Origin: Mytilisepta virgata
Taxonomy: Eukaryota > Mollusca > Bivalvia > Mytilida > Mytilidae
Direction: 5' to 3'
Length of the DNA: 64,000 nt
Assembly (NCBI GenBank): GCA_028015205.1
Contig: CM051514.1
Location: 41,866,150 to 41,930,149 of the forward strand
A model generated the notes under the pieces. It ran no database searches, was not told the origin of the DNA, and saw only the letters and a program-made list of their open reading frames with translations. Shown in pieces: positions 1 to 64,000 of this stretch. Each line of letters starts with the position of its first letter. Position 1 is the first letter of the stretch. Made by a program: the position numbers and the translations under genes.

Positions 1-335
1 GCATGCTACCACGAGACCAACGAGGTGGTTTTAAATCAGTTGAACTTTTTAAGAAAAGATAACTTCACCAGGGTCTTTTTAAAAAATATTCCCAATTGCA
101 TAGGCATTGTTTTCTGATAAATAATTGATAAAGTTTTAAAGAGTAGTGTTTTTCCTTCGACTGTAGAGTTTCAACGCAATAAGTACTGGATTACATAAAA
201 AGTTGAAACAACATGTTCGTTTTTGATCATCTAAATATATCCTTTCATTTTATTATATTACAAACGTATAGTCTTTTCTATTATTTGAGTTCAACTACTT
301 TGTACCGGATATTTTATAAGTCATAATTGTGTTAT
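1..335. other. AT-rich sequence, nothing recognised
   Basis: No ORF, splice-bounded exon, RNA gene or repeat end could be supported here. Confidence 0.5.
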
Positions 336-631
336 ATAAAATAACAATCCAAAGATACTAATATTAGATATAGTAAATTTATACTATGCTGCATACGACG
401 CATTTCAAGGAGTTACCTCTCATCAGCAGCATTAAAACCGAAACATTTGGAAGACCAAAAACCAGACTTATATTAAACAAGAAGTACTCAACCAAAAATA
501 CCGAAATAGGAAGCCAAATTTCAGCTAAGGAGATCTACCATGTGCAATACAAGGAATGAACCCTTAGTATTTCTATTATTTTTGAATTTTGCTAAATACT
601 GGTAATTTCTGTAACAAATCAATGAATAATC
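336..631 (+). repeat. Dispersed repeat R1, copy 1
   Basis: This stretch of about 296 bases recurs almost base for base at 49384-49679 in the same orientation. Short internal pieces (around the palindromic TAGTAAATTTATACTA) also recur at 49749-49795 and 52882-52930. No ORF or terminal inverted repeat was seen, so it is a non-coding interspersed repeat of unknown class. Confidence 0.85.
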
Positions 632-1139
632 TATAAAAAAGTAATTAACCAATATGTTAATTAAAAAAGTGGATACTGATGTTGAAAGAAAAGTAGATAA
701 TTATGTGATTCTGACACTATGTAAAACGTAGCAATACAATAACATGGGCTTTTTCTTTATTTATTATCAATGATAGCTGAGAAAAGTTTTAAAGTCAATT
801 GAAAAGTAAGCCTAACAACATAATATTTCCAAATAAACCTCATTTTATAAGATTTATTTAAATTTATCTTAGATTTATAAAATGAGTCCACTCTTTAAAA
901 AAGATACCCCACGCGTTTTCTTATTTTTCTTCCATTGAAACAGCGGGAAACATTGGTCGGTGAGTTCATGTATACATCTTATACACTTCCTCATGTAAAA
1001 AACTTTAAATTGTTCTTCAAGCAGTATATTTTATGAGTTTTCTCTTCAAGATTTTAAAATTCGATCAATCAAAAAAGGAAAGACAAACTGTTTGGAGGTC
1101 TTAAGCAATGTATTTGTTTTCTTCTTATACCTGACTAGG
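632..1139. other. Intergenic, nothing recognised
   Basis: AT-rich, with only short chance ORFs. Confidence 0.4.
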
Positions 1140-1562
1140 TACCTCTGATGGATAACGGGAGTTCAACCCATAGAGCTGCCTAGCGTCCCCGGGTGGCTGA
1201 TAGGGGGACCCTCTCGTTGGGACTTGTCAGTCATAATACGGATAGCCTGACCGCGGACCATAGTGTGAAACATTTTTGGAGAATGCCACACTCCATGTAC
1301 GCTAAAGACCCCTTCTGTAGTTTTACACTCTAGAGTAGGCTGATGGCCGCTACAGAAGGCTAAATTATAAAACCATATCCAACCATCTTCCGTTAACAGT
1401 GGCAGTCCAAATTGGTTCCCCTTTGTGTCCCATCCCAACCCTATTTGAATAGTTTGTTAAATTGAACCGGTTCTTGTCCTGGAGAAGCATGACATATTTG
1501 CCACAGGACGTTAAGCAACGATCAATCAATCAATCAATCAATCAATTAATCAATCAACCAAT
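1140..1562 (+). repeat. SINE-like element with (CAAT)n tail
   Basis: GC-richer than its surroundings and ending in GACGTTAAGCAACGATCAAT followed by a CAAT/AATC tract. That ending is typical of tRNA-derived mollusc SINEs (established knowledge). The 91-codon minus ORF inside it has no coding character. A diverged relative lies at 2610-2930 (shared sense: ...GCCTGACC.TGGACCAT...). A true tRNA head was not identified. Confidence 0.6.
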
Positions 1563-1694
1563 CTATCAATCTTCTAGCTGACAGCATAAAACTAACTTCA
1601 TATCAAGCCATTTCACATATGATTCTTTACTAAGTTTAAAATCACTTTGTAACGATGATTCAGCTGAAGATTTTAAAAAAACTTGTCTAATCAG

Positions 1695-1745
1695 AAATAA
1701 TAATAATAATGATAATAATATAATAATAGTAATAATGATAACAAA
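1695..1745. repeat. (AAT)n microsatellite
   Basis: Imperfect AATAATAAT tract of about 45 bases. Confidence 0.7.
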
Positions 1746-1886
1746 GTATTCGGATTGCATATTTCTAAATACAAGTGGAGGTTTTATTTTTTCTTAAGAA
1801 TATTAAATACATAAATCATCATATCTGCAATAAAGTAAGAAAGTAAGAAAGTAAAAGTATATGTATAATCGAACAATGATATAAGA

Positions 1887-1999
1887 TTATTGCACGAATA
1901 CTGGGAAATATTGTTCCGAGTAGAATGTGATATTGCACGAGCTTGCGAGTGCGATATAATATTCTACGAGGGACAATATTTCCCAGTTTGGTGCAATAA
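1887..1999. repeat. Long hairpin (palindromic MITE-like core)
   Basis: Starts TTATTGCACGAATACTGGGA and ends TCCCAGTTTGGTGCAATAA. The arms, about 50 bases each, pair with few mismatches around the centre GAGCTTGCGAG. Downstream sequence to about 2160 keeps the TTGCA/TGCAATA words, so the hairpin may be part of a larger non-autonomous element. The 118-codon ORF over it is a consequence of the palindrome and not a gene. Confidence 0.8.
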
Positions 2000-2609
2000 C
2001 CATTTTATTGTATGGCAACACCACCGTGATCCCGGAAATAACCCAAAAAACTACCAAAGACATCGTCCTTACAATGCAATATTTCTCTCCGTGCAATATC
2101 GGCGAATAGTGCACGCTAATATTTGGTTACTTCCTACAGGGAATATTACGTTGCTATACAATAATAAGTCTTTGTCTACTTGTACCTTTGATGTCATACC
2201 AGTGAAGACAGGCACATTTTTCTGCGTTCGTATTCCAGTGAAGTAATAATGATAAACATATTAAGAAAAGAATTTTCATTTTGCCAAAATAAGGTCCGGA
2301 TTGAATAACAAACTACAAAATCTAATCTTTATACTTAAAGCTAACCTTAAAAGGTCATGTTGCACATGTATGTACGTTTTGAATTTTTATCTATTTACTA
2401 GTCGATCCAACTGACCATTTCTCATCGTGTCATTTAGTGTAAATGTTTAGAAAAGAACGTTCGAAATAACGAACTCTTTCAAGTACAGAATAATTTTCTG
2501 ATGATAAAGGAACAAATAAGCTTTTTTGTAAAACTTTTATGCTTTGGTTTTCATTTATAAAGCTAATTACCTAAGATGGGTCACGAACACTGAACTCAAA
2601 AAAACTGTT

Positions 2610-2930
2610 TTGCTGGCTCCCGTGTGGTGGATAAGGGCGGAGAGCCTTCCTTTGGATGGTTTTCAGGTGGCAAAGCCTGACCATGGACCATTGTAATGAT
2701 GTGTTTGGCGATGCCTTTCACGTTGACGAAGTTCCCATCTGTGGGTTTTGATTAAGATTAAACCGATGAGCACTATATAAGGCTACATCATCTGTCTCTA
2801 TCAGGCCAATCTTATGCAATTCTACAAACAAGTCACCATGTTTTGCCCTCTTTGTCAAGAACCACCCTCTATTCATGGATTACGTCGATTTCTTGTTGAA
2901 CTATAGTGTTCAATAAAAGAAACACATTTT
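2610..2930 (+). repeat. Diverged relative of the 1140-1562 SINE-like repeat
   Basis: Shares the order GTGGNTGATA/GGATAAGGG...GCCTGACCATGGACCATTGT with the element at 1140. It ends near CAATAAAAGAAACACA and has no clear tail. Confidence 0.45.
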
Positions 2931-3283
2931 ATTTTTAAAAGGGCAAATTCTTCCATTAACCAAGTAAATTTAAATGATCAATTTAATTGTTGATGTTATT
3001 TAGGTAAGTTTCAAAATTTAAATGCATGTTCATTAGCTTTGGCTTTCTCTAAGATCTTTATAGCGGCTCTGAAAAATGGATATCCCATATCTCGCTCTGA
3101 AAATGCGGTAACGTTTTTCACGGGACCTATGCAGTTAGGTCTGCAGTCTTGCTCTGGGTTTCAAAGAGTCAACACCTTTTTATTTTTATTTTTCACATGC
3201 TCGTGTTCAAGACCATATTGGTCGAAACGTCTAAAACCTTTAAAATGACCAAGTTTAAGGTTTAAATTTCGTCATAAAGTTGA

Positions 3284-3625
3284 AATGCTGCTGTCCAAAG
3301 ATTGGACCCGGCCATTCGAAATATCTCCTTCAAGCCGTGGAGTCCCAAAATAAAGTTGATAGTTAACCAGAGCACCAGTTCGCGGCTGTGGAAAAGATTC
3401 CGACAACCTAGTGTAACTTATACCGCCCGAGGAATACCTCGCATAACGACCGGTACATCTGGGTCTTTCATCCACGGAATCGAACCGTTTCTGCATCAAC
3501 CACTGCAGTCGAATTACCTGGATTACGACGAATCAGCTCGCAAACAGTCCACAGCCGGCTACGACAACAAAGCATTAGGCCGCATTTCGCATTTCGCAAT
3601 GATGCCATTACACATATGTGAATGA
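3284..3625 (+). CDS. Possible coding exon of unknown gene
   Basis: An open frame of about 113 codons with GC content and codon use clearly unlike the flanking AT-rich DNA. The middle reads ...RQPSVTYTARGIPRITTGTS... and it ends ...MPLHICE before TGA. No ATG starts it and no partner exon was found. It is either one exon of a spliced gene, a processed or captured gene fragment, or a repeat ORF. The style (Trp/Arg/Tyr-rich, many short turns) recalls ciliary microtubule inner proteins, but I do not recognise a family. The minus strand is also open for 75 codons here, which lowers confidence. Confidence 0.35.
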   Translation, partial: NAAVQRLDPAIRNISFKPWSPKIKLIVNQSTSSRLWKRFRQPSVTYTARGIPRITTGTSGSFIHGIEPFLHQPLQSNYLDYDESARKQSTAGYDNKALGRISHFAMMPLHICE

Positions 3626-4020
3626 GTCCGGTGATGCAACACATTTCAAAACTAGAGTAGCATTTGGTTCAGTCTACGAGTTCCGCTTTCTTCTCTAGAA
3701 TATTGAAAGGTCAACTTTCAATTTCATTCATCTTTTCCACCAAAGATGAATCGTCATGCTAAATCCCACAGGGAGTATGTTTAGGAAAATAAATTATGAA
3801 ATTTATTACAGAGACCCACTTAGGTTTCATTGATTTTGGTATTTTCTTTTTACATTTGATATCTTTCTAAAGTTACAAATTCGAAAATTTAATGACCCAT
3901 ACATCAAAAGTACCTTTCTCTTATGACATTTACCTACAGTCGAGACTTTCGAGATATTGCTGGTAATGTTTTTATCCCGAAGGAATTATTATAATATCAC
4001 ATTTGAATATTAAAGTTATA
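3626..4020. other. Intergenic, nothing recognised
   Basis: AT-rich, no supported feature. Confidence 0.4.
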
Positions 4021-4021
4021 G

Positions 4022-4165
4022 GAGTTCGCGTAGTTCATTGTTTTTAAGTTTTCAGTGTTTATTTGTTGTGCTTATTGTTCATTTGTCTTCCCCAGTTTGT
4101 CTGTCCGACGGATTACGTTTTTGGATTTACTCCTTAGGTATATTTGTCCTTTTTTTAATCACTTT
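4022..4165 (+). mobile_element. 3' tail fragment of RT-type retroelement
   Basis: GGAGTTCGCGTAGTTCATTG ... TTTGTCTGTCCGACGGATTA ... TCCTTAGGTATATTTGTCC matches 58262-58410 on the plus strand, where it directly follows a piece of retroelement ORF, and 7770-7890 on the minus strand. It is therefore a short remnant of the same family's 3' end. Confidence 0.65.
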
Positions 4166-4835
4166 ACTCGACATGTGCAGGTATTGCATGTTTTATACCT
4201 TATTTGGTTCGTTGATTTATAAGAAAAAACAAACTAAAATATTTTATTTTTTATACAATACGTTAATATAAAAGAAGTGGTAAATCAGCTAAATCTAGGT
4301 GATAAGAACACACAACGTTATTCCCATTTTACTATAATTAATATATATATATTTATACAGGAAGGTAAAGATTCCAGTTATTAATTTCATTTAGAACTAT
4401 ATCACACAGAACTGTAACCGGCCTTTGATTTGGCTGTCCTGAACGTAAAAACAAATCCATCCTAAAATATGCAATATATATTAAAGCACTTGTAATCAAG
4501 TATCTACAAAAATAGAATAGATTACTGGTATTTTTAATAAATAGTAAAAAGAATATAAGAAAATGTTTTTGCAAATCTCCTGCTACTTAAGTTTTCAAAA
4601 ACGTATTGATAGAAGTAATCTTGATATAGTATGGTTTAATGATAGGATTGTCAAAAGTTAAATTTTCAAGACAAATGAATATTTTCCAACAACATAACCA
4701 TGTTAAATAAAACCGGCATTTATAATTGAGGGTTTTGATTTTTTATTTTTCTTTAGATTTTCATTGTGCGCTGTTAAGGAATGTTGTTGAAAATTATGCT
4801 ATGGAATATCTTGTTATTAGTATGTTGCTCGTTTA
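4166..4835. other. 3' flank of gene A
   Basis: AT-rich, with a short (AT)n at about 4340. It should hold the 3' UTR of the minus-strand gene A. No convincing polyadenylation site could be chosen. Confidence 0.4.
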
Positions 4836-7800
4836 TTACTTCATTTTAGAGTAGAACTTGTACATTTCCTGTGCATGAAACCAAATCACATAAAAATGAA
4901 TTACTTTTACTAATCCCGGTAGTGCCGTCCAAAAGACCAGATTTGGTACTCTGTCTTTTCCCTCTGCCTTTCTGATTGCTATCTGGAAGATTACTCCACC
5001 AACCAGGTAAACAAATACTAGCACCACAACACTGAATTATATTAGAATACAACGTTTGAGACCGGTGATATATTTTGAATCGCTTCCATAAGGGAGCAAC
5101 CATTTGATTTTATGGTTGGAGGGGTGGATGTAAGTAAGTGGTCTTAGATCCAAGAGTCTGCTTTTCTGTTCTTCGCGGAGAGGATCCCAAAATCTTTTTT
5201 TAAATGTACTTTTTGATTACCCTTGTTTTTGACTCCACATTTTGTAGCCTGTTTTCACACAATTTTGCAGCTTGTCCCCCCCACCATTTTTTCTCCTCTA
5301 TGCATGATTGGTCCCTTAGTATCTACATCAGATAGTTAAAAAAATATGTATATTTTCATGGTTTACTCCGACTCGTTTTCAATAAATTTGCAACCGTTAA
5401 GGAAATACGATGCAATAAGGTTCCTCTACTGAAGTTATTTTGAGGTATAATTTTCTAATATTTAAAGAAAAACATATCTTCATGATTTAGTTTTGAAGAT
5501 AATCAACACTGATTTTTGTATATTTGAGCCAAAAACTTTAATTTTTTTCTTTTTCCAAAAGTTTCACAAAAATGTCTCTAACTTTTTAACGAAAAAAGAT
5601 AACTTCACTACGTATAGATATTGTCTTCGTAAATAACTCGTGAAAAAGATTGATAAACTAATTAGGAAATTATGCAAATTTAAGATAAATAAGGAATATT
5701 GATAATAATTTGGTAACTTTAGATGCATGTTGAAAAAATCCTCTCCTGATTTTTTCTTTACATATTAGTATACTTAACTTGAAGTAATGAGCTTGTGTTT
5801 ACAAAACAAAAAAGTTGGGGTCCATGTGCTTATTACAGAGATATTTGAGAAAAAACCCAAAATTTGTTATCTCGTAATCAATATGAAGAATTTATATGTA
5901 TATTTTTGTGTGTTAATATTGAAGTAGTTTATTTCAAAAATAAAAATAAAGCGTCAATAGGGGAAACATACCCCCAATACATGTTTTAAGGTTAAGAAAA
6001 ATACAGTAAATATTACCTTTTACATATTTTAGCCCTCTGTCCAATATGGGAGTCTCGCGATGATACCCAGTTCTATATGGAGTAGTCATGTATTAATGTA
6101 TAAGTTTCAGATGGCCTGGACTTTTATCTTTTAATGTGGAAAATATATATATATGTAACCAGTTGTTTACAAAATTATACTTAGCACGCCTCAAATGTTA
6201 AAGAATTTTTTTTGCACTGACAATTTTATTAGTGTGATTTACTCTCATCAACAGAAACTGATCATTCTATAACAACGGAAACAGGCATGGAAACAAAAAA
6301 AATATATCTGCACTTACATAATCAAAAGTATAGATCCTCCTGATAGACCCCCTGATCCAGAGGAGGTATCTTTCCTCGGACAAGCGTACTTACTTGATAA
6401 ATACAAGTACTGAAAAAAATATAGTCTAAATAATTATTTAATACCAGCATGCACATCGTATCGTAAAAAGACACTAGCAAATAATCACTGAATTGAAAGT
6501 AATATTTCTCAAATCTTCTGATTCTCTTTCCTGTGGAAACGTCAGTGTCTTGTCTAAATAATTTACACCTTGGTACCTTGTGTTGAGTACTTACCAATAA
6601 GACTTTTGAACTTAACAAACAAAGAACACATCATTTTGGAGAAATTAATACCGAATTTAACTGTATCATGAAAAAATCTTTAACATATCCAAATAGTATT
6701 GCCTCATGTGAGGTTCTAAATTTTTAGAAGTGGACGAAAGGTATCGAAACTTTTGATATAACGGACATTATAAAACTGAAGTTCCTGCGAAAGGTATTAT
6801 TTCATAATATCTTTACAGCTGTTGAGTCTTCAATTGACCCTTCATTGTCATTTGAGTTTTAAAAATGATTTCGTTATCATTGTCTTTGTTTGATTTAATT
6901 TTGTAGATTGTTTGTTTATGATTACACAAGTAAAGAAGATGTCTGACTAATCCCATAAAAAAACTCACATAACCTTACGTACATAATTACCATCTGCAAT
7001 TATTTCACCAAGAACACTCAAAGCTCCATCCTCATTTGGTTCACACTGGAGGTAAGTATATGTAGTTCTAAAAAGGAAGCAAACATCTATTTCAAGATGA
7101 ACATTATATTCCTTTTCATCAACTGATTGATTTTAAACTAATGCTACAGAACCGTTAGTAGATGTGATATCGTATTTGTTTTGATGATGCAACTAGCTAA
7201 CATACGATACCAAGCACAGCCGGTGCCCTTCCAAAAATTCCGTACCAGGTGACAATCTTAATAGTAATAAAAGAAACATCACAAACACAGAGATTAACGA
7301 CCTTTAAAAGTAAAACCACTTCTACACAAATAAGAAATGACACCCAGCTTATCCGGGTAATTCACCGATCGTAATTTTCAGTATGTAAATTTTAAAATTA
7401 TATTTCAAAGTTAAAATTTCAGGTTCCCGAGGTTTATCTGTGTTGTTTTGATTGTTGTCGTATGTATGTATTCCTTCATTTCTATATACATGTAGTTTTG
7501 ACCAGTAGCTCAGCTGATGAAGATGTATTTCGAAATGACTTTTCATTCATATATATTAACATTAATATTAATGGAAATTAAAATAAAGATTCAAATTATT
7601 TTTGAAACCTCAGAATAATCAACATTCCTGTTTCCCATAAATCACGCATCAGTATGTATGATTACTTTTATTTGAATAATAGTGCTCGCCGGAAACACAA
7701 AGTGTATGATTACTTGAGCTCACTAGACATATAAACGATATAAATTCTGATAACAATTTTGATACAGAAAGAGGACAAATATACCTAAGGAGCACATCAA

Positions 7801-10376
7801 AAAACGTAATCCATTGGACAGACAAATCAACAACCACAAGCACAACAAATAATCACTGAAAAAAATATGAACAACACGAACTCCTATAAAAACCAGGAGT
7901 GAACTCAGGTGAACGAAATATGACTCATTAATCGTCCCCAAGGCCTAAAATATTGAAAACCAAATCATGAGTGAATTCAGGTGAACGACATATGACTCAT
8001 TAATCGCCCCCAAGGCCTAAAATATTGAAAACCAAATCAATATTCGAAAAGTTGAATGGCTAATTAAAAGAAATACCCCAAGAAGAGTAGCCCCAAACCT
8101 ATTTAAGGACAGAGCTTTTACCGGGGAGATCCTCCTTAGTTTTTGTAACAGAAAACTTAAAGTATCAATTTTGGGTTAGTATCGAACTGCGTCAAACTGA
8201 GTGGTGGAATTGAAGTCCAACTGCAGCGGTATCGACTCAGTGGTAGTAATAAATTCTTTACAATGATACCAATTGTCATGCATAAGACTCATTAGATTAT
8301 GATCAATTTTAAGAGTTACTTGCTGAAATAAGTTTTCCTCAGAGAACATATTTCAACATTTTTCTAACATTTTGGGTGTGACTTATAGGTGTCAGTACTG
8401 GTTTACCTAAGAACATCCGTTTCCGCGGAGTAAATCACAGCTAATCCATTTTGGTCGTCGAATTCAAACCTAGCACTCTCTTGTGTACCTGCACTGAATC
8501 CGGCACCATTACGTATCTGACAGACCTACATGGTAAAAATTAAATATTTAATATAAGTCGAAATATGTATCTTACAGTATTCTATATTTGTACATAAATT
8601 AAAATAATGTCTAACACATGAGAAGGTAATTGTTGTCTTAAAAAGAACTAGAAATAATTATTATTTACTTTTCTAGAACATTTGATGTCACTACTGGTTT
8701 CAGTTATAGTTCACATTACTAGTGTTTTAGTTTTTAATGTTTCATTCTAATTTCCTTTAGTTTGCTATGCTATATTTTTTTATTCGCCTTGCCTATTGTT
8801 TATGACCTTATAGACTTGACCCTTCAAATTATAGCTCGGTACTAGTATTCTTTTGAAGATATTTTTTAATCGGTTTAGATATCACAGCCTTACTACACCA
8901 GACTGCATCAGATATGAATCTTCGTCATATTCGTAAAAACAGTCAATTATTGACTCGTAACTTGCAGTATTGCCTACAAAGACACCTTGTACTTACAGCT
9001 ACGTCATTACACGCATTCTCTGTAAAACTATTACATGGATTATAAGAGAAGACATCTCCAGCACCAGCATCTTTTACATCTTTATATCTTTAATAAAAAT
9101 TACGTATACAATAACTGTTCTGTAGATTAGTTCTATAGATTGCTACATGCGATATACGCCATACTAACAGAAAGTTTATTTTGCGTATAGATAACTTAAC
9201 AATATTCTGAACGTGAATTGAAAAGACAACGGTTCTGAAATTTTCTAATAACCAATAATTTGTTCCATAGATACTTTGAACGGCATTTATTTCATTACTG
9301 AGTGGGATTCTTGCTTATAATATGCTGATTGTTGTACGGGGCGAGTGGACGGGTTTGATCGATTTAAATAGGGTTCGACTTTTATCAACTCGTCCAGATC
9401 CTGGAAACTAAGTTGAATATTTATGGAAATATCGAAGACGTGCATGAAGGAGTATAATTCTGTCGAGGGGAAGGGTTCGAGCGATTAAAATAAGGTGCAA
9501 CTTTAATCAACTCGTTTAGTTCCTGGAAACTTAGTTGAATTTTTATGGAAATATTGAAGTCGTGCATGAAGGAGTATAATTCTGTCGGGCGGACGGGTTC
9601 GAGTGATTAAAATAGGGTGCAACTTTAATCAACTCGTTTAGTTCCTGGAAACCTAGTTGAATGTTTATGGACTTATTGAAGACCTGCAAAAAGTGTATAG
9701 TGCTGTTCGAAGAAAGTTTTTCATATTCAAAATTATTTACGAAGGGATAGCTGATTTGTGTAATCGATTTTGTGTCATATTCTAATATTTAAAAAAAATG
9801 TGTTTATGGAAGGCAGATATTTTGTGTAAAGAACACCTTTTAAACTTTATTCTTACCCATTTATTTGAAACTTTTCAGAATGCTTCTGGAAATATTAAAA
9901 TGATACCATTTGAATAACTTCTCATGTTGTGAATTTTTCACAAATATATACTTGTCAAGTCTACAAATTTGTTATGGTATAACTGGACTTTGTCATTTTG
10001 AGAATATTATATGTTCTTAACGCCACGGAATCTGATCGCTGTTATAACTGCATCATCTTCCGGTTTAATACAGGTATTATTATTATTATACATACAATTT
10101 TAAGTGTTTGATGTCATATTATGTTACACGTCATCATAAATACACCTGAGGTTTGGAGGTAAGTATTGAATGTGGTAACTTAGTTGACGTTAAAGGCAAG
10201 TAAGAAACTTACTTCGGGTTTCCATTCGACAAAGCTAGTGGCGACAAATCTATAACAGTGCCATCATCCAGCTCACACTTGCAGGAATTGATCTTGGCGC
10301 AATTAAATCCAGAACTATGTCCTATGAACTGTAAAACTATAAATGTCAATAACATAAAATTTGTCCAGTCAGCCAT
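4836..10376 (-). CDS. MRH-domain membrane protein (mannose-6-phosphate receptor-like), gene A
   Basis: Six exons join in frame: 10376-10213, 9087-8997, 8525-8407, 7067-6983, 6388-6318, 5031-4836, all with GT/AG sites, giving 241 codons and intron phases 2-0-2-0-2. The ATG at 10376 opens a signal peptide (MADWTNFMLLTFIVLQFIG). The lumenal part is a mannose-6-phosphate-receptor-homology fold: CKCELDDGTVIDLSPLA (exon 1), FSYNPC and a Cys-Gln pair (VCQ, residues 86-88), Arg125 in LRTTYTYLQC, Glu146, Tyr153 and YACP. Gln, Arg, Glu and Tyr are the four sugar-contacting residues known for this family; all are present here (alignment by eye). One membrane span follows (about 172-193), with GLSGGSILLII and VYLVGG as in the cation-dependent receptor, then a basic tail of about 48 residues with PNLVFW. 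Predicted role: sorting of mannosylated or phosphomannosylated cargo in Golgi/endosomes (inference). ATG27-like proteins are the alternative. Confidence 0.85.
5032..6317 (-). other. Intron 5 of gene A
   Basis: Donor TAT|GTAAGTG (6317) and acceptor TAATATAATTCAG (5032-5034). About 1.3 kb AT-rich; no repeat or ORF supported. Confidence 0.6.
7770..7890 (-). mobile_element. Retroelement 3' tail fragment in gene A intron 3
   Basis: Reverse complement of the 4022-4165 / 58262-58410 tail (for example AAAACGTAATCCATTGGACA). It lies in the intron between exons 3 and 4 of gene A, in the same orientation as the gene. Confidence 0.6.
7895..8040. repeat. Tandem duplication, two units of about 73 bp
   Basis: GAGTGAACTCAGGTGAACGA...CCCAAGGCCTAAAATATTGA occurs twice in direct succession, with few differences, next to the retroelement tail. 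Confidence 0.85.
9335..9700. repeat. Tandem repeat, three units of about 120 bp, gene A intron 1
   Basis: Three successive copies carry GACGGGTTCGAG/TTTGATC, CAACTTTAATCAACTCGTTT, TTCCTGGAAACT and GAAGGAGTATAATTCTGTCG. The first is the most diverged. The corresponding intron of gene B (24704-25325) lacks the array, so it expanded after the A/B duplication or was lost in B. Confidence 0.8.
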
Positions 10377-10480
10377 TTTTATAAAAAACGGTCAATCAGA
10401 TGACTTGCTGTCTTGATTGTTCTGAATTCTATATTGTCACTTTTATGGCTCAAATATATTAAGCAATTATTATTTTTCAC
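10377..10480 (-). promoter_or_regulatory. Gene A promoter region
   Basis: Immediately upstream of the ATG. Read on the minus strand, TTAATATATTTGAGCC (about 10451-10466) and CCATAAAAG are TATA-like. The stretch up to about 10660 is similar to the gene B upstream region (25500-25770), including TATCAAAATGTAAATAAACA, so promoter and gene were duplicated together. Confidence 0.4.
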
Positions 10481-10779
10481 ATATTATCACATTTTCCAAA
10501 TATTTGAAAATAAATGTCATTAAGTAAAAATTTGACAATAAATGTGACAGTAAACATGTGATCTCGATAAAGTGATTAGTATCAAAATGTAAATAAACAG
10601 TTTATATTGAATAATAATGATAAAAATTAAACACTCATTATATTACTTTAACAATCTAATAATCATTCAGTGGAAATATATCTCATGAAATGTATATGTA
10701 CTTTTCAACAATTAGTTTCTCAAAGGCAATTTTCATGCAGAAAATATTGATATAAAAGGAGTAATTACCAATATTCGAA

Positions 10780-11045
10780 AAGCGAAATGTCAGGAGAGAG
10801 CAACAATATGTGTACGAAATTCAATTCAACAATGCTATCACGCTTACCCAACACTCTGTGTTGTGAGGTAGTAAGCTTACCCGAACTCGCACAACACATA
10901 CTTTCATGGATCAATGAACTTTCGTAGTTATCACATGAACCCCGACAGGGAGAGATCTTGTGGGTCGACAGAGTAAGCATCTCCTGCCAACTCCTAGCAT
11001 CACCCGTCATGTGACTACAAACGAAAGATCCATTCACATTTGTAT
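10780..11045 (-). repeat. GC-richer interspersed repeat
   Basis: A block with a sharp shift in base composition. On the minus strand it is open for 90 codons (MNGSFVCSHMTGDARSWQEM...), but its content looks like a repeat and not a conserved protein. No second full copy was seen in the window. Confidence 0.3.
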
Positions 11046-12215
11046 ATACGTGAAACTATATACAAAGCGTTGTGGAGCCAAGTTAAACTAACAAACATAT
11101 TAAGGACTTGGCTATGTATGTAGGTTGTAATCCTATAAGTCAAATAAATTCAACGGTATACAGCTTAAAATTTTGACAGTTAAATTTCATATCTGAAATA
11201 CCAGCAACCAAAATTGTGATACACACAGAAATATTTTCACATTGGAACAGCCACTTCAATAAAGGTTTTAGGTAAACAAACGTATTGTCATTTTGTCGCT
11301 GGATTATTTATCACGGAGTAGTCATACACGGGTATAACGAGTAACATACATCGTTAGTTCAGGCCTAAGATACATGTCTGTACATGACTCCTTTATATAA
11401 AGAACGAATTGTATTCGGTTCTTCCCTATTTTGCATAAATATTGCTTATTATAGGCGGAATGATATTGAATATGATGAAGAAAGAAAGAAAGAAAGCAAA
11501 GATAAGTAGCCACTTTAATATTTTGTAACGATGTACATGTATCAATCAAGTCCAGTATGTCACTAGTTTCTGCAATTTTAATTGATGAACTCAACAGAAG
11601 ATTTTTAAAACCGAAATCTTGATTTCTATTCGTGCTTAGAAATTCATTAACCTTCCTATTTCGAGCGTTACGTATTTTTTAATGAAAAGAACCAAATGTT
11701 ACTTTGTATACATATTTTCGTTTCCCTTTAAAACAGCTCAGTTGATAGTATTTCGATATACTAGCCCGAAATTTATACTTAAAATGTAATGTTATAAAAT
11801 TGTAAAATTTGTGAAAACTAAGGAGTATCTTTCTCGCTCATAGCTCTGTTCTTTGATGGTATTGGCTTTACCCCTTTTGGTCATTTTAGTATTTTTGAAT
11901 TTGCTCTTCAACTTTTTAGATTGTGTTTTAGTTTCAACATTTTAGGCCTTTAGCACAACTGATGAGTCGACATAATATGCACATCTTGTGCATCAAAATT
12001 GGTATCAACGAATTTCATTTTATCTTGTCATATCACGTTACAAAGTCGTACAATTTTTGTAATTAGTGATGGCACTTTTTGTTGAACTTAGTCATTTTTA
12101 GGCACAACAGTGAAGGGTACCTCGTTTGTGTAATCTGAAACTCCAAAGCCTTTCATTTGGCGTTTCTTAAATTTTGCAGTGTCATTCTGATTTTATTGTA
12201 GACGTGCAGCTATCG
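11046..12215. other. Intergenic; flank duplicated elsewhere
   Basis: No gene. It contains an (AAAG)n run near 11480. The segment at 11600-11720 (AATGAAAAGAACCAAATGTTAC) has relatives at 27010-27060, 28250-28360 and 30830-30960, so this flanking DNA was copied several times around the gene cluster. Confidence 0.5.
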
Positions 12216-12530
12216 TTTTGGGGTGATCTGAGAGAAAAAATGTAAAATTTATCGTTTGTTAAGGGTACCTAGTTTGTTTGTTTGTTTGTTTAGTTGGGGT
12301 TTAACGCCGATTTCAGCACATTTGGCCATTTCGCGGCGGCCAGTTTTTATTGGTGGAGGAAGCCGGAGTACCCGGAGAGAACCACCGACCTTCGGTAGGA
12401 ATATTGGTAATCCTTGTCAATTAAGATCGGAGTCGAACACACCCCGCCACAGGTGAAATTCGAACTCACAACCCCAGCGTGGACAGGCTAGTGATCATTA
12501 GTAGTCATGACGAACTACCTAGACCTAGTT
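12216..12530 (+). repeat. SINE-like conserved bivalve repeat
   Basis: (GTTT)n, then GGGGTTTAACGCCGATTTCA, GGCGGCCAGTTTTTATTGGT, GGAAGCCGGAGTACCCGGAG and a region with TCGAACTCACAACCCCAGCG. This is the layout of a widespread mollusc SINE core (recognition from general knowledge). The 66-codon ORF inside it is not a gene. Confidence 0.55.
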
Positions 12531-13147
12531 TGTGTAATCTGAAAGTCTATGACTTATATTTTGTAAAAAGGGCCTTTGAAACATTAAAATTTAATTAGCC
12601 TTTTCGATGCAATATCTTAAATTTCAAAGTACATTTAATGATCTCAGTTCTTTGATTTAAAACAAAATAATCTACTAAAAAATATGAATAATTTCTGGAA
12701 GAGTACTTGGCTTAAAGTTCTATTTATGACTTGTTATCGGAGTTTATACTAATAGGGTAAAGATATAACACATGAAGCAGTCATCGGAAAGTATTACCTC
12801 AATGGTGTCGACACCAGATGTGTTGGTCTATTTGTTAAGTCTATCTTGCAGCAATTTTCAAAACGAAGAGCATCAACAAAAATATTTCATGATTATAATT
12901 GTGATGCACAAGATATGCTTTTTAGTCGAATTATTACTCATAAGTTGTGCTCAAAACTACAAATTTTAAAAGAAACAATGTTAACTTAAGCACCCAGGTA
13001 ATACTTTTTAGTTACATTGTGTGTAGTTATGACTTTGTTGCACTCACATTTGTATTTTAGAAAGAAGCCCCCTTTCAAATGCAAAACATGTATGATTTAT
13101 GCGGAAGTACTTATATTGTTATGTTATTCAAAGATTAACGTACTACA

Positions 13148-13655
13148 CATGTATGTGGATGATTTGAGTTGTCATGAATTAGATAAAAGTGCATTAAATT
13201 TTTTTTTCTTCAACATTTTAAATAATCTTGAATAATATAATTGGTATAGTCTTTAGTAGTTTGTATCATTTCTGACAGGCTACTGTGGTTGATGCTGTGA
13301 CTCATTAAGTCAAACTTCAGCACAAGGATTTTACATCTAATATTGCGTATTAAATGATTTATTATTTAGTTTTTGATTGTAGTGCGTGTGTTGTTTTTGG
13401 TCATGTATGTGGATGATTTGAGTTGTCATGAATTAGATAAAAGCGCATTAAATTTTTTTTTCTTCAACATTTTAAATAATCTTGAATAATATAATTGGTA
13501 TGGTCTTTAGTAGTTTGTATCATTTCTGACAGGCTACTGTGGTTGATGCTGTGACTCATTAAGTCAAACTTCAGCATAAGGATTTTACATCTAATATTGC
13601 GTATTAAATGATTTATTATTTAGTTTTTGATTGTAGTGCGTGTGTTGTTTTGGTC
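13148..13655. repeat. 254-bp tandem duplication
   Basis: CATGTATGTGGATGATTTGA begins at 13148 and again at 13402. The two units are nearly identical through GTAGTGCGTGTGTTGTTTT. The unit ends in the retroelement 3' tail sequence that continues to 13740 (TTGTCAGTTGTTTCGATTTT), also seen at 26775-26880. A weaker relative lies near 33000-33090. Confidence 0.9.
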
Positions 13656-13743
13656 TTGTCTTAATTGTTCTCCAGAGTTTGTCAGTTGTTTCGATTTTCG
13701 CCTCCTTCGAATATCCCTTTGGTTTTTCCTAACTTTACTTATT

Positions 13744-14525
13744 AAGTCTCCCAAACGAGGTTTGGAGACTTATTGTTTTTGTTGCGTTTCTTATTCTTAT
13801 TCTTCTTATTATGTCTCCCAAACAAAGTTTTGGGAGACATATTGTTTTTGTCCGGTTTCTTATTATTATTCTTCTTCTTCTTCTTCTTCTTCTTCTTTCC
13901 TTTTTCTTTCCGTTCAATGTTGTCCGCGACGTTTCTCAAAGATGCAATGTCCAATCGATATGAAACTTTGGGAATATGTTAAGGGTGACCTGAAGTTTTG
14001 CAAACGACTTTTAAAATTTTCAAAATGGCCGCCGTTTCCGTGGAAACAGAAAAAGGTCATTATATAGGAGACATTGCTTTATGTCAGTAACCTAGGTGGG
14101 TAGGATTCTGAAATTTTGTAGGTGAATAGAGCAAAAGGTGCTCTTTAATTATACGAAAAAAAAATTTGAAGCGATATTTACGGTTTTCGCGTTATTTACG
14201 AAAATGTGATTTTTCGGGCCCAAAATTCGAAATTCTTTCGAAGTGCTTCGATTTCAATGAAAATTGATATTTAGGGGTTTTAAATGATGGCGATTGCAAA
14301 GGGCTTAAAAAAAATCAAAATGGCCGCTGTTTCCATGGAAACAGGAAAAGGTCATTATATAGGACATTGCGATATCTCTGTAACCTAGGTGGGTAGGATT
14401 CTGAAATTTTGTAGGTGAATAGAGCAAAAGGGAATTTAGGGGGTTACTGATAAGCTCTAGATAGTGGCAATGGGGGTTTGGGAGACATCTTGTGACTCGC
14501 TTGCGATCACAATCATACCTAGTTA
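13744..14525 (+). mobile_element. Non-autonomous element bounded by GTCTCCCAAA / TTTGGGAGAC
   Basis: Begins TAAGTCTCCCAAACGAGGTT, repeats the motif at about 13811 (TCTCCCAAACAAAGTTTTGG), holds a (TTC)n run at 13868-13905, then two related units carrying AAAATGGCCGC.GTTTCC.TGG and GGTCATTATATAGGA, and ends GTTTGGGAGACATCTTGTGA. No transposase is present. It abuts the satellite array, and the same motif reappears at 17400, so the array may be carried by a related element. Confidence 0.55.
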
Positions 14526-14589
14526 TTATTATTCTTCATCTTCTTTCTCGCGCCGCCAACTTTGTCCGGGGCACTTTTGTACTTTATAC

Positions 14590-17395
14590 TTGACCGATTT
14601 CAATCAAATTTTGCACAATGATAGTACCCCATGAGATGTTGGTCCTAACCATTTTTCAAGTGTGGGGGGCCCCAGGGGCAGTGTCACGCCCCTTCAAATA
14701 CCTCAAAAATTGATATTTTTTGAATAGGTCAAAAATAGTTTACATTCCTACCCTATAACCATATATATTATTACTGCTTATGATAAGACGAAGGATTTGG
14801 TACCTAAGGGGGGTCTGAGGGGGCCCCAGGGGCAGTGCCACGCCCCTTCAAAAACCTCAAAAATTGATATTTTTTGAATAGGTCAAAAATAATTTAAATT
14901 CCTACCCTATAACCATATATATTATTACTGCTTATGATGAGATGAAGGATTTGGTACCTAAGGGGGATCTGAAGGGGTCATGCCCCGCACCTCAAATGAC
15001 AAAATACTTTATATCTTGAAAACCATTGAGATCCCCACCCTATAACCATATATATTATTACTGCTTATGATAAGACGAAGGATTTGGTACCTAAGGGGGG
15101 TCTGAGAGGGTCATGCCCCGCCCCCCTCAAATGACAAAATACTTTATATCTTGAAAACCATTGAGATCCCCACCCTATAACCATATATATTATTACTCCT
15201 GATGATTAGACGAAGACTTCAGTACTATAGGGGGTCTGAGGGGGGTCATGCCCCACCCCCTCAAATGACAAAAGACTTAATATCTTGAAAACCATTGAGA
15301 TCCCCACCCTATAACCATATATATTATTACTGCTTATGATAAGACGAAGGATTTGGTACCTAAGGGGGGTCTGAGAGGGTCATGCCCTGCCCCCCTCAAA
15401 TGACAAAATACTTTATATCTTGAAAACCATTGAGATCCCCACCCTATAACCATATATATTATTACTTTTGATGATTCGACGAAGACTTCGGTACTACAGG
15501 GGGGTCTGAGGGGGGTCATGCCCCACCCCCTCAAATGACAAAAGACAATATCTTGAAAACCATTGAGATCCCCACCCTATAACCATATATATTATTACTG
15601 CTTATGATAAGACGAAGGATTTGGTACCTAAGGGGGGGGTCTGAGGGGGTCATGCCCCGTCCCCTCAAATGACAAAATACTTTATATCTTGAAAACCATT
15701 GAGATCCCCATCCTATAACCATATATATTATTACTCCTGATGATTAGACGAAGACTTCAGTACTATAGGGGGTCTGAGGGGGGTCATGCCCCACCCCCTC
15801 AAATGACAAAAGACTTAATATCTTGAAAACCATTGAGATCCCCACCCTATAACCATATATATTATTACTGCTTATGATAAGACGAAGGATTTGGTACCTA
15901 AGGGGGGTCTGAGAGGGTCATGCCCCGCCCCCCTCAAATGACAAAATACTTTATGTCTTGAAAACCATTGAGATCCCCACCCTATAACCATATATATTAC
16001 TTCTGATGATTCGACGAAGACTTCGGTACTACAGGGGGGTCTGAGAGGGGTCATGCCCCACCCCCTCAAATGACAAAAGACTTAATATCTTGAAAACCAT
16101 TGAGATCCCCACCCTATAACCATATATATTATTACTGCTTATGATAAGACGAAGGATTTGATACCTAAGGGGGGTCTGAGAGGGTCATGCCCCGCCCCCT
16201 CAAATGACAAAATACTTTATATCTTGAAAACCATTGAGATCCCCACCCTATAACCATATATATTATTACTTCTGATGATTCGACGAAGACTTCGGTACTA
16301 CAGGGGGGTCTGAGGGGGATCATGCCCCACCCCCTCAGATGACAAAAGACTTAATATCTTGAAAACCATTGAGATCCCCACCCTATAACCATATATATTA
16401 TTACTGCTTATGATAAGACGAAGGATTTGGTACCTAAGGGGGGTCTGAGGGGGTCATGCCCCGCCCCCTCAAATGACAAAATACTTTATATCTTGAAAAC
16501 CATTGAGATCCCCACCCTATAACCATATATATTATTACTCCTGATGATTAGACGAAGACTTCAGTACTATAGGGGGTCTGAGGGGGGTCATGCCCCACCC
16601 CCTCAAATGACAAAAGACAAAAGACTTAATATCTTGAAAACCATTGAGATCCCCACCCTATAACCATATATATTATTACTGCTTATGATAAGACGAAGGA
16701 TTTGGTACCTAAGGGGGGTCTGAGAGGGTCATGCCCCGCCCCCCTCAAATGACAAAATACTTTATATCTTGAAAACCATTGAGATCCCCACCCTATAACC
16801 ATATATATTACTTCTGATGATTCGACGAAGACTTCGGTACTACAGGGGGGTCTGAGGAGGGTCATGCTCCACCCCGTCAAATAACAAAAGACTTAATATC
16901 TTGAAAACCATTGAGATCCCCACCCTATAACCATATATATTATTACTGCTCATGATAAGACGAAGGATTTGGTACCAAGGGGGGTCTGAGGTGGTCATGC
17001 CCCGCCCCCTCAAATGACAAAATACTTTATATCTTGAAAACCATTGAGATCCCCACCCTATAACCATATATATTATTACTTCTGATGATTCGACGAAGAC
17101 TTCGGTACTACAGGGGGGTCTGAGGGGGGTCATGCCCCACCCCCTCAAATTACAAAAGACTTAATATCTTGAAAACCATTGAGATCCCCACCCTATAACC
17201 ATATATATTATTACTCCTGATGATTAGACGAAGACTTCGGTACTATAGGGGGGTCTGAGAGGGGGCATGCCCCACCCCATCAAATGACAAAAGACTTAAT
17301 ATCTTGAAAACCATTGAGATCCCCACCCTATAACAATATATATTATTACTCCTTATGACAAGACGAAGCATATGGTACCATCGGGGGTTCTGATG
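14590..17395. repeat. Satellite-like array, about 20 units of about 135 bp
   Basis: Every unit carries CCCCACCCTATAACCATATA, TATTATTACT, GACGAAG, a run of G followed by GTCTGAG, GGTCATGCCCC and CTTGAAAACCATTGAGATCC. Two unit types alternate over most of the array (GCTTATGATAAGACGAAGGA with TTTGGTACCTAAGG, and CTGATGATTAGACGAAGACT with TACTATAGG), giving a higher-order dimer of about 270 bp. The first three units are diverged (GGGGGCCCCAGGGGCAGT). Minus-strand ORFs of 60-100 codons are by-products of the repeat. Confidence 0.95.
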
Positions 17396-17450
17396 GGGAA
17401 CTTAGTTTGGGAGACTTAGTAACAGTTCACTGTTACAATTATTACTTGTT
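17396..17450 (+). mobile_element. Probable end of the array-bearing element
   Basis: TAGTTTGGGAGACTTAGTAA is followed by the small hairpin TAACAGTTCACTGTTA. The TTTGGGAGAC word repeats the boundary motif at 13744-14490. A hairpin near the 3' end would fit a Helitron-like element, but no CTRR terminus was seen. Confidence 0.4.
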
Positions 17451-17755
17451 AAATGATTGTTTTTTTTAAATTTGTAAGTACATATCTTCTATTTGCATGA
17501 AACACGACATTACGGTACCCTCTTTAAAATTTCTTTAATATCTTTACCAGAAATATTAGTATATGTGATTAACAATGCACAACTTGCAATTTAATTTTCT
17601 TTTTACATGTATATTATTTCAGTTTCTGGGGTGACAAGGCAGAATAAGGTAAATGTCATCACGAAAGTGTTGACGGAATAAGTTGATATCACAGTTACCC
17701 TGTTATTAGGCCTCATATAAAAGAAGAGTTACATCCTAGCTCGTTTGTTCTTACA
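17451..17755. other. Intergenic, nothing recognised
   Basis: AT-rich; no supported feature. Confidence 0.4.
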
Positions 17756-17980
17756 GGGGTGATCTGAGGCGGATCACCCCTGCCAGATCACCCCATCAAG
17801 AGCTCATAGTTACGTTTAACGTTGGCGGGAACAATTAACACACGATTAAAACATAGAAAATTTATTTAGAAACATAAATCACATTTAAAACTTTTTGAAA
17901 GAATCTACTGAGATTCGAACCTGGGACCCTTAGTATTTTGTCCAGACACCTTAACCACTAGACCACGGAAGCCCACACCG
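17756..17980 (-). repeat. tRNA-derived SINE (tRNA-like head)
   Basis: On the minus strand, an A-box-like TGGTCTAGTGGTTAAGG (17965-17949) and a B-box GGTTCGAATCTC (17921-17910) are spaced as in a tRNA. The 5' end GCTTCCG has no pairing partner after the T arm, so it is not a working tRNA gene. The body runs to a GC-rich palindrome, AGGGGTGATC...GATCACCCCT (17757-17783). Confidence 0.65.
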
Positions 17981-18219
17981 AGGGAGTGTTAATTTTACCT
18001 ATATAAACATTATGTTATTGGTTCCAATAGTGGAATTCGATATATAATATATATAAAAGTAAATTTATAGCGTATAATAGTACTGACATCTTTACTTTAA
18101 GTTTATTATTATTTACCCCGAATTAGCTGGGATGTAAAATAGTTATCCGGCCCTGGAGATGATCTTATACAGACACACCGAGTCCTCGTGTGATAAATAT
18201 TACATATTAATTTTAACAC

Positions 18220-18760
18220 ATTGGCTGAACACTCTATTGACATCGTTTCTTCGGTTCTGATGTGTGTTCATATCTGTATAAACAAGTTACCATTTTTATT
18301 TATTTGTACAAAACAAATAAGACATAATCGTCGGTAGAGTTTATTCTGTTATTCACCTACGTCTTCATATTTATTGTACCACATGTAAATACGTAAACAA
18401 TACCATTCTAAAATGGAAGAAAACCATTATATAACAAACAAATACATTTTACCGATCCAGACTAAAATGTTATAAAATAAGCGACAGGGAGATCGTTTTT
18501 TTTTTATGCTATTGCATTTCAATGGGAAAAAAATGTCCTACTTGGTACGGTTTGTTTCTGCATGAATATGAAATTCGGCAGCAATTTTGACATTTTATCC
18601 TCGTAGTTTATGGTATTTAGAATTTCCAATACATGATCTTTTTTAATATAACCTCTCTTTATCAGCTTCTCAACTGTTTTATAAAGGATGTGAAACATTG
18701 TTTCGTAGGGCAAGATGTACGATGTAAGTTTTTGAATTGCCCAGTTTCTTGCTATAACAT
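18220..18760 (-). other. 3' flank related to the gene C 3' UTR
   Basis: Matches 33200-33640 in order: TTTTTATTT..TTGTACAAAA, CCTACGTCTTCATATT, CCACATGTAAATACGTAAAC, CATTCTAAAATGGAAGAA and a GAATACGAAATT-type stretch. In gene C this is where the 3' UTR should lie, so here it marks the downstream edge of the duplicated gene B unit. A 64-codon minus ORF (18713-18519) is open here, but the homologous stretch of gene C has stops, so I treat it as non-coding. Confidence 0.55.
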
Positions 18761-19645
18761 TTAATATCTACGACACCCTTTTCAGAATATTGTCGTTCAA
18801 TATACTTCATTGTCTAAAAAATTCATAGATGTTCTAATCTGAATTTAAAGAGAACGAATCATAAATAATTTGTTTCCTACGATCATATGTTGCTATATCG
18901 CATATTGCAGGGGACGTCACTGCCCCCTTTGAATCTCCAGTAAGTTGTTTGTATGATTTTTAATAGTTGTTAATATTTATATTATATCTTTATGTTTATC
19001 TTAAAATATGATAAAATGTTGAGCATTTTCATCACTATACCGTGTGTGATCTTTTTATTTCATATTTAATATCTATGTTTTCGTTTCGTGCATTCCGTGT
19101 GCACGAATTTCAGAAAACATAATATTTGTATATAACATATTAAAACAGGGTTTCCATCCAATTATTTTTTATTTAATAGTGCGTATGAAATCGCTCGTGT
19201 TACCGATATAGGTTTTTGTTTCCGACTATAGTAAGCAAAATGAAATCAAAGAATTCCCCAATATTCTCCAGGTGATCCGAGTATTGCTATAATCGGTCTC
19301 GCTGGTACGTGTATTTTTGCAGTGCATGATGTACTGCTTTGCAACTCTTTCACTACATTTTCCTTGAACTTGTCGATTTTTGAAAAGGAAATACATGTAT
19401 GCCTTTGGTGTTTTAATAAGTTTGCCTTCTTGTAAACATGGTATTGATTTCATTTTACTTCTCAATTGTATTATAAAATTTCGAAAACTTTCAACAATTT
19501 CATTTACATCAACCTTTTCAATTTGTTTATAGTGGATTCCATGATTTAGGTTGTTTTCATCTTAATCTGAATTGTTTTGAATGACCGGTACATTATTTTT
19601 CTCTGTCTTATGTGTGTAGATTGATGAATCATTTCGTAATGCATA
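18761..19645. other. Intergenic, no supported gene
   Basis: AT-rich, with chance ORFs only. Upstream part of the insertion that separates gene B from its presumed 3' flank. Confidence 0.4.
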
Positions 19646-20330
19646 TAAACAACAAAAAACAAAACAAAACAAAAAAAAAAACAAAAAAACATATGAACAG
19701 CATGGACCCCGGCAAAAAACCGGGGGTAGACTCAGGTTCCCCGGAAGAGTAAGCAGTCTCTGCTTCCTGCAGGACACCCGCCACACTGCCCATATCCGGT
19801 ATGAGGAAGGGGCAAAATCAACGGGAAATGGTCCATTTTTATTTGGGAAACGGTTTTTTCATACCTTTCAACCAAGTCATAATGACGTCCATAAAACTTT
19901 AATAAGGATGACTGCAACTTAGGAGCAACATACCCCTGTTTGAGTAACTTTTCTGTCAGGAGCCTGGCTCTGTCTAGGAAGTCAATGTATATGTCACAAG
20001 CTATAGAATAACGTATTAGTTGTGAAATATACACTCCATACACCAGCGCTTCTGAAATGTAGCCACTCAAAAATGGGAAGTTGACAATTGGAAGGTCAAA
20101 GTCATCCCGTTTGTCGTAAAGTTTGTATTCAACCTTCCTCTGGTGTCAATTGCAAGGTGAAGGTCAAGATAAAATGAAGATTTGGCAGAGTCTGTGGTAT
20201 CCTTAGTTTGGGGATGAATAACAAATGTACGCGTTATGTTTATTTTCTTTAACAGTTCTTCACATCTGGTGAGGAAAGATTTCGTAAATTTTAGAAGGTG
20301 ATTTCGTTTATTTCTGATCATCATATTTCC
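19646..20330 (-). mobile_element. Decayed RT-type retroelement, C-terminal ORF part and 3' tail
   Basis: The minus strand reads, in two frames, through a region with a YLDLHL-type motif (about 20180), then, after a one-base shift near 20118, ...ISQLIRYSIACDIYIDFLDR... and KFYGRHYDLVERY, ending near 19732. Similar text is at 57955-58150 (KFYGRHHELIHHY). This is the C-terminal end of a reverse-transcriptase ORF common in bivalve genomes; whether it is non-LTR or Penelope-like I cannot decide. The tail (GGGGTCCATGCTGTTCATAT on the minus strand, then an A/C-rich run) follows. It is frameshifted and cannot be active. Confidence 0.7.
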
Positions 20331-21054
20331 TTCTACTTATTGTTCTTAGTTCCTTTATATATAACATTTCTATAATTTTTGTATAATGTTGCTATATATT
20401 TTTGTGTATGGTGCAAGACCCAATTTCCTCATAAAATAAAGAAAGAAAACTTCAAATACAGATATTTAAATGTAGTTGGATATTGTAAGACATAGGAATG
20501 AATTTGATTTATGGCAACCCTTCAGAAACCGACAAAGAACCATGCCTTAAAATAAGAAAATATACAAATTGGAACATATTTATCCAATCAACATTAAGAC
20601 GAATTGATTGACATCACAGAGTCTTAAATAATACACACAGACACACCAATGGAGTTCATGGCACAAAAACAGTTGCGACATTTAAAATTTAATAAAACAG
20701 CAATAGCTCAAACACACATATAAATATAAAATATTCGCAAAGGAATATATGTACAATAATATGAAGTTGCATATCACTATGAACTTTAAAAAAGGATTTG
20801 AACTTATCCAGGCTGCTCAAAATGTTAAGATACACGTAGTAGAGATTTTAAAAATAAACGACCCTCAATGCATATAAAAATGTAAATATATTGGAAATAT
20901 GGGATAGACCTGGAGAAACTCCGAAAATAATCCGAAACATTGTAGAACCTTAAGTACACTGCGCGATGTAAAGTCAAAGATACCATAAATGGATGGATTT
21001 GTTATCATTTATATAAGAATAAAAATGTAAAAGATTTATAATAGCTTTACTTAC
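20331..21054. other. Intergenic / downstream of gene B exon 5
   Basis: No sixth exon of gene B could be found here: a VYLVGG/NLVFW-type coding stretch is absent on the minus strand. Confidence 0.5.
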
Positions 21055-22618
21055 ATAGTCAAAAGAATAGATTCTCCTGACAGACCCCATGATCCAGAGG
21101 AGGTATCTTTCCTCGGACAAGCGTATTTACTTGATAAATACAAGTACTGAAAAATAGTCTAAATAAGTATTAACTACCGGTATGCATATCGTATCGTAAA
21201 AAGTCACCAGCAAATCACCACAGGAGTGAAAGTAATATTTCCCAAACCCTCTACATTGTAATTATCTTTCTTTTACAAACGTCATTTGTGCCTTTTCTTG
21301 ATAGTTTACACTTTAGTACTCTGTATTGTGAAATTGTTTGTATATTTAGCAATAAGACTTTTGAAGTTAACATACAAAGAAAAAATGATTTTGGTAGAAT
21401 TTAAACAGGTTTTAACGGCATCGAAAAAATCTTAAAATGTTTAGTATTTTTTAGAAGAAATCGATACAACTGAGATTGTAAAAATTGAGTAAGTTCCCAA
21501 GAAATTATTTCATATTATCTGTACAGTTCCTGAGTCTTCTGTTGTCCTTTAATTTTGTTGTAAGTTTTTATGTGAGTTTTAATATTGATTTCGTCATAAT
21601 TCTTTATTCTGGTTTTTTAAATAGACTTTTATGTAGAATTGATTGATTTGTTGTTTGTTTTAGTTTATTTTCACAAGGGGCGGGGGGACCATCAAATGTT
21701 ACATTACATTACCTACATAATTACCATCTGCAATTATTTCACCAAGAACGGTCAAATGTCCATTCTCATTTGGTTCACACTAGAGATAAGTATATGTTGT
21801 TCTAAAAAAGACAAATACATCCCATATAAGTTACATTTTCCATTCCATTTCAGCCAAGAATGTGTACATCTTGGGCATTAAAACATGTATTAAAGGTTTT
21901 ATTATTACCACCGAATCGATACCGCTGCTAGTGAACTCAAAGTCCCTGAATGTATCATCATCGCAGTTGTCGAAATTGATACTTAAGATTTACTGTTACA
22001 CAAATATTAAATTTTGTAAAACTTAGGAGCATGTCCCTCATGCAAAGCTGTCCTGGGTGATTATGGTTTTCCCTTTAAGTACTTTTGGAATTTTTAAAGT
22101 ATTCCTCAATTTTCCTTATTATTGTTTCGGTTTTTATCATTTTAGCAAAAATAATAATTTGTAGATCACCGAGATGTGCACATCTTGTGCATCAAAATTG
22201 GTATCACAGATTTTACTGATTATTGCGTTTTTCAGCCTAATGATACTGGATTGTCAGTTGTCAGGTTTACTTGCATGGAAGACAAAACTACCTAAAACAA
22301 TTGCCAAGAACAGCCATTGGGCAAAACTGAAATTAAAATCCATATCAGTTTATAATAATATGTATCACAAAATACCAAATAAATTTCATGCACTGTATGG
22401 CCATTTCGTTGACTGACAACTTATCAATCTATAGGCAACACCACAAAACACATAACTTAAAGACACTTAAAAGAAAAACTTCCAGACAAATAAAGAATGC
22501 TTTCCAACATATCCACCTCCGAATGTGACACCCATCGTAATTTTTCAGGAAATAAATTTTACAATTTTTCATGAAAGTAAAACTTGTTTCAGGTCTCTCA
22601 AACAAAAGTATACTGACC

Positions 22619-22876
22619 TTAAGGTGGTACCCAACACCTTGACTAAAATAAATTTGGCTCGTTTTATTTTCATAAAATTTTTGGGAAATATTTTACTTTG
22701 ACCTGTTGACATAAATGTTGATATTTTAGTGAACAGAATAATTTCATTGAATATATAGCAGTTTGGCAAACATCAATTTTGATCATACAGAAGCTTAATT
22801 TCTCTTATTAGATTTGATTAAAACGCTCTGGTGATTTTTAAGAGTTATTTCCCTGTAGTGTTGGGTACCACCTTAA
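22619..22876. mobile_element. 258-bp TTAA MITE in gene B intron 3
   Basis: TTAAGGTGGTACCCAACAC at the left and GTGTTGGGTACCACCTTAA at the right are perfect inverted repeats, with TTAA at both edges as target site. Length and lack of ORF fit a piggyBac-type MITE. Gene A lacks it in the matching intron, so it inserted after the duplication. Confidence 0.9.
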
Positions 22877-24389
22877 ATGATTATCTTAAGTTTGTTTCTT
22901 TGTTGTTGTATGTATGTAATCCCGTTTTCACCTTTAAGGATGATCGCTCTTTCTAATAGGAAATAAATAGGATTTGAAATAGGGGTTTTAGTTTGAGAGA
23001 ACATATGAATAGTAAACAAATAAGCAAGAAAAAATATAGATTCATGTGCTCATTTTAGAGCTATAAGGTCTTGAAAATTTGCAGGAAATGGGTTTTCTCT
23101 GGATTTTTCATTGTCTTTGCATTGACAACTTCAGTCTCTTAAAAATGTATGAAAAAATAAAATTGATTTCATAAAATTTTGTCAAATACCATTTTAAAGT
23201 ATATATGATTGAATTATAAAAGAAAAAGTGGGGGTTCGTGGGAAAAAATTTTCATGTTTAAGAAATGGATAAAACCCGAGGATTTCGAAAATCTGACAAA
23301 AAGTCCAAAACATGACCAGCGAGCATCCTTAACACTTACTACTCCCAGAAGATCGATTGATAAAGATTGATTTTGAAAAGAATTTTTAGTCTTTAAAAGT
23401 GGCATGTATATTTACATTAATATTAATGGAAATTAAAACAAAGATTTAAATTGAAATCTGTAAGAGTCCTCTTTACAACCAACATGCATTTTTTCCATAC
23501 TTCATTAAGTTATTTTATGTAACCCTTTCAGTATATATGATTACTAGCCGTTTCATTACAGACATACAAGAATAAGAAAATACATAGAGATTAAATGTTT
23601 CAATATTTGTTAAAATAAACAGGATCCACACTAGTATTGTATGACTAATATGTGCCAATACTGGTTTACCTAAGAACGTCGGTTTTCGCAGAGTAAATAA
23701 TAGCTAATCCGTTCTGGTCGTCGTATTCAAACCTAGCACTGTCCTGTGTACCTGCATTGAATTTGGCACCATTCCGTATTTGGCAGACCTATATGACACA
23801 AATTTTAAATATTTAATGTAGGTCAGAAAATGTATTTGAGGGTATTGGATATTTGTACATGGGGATATATTAATATAAATGTCTAATAAATCAGAAGAGA
23901 AATGCGTTTCTAATAGAAGTAGAAATTGCTTAGGAAGAAAAACTGCATTTACCTTTTGTTTGCTATGCTGTATTTTTTATTCCTTCAGTAATTATATGAC
24001 TTTTCTTTCTATTAAGTTATACATGTATCCTTGTTTGTTATGTTCTTTTTTCACTTTTTTCTATGTCTGAGACAGCTATATTCCGTGTGAGACTCCAGTG
24101 TGATTCATGCATCTCACATCACATGACATTCCTTGACGTAAGAATGCAAATAACTTCGCGTTCCAATGATGAAGTAAAAAACCGTACAACTTTGCACAAA
24201 TGATATGACAACCTTGAAAATCCCTGAAGTACAACATAAAAGATACCTCTGGTAAAAAAACCTAAACGCACACGATCTATTCAAATATGTATTTATTTTG
24301 CAGTAGGTTGTCCAGTTTAAGAGAGCGCATTTTCGTGTCATGGCAGCCACTTTTAGTCCTTTAAATATGCGGCCAAGAAATGTGAGAAA

Positions 24390-24470
24390 AATAATGAGAC
24401 TGGACAATTCCATCCTCGTTTCTGAATGGAAAAATATGAACCTTCTGGTGGAATTGTCCAATCTCACATT
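24390..24470. repeat. Hairpin in gene B intron 2
   Basis: TGAGACTGGACAATTCCA is matched by TGGAATTGTCCAATCTCA about 40 bases on. It lies within a block (24070-24475) absent from the matching intron of gene A, probably a small insertion. Confidence 0.7.
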
Positions 24471-25548
24471 TTAGAACATGACTGATTGAAGATATTTTCG
24501 ATTAAGGATTTTATCTTTATCACAGAAGACTGCAGTAGATAGGAATCACCATAAACAGTCCATCGTAGACTCATACCTTACTGCATCGACTACAAAGAGA
24601 CATTATACTTACTGCAACGTTATTACATACATTCTCTGTAAAACTGTAACAAGGATTGTAAGAGAAAAGATCTCCAGCTCCAGCATCTGGTACGTCTTTA
24701 TATCTTTAACAATACACATAACTTATTGTAAGTGTTTTTTTTACGTTATGTGTTTTCAATTAAAATTACGTAGCTGTTTTACAGATTGGTTCTGTAATTT
24801 GCTATGCGATACAAGCTAAACGAAAGTAACATTTGGCTCTCTTATAATATCAGATTTTTGTAATTCACTCCACCAATTCAGATCTTGAGACTTTGCAGAA
24901 TGTTTTCGAACATGTACATGAAGGAATATGATGGTATTTGATGATTTGTTCAAATTTTTTTGTGTTGTGAAACTTAATCAATTTTCATAAAATAAGTTGT
25001 ATATGGAGGGCAACTGGTTTGTGTAATGAACCTTTTATACGATTATTGACTAATTAACGGAAACTTTCCTGAATGCTTTTGGCAATATTGAAGGGAGAAT
25101 ATTGCCAAGTCGAAGGATTTTTTTATGGCATAACTTAACTTTGTCAGTTTGAGAAACAACTCCGAATTGTGATAGTTGTGACACGTATGTTTGATCTTAT
25201 GGCTTAGTACAGGTATTTGTCACTATTATACACAACTGTGTTTTCATTACAAACCTACCTGAGGTCTGGACGTGAATATTTAAAGTAATGTAGTAGTGCA
25301 CGTTAAACGAAAAAAAGATACTTACTTCGGATTTCCATTCGACAAGGCTAGTGGCGACAAATCGATCACAGTGCCATCCTCCAGCTTACACTTGCAGGAA
25401 TTGACCTTGGCACAATTAAATCCACAACTACATCCTACGAACTGTAAAACTATACATGTTGCAAGCATTAGATTTGTCCAGTCAGCCATTTTTGATAACA
25501 ATGTCAGTCAGATAGGTTATTTTCTATATTAATTTCTCACTTTTGTAC

Positions 25549-25563
25549 TGCTTATATATAGTT
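25549..25563 (-). promoter_or_regulatory. TATA box of gene B
   Basis: On the minus strand, ACTATATATAAGCAG lies about 65 bases upstream of the ATG at 25489, which places a start site near 25530. Gene A has only weaker TATA-like words at the matching place. Confidence 0.6.
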
Positions 25564-26440
25564 AGCAAATAGTATGTTTTCAACAGATTTTGAATTTTCT
25601 AAAATAAACGTCATTAACAAGACATTAAATGTGAAGGTTAATATGTGATCACTGTTCTCGATAAAACGATTATTATCAAAATGTAAATAAACAGTTTGGA
25701 TTAAGTAATAATGATAAAAATTATACACTTATTATCTTATTTATGACAATCTTATAATCATTATTACTTATTACGAAAAGTTGCAGAGCTGAGCAAAATT
25801 TCAGATAAGGTAAACCAAAATTTCATCGAAGTATAAGACTATGTATGTGGGTGATGCTCCTTAATTTAAAAATACATTCAACAATATATATCATAAAATT
25901 TTGAATATCAATTTCATATCTAATACTGAAATACTAGCAACCACAATATGTGATATATAGAGTGAAATTAGTACAAGGGCCAACAGTTTCCATTTCAGTG
26001 TATAAGATTAAAGGAAAATGTAAGGCATTCTTTCGTCTGGACTATTTTTATGGACTTGTAATAAAAATGTTTAACCTGTAACACATCGTTATTTCTGGCC
26101 TTTTACATAATCACATGACGGACAAAATGTGAAGCTATTTACATATTTAAACTAATGACTATGTTCTGTCAATATCTTTACTCTACATATACACGTATGT
26201 ACATTACTCAGTAAATTTATATACCAATCTAATTGTGTCCGGGATCTTCACTATTTTGCATATCTATTGTTTATTACAGGGGGAATGTAGTGTATGAACC
26301 AAAGATTGCCGAGCCAACTTTGTTTGCCAAAAGTATTTTGAATGTTTAAATGGTTAAATGACATCTGCTATAATACCAGAATTAGGATATTATTATAAAC
26401 ACTATAGATACATGTATAAAATTAATGTATCTTAAGCTTA
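25564..26440. other. Intergenic; upstream region shared with gene A
   Basis: The stretch 25650-25770 is similar to 10560-10670, and the remainder is partly similar to sequence upstream of gene A and to 30560-30700. No gene. Confidence 0.5.
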
Positions 26441-26885
26441 CGATACTGTCATTTTCCAGAGCTTGTGACATATACATTGACTTCCTGGAAAGAGCCCGGC
26501 TCCTGAAAAGTTGCTCAGACAGGGATATGTTGCTGCTAAGTTCGAGTAATCCTTATTAAAGTTTTACGGACGTGATCATTACTTGGTTGACATATGAAAA
26601 AACCGTTTCCCAAATAAAAATGGACCTGTTCTATTGATGTTGTTCCTTCCTCATACCGGATTTGACATGTGAAGCATGGCAGGTGTCCTGCAGGAAGCAA
26701 CGACTGCTTACTCTACCGGAGCACCTGAATCTACCTCCGGTCTTTTGGTGGTTTCCATGTTGTTCATATTTTTTTAGTTTTTAATTGTAGTGCTTGTCTT
26801 TGTTGGTCTCTGGAGATTGTCAGTTGTTTCGATTTTACCCTCCTTTGAATAACTCTTTTTGGTTTTCTTGACTTTATTTTGAAAG
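26441..26885 (+). mobile_element. Decayed RT-type retroelement 3' fragment
   Basis: The stretch contains GTGACATATACATTGACTTC, AAAGTTTTACGGACGTGATC, CCTGCAGGAAGCAACGACTG and the tail TTGTCAGTTGTTTCGATTTT. These are the counterparts of the element at 19646-20330, with frameshifts and deletions. Confidence 0.7.
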
Positions 26886-27440
26886 AATGTCTAAAATTAC
26901 ATATTAATTTTATATAAATACCGATGCATGCACAATGATCATTTCTAGTGCAAAGAAATTCAAATTCCTCTCTAGTATTAAGAAATACATTATTTTTTTT
27001 TAGCAATTATGTACTGTTTTCAAGATGAAAAGAACCAACCAAATGTTACCTTACGAATTCGAATAATAAATCAGAACAGCAAAATGATAATAATTACAGA
27101 ATCTGGGACAGTTATTAAAATATTTTCTTCTCACATAGATAATTAATTTTATGATTGATATGCACGATATGCATGTGTACCATATCTCATTAGATATTCC
27201 TAGGGCCTTAAATCTAAAAAGCCGAAATTACGATAAAAAAAATGTTGAACGGATAAAAATACAAATTATGAATCTGAATGAAATGCAAATTAGGAAGGTG
27301 AACAAATCACAGAACATTCTATATATCAGGGAATAAACACGAATTGATTAACCCTTACAGTGTTGCAATATCTAAGATGATTTATCAAAAGTTTTTAACC
27401 ATTAATTAATTAAATTTGTGATTCCCCCACAAAAATCGCG
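26886..27440. other. Intergenic, nothing recognised
   Basis: Chance ORFs only; carries one copy of the AAGAACCAA..CAAATGTTACC flank repeat. Confidence 0.4.
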
Positions 27441-27450
27441 TTGAGCACTG

Positions 27451-27466
27451 CCCCCCCCCCCCCCCT
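27451..27466. repeat. Poly-C run
   Basis: About 16 C residues directly before the ORF above. Run length in an assembly is uncertain. Confidence 0.7.
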
Positions 27467-27505
27467 CCAGTGTCGTCTGCATACGGAACTACACTGTTAT
27501 TAAAC

Positions 27506-27757
27506 ATGGCTCCGACGTTTGCCGTTGGAACGTTCCTTGAACTAGAAGGTGAAAAGTTCAATGTGGTTGACTGTGAAAAACCCTATGCAAATTTTGCAGG
27601 ACATTATGTCATACAATCATCATCAGGCCGCGTCCTAAAGAAATTCAGACACGAATTGTGCCTATTTGAGAGAGATTTCTTGAGGGATTCTCAGTCTGAC
27701 GAGGAATTTGGCAACATGGAATTCTTCCTTGAAGAAACCACATATACTGATTCATAA
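27506..27757 (+). CDS. Hypothetical 83-residue protein or terminal exon
   Basis: ATG at 27506 (AACATGG) opens 83 codons beginning MAPTFAVGTFLELEGEKF and ending in an acidic stretch before TAA. Codon use and GC content stand out from the surroundings. The frame is open upstream to 27471, just after a C16 run and CTCCAG, which would make a strong splice acceptor, so this may be the last exon of a longer transcript. No signal peptide, membrane span or known motif was seen. I do not recognise it. A gene fragment captured by an element is an alternative. Confidence 0.4.
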   Translation: MAPTFAVGTFLELEGEKFNVVDCEKPYANFAGHYVIQSSSGRVLKKFRHELCLFERDFLRDSQSDEEFGNMEFFLEETTYTDS

Positions 27758-27942
27758 GTATTTTGGAAAAATAATGTACACACACATCATGTGTAAGATT
27801 ACCGTTGTGTAAAAATCCATTCTTACAATATGACAATGTGAATTTAAACCAAATCTTCGAAAGGTGTAATCAATAAATAAACACGTGAAAATCCATACAT
27901 CTAAACAGAAAAACAGAACCAAAATAGCCCATCAAAATTGTC

Positions 27943-28043
27943 ATTGTTTTACCACTGGCTGGCCATTTATGCCGTTATTTTACCCTTCGCTAGCGCTCAG
28001 GGTAAAATAAAAGGCATAAATGGCTAGCCTGTGGTAAAACAAT
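27943..28043. repeat. Near-perfect 100-bp hairpin
   Basis: ATTGTTTTACCAC...GGCCATTTATGCC...TTATTTTACCC pairs with GGGTAAAATAAAAGGCATAA...GTGGTAAAACAAT around CTTCGCTAGCGCTCA. A palindromic MITE or a foldback end. Confidence 0.85.
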
Positions 28044-28382
28044 AATGAACTGGAGTCTCCGTGAATTATTTCTTATTAGATACCTTTCTAATGTATAAAA
28101 TTATTACTTTCAAATGTGAAAAAACTGAAATTTCATACAAGCAATTACTGTTGTTTGATTAATGATACTTTCTATTGCAAAGAAATTCAAATTCCTCTAT
28201 AGTGCTAACAAATACATTAAGTTTTTTTTCCTTTTTCGAGCAATAATTCAAGATGAAAAAACCAAATGTTACCTTGCTAATTCGAATAACATTTTCATTT
28301 CTTTTTAAAACCTACTTCCTTTCTTTTTTATAGGTTAAATCATATCACGTTAAAAAAATCGTACAATTATTGTATTTTGTGC

Positions 28383-29826
28383 TTAAGGGCATACGATACA
28401 GTTACAGGGGAGATAATCGCGTCGCTAACGTCCAACAAGAACTTTTCACGGAACATTTTCCTTTTCCTGCAACGTCGCTAATTCGGACGTCTCCTTTTCG
28501 CAGAAAATAACGTTACGTCATAAAACGGTTCAGGCAGAGAGGGAAATAAGTGGACAAAAAAAACACGATCAGGAACACCAAAAAGGCGACAGTCAAACGA
28601 CAAACAACACAAAATACTAAAAAGTACACACAGAAACGAGTAGCAGGAACCCCACCAAAACTAAAGGATGGCGTTTTAATGGGTTTCATGGCGGAAAGTT
28701 TTCCCTTTTGGAATAGATAGATTCCGATACATTGACATCTATATTTATAGTTCATGTAGTTGTAAAATCCCTTAGTTCAAATGGTGCATGAATATTGTGA
28801 GGAACTTCTATGTATCAAGACGATACCTTTACATTTTTGTACATCATTTAATAAAAATGAAATTACAGAATTAATTTCTCGGACTTGCTAACGTATGGTG
28901 ATTTGCTTTTTTGAAAAGAGAGTAAAATACTTAATTGGACATACATATGCTGAGAAACGCTAGTCATATACGTTTAAATACATGTATTGCTTTGGATAGA
29001 AACAGACGTTCAATAATCGGCGAAAATTGTCAGAATCTCCAGATATATATGAAAAATTTATAAAAATTATTTTTCAGTAGCAACGCAATCCACAGCATTA
29101 TTTCCCATTGGTGACAGGACATTTAACACAAAAGATGAAATAAGCAAAATTGTTGTAAAACATATAATTTGATCAGGAATTCTTTTCAAAGAGAGTGATT
29201 CCAAGCCTTTTATTCATACACGTGGGAATCGGGACCACACGAGTATCTGTTTTGCGTTATGGTGGCACGTCATTTCCCGCGTAAAATCAACAGTTGTACA
29301 ATGCCTAAAAATTCGACAGTTTTTTCAAAATATCTAAAAAATGAGATCATGGACCCCTTAATCTCGAAACTGCATTCGATAGCAAATTATAAGGACAACA
29401 TTATGTGATTTTTAGATTAAATTATCAATAGCAGATTTTTTTTAATATACTGATGTATCGTGCCAAAATTCAAAGTTTTTGGTAATATATCACATATTTT
29501 GAAAAAAGGAAAATATCTTGTAGCACAAAATCGTCTAAATTTTATTTATCGGAAGAGAAGAGATATCCGTTTTCTTTATGCAAAAAACCCGATGTATTTA
29601 TCTTTTAAAACAAGAAAGTACTTGATTTTTATCGAAATAGGTGAAAAGACGATATTTGCACAATCTTACTAAAAATCCCGGAAATTGAACCTTAAATATC
29701 TCAAAAAGTAGCATATGAAGGTGTTATTTTCTTTGTATTTTTAGAAAGATCGGTGAAAAAACTACCAATATGCAAAATCTCAAAGAAAAATCAATAGTAG
29801 ATCGAAACTGTATCGTATGCCCTTAA
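28383..29826. mobile_element. 1.44-kb TTAA-flanked TIR element
   Basis: TTAAGGGCATACGATACAG at the left edge and CTGTATCGTATGCCCTTAA at the right edge are perfect inverted repeats beginning with the TTAA target. This is the hallmark of piggyBac-type transposition (established knowledge). Inside there are only short ORFs (70 and 80 codons), no transposase, so it is non-autonomous. It begins with a GC-rich stretch and ends AT-rich. Confidence 0.9.
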
Positions 29827-30334
29827 AGTTTTTCCTGTGAAACGCTTATGAACGAAATGAACAAAATGTTCCAACATTCACAATTATCTATTTTTCATAC
29901 AATGTAACATTGCTTCAAAACAGGGAAATAATACACAATCTTAGACAGTTCTGAAATATTTGATACTCACACGGATAACTATTTTATGATTACGATTTTT
30001 CATCCGAAAAATATCTGTATGTCATCAGTTATTCTGATGGCCTAAAATGTAGAAAGCTAATACAGATAATTATCAATTTACAGAACAGATTTAAATGCAA
30101 ATTATGAAGATGACCTACCAAAATCGTTTAAGAACAAATATATGAACCAAAGTTATAAAAGCTAGATTCCTCAATATAAAACAAATTACTACTGTACATT
30201 TTAAGTGATACAATCTGTTTAGAAGATACATTGCTGAAATAATATAAAATAGTAACTTATATTATAATTCCTTTAAATTTTCCATTCCAAATTTAACAAT
30301 AATTACCAGAAATTTCTAAGGCTCTTCCTTTTGA

Positions 30335-30565
30335 TGCAGAGGTAACCCTTAGCTGAGTTTGGATACCTGTTTGTTTTATTTGTTTTGATTTTTGATGGTT
30401 GTGCTTATTAATTCATCGTTAGATCTTTAACTGGTTTTCTAATATTTTGATCTCGAGCACTGTTGGCGAGTTTTCAGTCAACTAAATGGTCATACAGTGC
30501 ATCAGATTTATTTCGGTATTTTGTGATACGTTTTATTATAACTTGTTATATAATGTATCAATCAA
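30335..30565 (+). repeat. Dispersed repeat R2, copy 1
   Basis: GGTAACCCTTAGCTGAGTTT ... TTAATTCATCGTTAGATCTT ... TTTCGGTATTTTGTGATACG. The same sequence is found at 42090-42290 and 42440-42640. Confidence 0.8.
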
Positions 30566-33200
30566 AGATTGACAAGTCAACTTTTTGCCAATTTTTTTGT
30601 TTTAACGTTTAAATGATATTTACTACACCAAAATCTAGATAACATTCTAACCATTTTAGGTACACGTATAACATTAAAGTATTTTACAATACTGTAAAAT
30701 TTGAAAACAAAAAAGCTTAATTAAATACATGTCAATACTGTTGCTTGAACAATGACACTTTCAAGTGTTAAGAAATTCAAATATCTTCTTTGTGCTAAGA
30801 AATACATTAACTTTTCTTTTTTTAGCGTTTATGTATTTTTGAGATGAAAAGAACCAAATGTTGCCTTGCGAATTCGAATAACATATCTTAATTTCTTTTT
30901 AAGACCGACTTCCTTTCTTCTATTTTGTAGTTTAGTCATATCACGTTAAAAGTTCTACAATTTTGTTGTAATGTAGTGTTGAAAGGTAATTTTGTCAAAC
31001 GTATTTTAATGTGTACAAAACTTTGTACTATTCATCACCGTCGGTTATTCTATGTAAATGTATATACAAATGAATATCTTTATACAAATGTAATCATATT
31101 TCAAACCCCCATCAGTAGCAAATGACCGATCCCTTAAATCCAGCCAAAAATCATGTTACAAATTTAACTTAAATATCATTTGATTTTATCTCTGGATTAT
31201 ATACATGTGTAAAGATATGTATATATCAATACAGTTTGTTTTTTTTCTTCTCAAATTACAGGAACAAAATATTAGATCGAAATTGGTGTTTTTTATTACT
31301 CTCATAATTGTTCCCTTTTCTAAAGGAGCTCACATAATAACCATGCATTATACATGCAACAATACACAGACTTGCATCTTATTATTGATAAAAAATGTAA
31401 ATATTGCATTTGTATTTTCTTAGACACGGGGGATGTAATTACAAGTGCGTCACTCGATTAAGTTTTAGTATATCATATATTTGTTTTATGTGTCGTGAAT
31501 TAATCTAGGAACAAATGCACATATTCGGATAATAACTTATTTATATGGTTGATGATATGTGAAGATCCCATTTTAATAAATGATTTGGGAGAATTTTTGT
31601 TTACATATTTTGAAATAAAACAAAAAGTTATACTTAATTGATTCAATATATCTTAGAAAAATAATTTTGATTTATTGTAATAATTCTTGTTCAAATATAT
31701 AATGTTCTTAATGAGCCCAAATTGGATAAAAAGTATTCTATTCTATTCTATACGAATATTTTTATTTCAACATACAGAATCAGTTGTAAGTGCCCTTGTT
31801 GCATGCTTCGTTTCATATGTAATAGAATAAAATTACCGGAATGCTTTACAAAAAAATGTTTTCAAGAAAAATATAACGATAAGTTTATTGTTGTTATAAA
31901 TACAGTTTTTGTACAAGATCAAATTAAGCTTAAATTTGACAGAAAAAATATGCAAGGTACAATTGCTCCTAGTTTTTGTTAGTATCAAATTATCAGATTT
32001 ATTTATTTAATGTTTGAATTTGTAAGGTATTTATTTTTTCACATTGCATTTTACTGCAAAAATGTGTCCGACAGTTCTTTCAAAAACAGTAGGATTAAAG
32101 TTCCATGTATTAATTGTTGAAGCAGTTATATCGGTAGTACCAACAGAGACTTGTGAATCTAGCTGTTAGGTTTAAGATTTTCAATGGATCATTATTGAAG
32201 ACCTTTCAGAGATTTTCAAAAAAAGACAACAATATAAATATTTTATGATATCAATTTTGATGCACACGCGATGCATATTCTGTCAAATTAAGAATCATCT
32301 GTTTTCCCGATAATATTAACTCCAAAAAGTTCATTTATTCGCCCGACTAGTAATTTGCAGTTAGTTTTGGGTTTTGAACAATACTTTTTATGCTGCCAGT
32401 TTGCAATTAAGAAACTTACCATCATTTTCAATGGTAAGACGTCGAGGAATTATGCAAAATTACTTGTGTTGCTTGTATATTCAATCTTATCAGCTTACCA
32501 AGTTGAGAATTTACAAACTGCATAATTTTCCGAACGTTTATTTTACATTATCGTTTAACACTTTTTCTTATCCTGAATAATAGAGTTCTATGGTATTTTG
32601 GAGATTTAGTAAAGAGCGTGGTATGATTTGGCCCCTTGAATTCCAAAATTAAAAATTAATGACAAACTTACTCTCATCTATCATTAAATACTCTTAACAT
32701 GGTGAATTTTAAGGAACATCCTTGCCCAAAAAGATATCTCATCTTTATGTAAGACAATTATTATTTAAAAATCTTTTTGGGCAAGACTGCTGTTCATAGT
32801 TGTTTTGACCAAAATTCACTGTGATAACACTCACTATTTTCTCCTTGATTTAGCAGACGTCAATGTTGCAATATGAGAAGGACAATGATTGATAGACTGT
32901 AAAATTAAAAATGGTAAAAATTCGAATCTCTAACCTTACTTTTAGTTTTTCCTGTCAGATTGGGCCAAATAATGGCTAAATCATACCATCTTCTTTTTGA
33001 CATCAGGTTATTTTTAGTATTGTGGTTGATGCCTCGGATTATTGTTTAAATCACAAGTATTTTACATCTCATCTGTATATAAGATGGTGTGGATCACACC
33101 CATGATATAATATTTTATTAAAAATTAGATTAAATACCATATTTATTCAGATATTAAGCCTCATACAATATATATTTTAACAAACTGACGAAACACCGTA
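30566..33200. other. Long AT-rich intergenic stretch
   Basis: No supported gene. A flank repeat copy lies at 30820-30960. At 32720-32790 an imperfect inverted repeat around CTTGCCCAAAAAGAT / ATCTTTTTGGGCAAG is seen. ORFs of 60-86 codons are AT-rich and without coding character. Confidence 0.5.
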
Positions 33201-33891
33201 TTGACATTTTTGCATACTCGAAAACAGATTGTTTTTTTCATTTCTCATATTTTGTTCATATCTCAATAAACGAGAAAACATTTTTATTTCTTTATACAAA
33301 ACAAATAAGACAATACAGGTTAATTTTCATTAACTGTATGATGATGGGTTTATTCTCTGTTTTTCTCCTACGTCTTCATATTCATGGTATTGTCGTCTAC
33401 CACATGTAAATACGTAAACAATACCATTCTAAAATGGAAGAATACCAATTATATAAAAAACAAATACAATTTACTGAAACAGATTTAGATAAGCCAAATG
33501 GAGATCGATATATTTTTATCCTATTCCATTTCAGTGGGGAATATATACCATAAAAACTGCCGTTTCGTTTTGTATGAATACGAAATTTAACAATAATCTT
33601 GACAAATGTCCTTTATTACTAATTGCGTATGGAAACTACAGACAATTTTCTGATGATAGACTGTTTGGTTATGGTCAAAGTTTTACAGAAAATCTAGACC
33701 AATGTGGTATATGACGAGCACAGAAAAATACATTATTGTTCATTTCATATGATCCCCAGGCTACTTTTATTTGTGGCCTCGAGCTATATGCTGAATGGTA
33801 TGTTTAGCTTTGATCTTAAAATGGCCGCATTGCTTGTGTTTCTGAAAAGGGGAGATTCACGATAAAGCCAGTTATGCTGGAATTGACACTG
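33201..33891 (-). other. Presumed 3' UTR and flank of gene C
   Basis: Follows the gene C stop. An AATAAA-type word on the minus strand occurs near 33285. Its similarity to 18220-18760 suggests a conserved duplicated 3' region. Confidence 0.4.
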
Positions 33892-36800
33892 TCAACAAAA
33901 TATACAGTAAGGTATTACCTTAATTGAGGAACCAACAAGTGCCCAGAAATGGTAATTAGGAATGATTTCTCTACCAGTAGCGCCATTAATCTTATTATAG
34001 GCCATTCCTCCAAGCAAATATACTCCAATTAAAGAACCAACTCTGAAATTATGTAAATGATTCATTTTAACAAACAATTCTGAGATTGGTAATTTTAACA
34101 AAATAATGAATTTTAAAATGTTTCCACTTGATACCCCACCGTATCATTCAGGGTACTTATTCATATTTTCCTAAGTGTTTCTTTCTTATTTAGGGCAAGC
34201 ATGAATTTATCAGGAATTGAAATATGAATGGGCAAAAAGTAGTTCGAGACCCTCAAACTGAAAAAGTTTTTCATTTCTATAATCCCAGCATGTTTTATGG
34301 GTTGTGTTTATTTTGTTGTATGGTATGGGGAGTTGGTTCATTGATAATTACTTCCAAGGATTTAAGAACAATTAGTATGAATAATACAATGGTAACTTTT
34401 TCGTTATCGGAACACAAATATTTGTAATCGAAGCAAAGTTGTCAATCTTTTGCATTTTTAAACTGCAAAATATGACACTGAAACAGAAGCGACAACTATA
34501 AAAGCAAGTTAACTACCTCTAATTAGCGTTCATTGCAATTCGAGGTCATGTGATTGTCGTATTATATTTATTACCCATTATAACACCTGATTTTTAATAG
34601 GTCCAAAAGTGTCGCTTTACAATTGCATAGTAACCAAAAATGATAAAGAATCTTATTATACCCTTATCTTAAAAGCATTGGCAACACGCCAGAGAGAATG
34701 TATATTGATCCACAGCTGTGTTGTACCGTTAGTCGATGTTTTATACAGAATTTTGGTATTTTGTTTTACAAATATAAAATTGCATCTAAAGTAGAACGCA
34801 ATTCGTGGAGAAAACACATTCATATAGCAGCAATATGTTTCAATGACATATTTATGTTAAAAATAAGTTTTATGTTTGACTGTTAAAAAGGGTTTTCCGC
34901 CTTAAAAGTAATGACACAGAAAAAGACTGTTAAATATTTTCATCAGACGAATTATTGCGCCTGTAAATTAATGTACTTCAATAATTATTACATAATGATA
35001 GAAAAACTTTGGAATAGAAAATACATTTATTGTAACAGTAGCTGATATTGAAAATATTAGCTTATGCAAATATCTTCTGTAGACGTTATGCACTCGACTC
35101 ACTTACTTACACGATGGCAAAGACAGCCCCGGCACTCAGTCCTTTCCCTGGGTTCTGTATTTTAGGTGCTGGTGTGGAACGACAAACATGCTTACTATGA
35201 AGCTTAAAATACTGCAAAAATATTTATGGTTATGAAATTTGAAGATATCATTATGAAACTACCACAGAAGAACCTCACAAAAAAGAAAAAAAAATACAAA
35301 TGAAACGCATTTATTCAAATTAACAGTGTGTACCTTGTTTTTTTAATACGCAGCATGTACAATACATGAAATAAAACCAATCCAATGCTTTATATTGAAC
35401 AACCCGTCTAAATTCAGCGAAACTTTGTATTATTCATGTAATTTCGTCTTGTCGAAACGGTAATATATTCTTTATAATGTATCCGACACACCTCACGTTT
35501 AATCCAGAGTAATTGACATTTCATATACAGTCAAACCTGTCTTATTTGAACTTCCAGGGAAGATAGAAGTTCGGTCAAATAAGACATATGGTCACTTAAT
35601 ACAGGTCGAATAAATTCTTTAACGATTTTACAAAAGTGTACTTACATATTTCCCACTTCCAGCAGGTTTTTCCCCTTCGACAATAAACTGTTCATCCTGT
35701 AGTTCGTCACATATCAACACTATATAGGCCGTTCTTAAAAAGATATAAAAATAACTTCAGATACGAAATATGTACAAACAATGCGCAAGCCTAGATTAAC
35801 TTTCTTTGATTACACAAACTTTTGGAAAGCGTTATAAAAATTCAAATGTTGTGAAGAATAAAAAACAAAATTAAAAGGATATTTAAAATGAAGAACAAAA
35901 TGAATAACAGGGGAAGTCAACAATGAAATAATAAGATACCAACGTCACCCAAACAGAAAGAACCAGGACAAAACAACACAAAACACAAATCTTACATTTA
36001 AAAGATTTCCGTACTTCAAGTGAAACTTTCAACACATGTATCTAAAATTGTTGTCGAAACAACTACCGAGAGTATGCAACGAAATCGACACTGAGGACCA
36101 TATGGCAATATATCATGTTTTTGTAGTGACCTACCGTTCCATATATTGTCATTTGACTCGAAGTGTTATGAATCATTTCTTATATAATAATTATAAATCA
36201 TATATGTAGATTAATACACTGCATAAGCACATGAGGGGGAAAATTGTCTAAAACATCTATATAGGCTCATCATCGAAACATTTTTAATCCAACCCTTAAA
36301 AAAGTAGCTTTTTTCAGATACAACCCGAAAAACAAATCTAAATCCGTTTTTTGAAGGCCTGGGAAAAATTATGAACACCAAGAATATCTATCTAAGAACA
36401 TTTTAACCCCAACCCTACAAACATCTAATTTTTGTGAAATGAATTAAAAAAATCTAGATGTTGAAGTCATACTTACAATCAGTAACATTTATGTACAGTC
36501 ATTTCAGGTAATTCTGCGCATCGTCCTATTCGGAGCATTAACATGAAAATGATTTGAATGCTCTTAATTAAACGCTGCGCCGAATTACCCGACAACATAG
36601 TAATTATTTAAGCACTGTTGCTAAACTTTGAAGCCAAAAATACATCAACAAATTATTACCCCATGCAAAAATCACATAATTGTCCAGGCCAAATATCTCT
36701 GAAATTTTATATCTTCTCCACAAAAATTACTCCAATTTCACTACAATATCTGCTCAATATGTCCAACCGAACGAAAAGAATGCCATTCTTTAGACAAGAA

Positions 36801-39800
36801 TAAGAAATGGAGAAAATCGTATAGTTTCTCCATATTCCCTTTTAAATCGTATTATAGAATCAATTATTCTTGTGAACTGTTCATTTGTCGAGAAAAGGCC
36901 AGAATTTGGACACCAGACGAATGTTTACAACGAATTTAAAACACAAATCAAACACGGTAACGATTCCGGTACAAAAATCGTATATTGGCCCTGAGCTCGG
37001 TCCATATACGATTATATGGACCAGGGAAGTTTGCTTACATAAACAGGAGAAAAACAATCAAAAAGTATAATATTTAATAATATTTGCATGCAATATATGC
37101 TTTTAGGAATAAGTCATTTGGTACATGAAATAAACATAAAAAAGTAGAAAGGAAACATTATGAAGAAAACTGTCTGTGTTTGATATGCAGTTGAATATTT
37201 ACCTTAAGTATTTTGCATTACTCGTTTTAGTAGCTGATACAATCATATATATTATGACGAATTTGGCTGAGAGGTGAAGGGCGCTGGACATGGTGCTAGG
37301 CGAATGGGTGCCATAATGTCTCAATGGTGTGAGTTCGAGACCTGCCAAAGGAGAACAAAATTTTAAAAGTATTGAAAACTGATTTTAACAGTGTTGGGTT
37401 AGTGGTCAGACGCGTATTAAATAATGCTAAACCGTGTTCGGTATTTAATACCTGTTTTCTTCACCGGTAATACCATACGTCAACTGCAGATCTCCAGTTG
37501 TCTCATCATGATCAAATACTGCATTTGCTAAATTTCCAATAGGAACATATTTTGGTTCCGGGGCACCAGCGATAATTTCACATAGCTGAAATGTATTTAT
37601 TAAAATGCTAATTGTCACTTTTTTAATGTTTTTTAAGGAAATCTAGCACGTACACGACGAAAATGTATTTTTCACTATGGAAGCGCCTTTATTGTTGTTC
37701 TTAATCATACAGAGACTGTAAGGCCTTCAAAGCTGGGAGAATCTTGTATCTTATAGATAGTTTAGGCGGCATTTAGCTCATTTTTTGCATGTTTCAACGA
37801 ATCTCCATCATCATTATTCCATCATTTGAAATAATGAAAAAAAAGTTATTAAGCAAATTAAAATGCCGAAATGACCATAGATTATAACAACAGAGCTATG
37901 TTAATAATGGTAATAATAATTACAATAATAATAATAACATGAAATAAAATAAAAAAGAACTAAAAATGATAGATTTTTAAAATGTACATTTAACAATTAA
38001 TTTATTGTTTAATACCGAGATCCACCAGCAGATGCAGCCCTCTTAACAAGCTACAAAGACTCTTTGATATCATGTTTGAATTAGTAGAAAGAAGTAATGA
38101 GCAGTCAAACTGACAACAAATATAGTTTTCCCTCATCTCTGTTTGCATCCACAGGCCAGAAACATTGCTAAGTAATAAGTAATAACCTGAATTTATCCAG
38201 TGACAAATTCGACCAGGACGTGTTGATTCTTATATGAATTAACCTGGAATCTTAATTACAATCTAGTGTTCCCAATATTAAGAAATTCAGTATATCAGTA
38301 ATATCAACTTTTTATTCCATTTGCTGTATTAATTTTTTTAAATATTTTGATATACATCTTTTGGTACATATATTTATCAATTCCCATTGGTTTTTACCCT
38401 TATTCTTACATTCCCTTACCACATGTACATGAATTTAAGAAGAATAAAATTACCGTGACGTTACTACATGTATCTCCTTCATTAAACTGGTGACAGGCAT
38501 TCCAGGAATATTTAGCGCCACCAAGAATCTCAGACGGTATATCAAAAAACCTGAAAAACATTGAAGATTTAAAAAAAAACACCGATTGCTGTAGAAATAG
38601 TGAAGAGAAAATAAAATAAACCCTACTCCTGAACTTTTACCTGTTGATTGCAGTTTTATAATGCAGTTGCTGGAACTGCGGAAAAGGGTTTAAAATTTAG
38701 CAAGAATTGTACTGTAATTACCTTTTTACTCCTAAGTGTGTCTTATTTGTCAGTTGTTGAAAAATGTTTCATGATATGTGTATTGTTAACTATGTAAAAT
38801 TGCTTAACACATATGTATATAATTTGCATACAATGCGCGTTTCTATAATTAGGGTATACAGCAGTTCGAACGACATTTCTATAAAAAGGGTATAAAATAC
38901 TGCACATTTGCTTTTGACATACATCTTTCTGCAATCTTTGGACCTATCATTCGAAGGACGTTCGGGGATATAGCGATTGTGTCCGTCCATCCGTCTTGAG
39001 ACATCAAATCCTCCTTCACTTTTGGGTTTAGGTATTTAATTTCCATGTAGAATGGTCGCATACTAGATGTGCAATGAGTTTTCAGGATTTTGATTTTCGA
39101 AACAAGGGGCCCACAGGGGTCGAAGTTTGAAAATTTTGAATTCAAGCTTGTGACCTAAACTCCTCTTTCATTTTTCAATTTATAAATTTTATTTTTATTC
39201 GGTATTGTCATAATCCATTTGCAGTAAGGTTTTTAGAATTTTGATTTTCTAAAATTGGGGCCCACAGGAGTCGAATTTTGAAAAACTATCAATTTAAGCT
39301 TGTGACGTAAACTCGTCTTTTGTTTTTAATTTATGCATTTTATTTCTATACAGTTTTGTCAAACACCGTAGGAAGATGTTCAATAAGGTTTTAGAATTTT
39401 AATTTTCCACAGGGGTCGAAATGTTCAATTTTCAATTTAAGCTTGTGACCTAAACCATCTTTTTCATTTTGCAATTTATGCAGTTAGCTTATATACATGT
39501 ATAGTATTGTCCTACACTGTATGTAGTTGCACAATAAGGATTTAGAATATCAATTTTTAAACCGGGGGCCCACTCAGGTCAAATTTTAAAAATTGTAAGT
39601 TTAAGCTTGTGAACTATTTTTTTTTTCATTTTTCATTAGGTTTATTGATTGAATTTCTTTATAGAATGATTGCAGACTATTTTTGGATAGGAATAAAGTC
39701 TTATAGTTTTGACTATAGGTAAGTGGCCCAACTACTTAAAGGGGGTGTGAGTATTACTGTCGATTCCGACAGTAAAGATTTCTAGTTTTAAATTCGATTT

Positions 39801-40467
39801 GCATGGCAACAGTTAACCATTTTTACGTCAACTTTTCATATATAAGACGTTGAGCACTGCTTACAAGACACGACTAGTTGAAATATTGGTATACTGTGAA
39901 TCGAAGTTGTATTAAAGAATGATAATTTCTTCGTGCTGGATTTTTTACCATTTTGACACTAAGGAATATTTCACTCATGCATGGCATTGCTTTTTGGTTG
40001 ACATGGCTTGTCATTTTTTTTTATACATATCTCTCATAAATTTTGGGTCTTGAGCACTACTAACGTGACATAACTTACCGAACTGTGCACATCTAACCAA
40101 TCATTCCTTTACGCTAGAATATATATTCCGGAAACAATAATTTTTGTAAAACCTAATAGAAGTTCTTTGAAAGAACAGACTGAAAATAAAGATACATGGC
40201 TCATATTAAGTACATTTCGTAATTTAAAATATGTTGCTGTAAATGTAATAGTCTTGATCACATCCATATAACCTACCTAGGATTAGAAACATTGTCATTA
40301 GACAAAGGCATCATATCAACATAATCTCCATTGGTATATTCACATGTACATGGCGTCTTCTGGTTGCAGACATCAATTATGGGATGTGGATCGTCTTGCG
40401 ATGAGACAAAAAGTATATTTAACAACGAAACCAGTACAATACAAGCAAAATTATAGTAGTCGGCCAT
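33892..40467 (-). CDS. MRH-domain membrane protein, gene C (diverged paralogue)
   Basis: Six exons, 40467-40277, 38550-38454, 37585-37452, 35733-35646, 35190-35111 and 34042-33892, join to 246 codons with intron phases 2-0-2-0-2, the same as gene A. The ATG at 40467 starts a signal peptide (MADYYNFACIVLVSLLNIL). The MRH part carries CNQKTPCTCEYTNGDYVDM, YSWNACHQFNEGDTC, Arg141 in NRTAYIVLIC, Glu at 160/162 and Tyr170, then HVCR. The Cys-Gln pair of gene A is Cys-Glu here (residues 98-99), so phosphomannose binding may be lost or changed. A membrane span (about 188-209, GLSAGAVFAIVVGSLIGVYL) and a tail ending KVIPYCIFC follow. The tail lines up with gene A's KVIHFYVIW, which supports reading through the GTAATA at the end instead of splicing. 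Role inferred: lumenal lectin-like sorting or quality control. Confidence 0.8.
35525..35625. mobile_element. MITE fragment with CAGTCAAACCTGT end
   Basis: TACAGTCAAACCTGTCTTAT is the typical end of pogo/Tigger-like elements, with TCAAATAAGACATATGGTCA in the opposite sense following. It lies in gene C intron 4. A related, fuller element is at 51583-51772. Confidence 0.55.
37250..37345 (+). repeat. tRNA-like SINE head in gene C intron 3
   Basis: TTGGCTGAGAGGTGAAGG (A-box-like) and GTGAGTTCGAGACCTGC (B-box-like), with a long variable arm between, resemble a type II (Ser/Leu) tRNA. There is no matching acceptor stem, hence a SINE head. It lies upstream of exon 3 counted in plus coordinates, in the intron between exons 3 and 4. 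Confidence 0.5.
38990..39650. repeat. Tandem repeat, about four units of about 150 bp, gene C intron 1
   Basis: Successive units carry TTTTGATTTTC.AAA, GGGGCCCACAGG.GTCGAA, TTTAAGCTTGTGACCTAAAC and TTATTTCTATA. The units are diverged. Confidence 0.75.
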
Positions 40468-41191
40468 ATTAGGATGATAATCAGATCAAAATAACTAATC
40501 ACAAGATACCCCTTAACATGTGACAGTATGTGTGTGTTATTAGATAAAAAAATTACCTTTAATAGAGATTGATAAACTAAAAGCACACCAAACAGTTATA
40601 ACAGAAATATATATATAAATATATCGTAGTATATTATGATCATCTTTATATTTAAAAAAATATGTGAGTAATAGTTTCGAGCAAGGACCTGTATGTAATA
40701 TTAGAATTAATAGGAAAAAGTACTGTACCGGTACTGTTAATTTCCCATATAACCCATTAACGCATCGTTAATAAATTCTCTGATTCTAAATTTTGTGGTT
40801 GAACGACTCATCAGTTGTGCTCAAGACCTAGAATGTTGAACAACAAAAGAACGATCCAAAACGTTGAAGAGCAAATTCACAATATGCCAAATTTATCGAA
40901 GAAATTAAACCAAAATCATCTAAGGAACTATGCATAGAATATTCCTTAGTTGGTGTTAAATGATATATCAATCAAATAAACATAATCGGACGATCTGTCG
41001 ATTTCCCGGCGGTAATTGGTTGATTTGTCAATGTTGACCTTTCTTGCTTTCCGTTTTGGTGTCTATATATCTTATATTCTTTCGGTCGCTGCACTAGCGT
41101 TTTGTTTTTATGAAATTAACTCGGATACCAAATATCTTCCGTGCAATTACCATTTCTTGACAACTAAGCATAATGATCTATATACAATTGC
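40468..41191. other. Upstream of gene C; no further gene
   Basis: Should hold the gene C promoter on the minus strand. (AT)n at about 40605-40625. No clear TATA assignment. The 77-codon plus ORF at 41016 has no coding support. Confidence 0.4.
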
Positions 41192-41224
41192 GATCAGTTC
41201 TAACCTCTCAACTATTCTGTCAGA

Positions 41225-41540
41225 GAGGACGCTTCTAGAACCATTCTAGAACGGTTCTAGGGTAGAACCAACCCTGTCATAATGGTTCTAAGGTAGAACC
41301 GTCATAAATGGTTCTAGGGTAGAACTGTCATAAATGATTCTAGGGTAGAACTGTCATAAATGTTTCTAGGGTGAATCATCCAGAATGGTTCTAGTGTAGA
41401 ACTGTCATAAATAGTTCTAGAGTAGAACTGTCATAAATGGTTCTAGGGTAGAACTGTCATAAATGGTTCTAGAGTAGAACCATTCATAATGGTTCTATGA
41501 TAGAAGGGTCATAAATGGTTCTAGGATAGAATCTTCCATT
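41225..41540. repeat. 26-bp minisatellite
   Basis: About 11 units built on TAGAACTGTCATAAATGGTT plus CTAGGG. Each unit carries the self-complementary TTCTAGGGTAGAA/GTTCTAGAAC motif that also makes up the element's ends. Two further units lie at 42825-42895. Confidence 0.9.
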
Positions 41541-42089
41541 TTCATGTCCGATAACTCTGTATTGATTATGACGCGTACTCCTCATCTTCGCTTTTTCCAA
41601 ACTTTTAAAAACATTTTTTTAAATATTTAGTAACATTTAAATCGATTATAATTTCAATATATGAAATAATGACAATAATTAATAATATTAAATTTATGAC
41701 CAAATTATACAAAATAGCAAAAGTACATATATGTAATAAAGAGCTATGGTGCAAGTTTTTTTCTCTTTTTTTTAACCCACAAGAAAAACGAATTATTGTT
41801 TTTGTTAAAATTTGTGTGATATTTATCTTAAGTTTTGTGGACAAAATCAGCGGGGTTTAAAATTTTTTATAACGGTAAATTTTAAAATAATTAATGCAGC
41901 ATTTGGATAAAGAGATGTGTATATGGTGGTCCCAAAATTCAATGGAGAGATTTCAAATGTGTCAGATAAGTAACATTTTAATTTATTTTAAATTGATAAT
42001 TTATCTTTTTTACCATGTTTATATAGTAAACATTTGAAATATTATATAATTAATTTTCTATGCTCTAGCAAATAACACCCACTAGTTTA

Positions 42090-42290
42090 ACCTTTAGCTG
42101 AGTTTTTGATTCCAGTTTGTTTTAATTGTTTTGTATATTAATGGTTGTGCTTATTAACTCATTATATCTTTAACCGGTTTTCCAACCCTTTGATATCGAG
42201 CACTGCTAATGAGTTATCAGTCACCGACATGGCCATACAGTGAATCAAATTTATTTCGGTATTTTGTGATACTTTTTATTACTACCATTG
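42090..42290 (+). repeat. Dispersed repeat R2, copy 2
   Basis: TTTAGCTGAGTTTTTGATTC ... ATCGAGCACTGCTAATGAGT ... TTTCGGTATTTTGTGATACT, as at 30335 and 42440. All copies share the same orientation. Confidence 0.8.
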
Positions 42291-42439
42291 GGTCTATGTC
42301 ACTGCTGGTGGACTGTAAGTCCCCGGGGGCATTATCAGCCCAGTAGCCAGAATTTTTGTTCTGGCATGATTCACTACTCAAATGCCTCTAAATTTTTTGT
42401 TCAAAATTTGACAAAATTATCAGAAATTTCCTGTTAATG

Positions 42440-42640
42440 CAGTGGTAACCCTTAGCTGAGTTTTGGATTCCTGTTTGTTTTAATTGTTTTTGACATTAAT
42501 GGTTGTGTTTATTAACTCATCATTATATCTTTAATCGGTTTTCCAACACTTTGATTTCGAGCACTGCTGATGTCAGTCAACGAAATGGCCATACAGTGCA
42601 TCAAATTTATTTTGTGATACTTTTTATTTTAACTCATATA
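42440..42640 (+). repeat. Dispersed repeat R2, copy 3
   Basis: AACCCTTAGCTGAGTTTTGG ... TTTGTGATACTTTTTATTTT. Second copy inside the foldback element. Confidence 0.8.
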
Positions 42641-42889
42641 GTTTTAGTTAAAACTTTATTTGGACTGATTTTTTTTTCTTTTTTTACTCCATAATATATT
42701 TCGGTATGATAAAAATTGATTTTAAAATTATGACAACAAATTAATTGTTTTATTTCTAATAATTTTGACGTTTCAAATTCATAAACTGTTGCCAGGGTCA
42801 TACTGCTTGTAGGTTAAAACCAATCAGAATGGTTCTAGGGTAGAACTGTCATAAATGGTTCTAGGTCAGGGCGCACCTGACATAAACGG

Positions 42890-42985
42890 TTCTAAAGGTG
42901 TCAGGATGACAGTTCTAGAACTGGTCCAGAACAGTTCTTCTGACAGTCTATGGCAGTTCGAAAGAGAGGTTAGAACTGACCTCAA
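42890..42985. repeat. Internal copy of the foldback-element end
   Basis: GACAGTTCTAGAACTGGTCC ... AGAGAGGTTAGAACTGACC resembles the right edge at 47160-47210, suggesting a nested smaller element spanning 41192 to about 42980. The 73-codon ORF across it is not supported as a gene. Confidence 0.55.
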
Positions 42986-44213
42986 CAGTAGTCTGAGGAG
43001 TAGAAGTATATGGACCATAACAGAATCGAAATATTCAAGTAAAGTCAACTTTACTGAGGATTTGAAACCCTACTTTTAACAGAATTTCAGTTTTAATGAA
43101 CTGAAAATTTTTACATGTATATTAAAAAATCATGACATGGACGAAGAAATGAATACTGACGGGACGATATCCCGGGGACGTACAGTCCACTACCGGGTGA
43201 ATGGCATTAGTAGTATTGATATATACTCAGATAACTGAATGCTTTGCTAACTTTTTGTACATTTCTGAATATAAATTTCGAAATGAAATACATTTCTTTT
43301 GGTATCTTGTATCTCGATAAATATTTAGATTTGAATATAAATTTAGCAAATTATCTGATTGATCCGATATATTATGCCGAAAATTGGGAAGAGGGTGGGG
43401 TAGTTAACTATCTGGATTTTTGACGGAGGTGTGCGGAAATGACTTAAGAAAAGGTACCAGAGCAAATGCTAGGATACCTGTCAATATTATACCGGTAACA
43501 TAATTTCTGATGAAAATACCTACCCTGAAAAATAGCCATCTCGAAAAGTGATACTATGACGTTCGTTAAAACTTTACTATGACTTTGTGTGAATTACAAG
43601 CCGTCGGACGTTTGTGATTTACATCTATTTAATATCTATATTTTACCACAGATATAAACTGAAGGCGTTTAAAGCAGGTCATATTAGAATCTCTGTTTTA
43701 TTATGTTTATATCTCACACTAATCTAAAACTTATAGAAAATATATATATTATATAAATGGTATTACAATCTAATCGTGTTATTGTATTTGTAGTTCTACT
43801 TACTAAGTTGTGAACATACAATTCTGTATAACAAATTTTATCACATTTCTTTCATCTGTAATCGCTAACAAGTAGATGAGTTCTTGAAGGCTAGTGACTA
43901 GGTAAAGGTCGTGTACATAAGTATTTTAATTAAAAATAGTCTGGGTAAGACCAATTGCTTAGTTTTGAACATTAAATAATTTTGACAATAAAAGACACAC
44001 CACTGCCATGTTAGGTACTATATTGATGAATCATTTGCTATTCAGTAAATAGTAGAGTATACATACCATTGCTATTTTGGTACTAAAACGATTAAAATCA
44101 TCAACCTCGAACCGTAGTAGAGCACTTGATCATCCATTTTATTAATAATTAATTTTCCAAATAAATTTCTGTTAAATAGCATTAAATATGTTCTTTTGGC
44201 ATATGATTGAAAC

Positions 44214-44435
44214 TTAAGATGGGAAAAGGGCAAATTTTCCAAGTCTCTCCTTTAAACTATATTCAACAGACATTACCAAATAATAATAATATTTGGTATC
44301 GGGTATCGGTTGGATATAAGCTTTGACAGCGGTTACTCCGTTTAAGATTATTTGACTTCCCTTGTAGAATGTGTCCTCAATTTTTTGAAAAGGATACGAC
44401 GCATATGACACTTTATAGGAGTTAATTCCCTTCAT
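44214..44435 (-). CDS. Unknown 73-residue ORF inside the foldback element
   Basis: ATG at 44435, ending ...LGKFALFPS before a stop. Includes VTAVKAYIQPIPDTKYYYYL. Composition is more protein-like than neighbouring ORFs, but no homologue or splice context is recognised. It may be a captured exon or chance. Confidence 0.2.
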   Translation of the reverse strand: MKGINSYKVSYASYPFQKIEDTFYKGSQIILNGVTAVKAYIQPIPDTKYYYYLVMSVEYSLKERLGKFALFPS

Positions 44436-44829
44436 AAAAATAGCTAAATTTGAGATATCAAATTAAAATAAACTCAGTGGTAGGGGCATATGAACATGAC
44501 GAAAATATTAGGTACTGTGAATTCATTATTATTAGTTGAATACCAATTTTCCTGATTTTCATGGGCCCAGGAATTTAAATATCCAACGAAAAATAATATT
44601 TTTACTTTAGCTGAAGTTTGAAACCACGGAGTTTTGGTGTACCTATCCGAGGCAACATTACAAAATTGCGTTTTTACAGTATTTGCATGGATACTGGCAT
44701 ATGATTAGCCAGATATATCTCCAAATTGTTGTGTTAGAGTGTTCATGCTATACGCCACTAGTAACCTTAATACGATATATTTATTATATCTGCATGAATT
44801 AGAAATATCATTTCCAATAAAAGCTATGT

Positions 44830-44955
44830 AATTTAAATTTGTTCTATTTCAAAGAAATATAAATCAAGTGATCAAATGATAATTGAGCATTTTGGAGTTG
44901 CAAAGAGTGAATCTGCTTGTTAGACTTTCGTTTTGTAATTGCTTAAAATCAGTAA
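44830..44955 (+). repeat. Direct repeat R3, copy 1
   Basis: TTTGTTCTATTTCAAAGAAA ... GAGTGAATCTGCTTGTTAGA. Nearly identical to 45660-45785, about 830 bases on, inside the foldback element. Confidence 0.9.
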
Positions 44956-45659
44956 TTTATTGTACAATATCAAAGTCTGATCGGCAAATTTGTCGCAGTA
45001 TTTTTATGATACCAAACCACGAATTTAAGTGTTTCAACAACTTTTTACATTTTTTCTAAGCCAGCAATCCACGAATTTCCGTATCCCACGAAATGCGCTT
45101 TTCTCTAGCCACGAAAATTAGTATCCACAAAAATAAATGAATCCACAGTAATAGTTAGGATGATAATCTTAATTTGGATAATAAAACATGGGTCGTAAGA
45201 TATTATTCTCTGACATATCTTAGGATAGTTCGAAAATAGCCCCTGATTTCTAAATGTTAAAAAAGTTAATTATATTTGTACATGTATAACTCTACTTGCC
45301 TTTCCAAGTACGTGCATAAGACCACGAATGAGTGTTTTTTTTTTCACTAAAATGTTAAGATTTTTATAATAATTCGAAGCAAAAACCACTTTTTTTGCAA
45401 ATGATAGTCAGATCACACGTTAAATGAATTAACTACAAGCTAGCTTTTCCACCTTAAATTACGACGTCACGATTTTTTTGATAGCAAATATTAAAAAACA
45501 AGAAAGAAATAACCCGCTTTAAAAGCACATTTGGGTAGTATTTATCCCATGAGTAATGGGCTGACATGCCGTATTTGTTTGACAGCACTTCACCAAGCCA
45601 TAGGCCAGCTTTACAATTTTATATTAATAATTGTCCTATATATTTATTATAGTCTATTT

Positions 45660-45785
45660 TACATTTGTTCTATTTCAAAGAAATATAAATCAAGTGATCA
45701 AATGATAATTGAGCATTTTGGAGTTGCAAAGAGTGAATCTGCTTGTTAGACTTTCGTTTTGTAAGTGCTTAAAATCAGTAATTTT
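45660..45785 (+). repeat. Direct repeat R3, copy 2
   Basis: Copy of 44830-44955. It is flanked on both sides by TTTACAATTTTATATTAATA...TATTATAGTCTATTTTA (45610-45660 and 45800-45855) and followed by a tandem 45-bp duplication (AGGACTATTGTAAGTGTT, 45853-45940). Confidence 0.9.
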
Positions 45786-47379
45786 ACAATTTACAAAAGC
45801 TTTACAATTTTATATTAATAATTGTCCTATATATTTATTATAGTCTATTTTAGGACTATTGTAAGTGTTCTGAATGATTTGAAGTAGAAACTTAGGACTA
45901 TTGTAAGTGTTGGGAATGATTTGAAGTAAAAACTGTCCTAGGATGATCTCATCTCAACCATATATAAATAAATTTTCTGTGATTGCTATGAAACAGTCTT
46001 TCAATATTTGATAATTAATATATCACCAGTATGACGATTTTCGTCTTAATTAATGTTTCAGTCTTTTCATCTTGACAGTTTTCATATTCACAATTTCTGA
46101 AATTGTAGATGAAATCAACATTACAAGACACTGCCTTGCAGTCAATAAGTTATAGATAAAGTATATTTGTAGGTTTTTCTGGTATTAGAATACACCGAGG
46201 GGTGTCAGGAATTGGTTGTTGAAAAATCGAGCATATTTTATGAATTTTGAACACAAAATTAAACTTTTATCATAACGAAATATATTTTAGAGTAAAAAAA
46301 AGAAAAAAATTCACAAACAATAAAGTTTTTACTAAAACTAAATGATTTAAAAACGAATGGGTGTTATTTGCTAGTACATACAACATTCCTCTACATATGT
46401 TTCGACAAGAGAACACTTTAAATCAAGATTTAGTACCGTCCCTTCTCAATTGAAATTATTGTGAAAAAATGTACATATATGTACGTTATCTCTAAGCAAT
46501 TTTTCGATAAATTTGTGAAATGTACCTCTTATCTCAAAATGGCGGTACTCATCCCAATCATCTTCTACCTTATCATAACGAAATAAATATCGTTCATACG
46601 AGGAAAGAGAATTAATTATATAATTATATAATATATCAAATGTTTAACATAAAAATGGTAAAAAAAGATAAATCATTAATTTAAAATAAATTAAAATGTT
46701 ACTTATCGGACACATTTGAAATCTATGCATTGAAATTTGGGACCAGCTTATACACACCTCTTTATTCAAATGCTGCATTAATTATGTTAAATCGTAGCGT
46801 TATAAAAATTTGAAACCCAGCTGATTTTGTCAGCAAAACGGTTTATTTGTAGAAATACACATATATCTGTGTATCTTAAAGGTTGCAACAATAAATATCC
46901 GGACAGTCAAGGTAATATATACATGTCAAAACGTTAATTAGTTATAATTACCTGAAACACACAACATGTTACGGAATTTGTTTTTCTTGTGGATTAAAAA
47001 AATGAAAAAAAAACAAAAAAAAACTTGCACCATAGCTCTTTATAACATGTACATATATGTACTTTTGCTGTTTTGTATAAGTTGGTCATAAATTTAATAT
47101 AATTAATTATTGTTAAAATTTCATATATTAAAATTATAATCGATATGAAATGTTACTACCGTTCTAGAACCGTCCTCTCTGACAGAATAGTGGAGAGGTT
47201 AGAACTGATCTAGGAAATACCTACTGTAACATTGAATTCAGACATTTATTTATTAAGTTAGTGCACAGAAATGATCACAGTTCACTAGCACGAGTATAGC
47301 ATCTGAAATTAAAACACAACACAACACACAGTTCTGGTGTTTCAATTTGTGAACAATTAAAACAGTTTTAGGCGATTTT

Positions 47380-47965
47380 TTAAAGACGTATTTGATTTGA
47401 ATACAAAGTATTAATATGAGGGTCTTAAACATCTAATTTGGTTTTTTTTTCTAACGTCAGGACAAAATTTGCAAGATATCCTAAATTGAAAGCATTCAAT
47501 TCAGCTGCCTTCAAACTAAGATGAAGATTTTCACCATTTTAAGCCTTGCATGGGTCATACAAATTTTACAGGGAATTACTAGAACCTACACATACAGCAC
47601 GATATTACGCTAATGTGTATTATTGTGAAAAATGGTCGTAATGGTAATTGGTATTTTCTAGTTGACAAATGTAGATGTATACATAATTTGATTTAATGCT
47701 TCACTAAAAATAATGTGCAAGTTGTTCCTTAATGGTGAACGTTTGCAGCATGTGCTTTGAATTCAAAATTTAATGATTTGGAAATATATAATGGGCTATA
47801 ATTCCTATATAAGAAGTTTTGTTTAACAGATTAGCAGCTTTGTAGCATATTATTCTACAGCTTTGGTAAGTTATATCAAACATAATCATTTGCTGCATTT
47901 TTTCATATATGTTCAGGTGAAACTAATTTTGAGTTAACTAATATGCATATCGGAAAAATATCTTT
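47380..47965 (+). promoter_or_regulatory. Duplicated promoter/leader region, copy 1 (with TATA box)
   Basis: Matches 49880-50400 across about 500 bases (GTAATTGGTAT.TTC.AGTT, TTTGATTTAATGCTTCACTA, CATGTGCTTTGAATTCAAA, TAATTCCTA, GCTGCATTTT). This copy has a TATA box, CCTATATAAG (47805-47813), and about 50 bases on a donor CTTTG|GTAAGTT (47865/47866), so it looks like a promoter plus a short untranslated first exon (about 47836-47865). No copy of the signal-peptide exon was found between here and 49300. It may be a leftover of a duplicated peptide gene, or a distal promoter for the gene at 50677. Confidence 0.5.
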
Positions 47966-49227
47966 TCAGAGATGCTTGTAAAAAAGAATACATACATGGA
48001 TGAAAAATCTTTCTGATTATTCAGTTGCTAACAAGTTCGGTAACAAAAATATATTTATCTTTTCATTCATAGCGCTCAAGACCAATATTTTAGAAAACCG
48101 AGTATATTACCATCCTGCAAATATAATTTTTTATTTGAATTCAGGTTACCATGGAAAGTTGTACGGGTAAATGGATTTTTTATATTTTTTGTCATTTTTC
48201 ATACGGCCGTCAATGACAATAGAGTTCTGAACATATGGCAAAATACTGGGTACTTTATTCATGGCATTTTTTATCACGTGACTAGAGCCCTTTTAATCAA
48301 ATTACCTCCCTTAGTTGTAGATCGAAAATGATCAAATTGTTTGAATTACGGATAATCGAGTCTTTTCCCTGTCAGAGGTCTCAAACTAATCTGACTATGA
48401 AACCTCCTTCGGCGGATATTTACAACTTGTTTGTTTAATTCTGAAGGGAAACGGCTTCAGAATTGAAGGTTTACACTTTGGGAGACTTGAAATTATCATG
48501 TTTTAAAAACATTTTGGCCAAAAAGTTATGAAAGCAGGTGAGATAAAAGTTATTTCTTCTTACAATTCATCCTCAAAAGGGGTTCTCCATATGTGGACAA
48601 TTTATGTATGATTTCGCCTTATATCGGTATTTGTTGTTTGAATTTGCATTTTTCACTGATTTAGGTTAATTCATATGGAAAACCTGGTTGGGCTGTACAT
48701 TGGGCAGGGTTTGCTCGCTTCAACTATATAACTAGCTAATGCGCTAATAGTCCCTGCTCGAATATTGCCAATCTATTAAAATCTTTGAATTAAGAATCTG
48801 ATACACTCTTTGGCAACATAATCATAACGATCAGTAAATGGTGACCAATAGAATCAAATGAACCAAAACAGGGTAGCTAATATGCAGGTAAAGTCAACTT
48901 TGCCGAGGGATTTCCAACCCCACTTTTAATATATTTTCAGCTTTATCAAATGAAAACAGCATTTCATAATATTATGAGACAAACCAGCTTTGCAGATCAG
49001 TCGTAATATGAACTCATTATAAGCCTGCCTTTTCAAATTAACGTATGTCGTCACAATTCGTTCATGAAAGCTAATATTATAAAAAAAACGAAAACAATTA
49101 TCTCGTTTCCAATCTCCACTTTATTGACGTTCACAATTTATTGAACTTTTGATAAAATCAACGTGGCAAGACCAATTTAAGATATTTTGTTTTGCAGGAA
49201 AAAATGCAAATCAAGTCCATTAAGATG
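47966..49227. other. No gene recognised
   Basis: Searched for a paralogous signal-peptide or Cys-rich exon without success. Contains an imperfect palindrome TTCTGAAGGGAAACGGCTTCAGAA near 48440 and a stretch (48888-48955) related to 43035-43100. Confidence 0.45.
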
Positions 49228-49294
49228 AGACATACATGTAGGTAGACACAAAAATACAAAGTATGGGTGTATTTTTGTGTCTACCTATGTCTTT
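49228..49294. repeat. Near-perfect hairpin
   Basis: AGACATACATGTAGGTAGAC...AAAATACA pairs with TGTATTTTTGTGTCTACCTATGTCT across a 9-base loop. The left arm has extra ATGT. Confidence 0.9.
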
Positions 49295-49307
49295 GTACAT
49301 ATATTGA

Positions 49308-49375
49308 GATCAGTTCTAAACTCTCAACTATTCTATCAGCGAAGACTGTCCTAGACCCAATCTAGAACATAGTTA
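49308..49375. repeat. Solo end of the foldback element family
   Basis: GATCAGTTCTAAACTCTCAA ... AATCTAGAAC repeats the left edge at 41192-41260, without the element body. Confidence 0.75.
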
Positions 49376-49383
49376 GAAAATAA

Positions 49384-49679
49384 ATAAAATAACAATCCAA
49401 AGATACTAATATTAGATATAGTAAATTTATACTATGCTGTATACGACGCATTTCAAGGAGTTACCTCTCATCAGCAGCATTAAAACCGAAACATTTGGAA
49501 GACCAAAAACCAAACTTATATTAAACAAGAATTACTCAACCAAAAATACCGAAATAGGAAGCCAAATTCTAGCTAAAGAGATCTACCATGTGCAATACAA
49601 GGAATAAACGCTTAGTATTTCTATTATTTTTGAATCTTGCGAAATACTGGTAATTTCTGTAACAAATCAATGAATAATC
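49384..49679 (+). repeat. Dispersed repeat R1, copy 2
   Basis: Nearly identical to 336-631. It directly follows the solo foldback end, and a truncated piece follows at 49749-49795. Confidence 0.85.
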
Positions 49680-49681
49680 AT

Positions 49682-49745
49682 GTCAGACAAGTCTGACGAC
49701 TGGGTTGGCGAATACCCTCGGGGACCTAGGGTCCACCAGCAGAGG
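49682..49745 (+). repeat. Short interspersed repeat (GGACCTAGGGTCCACCAGC type)
   Basis: GGGGACCTAGGGTCCACCAG is related to 42300-42350 (GGTGGACTGTAAGTCCCCGG) and 43165-43200 in inverted sense. A small element family that is frequent near repeats in this window. Confidence 0.45.
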
Positions 49746-49879
49746 CATCTAATATTAGATATAGTAAATTTATACTATGCTGTATACGACGCAATGACCT
49801 CAACTCATACTTTGGAAATCACTAGCATGAGTAGAGAATGCTAAATGTAAAATCAACAAAACACACAATCCTGATCTTG

Positions 49880-50400
49880 AAAATATCTCTTTAAAACGTA
49901 TTTTATTTGTATACAAAATAGGTAATATGAGGGTATTGTTGTCCTGGCGTAATAATACATTTTTTTCGATATATGTATATCCTAAGTTAATACCATTTCA
50001 TTAACCTGTATTCGGCTTAAAACCATTTAAAGATATGAATCGTACAAATTGTGCAGGAAAATACGAGCTTACACGTACACGACTTTATTGTATTAATGTG
50101 CATTGAGATGCAAAAGGGTCATAATAGTAATTGGTATATTCCAGTTCATATATTTGCACATAATTTCGTTTGATGCTTCACTAGAAATAATATGCCAGTT
50201 GTTCGGCAATGGCAACATGTGCTTTGAATTCAAATTTAATTATTTGAAATTTTAATGAGTTAAAATTCCTAAATGCATGGTAGCCGCTTTGCATCATATA
50301 ATTCTACCTTTTCGGTACGTAACGTAAAAGAATATTATATGCTGCATTTTGTACATATATGTGATCAGATGAAACTAGCAACTATTTCTGCTCATGGAAT
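49880..50400 (+). promoter_or_regulatory. Duplicated promoter/leader region, copy 2
   Basis: Copy of 47380-47965, directly upstream of the Cys-rich peptide gene. The presumed first exon ends at CTTTTCG|GTACGT (50314/50315). The TATA box of copy 1 is missing here: CCTAAATGCATGG stands in its place, with about 15 bases deleted. Confidence 0.45.
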
Positions 50401-50673
50401 TTACTTTTTTCCGCATTAATGGATTGTTGATTTTGCTTGTTCTTTTACATAATGTTTACCTTCCCATACCGTAATTGACCATGAATATGGTTCTGTAATA
50501 TGAAGCCTCACACATACAGACGAAAAGTTATGCATTTATGTTTAAACCGTTACACCTTTAAAGAAGTAACGTACATTTTTGTTCCTCAGATTCTCTAAAT
50601 TAAACATTTTCTGAAGAAAAAGCTTGAAATCGTAAAGTGCAAAATCTTTGTAAAAGATCTTTTTTATTTACAG

Positions 50674-53600
50674 AATATGAGGACGATTGTTTTGTTTGGT
50701 ATTTTGTTCCTAGTATTTGCAGGTATTATATCTTAAAATTTGTTCCGTTTCATATCGTTCTTATTGCGTCCATTATGTAAAATAATTACTACTACAGTAT
50801 ATTTTCAAATCATCAGGAATACAAAAAGATGTGTCTGAAATCAACAGTAAACTGAATATGAGCTCAAATTTGCCAGCGTGGTGCAATACTGATTACTTCC
50901 AGTAAAAGAAACATTTATGAATTGCTTTCTGAAGTAAAGTCAAGAAATACCAAAGGGATATTCGAAGGAAGGAAAAATAAAAACAACTGACAGACTCCGG
51001 AAAACAACGAAGTCAAGACCAAAACAATGCATGCACTACAATTAAAAACTAGAAACATATGCACAACATGGACCCAACCAAAAAACCGGGGGTAGACTCG
51101 GGTGCTTCGGAACTGTGAATTTAGCGAATAATATTATTCAACTTAAATGTATATGGTGATAAATTGATAATATCTTGGGATAGTGCAGCAACATTTTACT
51201 GTAAACACAATCCCTTCTCAATCGGAAGACCCGCAAATTCATATTTCTAAAATTCAACAATTTTGAACAAATAGAAATAAAAAAATAAGTAAATAAAATA
51301 AAATAATAACTTAAATTGATATTTGTCACTGGATATTTCAGAAGAAGAAATGGATTTAAAGTATACTTAATTGTAAGATGTGAAAATAAATTGGATACTG
51401 AATATGATCAATATCATTATTGTATGCAATGTCATGTCATTTAACATCTTTAAAAATGATATATGATTGCCATTAATAAGGTACGTGTATGAGGTAGCTA
51501 AAACTGGCGAGATACAGATTTTTATGATATTTTTAATAGAGCTAAAATATTCAAAACAACATCTAAATATACAAAAGTCAGTATATAGTCAAACGTGATT
51601 TAAAGGGCATCTCTATATAGCAAATCACTGTCTATAAAGGGCATAGTGAAAAAGTCCCATTTACGAACAAAGGATGTAAAATTAACCTCTGTATAAAGGG
51701 CACCTACCCAGAAAGGGCATTTTTACTGGGCCTTTGGGTGCCTTTTATAGACAGGTTTGACTGTATTTTACTTTTATAATTCGTCAACAAAGGTTGATGT
51801 AAAATATGAAAAAATAAAGGCCGTTTACTGTAGAATCATATAAATAAAGCCGAAAAATTTGTTTACTTCAAGTCATTTCTCACAAATCCTTTCTTATAGT
51901 TTTCTATAAAAGGATATTTTATGATCCCCCTACTGGCGAAGCCGGAGGGGACTTTAGGTTTGCACTCCGTCAGTCCGTCTATCCGACAGTCCGGCAAATC
52001 AGTTTTCCGCACTTTTTGTCAGTTGTGCTTGAAGATATTGACTTGATATTTGGTACATAGTTTTATCATGATTAGTTACAGATCAAGTTTGAAATTTGTT
52101 CCGGTCTGATGATTTTTTGCAGAGTTATGGTACTTCGACTTAGAAAATTCACCCAAATAATAAGCTTTCCGCACTTTTTTCCGTCATGCTTGAAAACATT
52201 GAATTGATATTTGGTATATAGTTTTACCATGACAGATTACAGATCAAGTTAGAATTTCGTTTCGTTCGGACGATTTTTTTTGCAGAGTTATGGTTCGCGG
52301 ACTGAGAAAATCCACGCAAATAATCAGTTTTCCGAACTTTTTTCTTCATGCTTGAAGATATTGATTTGATATTTGGTATATAGTTTTACCACGTGACCGA
52401 GTTCAAACTCGTTCCGTTTGGATGATTTTTTTGCAGTTTGAACCTCAGTTTTGGCATTTAATCTTGAAGAAGTTAAATAAAAATAGCACTGATCGGATTA
52501 TTATTTTGAGAGTTATGGACTTTGGAATTAGAAATTATTGTAAAAATAATAGTATTCCGAACTTTTTTTTGCAAACCTTTTGACCAAGTGATTTTATTAG
52601 TAAGTGAGCTTATAATGATGAGCTACAGAGCAAGCTAATCGGGTAATTATGGTGTACCCCTTACAAACATAGTTTCAGGATTTTTATAAGTCACTTTGTC
52701 CACACGTCTTCGTCCGATTCACATACTTTAGGAGATTTTGCGTGTTTTCTCATAGCTCAAGCCGGTAGGGGACATTGTACTGCCCAGCAATACTTTCAGA
52801 ATGCTTGTTGCTTTTAACATTTCTGTTTTATTGATGTTAAAAGAAGATATGATCACCTTCTACGTTCAACTAATAGTGCAAAATAACAATCAAAAGATAC
52901 TAATATTAGATATAGTAAATTTATACTATTAAACACCATTCCATTAAAAGTGTTAAAACACTAAGCATCTGCATTATAGCGCTACTTCGTTGATACATTT
53001 AATGACAGTACAAAGAACATTTCAAAGGCAATAATATATCATTTTTGAAAAATAAATATAGTGACAGGATTTTGAGAAATAGTAATTATAATATGAAGCG
53101 ATTTCGACGCGCAAACTATGTATTTACAATTTTGTTTGCTAAAAATCGATACACAACATTTTTAAAATCATTAAGTTACAAATATGTAAATATATTAATT
53201 TTTTTATATTTAGATGCATTTCAGCATGTTCGACATACTCTATATGCATGCAAACTTTTATACACATCTGACGTATATTAATGTTGATATAGTTCAGTCT
53301 TCTTTTCTCCTGGCTCGGTACTTCTTTGCGCATATTCGTGCTGATTGTCACACACAAACAATACAGTGCAGTGTTTTTCTTCAAAATCTCAAACATTTCT
53401 CTGAAATATGAATAAATTGCTGACGGTATCTTTGTTCCACCCAGTCTTAATGGATCATTAGAATAAAACTCTTCCGTCTGTATGCCCAAGTTTTCTGCAA
53501 GGAGCAGATTTTCAATTTTCATTTAGCATTTCTTTTTAATGCCTTAAATATAACTTAACCCGACAAACGTGAGGCAGGGGCAAGTTTCCTATGTAGTTAT

Positions 53601-56388
53601 TTAAACAATCTGAACTCAGTATCTATTATATTAAAGAATTCCCGCCATATTTACTTTCTGTATAACTACAAAATTACTACAAAATTAATAATTCAAGTAC
53701 AATATAATTTTTTCAAACAGGACTTCAGGAGTCTGAAACAGTTGTCTTCCGCCAATGCAATAGAGTGTGTAGACGTGGAGGAAACTGTGCCTGTCGCGGA
53801 TGCTGCTTTTGGCGGAGATGCAGAAGGGGAAGATGTAGAAGGATTGATGGGAGAACACGATGTGACTGTACGAATTGTAAGTAATGTAACGAAAATTAAA
53901 TTCAACAAAAGGGGCCAAGAAGGAATAGTAGACACACCTGAATGTTTAAACATGTATATATCCACTGTACATACAGCATCATTTACTAGTTTTAAGGAAA
54001 ATCATATTTGTATTCTTCTTATAATTTTACTAAACATTTAAGCATTTCCCAGACAAAAAGGTTAAGTCTCACTCCCTACACGGATATCACACATATGTAA
54101 TAGGGTTCTTGTTTTGATTTGAATCTGATTGTTTACGGCCGAAACTCGACGAAATAAACCTATCTGAATCTCCTTTCAAATCATCGCACAACTACGACGA
54201 ATCATAAATTTAATTTAGTGAATATAGAATGTAAGGTAGTGAACTAAAACGAATAAACACAAAAAGCAGTTTCTCAGTGATTAGAAACATTTATTTACTC
54301 AGATGCTGAAGGTTTAAAATAGTATTTTTTTTCGAAACTTTTACTTTTGTTGATGGTATAATGATAGTGTTGCATTTCCATTGTTCTCTACCTTGAAGAT
54401 AACAATGAATTTTTAATTCATGCTTTATGGAAATGCTTTTGATAAATTTACACGGAAAGATTGTTTCATTAGAATTTCGTACAGGTCATAATTCTGTATG
54501 TTTTACCAAAGTTTTCATATTCCTTTTGACAACGAAAAGACGCCTGATTAATTTCGTAAAGTAAATAAAATATAACAAGAGCCTGAATCCCTCACCTGTT
54601 ATCTTTTGTGTACCAGAAGATCTTGCATCAATGATTATGTTTGCTATTTAATGTATACCGTCACAATTTTCTCCTTATTATTAACCTGTAGAGCTAAAAT
54701 ATAGAATCCTGAACCCAAATAGATATGGTTCCTAGGGACTTTTTCATCGGTTGCTAGGACTTTTTCAATGGCATTGACTCTTGACCTTCAATTTTAACAT
54801 GAACAGGTAAATTGTAGGGTCTGAACCTAAATATATATGGTTGCTAGGGACTTTTTCATCGGTTGCTACGGACGTTTTCAATGGCATTGACTTTAACCTT
54901 CTATTTTGACTTGAACAGGTAAATTGTAGGGTGCTGAACCCAAATATATATGGTTGATAGGGACTTTTTCATCGGTTACTATGGACTTTTTCAATGACCT
55001 TGACCCTTGACCTTTCTTTTTGACTTGTACACGTAAATTATAAAGTCTTTAATCCAAATATATCTGGTTGCTAGGGACTTTTTCATCTGTTGCTAGGGAC
55101 TTTTTCATCGTTGCTATGGACATTTTCAATGACCTTGACCTTGACGCTCCATTTTACTTGAACTGCTACCATTTAATTTATTTCAAGTAACGCCCTAAAC
55201 AGCTGTGACAATATCAGACCATTATTTGCTGTTTACATGTAAATAATATTTCAAGGGCAAAAACTCCTATAAGGGGTCAATTGACGATTTTGGTCTGTTG
55301 ACTTTTTTGTAGATCTTACTTTGCTGAACATTTTTGTTGTTTACAGTTTGCCTTTATCCATTACTATATTCAAGATAACAACCTAAAACTGCAAAATTTC
55401 CTTAAAATTAAAAATTCAGGGGCAATAACCCAAAAAGGGTTGTCCGATTCATCTGAAAATTTCATGGCTGGTAGAACTTGACCTGTTGAACATTTTTACC
55501 GCAGTCAGTTTTGCCCTCAATGCTTTGGTTTTTGAGATATAAGCCAAAAACTGCATTTGACCTCTATGTTTATTTTTTAATTTTAGCAACACTGGATCAA
55601 AACTTCGGATACACTTTATAAACTAGATACCCTAAGGAACATTCAGTTAAAGTTTGAAGGTATTTTGCCCAGTAGGTTAAGAGGAGAAGATTTTTGAAAT
55701 AGTTTACGACGACGACGACGACGACGCCGCCGCCGGACGTGACGACGACGGACGCGAAGTGATGGCATAAGCTTACATGGCCCTTTGGGCCAGATGAGCT
55801 AAAAATGAGGAAAAGGGAAACAATGCGACTTTTTTAAAAAGAAAATTATTACATATTCTAATTCAATTGCATTATAAATACTACTGCAGAGAGAATAAAT
55901 TTTTGTTTCTGTACTTTTGGAACTCCGCTTTATGTTTATTCCATATAATGTTTCTGATAAAACGCGTCACTTGATTGGTCAATGTTTTTACGTCTATCAT
56001 AGACTAATTTGTTTTTTACTATGACGTCATTAAAGGGAATCCCAACGTTTTAGACCTCAAAACAACCGTTGGAATTAAATTATAATGATTGACAGTAATT
56101 GTGTTTTCAGTCTATTCGAACTAACCTCAATGCACATGGTACACACTTTCAAATAAGCGGCTACGCGGGTTATTTGGTATCTATCAAGTGCTTGGGGTTA
56201 TTTCTTCAAAGAGTGAAACAAATTATAGTCAATCCTTAGATATCCTTACCCCATATATTCTTTCTTCATTTTATTTGAAGTTCAAATTAACCGCAGTTAC
56301 TATATGAATGCAAAATTTCAAAACCGGACACAAATAATATTATAATGGTATAACAATTATAAAACCTTACCTCTTCGACTATACAGCC

Positions 56389-56419
<31 letters not shown>

Positions 56420-56761
56420 CAATCAGATTTTGTGTTGAATTGCATAGTATAACATGTAATGGTGTATAACCAGTTCCTTTTGTCAGAACGAAGCCAGAGG
56501 TATTGATTTGTCAATTTACGGATTCTCCTTATATTGCATAATTTTTATTCATTAAACAAGAGAAAGTCCTTTAATATTTAATGCTTTTAAATGCAGAATA
56601 CAGATCTTTAATATGAAATTCCCATGACCGTAAAGTACCGCATGTTTGCTTCAATATCTTTGCTACTGACAATGAATATAATGGCTATAATTTAATATCT
56701 TAAATGTTTTATTCACAGGTTGAGGTTATAGAAACTAAGACAATTGAAAGTAAGGAATAAA
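50674..56761 (+). CDS. Secreted Arg-rich 11-cysteine peptide (candidate antimicrobial peptide)
   Basis: Exons: acceptor TTTTTATTTACAG|AAT then ATG at 50677 to 50722; 53721-53876; 56719 to the stop at 56721-56723, with AATAAA at 56756-56761. Phases match (1 and 1), giving 68 residues. Residues 1-16 (MRTIVLFGILFLVFAG) are a signal peptide. A short spacer, LQESETVVFRQ, precedes a core of about 41 residues with Cys at 28, 32, 38, 40, 43, 44, 49, 54, 63, 65 and 68 and about 13 Arg against 2 Asp. The last five Cys are spaced x4-x8-x1-x2, as in myticin. The first half (C-x3-C-x5-C-x-C-x2-CC-x4) is unlike myticin, mytilin or mussel defensin as I know them. The gene plan (leader exon, signal exon, mature exon, 3' exon) is that of mussel antimicrobial peptide genes. 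Predicted role: membrane-active immune peptide of haemocytes or mucosa (inference). Confidence 0.75.
50677..50722 (+). CDS. Exon 2 of the Cys-rich peptide gene: signal peptide
   Basis: Preceded by a polypyrimidine tract and CAG (50673) and followed by the donor GCAG|GTATTA. It encodes 15 residues plus one base of a Gly codon. The acceptor three bases before the ATG implies an untranslated exon upstream. Confidence 0.75.
50817..50905 (+). CDS. Possible alternative or relic second exon
   Basis: Acceptor TTTTCAAATCATCAG|GA accepts the signal exon in the same phase and gives 28 further residues (GIQKDVSEINSKLN... ending AWCNTDYFQ) before TAA. It has one Cys only. A weak donor, CCA|GTAAAA (50901), would not keep frame with the 53721 exon. 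It may make a short alternative secreted peptide, or be a decayed exon of an older form. Confidence 0.3.
50930..51115 (-). mobile_element. Retroelement 3' tail fragment in the peptide gene intron
   Basis: Reverse complement of the tail at 26690-26885 (AACAACTGACAGACTCCGGA; AACATGGACCCAACCAAAAA; CCGGGGGTAGACTCGGGTGC). Confidence 0.7.
51583..51772. mobile_element. MITE with pogo/Tigger-like ends
   Basis: Left TATAGTCAAACGTGATTTAAA and right TTTATAGACAGGTTTGACTG are inverted. The interior carries repeated AAAGGGCA words (TATAAAGGGCATAGTGAAAA). No ORF. Inserted in the large intron of the peptide gene. Confidence 0.65.
51915..52800 (+). repeat. Interspersed repeat with internal subrepeats
   Basis: Begins TGATCCCCCTACTGGCGAAG. 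Three or four subunits of about 180 bases carry CAGTTTTCCGCACTTTTT, GCTTGAAGATATTGA, GATATTTGGTATATAG and TTTGCAGAGTTATGG. It ends GTAGGGGACATTGTACTGCC. Frequent mollusc intergenic repeat type; no protein. Confidence 0.65.
53139..53522 (-). CDS. Unknown ORF in the intron, weak
   Basis: ATG at 53522 and 127 codons. The first half (MKIENLLLAENLGIQTEEFY..., FYSNDPLRLGGTK) has a balanced composition, the second half reads like AT-rich noise. It lies antisense within the peptide gene's intron, just upstream of the mature exon. No family recognised; may be a fragment of a retroelement or host ORF. Confidence 0.2.
   Translation of the reverse strand: MKIENLLLAENLGIQTEEFYSNDPLRLGGTKIPSAIYSYFREMFEILKKNTALYCLCVTISTNMRKEVPSQEKRRLNYININIRQMCIKVCMHIEYVEHAEMHLNIKKLIYLHICNLMILKMLCIDF
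53721..53876 (+). CDS. Exon 3 of the Cys-rich peptide gene: mature peptide
   Basis: Acceptor TTTTTTCAAACAG|GACTTC, donor AATT|GTAAGTAATG. It encodes ten of the 11 Cys and begins the last. If the donor is not used, translation continues TGT AAG TAA, so the Cys is kept and Lys is added. If it is used, the next exon supplies GT TGA, giving Cys then stop. Core motifs: CRRGGNCACRGCCFWRRC and RRGRCRRIDGRTRCDCTNC. A plus ORF in the other frame (53742) and minus ORFs are shadows of this exon. Confidence 0.75.
53877..54715. other. Intron of the peptide gene, nothing recognised
   Basis: AT-rich. Confidence 0.4.
54716..55800 (+). repeat. Large interspersed repeat with about four 110-bp units and GAC-rich end
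   Basis: 54716-55150 holds four units of GGTTGCTAGGGACTTTTTCA...TGACCTTGACC type. It continues through AACTCCTATAAGGGGTCAAT and ends in (GAC)n (55706-55733) and ACATGGCCCTTTGGGCCAGA TGAGCTAAAAATGAG. The terminal GGCCCTTTGGGCC palindrome and the motif order are those of a repeat very common in bivalve genomes (general knowledge). Confidence 0.7.
55801..56390. other. Intron of the peptide gene, nothing recognised
   Basis: Contains two CRE-like words (ATGACGTCAT at about 56021) but no gene. Confidence 0.4.
56390..56416. repeat. Poly-A run
   Basis: About 25 A residues; the tail of an old insertion is possible. Confidence 0.6.
56719..56761 (+). CDS. Exon 4 of the Cys-rich peptide gene: last codon and 3' UTR
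   Basis: Acceptor ATGTTTTATTCACAG|GTTGAGG completes TGT then TGA. AATAAA follows 33 bases later. In the other phase the exon would read VEVIETKTIESKE then stop, an acidic tail like the C-terminal propeptides of myticins and mytilins. With the donor chosen above, that frame is not reached. Confidence 0.5.
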
Positions 56762-57397
56762 AAACTCTTAAACATTTTAGTCTTTATTTTATATCTGTGG
56801 AATGTTTCGATTCTGGATTAAGAGAAAGGTGGATTTCACGACAAAATTGATAGGTAAAAAATGACAAACCAACCAATTAACGCTACCTAACAGACAGAAC
56901 CAGGACAAAACAAAACATAACAAAGAACACAAATATAAATACAAGAGAGATAATCTGACTTGGTACATACACTGAATTGTGGTGGGGTTAAACTGTTTTT
57001 ATGGGTTGCCAAACCCCCTGTCCGTCCGGATATTCTGGTGTATAAAGATAATAAAAAGCCAATACAGTATGATTACCAACAAGGGGAATGCTTGCAAAAA
57101 CTGAAAAAAATGGTTGGACGGTACATAATTTAGATAGCATAGTCAAAATGAGCTCGTTTTTACTGAAAAAATAGCTAAGGCTCTCATTGCTGCAGTTCGG
57201 ATAAGTTCTTTTACAATATGGCTTCAAAGTCTCATAATTGTACTTATTGACTAAAAATTGAATATCAGCCTAAATATGATAAAACCTGTCAATACAATAC
57301 AAAATGTCAAAGCACGCCAATACCACACATACCCGTCCAATATGCCGTATTGACTAGTTAATATGACATATTGGAGTGGTTAGTCAATAAAGGTATA
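56762..57397. other. Intergenic, nothing recognised
   Basis: The 79-codon minus ORF at 57227-56988 has no coding support. Confidence 0.4.
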
Positions 57398-57490
57398 ATT
57401 GCGCAAGGTTTTCCATATTGGCTTAGTTATTGGTCTTTGGCTAGCCATATTGGACAAATAACTAAGCCAATATTGAAAACCTTACGCAAT
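57398..57490. repeat. Palindromic hairpin
   Basis: ATTGCGCAAGGTTTTCCATA TTGGCTTAGTTATT pairs with AATAACTAAGCCAATATTGA AAACCTTACGCAAT around a 24-base loop that repeats CCATATTGGAC words. MITE-like. Confidence 0.85.
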
Positions 57491-57954
57491 AATACTATAT
57501 TATTGTCTTCCTCGTTACACTCTTTCGAAAATAAAGTTTTAACTATGCTGGATATAAAACACAAACCAGATATTGGGTTATGCGTTATTCAAAAGATTGC
57601 ACTAAACCTAGGAAACTTGGGTTGGATCCAGTTGGTTTGTTAATATTACAAAAGGTCTGTACACTATGCACACAACAGTGTGGATGTAGGCACGTATTAC
57701 TGAACATACAGCTGTCTAAAAAACACACGATTCCCAAGCTGAACATTGCCAAATCTATTCAAAATAGAAGGTTGGATACTCTTTGATAATCCACCTACAG
57801 TCTCGTCCAAATTCAGTAACAATTTTTTATTTATAATAACTAAATTGTTATATTACTTATATAAAGCGCGCCAATTAATCTTATAGAAACTGAGTATGTA
57901 TAGTGTGAAATGTAGGTGTTAACTATGGTTTATTGAAAATTACACCATTATTTA

Positions 57955-58410
57955 GTGTGTTACCATGACTTTCGACAAAGAGGATTACTGCTGTCACAAA
58001 AGCTTCTTAACCAGGGTTTTATCAGGGATAAGTTGATGTCATCACTTAGGAAATTTTACGGTCGTCATCACGAATTGATTCACCATTACAGTGTTCAAAT
58101 ATCTAAGATGATGTTGGACCTGTTCCCACTGTCGTACGGCTCTTTCATGTGCCTCCACCGACTTGTGACTTCCCCAGGATTGACATTGTTGAACTTCACG
58201 ACGGATGCCATATACGGAGCTGGAACTGCTTACCCTTCCGGAGCACATGGGCTCACTCCTGGTTTTTATAGGAGTTCTTGTTGTTCATTGTTTTTTAGTT
58301 TTCTGTGTTTATTTGTTGTGCTTGTGGTTGTTCATTTGTCTTCCCGGGGTTTGTCTGTCCAATGGATTACGTTTTTTGATTGCTCCTTAGATATATTTGT
58401 CCTTTTTTTA
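57955..58410 (+). mobile_element. RT-type retroelement C-terminal fragment and 3' tail
   Basis: An open frame to about 58140 reads LLLSQKLLNQGFIRDKL, then KFYGRHHELIHHY, the same domain end as the minus-strand copy at 19732-20070, followed by TACCCTTCCGGAGCACATGG and the tail seen at 4022 and 7770. The 159-codon frame includes tail sequence and is not a complete protein. 5'-truncated. Confidence 0.75.
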
Positions 58411-59187
58411 GAGCGTGGAATATTAAAAATTTAAATCATAGTAAGTGTCTAAAGTTTATATATAAAGTCTCAGTCTCAGGAAGGCTGTATATCTCAGTTT
58501 GTTAATAATCGGGGATACCCTAGAGCTTAATGTAATATTATATATATTCTATAAGTAGTGTAAAATTAAAACTGAACGTTTGATCCTGAAGTACGTTGCA
58601 CCGAACTGAGTCTCTCAGTTTTCTATAAATAACAAGGGTTTGAAAGTTTAATGAGTAACATTAATGACAAATTTTTAAAAACGGAAGTTACCGACAACTA
58701 CATTCTAAAACATGCGTTTTAATTTAAACACTTTGTTTACGCATTTAGATCTAAACATGTTTAGGATTGTGTTTAAAACCTAAATGTCAGTTTATAAAAC
58801 GCATTTAATTTCTAAACGGGTTTAGATTTTGAACCTAAACATTCCTAAATTACCAGTAAAAAATGTTATCCTTGATATTAAGCAATTGTTTACTCTAACT
58901 ATTCATAAAAAATTAAAAGGATTGTTTAGAGTTATTGGTTTATATTAACCAGAAAACGCGCGAAAAGTGCGCCGTATTTTCAATTAGTTCAGTCTAAGAG
59001 GTAAGTTTATTCAGGAACCTCTCAGCTGTTTTCCTTTCAAACCAAAAAACAAACAATGAGACCGAAATGTTATACAGAACTAAATATTTGAATATTCCGT
59101 TTCACTTGGCAGTTCAATACCGACACAGATTCCTCCAGGTGGCGCGCGCGTATTTCCTGTTACATTAGATCACACAAAGGCGCCAAA

Positions 59188-59310
59188 ATGGATGAAATCA
59201 ACAACGCGTCGGATGCATCCAAAGATATTAAGGACAAAACAACAACAGAGGACGTCAAACGAATTTTATCAATCAACAATTTTTCGGCAATTAACACTAG
59301 TCTGTTATAA
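59188..59310 (+). CDS. Unknown 40-residue ORF
   Basis: ATG in context CCAAAATGG opens MDEINNASDASKDIKDK... and stops at 59308. Hydrophilic and coding-like codon use. May be the first exon or a truncated start of the same gene as the 61497 exon; no splice link shown. Confidence 0.3.
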   Translation: MDEINNASDASKDIKDKTTTEDVKRILSINNFSAINTSLL

Positions 59311-59549
59311 ATGCCGTTGAAGGTATTACAACAACAGTAAGGGAAAACTGGGTCGGGGAGGGGAGTTGTGTTTACCACGCCATTTTTTGATTGATACTGG
59401 AATTTATATGTATTATAACTGTATAATACATAATTCAAATATGAATGAAAAATACGTATTGCGTGCGTAACAGATTTTTCAATGAAAATGCATTGCATGT
59501 TTTATTATATATACAGAACATTCGTAGTGATTTTGTTGGGTGCGGGGGA

Positions 59550-59580
59550 GGTGGGGGGGGGGGGGGGGGGGGGGAGGAGG
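59550..59580. repeat. Poly-G run
   Basis: G-rich tract with about 20 uninterrupted G. Length is unreliable in assemblies. Confidence 0.7.
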
Positions 59581-60233
59581 GAGGGTCACGTTCCAGGCAT
59601 GTTTTTGTTTTAATGATCAAATTTATTTGTATTGTTATTTGAATGATGAAGCATTTAATAGCATAGATAACAATTTTCCAATGATGCAATTCCTATTTCA
59701 TTAATATGCATATTATATTAATTATGCATATCTTTTACTATAGAGACTGGATACATATGTTAATATTTTGGGTCATTGTGCTTGACAATATGTTCAGCAT
59801 TTATTATTATTAAAACTGTATTGTTATTATCTTGATTCTTTGGAACTGTATATAAGTTGCTCAAATTTGGGCGTCAAATTGACAAAATAAAAGATATTCA
59901 AATTGACAAAATAAAGATATTCTATTCTATTCTAGTCACTAAAAAGTAAAAGTATCTAATCATTATTCTACCCCACCCCACCCCATTACATGTACATTAC
60001 ATGTATTGTTTGGTTCCAGTGTTTTTTTTTACAGGCTAAATAGAAATTATGGCACATTAATTTACAGAAATCTGCCCTAAATAGTTTTTTGTTTTTTTAA
60101 TTGTTTTTTCAGATATATACCCATAAGGAATAAGCAATACAAAAATGCATGAATTAAATTAATGTTTTTTTTTGTAAAATAATACGACTTTTTCGAGATC
60201 GATCGCTCTTTGCGACAGAGGTAAAGAATGACG

Positions 60234-60468
60234 TATCATGTGACTTTTTGTTAGGCATAGAAAAAATAACAATATAGCAGCCCCGGTAAGTTTTGCTACA
60301 AAAACTGTACCAGAGTTACGACAATTTCTATCACAGAAGGGTATATCATGCCATGTATACAGAAGTCTAAAAACTCGCCCCAATTTCATAATCCTTCAAA
60401 TTTCCCTTCACTCCCGTAAAGTGCAAAGCGCAATTCTCATGCCTAACAAAACACTAAAGTCATGTGAT
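60234..60468. mobile_element. 235-bp inverted-repeat element
   Basis: ATCATGTGACTTTTTGTTAG GCAT at the left pairs with ATGCCTAACAAAACACTAAA GTCATGTGAT at the right, with a small bulge. The minus-strand ORF over it (60389-60159) has no known motif. Confidence 0.7.
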
Positions 60469-60994
60469 CAAAATAATAATTTCTGCCCCGTATGCGGTAA
60501 TTCTGGACTCAGTCGGAAATCATGTATTGTCTGCACATGCACAACTTGTCCTCTTGCATTATTGCATTTTATAGTGTTATATGTACACTAGTCTTGTATA
60601 CCAAATGTTTATTATTTCTTTTACCAGCAGGAAAATTGACAATTTTCAAGAATTGAGGAAAAAAGAACCAAGAAAAATTGATGTTGGTCCTCACGAGAAT
60701 GGTATTAATTAAATTTTAACATACTGTAAATTCAGAAATTATTGCTGCATTAATTATTGCAATTGGGTAATTTTAGACCAAAATGCAATTTTAATTTTTG
60801 AAATATTGAGAAAAATCCCACTTCATCCAAAATGCGATTTTAAATTATTACGATTACAACCCTGTCGCATTTGTCGCAATAACTTCAGAAAATACAGAAT
60901 ATAACAATTTACTCAGCATTATTTCTTTCAATTCTTTTTGGAGTACTGTTATTTCTGTTGGTGTTTAATTTGTACTTTTTTTAATACAAGAAAT

Positions 60995-61266
60995 GAGATC
61001 CTGGTGCTCAAGGTGGGTGGCATTGTTTATGCTAGATATCATAGTGCTCAAGATTGGCGACTTGTTAAGCAAGTGATCCTGGTGCTTGAGATGGGTGACA
61101 TTGCTATACAAGAAATCCTGGAGCTTAAGATGGGTGACATTCCTAAGCAAGAGATCCTGGTGTTCGAGATGGGTGACATTTCTAAGCAAGGAACCTGGTG
61201 CTCAAGATGGGTGATATTGTTAAGCAAGAGATCCTAGTGCTCGAGATGGTTGACATTGTTAAACAA
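60995..61266 (+). repeat. 39-bp repeat array 1
   Basis: About seven units of GAGATCCTGGTGCTCAAGAT GGGTGACATTGTTAAGCAA type. The period of 39 keeps a frame: plus strand (E)ILVLEMGDI(A/P)KQ repeats, minus strand also open. Units are diverged at single bases. Confidence 0.9.
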
Positions 61267-61496
61267 GAGTGGATGAGATGAGTAAAATGCTATCAAGAGG
61301 TAGAGTCCAGTTAGATATTTTAAGGATATTTTTGAACTTAAGGGTTGTCTGAATGGGTAGAGAAACTAAATTTATTAAAAGCTGCAGCACTTTAGCTCTT
61401 TTTTTCCTTTGTTGTTTTAGTTTTTTAAACTATTTTTTGTGCATTTTCCTTTCCTGTTTTTTAATATGCGAGCACATATATTAATTTTTTTTATAG

Positions 61497-61609
61497 ATGG
61501 TGTTGATGATATGATTGAAGAAAAAGCTGCTGAGGTTTTTGATACAGAACTGGTAAAATCTTCAAAAGAACAAGATAAGGAGATTTCTTCAAAGTTTGGA
61601 AGATGGTAG
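61497..61609 (+). CDS. Exon-like ORF, unknown
   Basis: After TTAATTTTTTTTATAG the frame reads GVDDMIEEKAAEVFDTELVK, then an acidic/Lys-rich end SKFGRW and TAG. A good acceptor, coding-like composition and a stop make it a candidate last exon; the first exon is not identified. Confidence 0.3.
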
Positions 61610-62940
61610 CATCAAGCAAATGCTAGATAAATACTTATATTGAAGATTGGTGAATTTGTAAGCATTTATTTCATATTATGAACATTCCTTTTGAATACTC
61701 GGGTAACATAATTTATGTCTTATGGTGAGTATTCTTAGCATTCATACAGAATGTTCCTTACAGATTTCATCACAAAAAGGCCATGTGGACTTTTGTCAGT
61801 TTGCTGCAAAACGTCTGTGAATTGCCTGGAAATTGACATTCCATATTCATTAAACTAAAAACAAAAAACTTATTTTGTCATAGAATTACACAAAAAAGTA
61901 TATCTTAGTTCTTTTAAAATTTGGTATAAAAAAGTTTGATTTTTAATGTAGCATTCAAGATTACTGAGAAGACAACTTAAATGAAAAGTTTCTAAGTCTA
62001 ATTAACTTTCTCAACAGAGCTGTTTAATTTGAGTATTGCACATGTAGTTCTAAATCAAAGTACCATTTAAAAATAGAAACATTTAACAATAATCAACTTG
62101 TACTGCCAAAAGTGAATGTGTTATGATTTTAATTATTAACATATTTGATGTCTCTTTTATTTCAGATTGACAGTGAATTGTTTTGGCTTAACCCTCAGTT
62201 TGGCAGAAAGATACACAGAGTTATCAACATTATATGCACCTTTTCCCTATGATAGGATCTTTATCAAAGTGATCTATATAACAATATGAAATATAATTAA
62301 ATATTATATTCAGTTGAGATGGTGCTCCTTTATTTTTCATGAAAATAATTTTCAGACATAAAAAATAATTTGAGAATTTATTGTGTTGTCATATTTAGTA
62401 ATCTGTTATAAGAACATAGCATTGATTCAGTATTTAGTTAAATGCATTAAATCTTCACTCCTAAGCTTAAACTAGAGAACTATGTGTGTGTTTAGGGTTT
62501 CATGATCTAAAAAATGAATGTATAACGTTTTTTTAAATTTGATATATTATTTAACCTGTTGGAGGAATTATCAGTGTTAAAGGTTTGTTACAAAATGTCA
62601 ATAACAATTTCAGGGTAGGCCCGAACAATTAGAAATGGCAAGGAAAACCAAAACAGTCTTATTTGACCTATGGGTTATGTATCATTATACATATTACAAA
62701 CATTTGCTTGTCTGACGTTTTTCACCTATTTCAAATAAAATTGCTAACTTTTTAAGCTGTTGTAATTTATTTAAAACTTGGTTTGGATCTGTATTCATTT
62801 GTACGTAATTGTTGGAACTATTTGCTGATGTCAAAAACGTTTTTAGCTTGTCTGATGTAACTCAAAGGAAAAAGAATTGCAAGTTATGTTGCCAACAATA
62901 ATATATATTTCCCACAACCGTTATGGTACACAGCCTGCGT
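61610..62940. other. AT-rich stretch, nothing recognised
   Basis: No supported gene. Confidence 0.4.
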
Positions 62941-62968
62941 TTACTTTGTACACTTTTTGTAAAACGAG

Positions 62969-63200
62969 ATGAGATCCCTGTGCTCAAGATGGGTGGAATT
63001 GTTTATGCTAGATATCACTGTGCTCAAGATTGGTGACTTTGTTAAGCAAGAGGTCCTGGTGCTTGAGATTTGTGGCATTGTTATACACGAGATCCTGGAA
63101 CTTGAGATAGGTGACATTGCTAAGCAAGAGATCATGGTGCTCAAGATGGGTGACATTGTTAAGAAAGATATCCTAGTGCTCGAGATGGGTGACATACATA
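62969..63200 (+). repeat. 39-bp repeat array 2
   Basis: Six units of the same family as 60995-61266 in the same orientation. The leading unit and its upstream bases (TTTGTA.ACTTTTT..AA.ACGAGATGAGATCC) are shared, so the arrays arose by duplication of a larger segment. Confidence 0.9.
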
Positions 63201-63461
63201 CATATTAGATGTAGACCAGGAAACCGAATACCCATGTGATCAAAATGATCAAAAAGAGAATCTATATACAGCTTCAAACCGCTATTTCTTGTGCCATTTT
63301 GAATTTCTATTAACATAAGGCTTTTCTTAAACATGTTTAGATTTTTTTCTAAACGTGTTTAGATTTTTGTAAACGTCTATAGATATTTTTGGCATAAAAA
63401 AGGGCCAACAAAGTGTTTAGGATTGTGTTTAGAATCTAAACACTGTTTTTAGAGTGTATAA

Positions 63462-64000
63462 TTTAAATATGAACAACAAAGCTTTTCGATTTTAATTTTT
63501 TCCTCACGTTTTCTCTTTGTCCATTTCTAACATAGGGAAACAATTAAGACCTTTATTAACCTTTCGAATAGTTCATTGTGTTGTCGGTAAGAAAAGCTCA
63601 GTGAATTCGATATATCTCTAGGAGTTCCCAGGTATATGTTCATTGTATTTCGTGAGTTCCTATTTACTCTTTTTCAAACAAGTTGACATATGGCCTTTAC
63701 CTTTAAATCTTTAAATGGCGATTGGGCGGTATTGCACAATAATACCTGTAGTATAACATTGAAGAGGTATCTAGAAGATACGTCGATAAATGTCAATACA
63801 GATAGTAAAACTTTTTTCAGTGTTGAATCAGTAGTACGATTATCAGTTTAATTCAAATTAATTATTCAGACAAATTCATTTATACAAGTATCTAAAACCA
63901 ACCGGTTTTTGCAATGTTTTTTGTTTTGTTAATTGTATTTCATACTAGTTTCAAGTAAGTCTGAATTTATGAAATATTGTCATTATACACTTCGATAAAA
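63462..64000. other. Intergenic, nothing recognised
   Basis: AT-rich to the end of the window. Confidence 0.4.

What the first reader, a model, noticed from the sequence alone, without database searches (positions are those of the whole stretch)
50677..56723. Candidate new family of Arg-rich, 11-cysteine secreted peptide
Three exons join in phase to a 68-residue precursor: signal peptide, short spacer, then about 41 residues with 11 Cys and about 13 Arg. The C-terminal half has the myticin spacing (C-x4-C-x8-C-x-C-x2-C), but the N-terminal half, with C-x-C-x2-CC, matches neither myticin, mytilin, mytimycin nor mussel defensin that I know. An odd Cys number suggests a free thiol or a disulfide dimer. 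Sequence facts are direct; the antimicrobial role is inferred.
Basis: partly seen in the sequence, partly recalled or inferred. Interest (0 to 1): 0.88.

Follow-up and report, generated by a model that had tools for sequence, protein, structure and literature searches.

The report
Undescribed cysteine-rich secreted peptide family
This is one gene of an apparently undescribed family of small, secreted, positively charged, cysteine-rich peptides, probably antimicrobial, that has multiplied in clusters in what looks like a bivalve genome, adding to the question of how shellfish diversify their innate immune weapons.

Summary
In detail: three exons with GT/AG sites give a 68-residue precursor with 11 Cys and 14 Arg after the signal peptide. 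Sixty simulated windows never exceeded 8 Cys in 41 open residues. It is not a lone gene: the genome holds 13 copies in one cluster; 9 of the 12 modelled are intact. Nineteen further places on contigs C7 and C14 hold relatives; 16 were read, and ten of these align to the first cluster (hhalign 96.7%, E 3.6e-10). Neighbours carry a twelfth Cys; distant relatives have 9 to 11, so odd counts recur. C-x3-C, G-x-C and C-x-C, the CS-alpha-beta signature, persist, but fold prediction was inconclusive. No match passes threshold in Pfam, the PDB or 5.8 billion proteins. Myticin, mytimycin, CRP-I and I84 tests fail; mytilin similarity is inconclusive at best. The mature exon is about twice as diverse as its flanks. 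Best reading: a new defensin-like defence-peptide family. Expression, disulfides and antimicrobial action are inferred. 'Bivalve' is likely; 'mussel' is unproven.

The parts
50677..50722 (+). signal-peptide exon (MRTIVLFGILFLVFAG, phase 1 end); preceded by an acceptor-like acag|AAT, so a 5' UTR exon probably lies upstream
   Evidence: conserved in 10 of 11 neighbouring copies looked at, and present in L046
53721..53876 (+). mature-peptide exon with all 11 Cys (the last Cys codon is completed by exon C)
   Evidence: 12 relatives in the same cluster
56719..56723 (+). coding part of the terminal exon: last two bases of the Cys codon and stop TGA; 3' UTR follows
   Evidence: terminal exon recognised in 11 of 11 neighbouring copies
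50723..53720 (+). intron 1 (2998 bases)
53877..56718 (+). intron 2 (2842 bases)
50065..50377 (+). upstream block shared with the upstream regions of copies; a second copy of the block lies at 47582-47927; candidate promoter/5' region, not proven

Best explanation
A gene of an apparently undescribed, lineage-expanded family of secreted, cationic, disulfide-rich host-defence peptides. Shown: signal-peptide exon, one mature exon and a stop-carrying terminal exon, conserved between copies; tandem clusters; strict Cys conservation with variable residues between. Inferred: the signal peptide sends the peptide into the secretory pathway, the conserved C-x3-C, G-x-C and C-x-C cysteines form a CS-alpha-beta-like or gamma-core hairpin fold, and the Arg-rich surface binds anionic microbial surfaces. 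The optional pair h/l adds a fourth core bridge. One cysteine of the N-terminal set is unpaired in odd-numbered members such as this one, giving a free thiol or a disulfide dimer; a twelfth Cys in the neighbouring copies would pair it.
For: Exon structure; 13 clustered copies, 9 of 12 modelled intact; 19 further places, 16 of them read, ten of which are homologous to cluster A by hhalign prob 96.7%, E 3.6e-10, and five of which beat Cys-fixed shuffles, p 0.0005-0.045 in 10 of 10 pairs. C-x3-C, G-x-C and C-x-C in 14 of 14 chosen rows, in 12 of 12 copies and in 14 of 16 of the distant places (L061 and L063 lack C-x-C in the frame read). PMC5116183 (passages) names G-x-C and the Cys-stabilised helix for CS-alpha-beta peptides; the C-x3-C and C-x-C wording is recalled. 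Cys h and l occur together in 7 of 14 rows and are both absent in 7, as a bonded pair would, matching C4-C8 of mussel defensins and mytilins (PMC7168163 passages). Net charge +3 to +10 in 11 precursors. Mature exon diversity .126 against .066 and .057 in flanks and .029 in the signal exon; 0 of 814 shifted blocks of exon length reach it. A variable mature region with a conserved signal region is also reported for CRP-I (PMC10138031 passages).
Against: No expression data and no activity data. AlphaFold models are weak (pLDDT 54.7 and 68.7); the first has only a short helix at residues 9-13 in a part under pLDDT 50, not at C-x3-C, and the second has none; Foldseek finds nothing below E 7. hhalign against 20 mytilins gives only 2.2% and 7.9% (pairwise E .021 and .0043). 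pN/pS at non-Cys codons is 0.95 with a bootstrap range 0.54-1.73, so positive selection is not shown. One 60-column stretch of the 3' flank is as diverse (.149) as the exon. In myticin-C the introns vary more than the exons (PMC3164099 passages), unlike here. Several relatives are weakly charged. No anionic pro-region as in myticins and mytilins.
Confidence: 0.6

Rival explanations
1. A divergent branch of the known mussel CS-alpha-beta peptides (myticin/mytilin superfamily) or of ASABF-type peptides, not a separate family.
For: The only Pfam hit of the precursor is Myticin-prepro (E 2.9), and the myticin profile led to the second cluster. Cluster A's core spacing C-x3-C-x4-C-x4-C-x8-C-x-C-x2-C equals Perna canaliculus mytilin 8 and nematode ABF-2; chance for the frame 1.8e-4 and 9e-5 given the Cys number. 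L004 against ABF-2 p .008 and against mytilin L p .049; Antimicrobial25 E 0.23 in 1 of 11 and 0.32 in 1 of 4 precursors. hhalign superfamily against mytilins pairwise E .0043, probability 7.9%.
Against: All below library thresholds; window copy against mytilin L p .54, mytilin 8 p .62, ABF-2 p .11; ABF-2 similarity p .01-.7 over six copies; the wider profile A6 no longer lists ABF-2 in the PDB; the spacing breaks down in clusters B and C; no C-terminal extension.
Confidence: 0.25
2. Secreted protease inhibitors, as in the mollusc 12-Cys family I84.
For: 12 Cys, tandem clusters, small secreted peptides, mollusc-like host (PMC9198434 passages).
Against: I84 array, acidic pI 4.98-6.11 and splitting of the Cys 6+6 over two exons are not met here: all Cys in one exon (the last codon completed by the next), pI 8.3-9.6.
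Confidence: 0.07
3. Another secreted role: toxin-like or signalling peptide, shell or mucus component, or metal binding.
For: A mature exon more diverse than its introns resembles some venom peptide genes (recalled); the best, insignificant PDB hit of the precursor is a metallothionein fusion, E 0.24.
Against: Signal peptide and fixed Cys spacings argue against metallothionein; nothing else found points to these roles.
Confidence: 0.08

Closest known systems
Myticins (PF10690; PMC7356231, passages read)
   Same: Cationic secreted mature peptide of about 40 residues on its own exon after a signal-peptide exon; last five Cys spaced x4-x8-x1-x2 (myticin spacing recalled and from the finding)
   Different: 8 Cys there; about 40-residue C-terminal region there, 0 to 3 residues here; profile score 8.6 against cut-off 28.5
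Mytilins, including the alternative arrays of mytilin K/L/N and Perna (PMC7168163, four sections with Table 1 and passages read)
   Same: C-x3-C-x4-C, C-x-C-x2-C; odd Cys and possible dimers are discussed there for Perna; the long C1-C2 loop of 7 in mytilin L equals the gap between Cys c and e of the window copy
   Different: No convincing residue similarity beyond Cys; no anionic extension; more Cys here
Nematode ABF-2 / ASABF type (PF16839)
   Same: Core Cys spacing of cluster A identical over 29 positions
   Different: Below thresholds (E 0.24, 0.23); extra N-terminal Cys and CC here
Mytimycins (PMC8004829, passages and Table 1 read)
   Same: 10-14 Cys, secreted
   Different: All five listed arrays start with CC; EF-hand extension
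CRP-I knottin-like peptides (PMC10138031, passages read)
   Same: Clustered, hypervariable mature region, conserved signal region
   Different: Six-Cys C-C-CC-C-C array in the last exon after a propeptide
Family I84 protease inhibitors (PMC9198434, passages read)
   Same: 12 Cys, tandem clusters
   Different: Array, charge and exon layout

Membership tests
Myticin | Pfam Myticin-prepro gathering score 28.5 | tested here: not met
   8.6 bits, E 2.9
Myticin | 8-Cys array | tested here: not met
   11 Cys here, 12 in 11 of 11 relatives of the cluster listed
Myticin | C-terminal region of about 40 residues encoded by the last exon | tested here: not met
   0 to 3 residues after the last Cys before the stop in 11 precursors
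Myticin | 4 exons, first one 5' UTR only | tested here: inconclusive
   acceptor-like acag before the ATG conserved; the 5' UTR exon was not found
Mytilin | sequence profile similarity | tested here: inconclusive
   hhalign probability 2.2% and 7.9%, pairwise E .021 and .0043, against 20 of the 30 Table 1 mytilins; pairwise shuffles p .05-.97
Mytilin | anionic C-terminal extension | tested here: not met
CS-alpha-beta superfamily | C-x3-C, G-x-C, C-x-C in order | tested here: met
   window and 12 of 12 copies; 14 of 16 distant places, L061 and L063 excepted
CS-alpha-beta superfamily | helix plus two strands with three core disulfides | tested here: inconclusive
ASABF/ABF (PF16839) | profile cut-off 27 bits | tested here: not met
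   11.5 bits, E 0.32, in 1 of 4 precursors; E 0.23 in 1 of 11 mature peptides
Mytimycin | array beginning with adjacent CC | tested here: not met
   array against Table 1
Mytimycin | EF-hand C-terminal extension | tested here: not met
   stop directly after the mature exon
I84 inhibitor | C-x5-8-C-x4-5-C-x7-9-C-x4-CTC... array, 6+6 Cys over two exons | tested here: not met
CRP-I | six-Cys knottin array in the final exon | tested here: not met
Any antimicrobial peptide | kills or inhibits microbes | not testable with these tools
   needs the peptide

The most novel reading that the evidence does not exclude
A new peptide superfamily with its own fold plan, at least 32 loci in three clusters, in which an ancestrally odd set of cysteines keeps one thiol free for dimerisation or cross-linking, and in which separate branches even out the odd thiol in different ways (a twelfth Cys in cluster A, a Cys right after the C-x-C in L056, L057 and L062, loss of one Cys in L055), with the mature exon evolving faster than its own introns.
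Probability: 0.3. Interest if true: 0.75.

Novelty: new variant of a known kind. Interest (0 to 1): 0.5.

Why it matters
If borne out, bivalves gain another large, clustered family of defence-like peptides that homology searches with myticin, mytilin or defensin miss. The set offers natural variants of one scaffold with 9, 10, 11 and 12 cysteines, useful for testing how disulfide number and an unpaired thiol affect stability, dimerisation and activity, and how immune loci diversify a mature exon faster than the introns around it.

Tried and rejected

Considered and dropped: that the odd Cys count is a recent loss in this gene (first idea from cluster A, still so worded in my notes). Clusters B and C lack the same Cys and this gene shares their ES...C start, so a gain in the neighbours is likelier; no test of direction was run. 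Also dropped: that the x4/x8 spacing alone proves myticin or ASABF kinship, because it changes in clusters B and C. Results against my reading: pN not above pS, no helix at C-x3-C in the models, mytilin similarity absent or marginal, L061 and L063 without C-x-C in the frame read, one flank stretch as diverse as the exon, and big defensin, mytilin and myticin queries empty or below cut-off in the genome (an empty answer there proves little).

Dropped rows: L021 (no signal exon, in-frame stop) was left out of the divergence, selection and structure sets; L046 was found later and is not. L014 (no GT donor) and L023 (acceptor ACAC) stayed in the divergence sets. Of 19 places, 16 were read; alignments A6 and A7 hold 10 of these 16, chosen for diversity and for an unbroken array (left out: L049, L050, L052, L053, L061, L063), and A6 also 4 of 13 from cluster A. 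A4 holds 20 of the 30 mytilins of Table 1. A5 holds 9 of 13 cluster A copies.
Full report
WHAT IS THERE. The terminal exon supplies only the end of the last Cys codon and the stop. Sixty simulated windows of similar composition reach at most 8 Cys in 41 open residues.

IT IS A GENE FAMILY. The window lies at C7:41866150-41930149 of a 1.03 Gb genome. Twelve places, its own included, matched the window exon, and 13 matched a 12-Cys copy, each between 41.92 and 42.22 Mb on C7; the tool warns that such counts are lower bounds. The 100 kb upstream of the window has no match, so the window gene is the first of the array as far as seen; the other outlier, L046, with a charged insert of NDRGRD units (gap of 29 instead of 7 between Cys c and d), lies at the far end. 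Signal-peptide, mature and terminal exons were recognised in 10, 11 and 11 of the 11 neighbours first fetched. Of the 12 copies modelled (window included), 9 have open frames and standard splice sites; L014 lacks the GT donor, L023 has ACAC for the acceptor, and L021 lacks the signal exon and has an in-frame stop. The precursors of the neighbours have 74-79 residues and 12 Cys, the window's 68 and 11.

TWO MORE CLUSTERS. The myticin profile gave four sub-threshold places in this genome; one of the four, fetched because it lay on C7 and had no stop, encodes a peptide with the same NC-x-C-x2-CC core. Queried in turn it gave 20 rows, that is 15 places on C7 (51.72-52.13 Mb; two rows are pieces of one place) and 4 on C14. 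Sixteen of these 19 were read. Most start ES or YS shortly before the first Cys and carry 9 to 11 Cys of the same series; L061 and L063 lose the array's end in the frame read. Cluster A against ten of them: hhalign probability 96.7%, E 3.6e-10 over 36 columns. Pairwise scores beat shuffles that keep the Cys fixed in 10 of 10 pairs tested (two cluster A peptides, five relatives), p 0.0005 to 0.045. Cluster A queries did not find these places directly. In L047 the mature exon also ends in a phase-1 donor and a nearby acceptor leads at once to a stop (my reading of the DNA). A simple screen of 4 kb upstream of L047 gave no convincing signal exon.

CYSTEINE LOGIC. Naming the cluster A cysteines a to l (C-x7-C-x8-C-x7-C-x-C-x2-CC-x4-C-x4-C-x8-C-x-C-x2-C): b, c, e, f, g, i, j, k are invariant in the 14 rows of A6 and d in 13; a is confined to cluster A outside the window gene; h and l are both present in 7 rows and both absent in 7 (three of the latter have a Cys directly after k). 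e-x3-g, G-x-i and j-x-k are the C-x3-C, G-x-C and C-x-C of CS-alpha-beta peptides, and h-l corresponds to the C4-C8 bridge of mytilins (PMC7168163, passages). The h/l pattern rests on few lineages and is weak evidence. Odd totals recur: 11 in the window, L058 and L060; 9 in L047, L049, L050, L051, L052 and L054 (counts in the conserved series up to the donor). L055, L056, L057 and L062 have 10, cluster A 12. So an unpaired Cys, or a dimer, looks like an old state and not an accident of this gene. This is inference.

EVOLUTION. In ten neighbours the mature exon has nucleotide diversity 0.126, its flanks 0.066 and 0.057, the signal exon 0.029; 0 of 814 shifted blocks of the same length reach the exon's value, although one 60-column stretch of the 3' flank has 0.149. 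pN/pS is 0.82 over all codons and 0.95 outside Cys (bootstrap 0.54-1.73), with no change of either kind at the 12 Cys codons. That is fast evolution with Cys constraint, not proof of positive selection; higher exon than intron divergence may also reflect introns being homogenised. Myticin-C, by contrast, is reported with introns more variable than exons (PMC3164099, passages).

COMPARISON. No known family is matched above threshold. Sub-threshold leads are Myticin-prepro (E 2.9), nematode Antimicrobial25 (0.23) and ABF-2 (0.24). The core frame of cluster A equals that of ABF-2 and Perna mytilin 8; random placement of the same number of Cys gives that frame with probability about 1e-4 (the frame was chosen after seeing it). 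Outside Cys, similarity to ABF-2 varies (p 0.01 to 0.7) and to mytilins is absent or marginal (L004 against mytilin L p 0.049, the rest above 0.2; hhalign 2.2% and 7.9%). Both structure models are weak and show no helix at C-x3-C. I therefore do not file it under any of these families; it may work like them.

HOST. The C1q profile has 150 scored matches over cut-off among 526 candidates. Such expansions are typical of bivalves (recalled). Mytilin M and L, myticin and big defensin queries found nothing over threshold. So 'bivalve' is likely and 'mussel' unproven.

LITERATURE. Paper searches were run; of PMC7168163 I read the abstract, sections 6, 9, 11, 22 and passages; of PMC8004829 passages and the figure and table section; of PMC7356231, PMC10138031, PMC9198434, PMC5116183, PMC3164099, PMC7653742 and PMC5549309 passages only. 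Nothing I saw describes this array. The library holds only open-licence papers, so absence from print is not shown.

VERDICT. A real gene of a real, apparently undescribed peptide family, most likely host-defence; mechanism inferred.

Noticed in passing
L046, about 1351-1605 (C7:42.2148 Mb): A thirteenth copy at the far end of the cluster has a charged insert of repeated NDRGRD units between the third and fourth Cys and a short first intron (about 470 bases by my count).
   Followed up: partly
G000 C7:51.72-52.13 Mb and C14:2.55-2.60 Mb: Two further clusters of related 9- to 11-Cys peptides, some ending C-x-C-C; three of the 19 places were not read.
   Followed up: partly
window 47582-47927 and 50065-50377: The upstream block of the gene is duplicated in the window and repeated up to three times upstream of L020; possible promoter repeat.
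   Followed up: partly
window 14750-17398: Large tandem array with units of about 135 and 269 bases.
   Followed up: no
window 60995-61269 and 62971-63195: Two arrays of nearly the same 39-base unit (GAGATCCTGGTGCTC...), about 2 kb apart.
   Followed up: no
window 19732-20145 (-) and 57937-58434 (+): Repeated open frames with a shared KFYGRH motif, probably from a mobile element; no Pfam match over cut-off.
   Followed up: no
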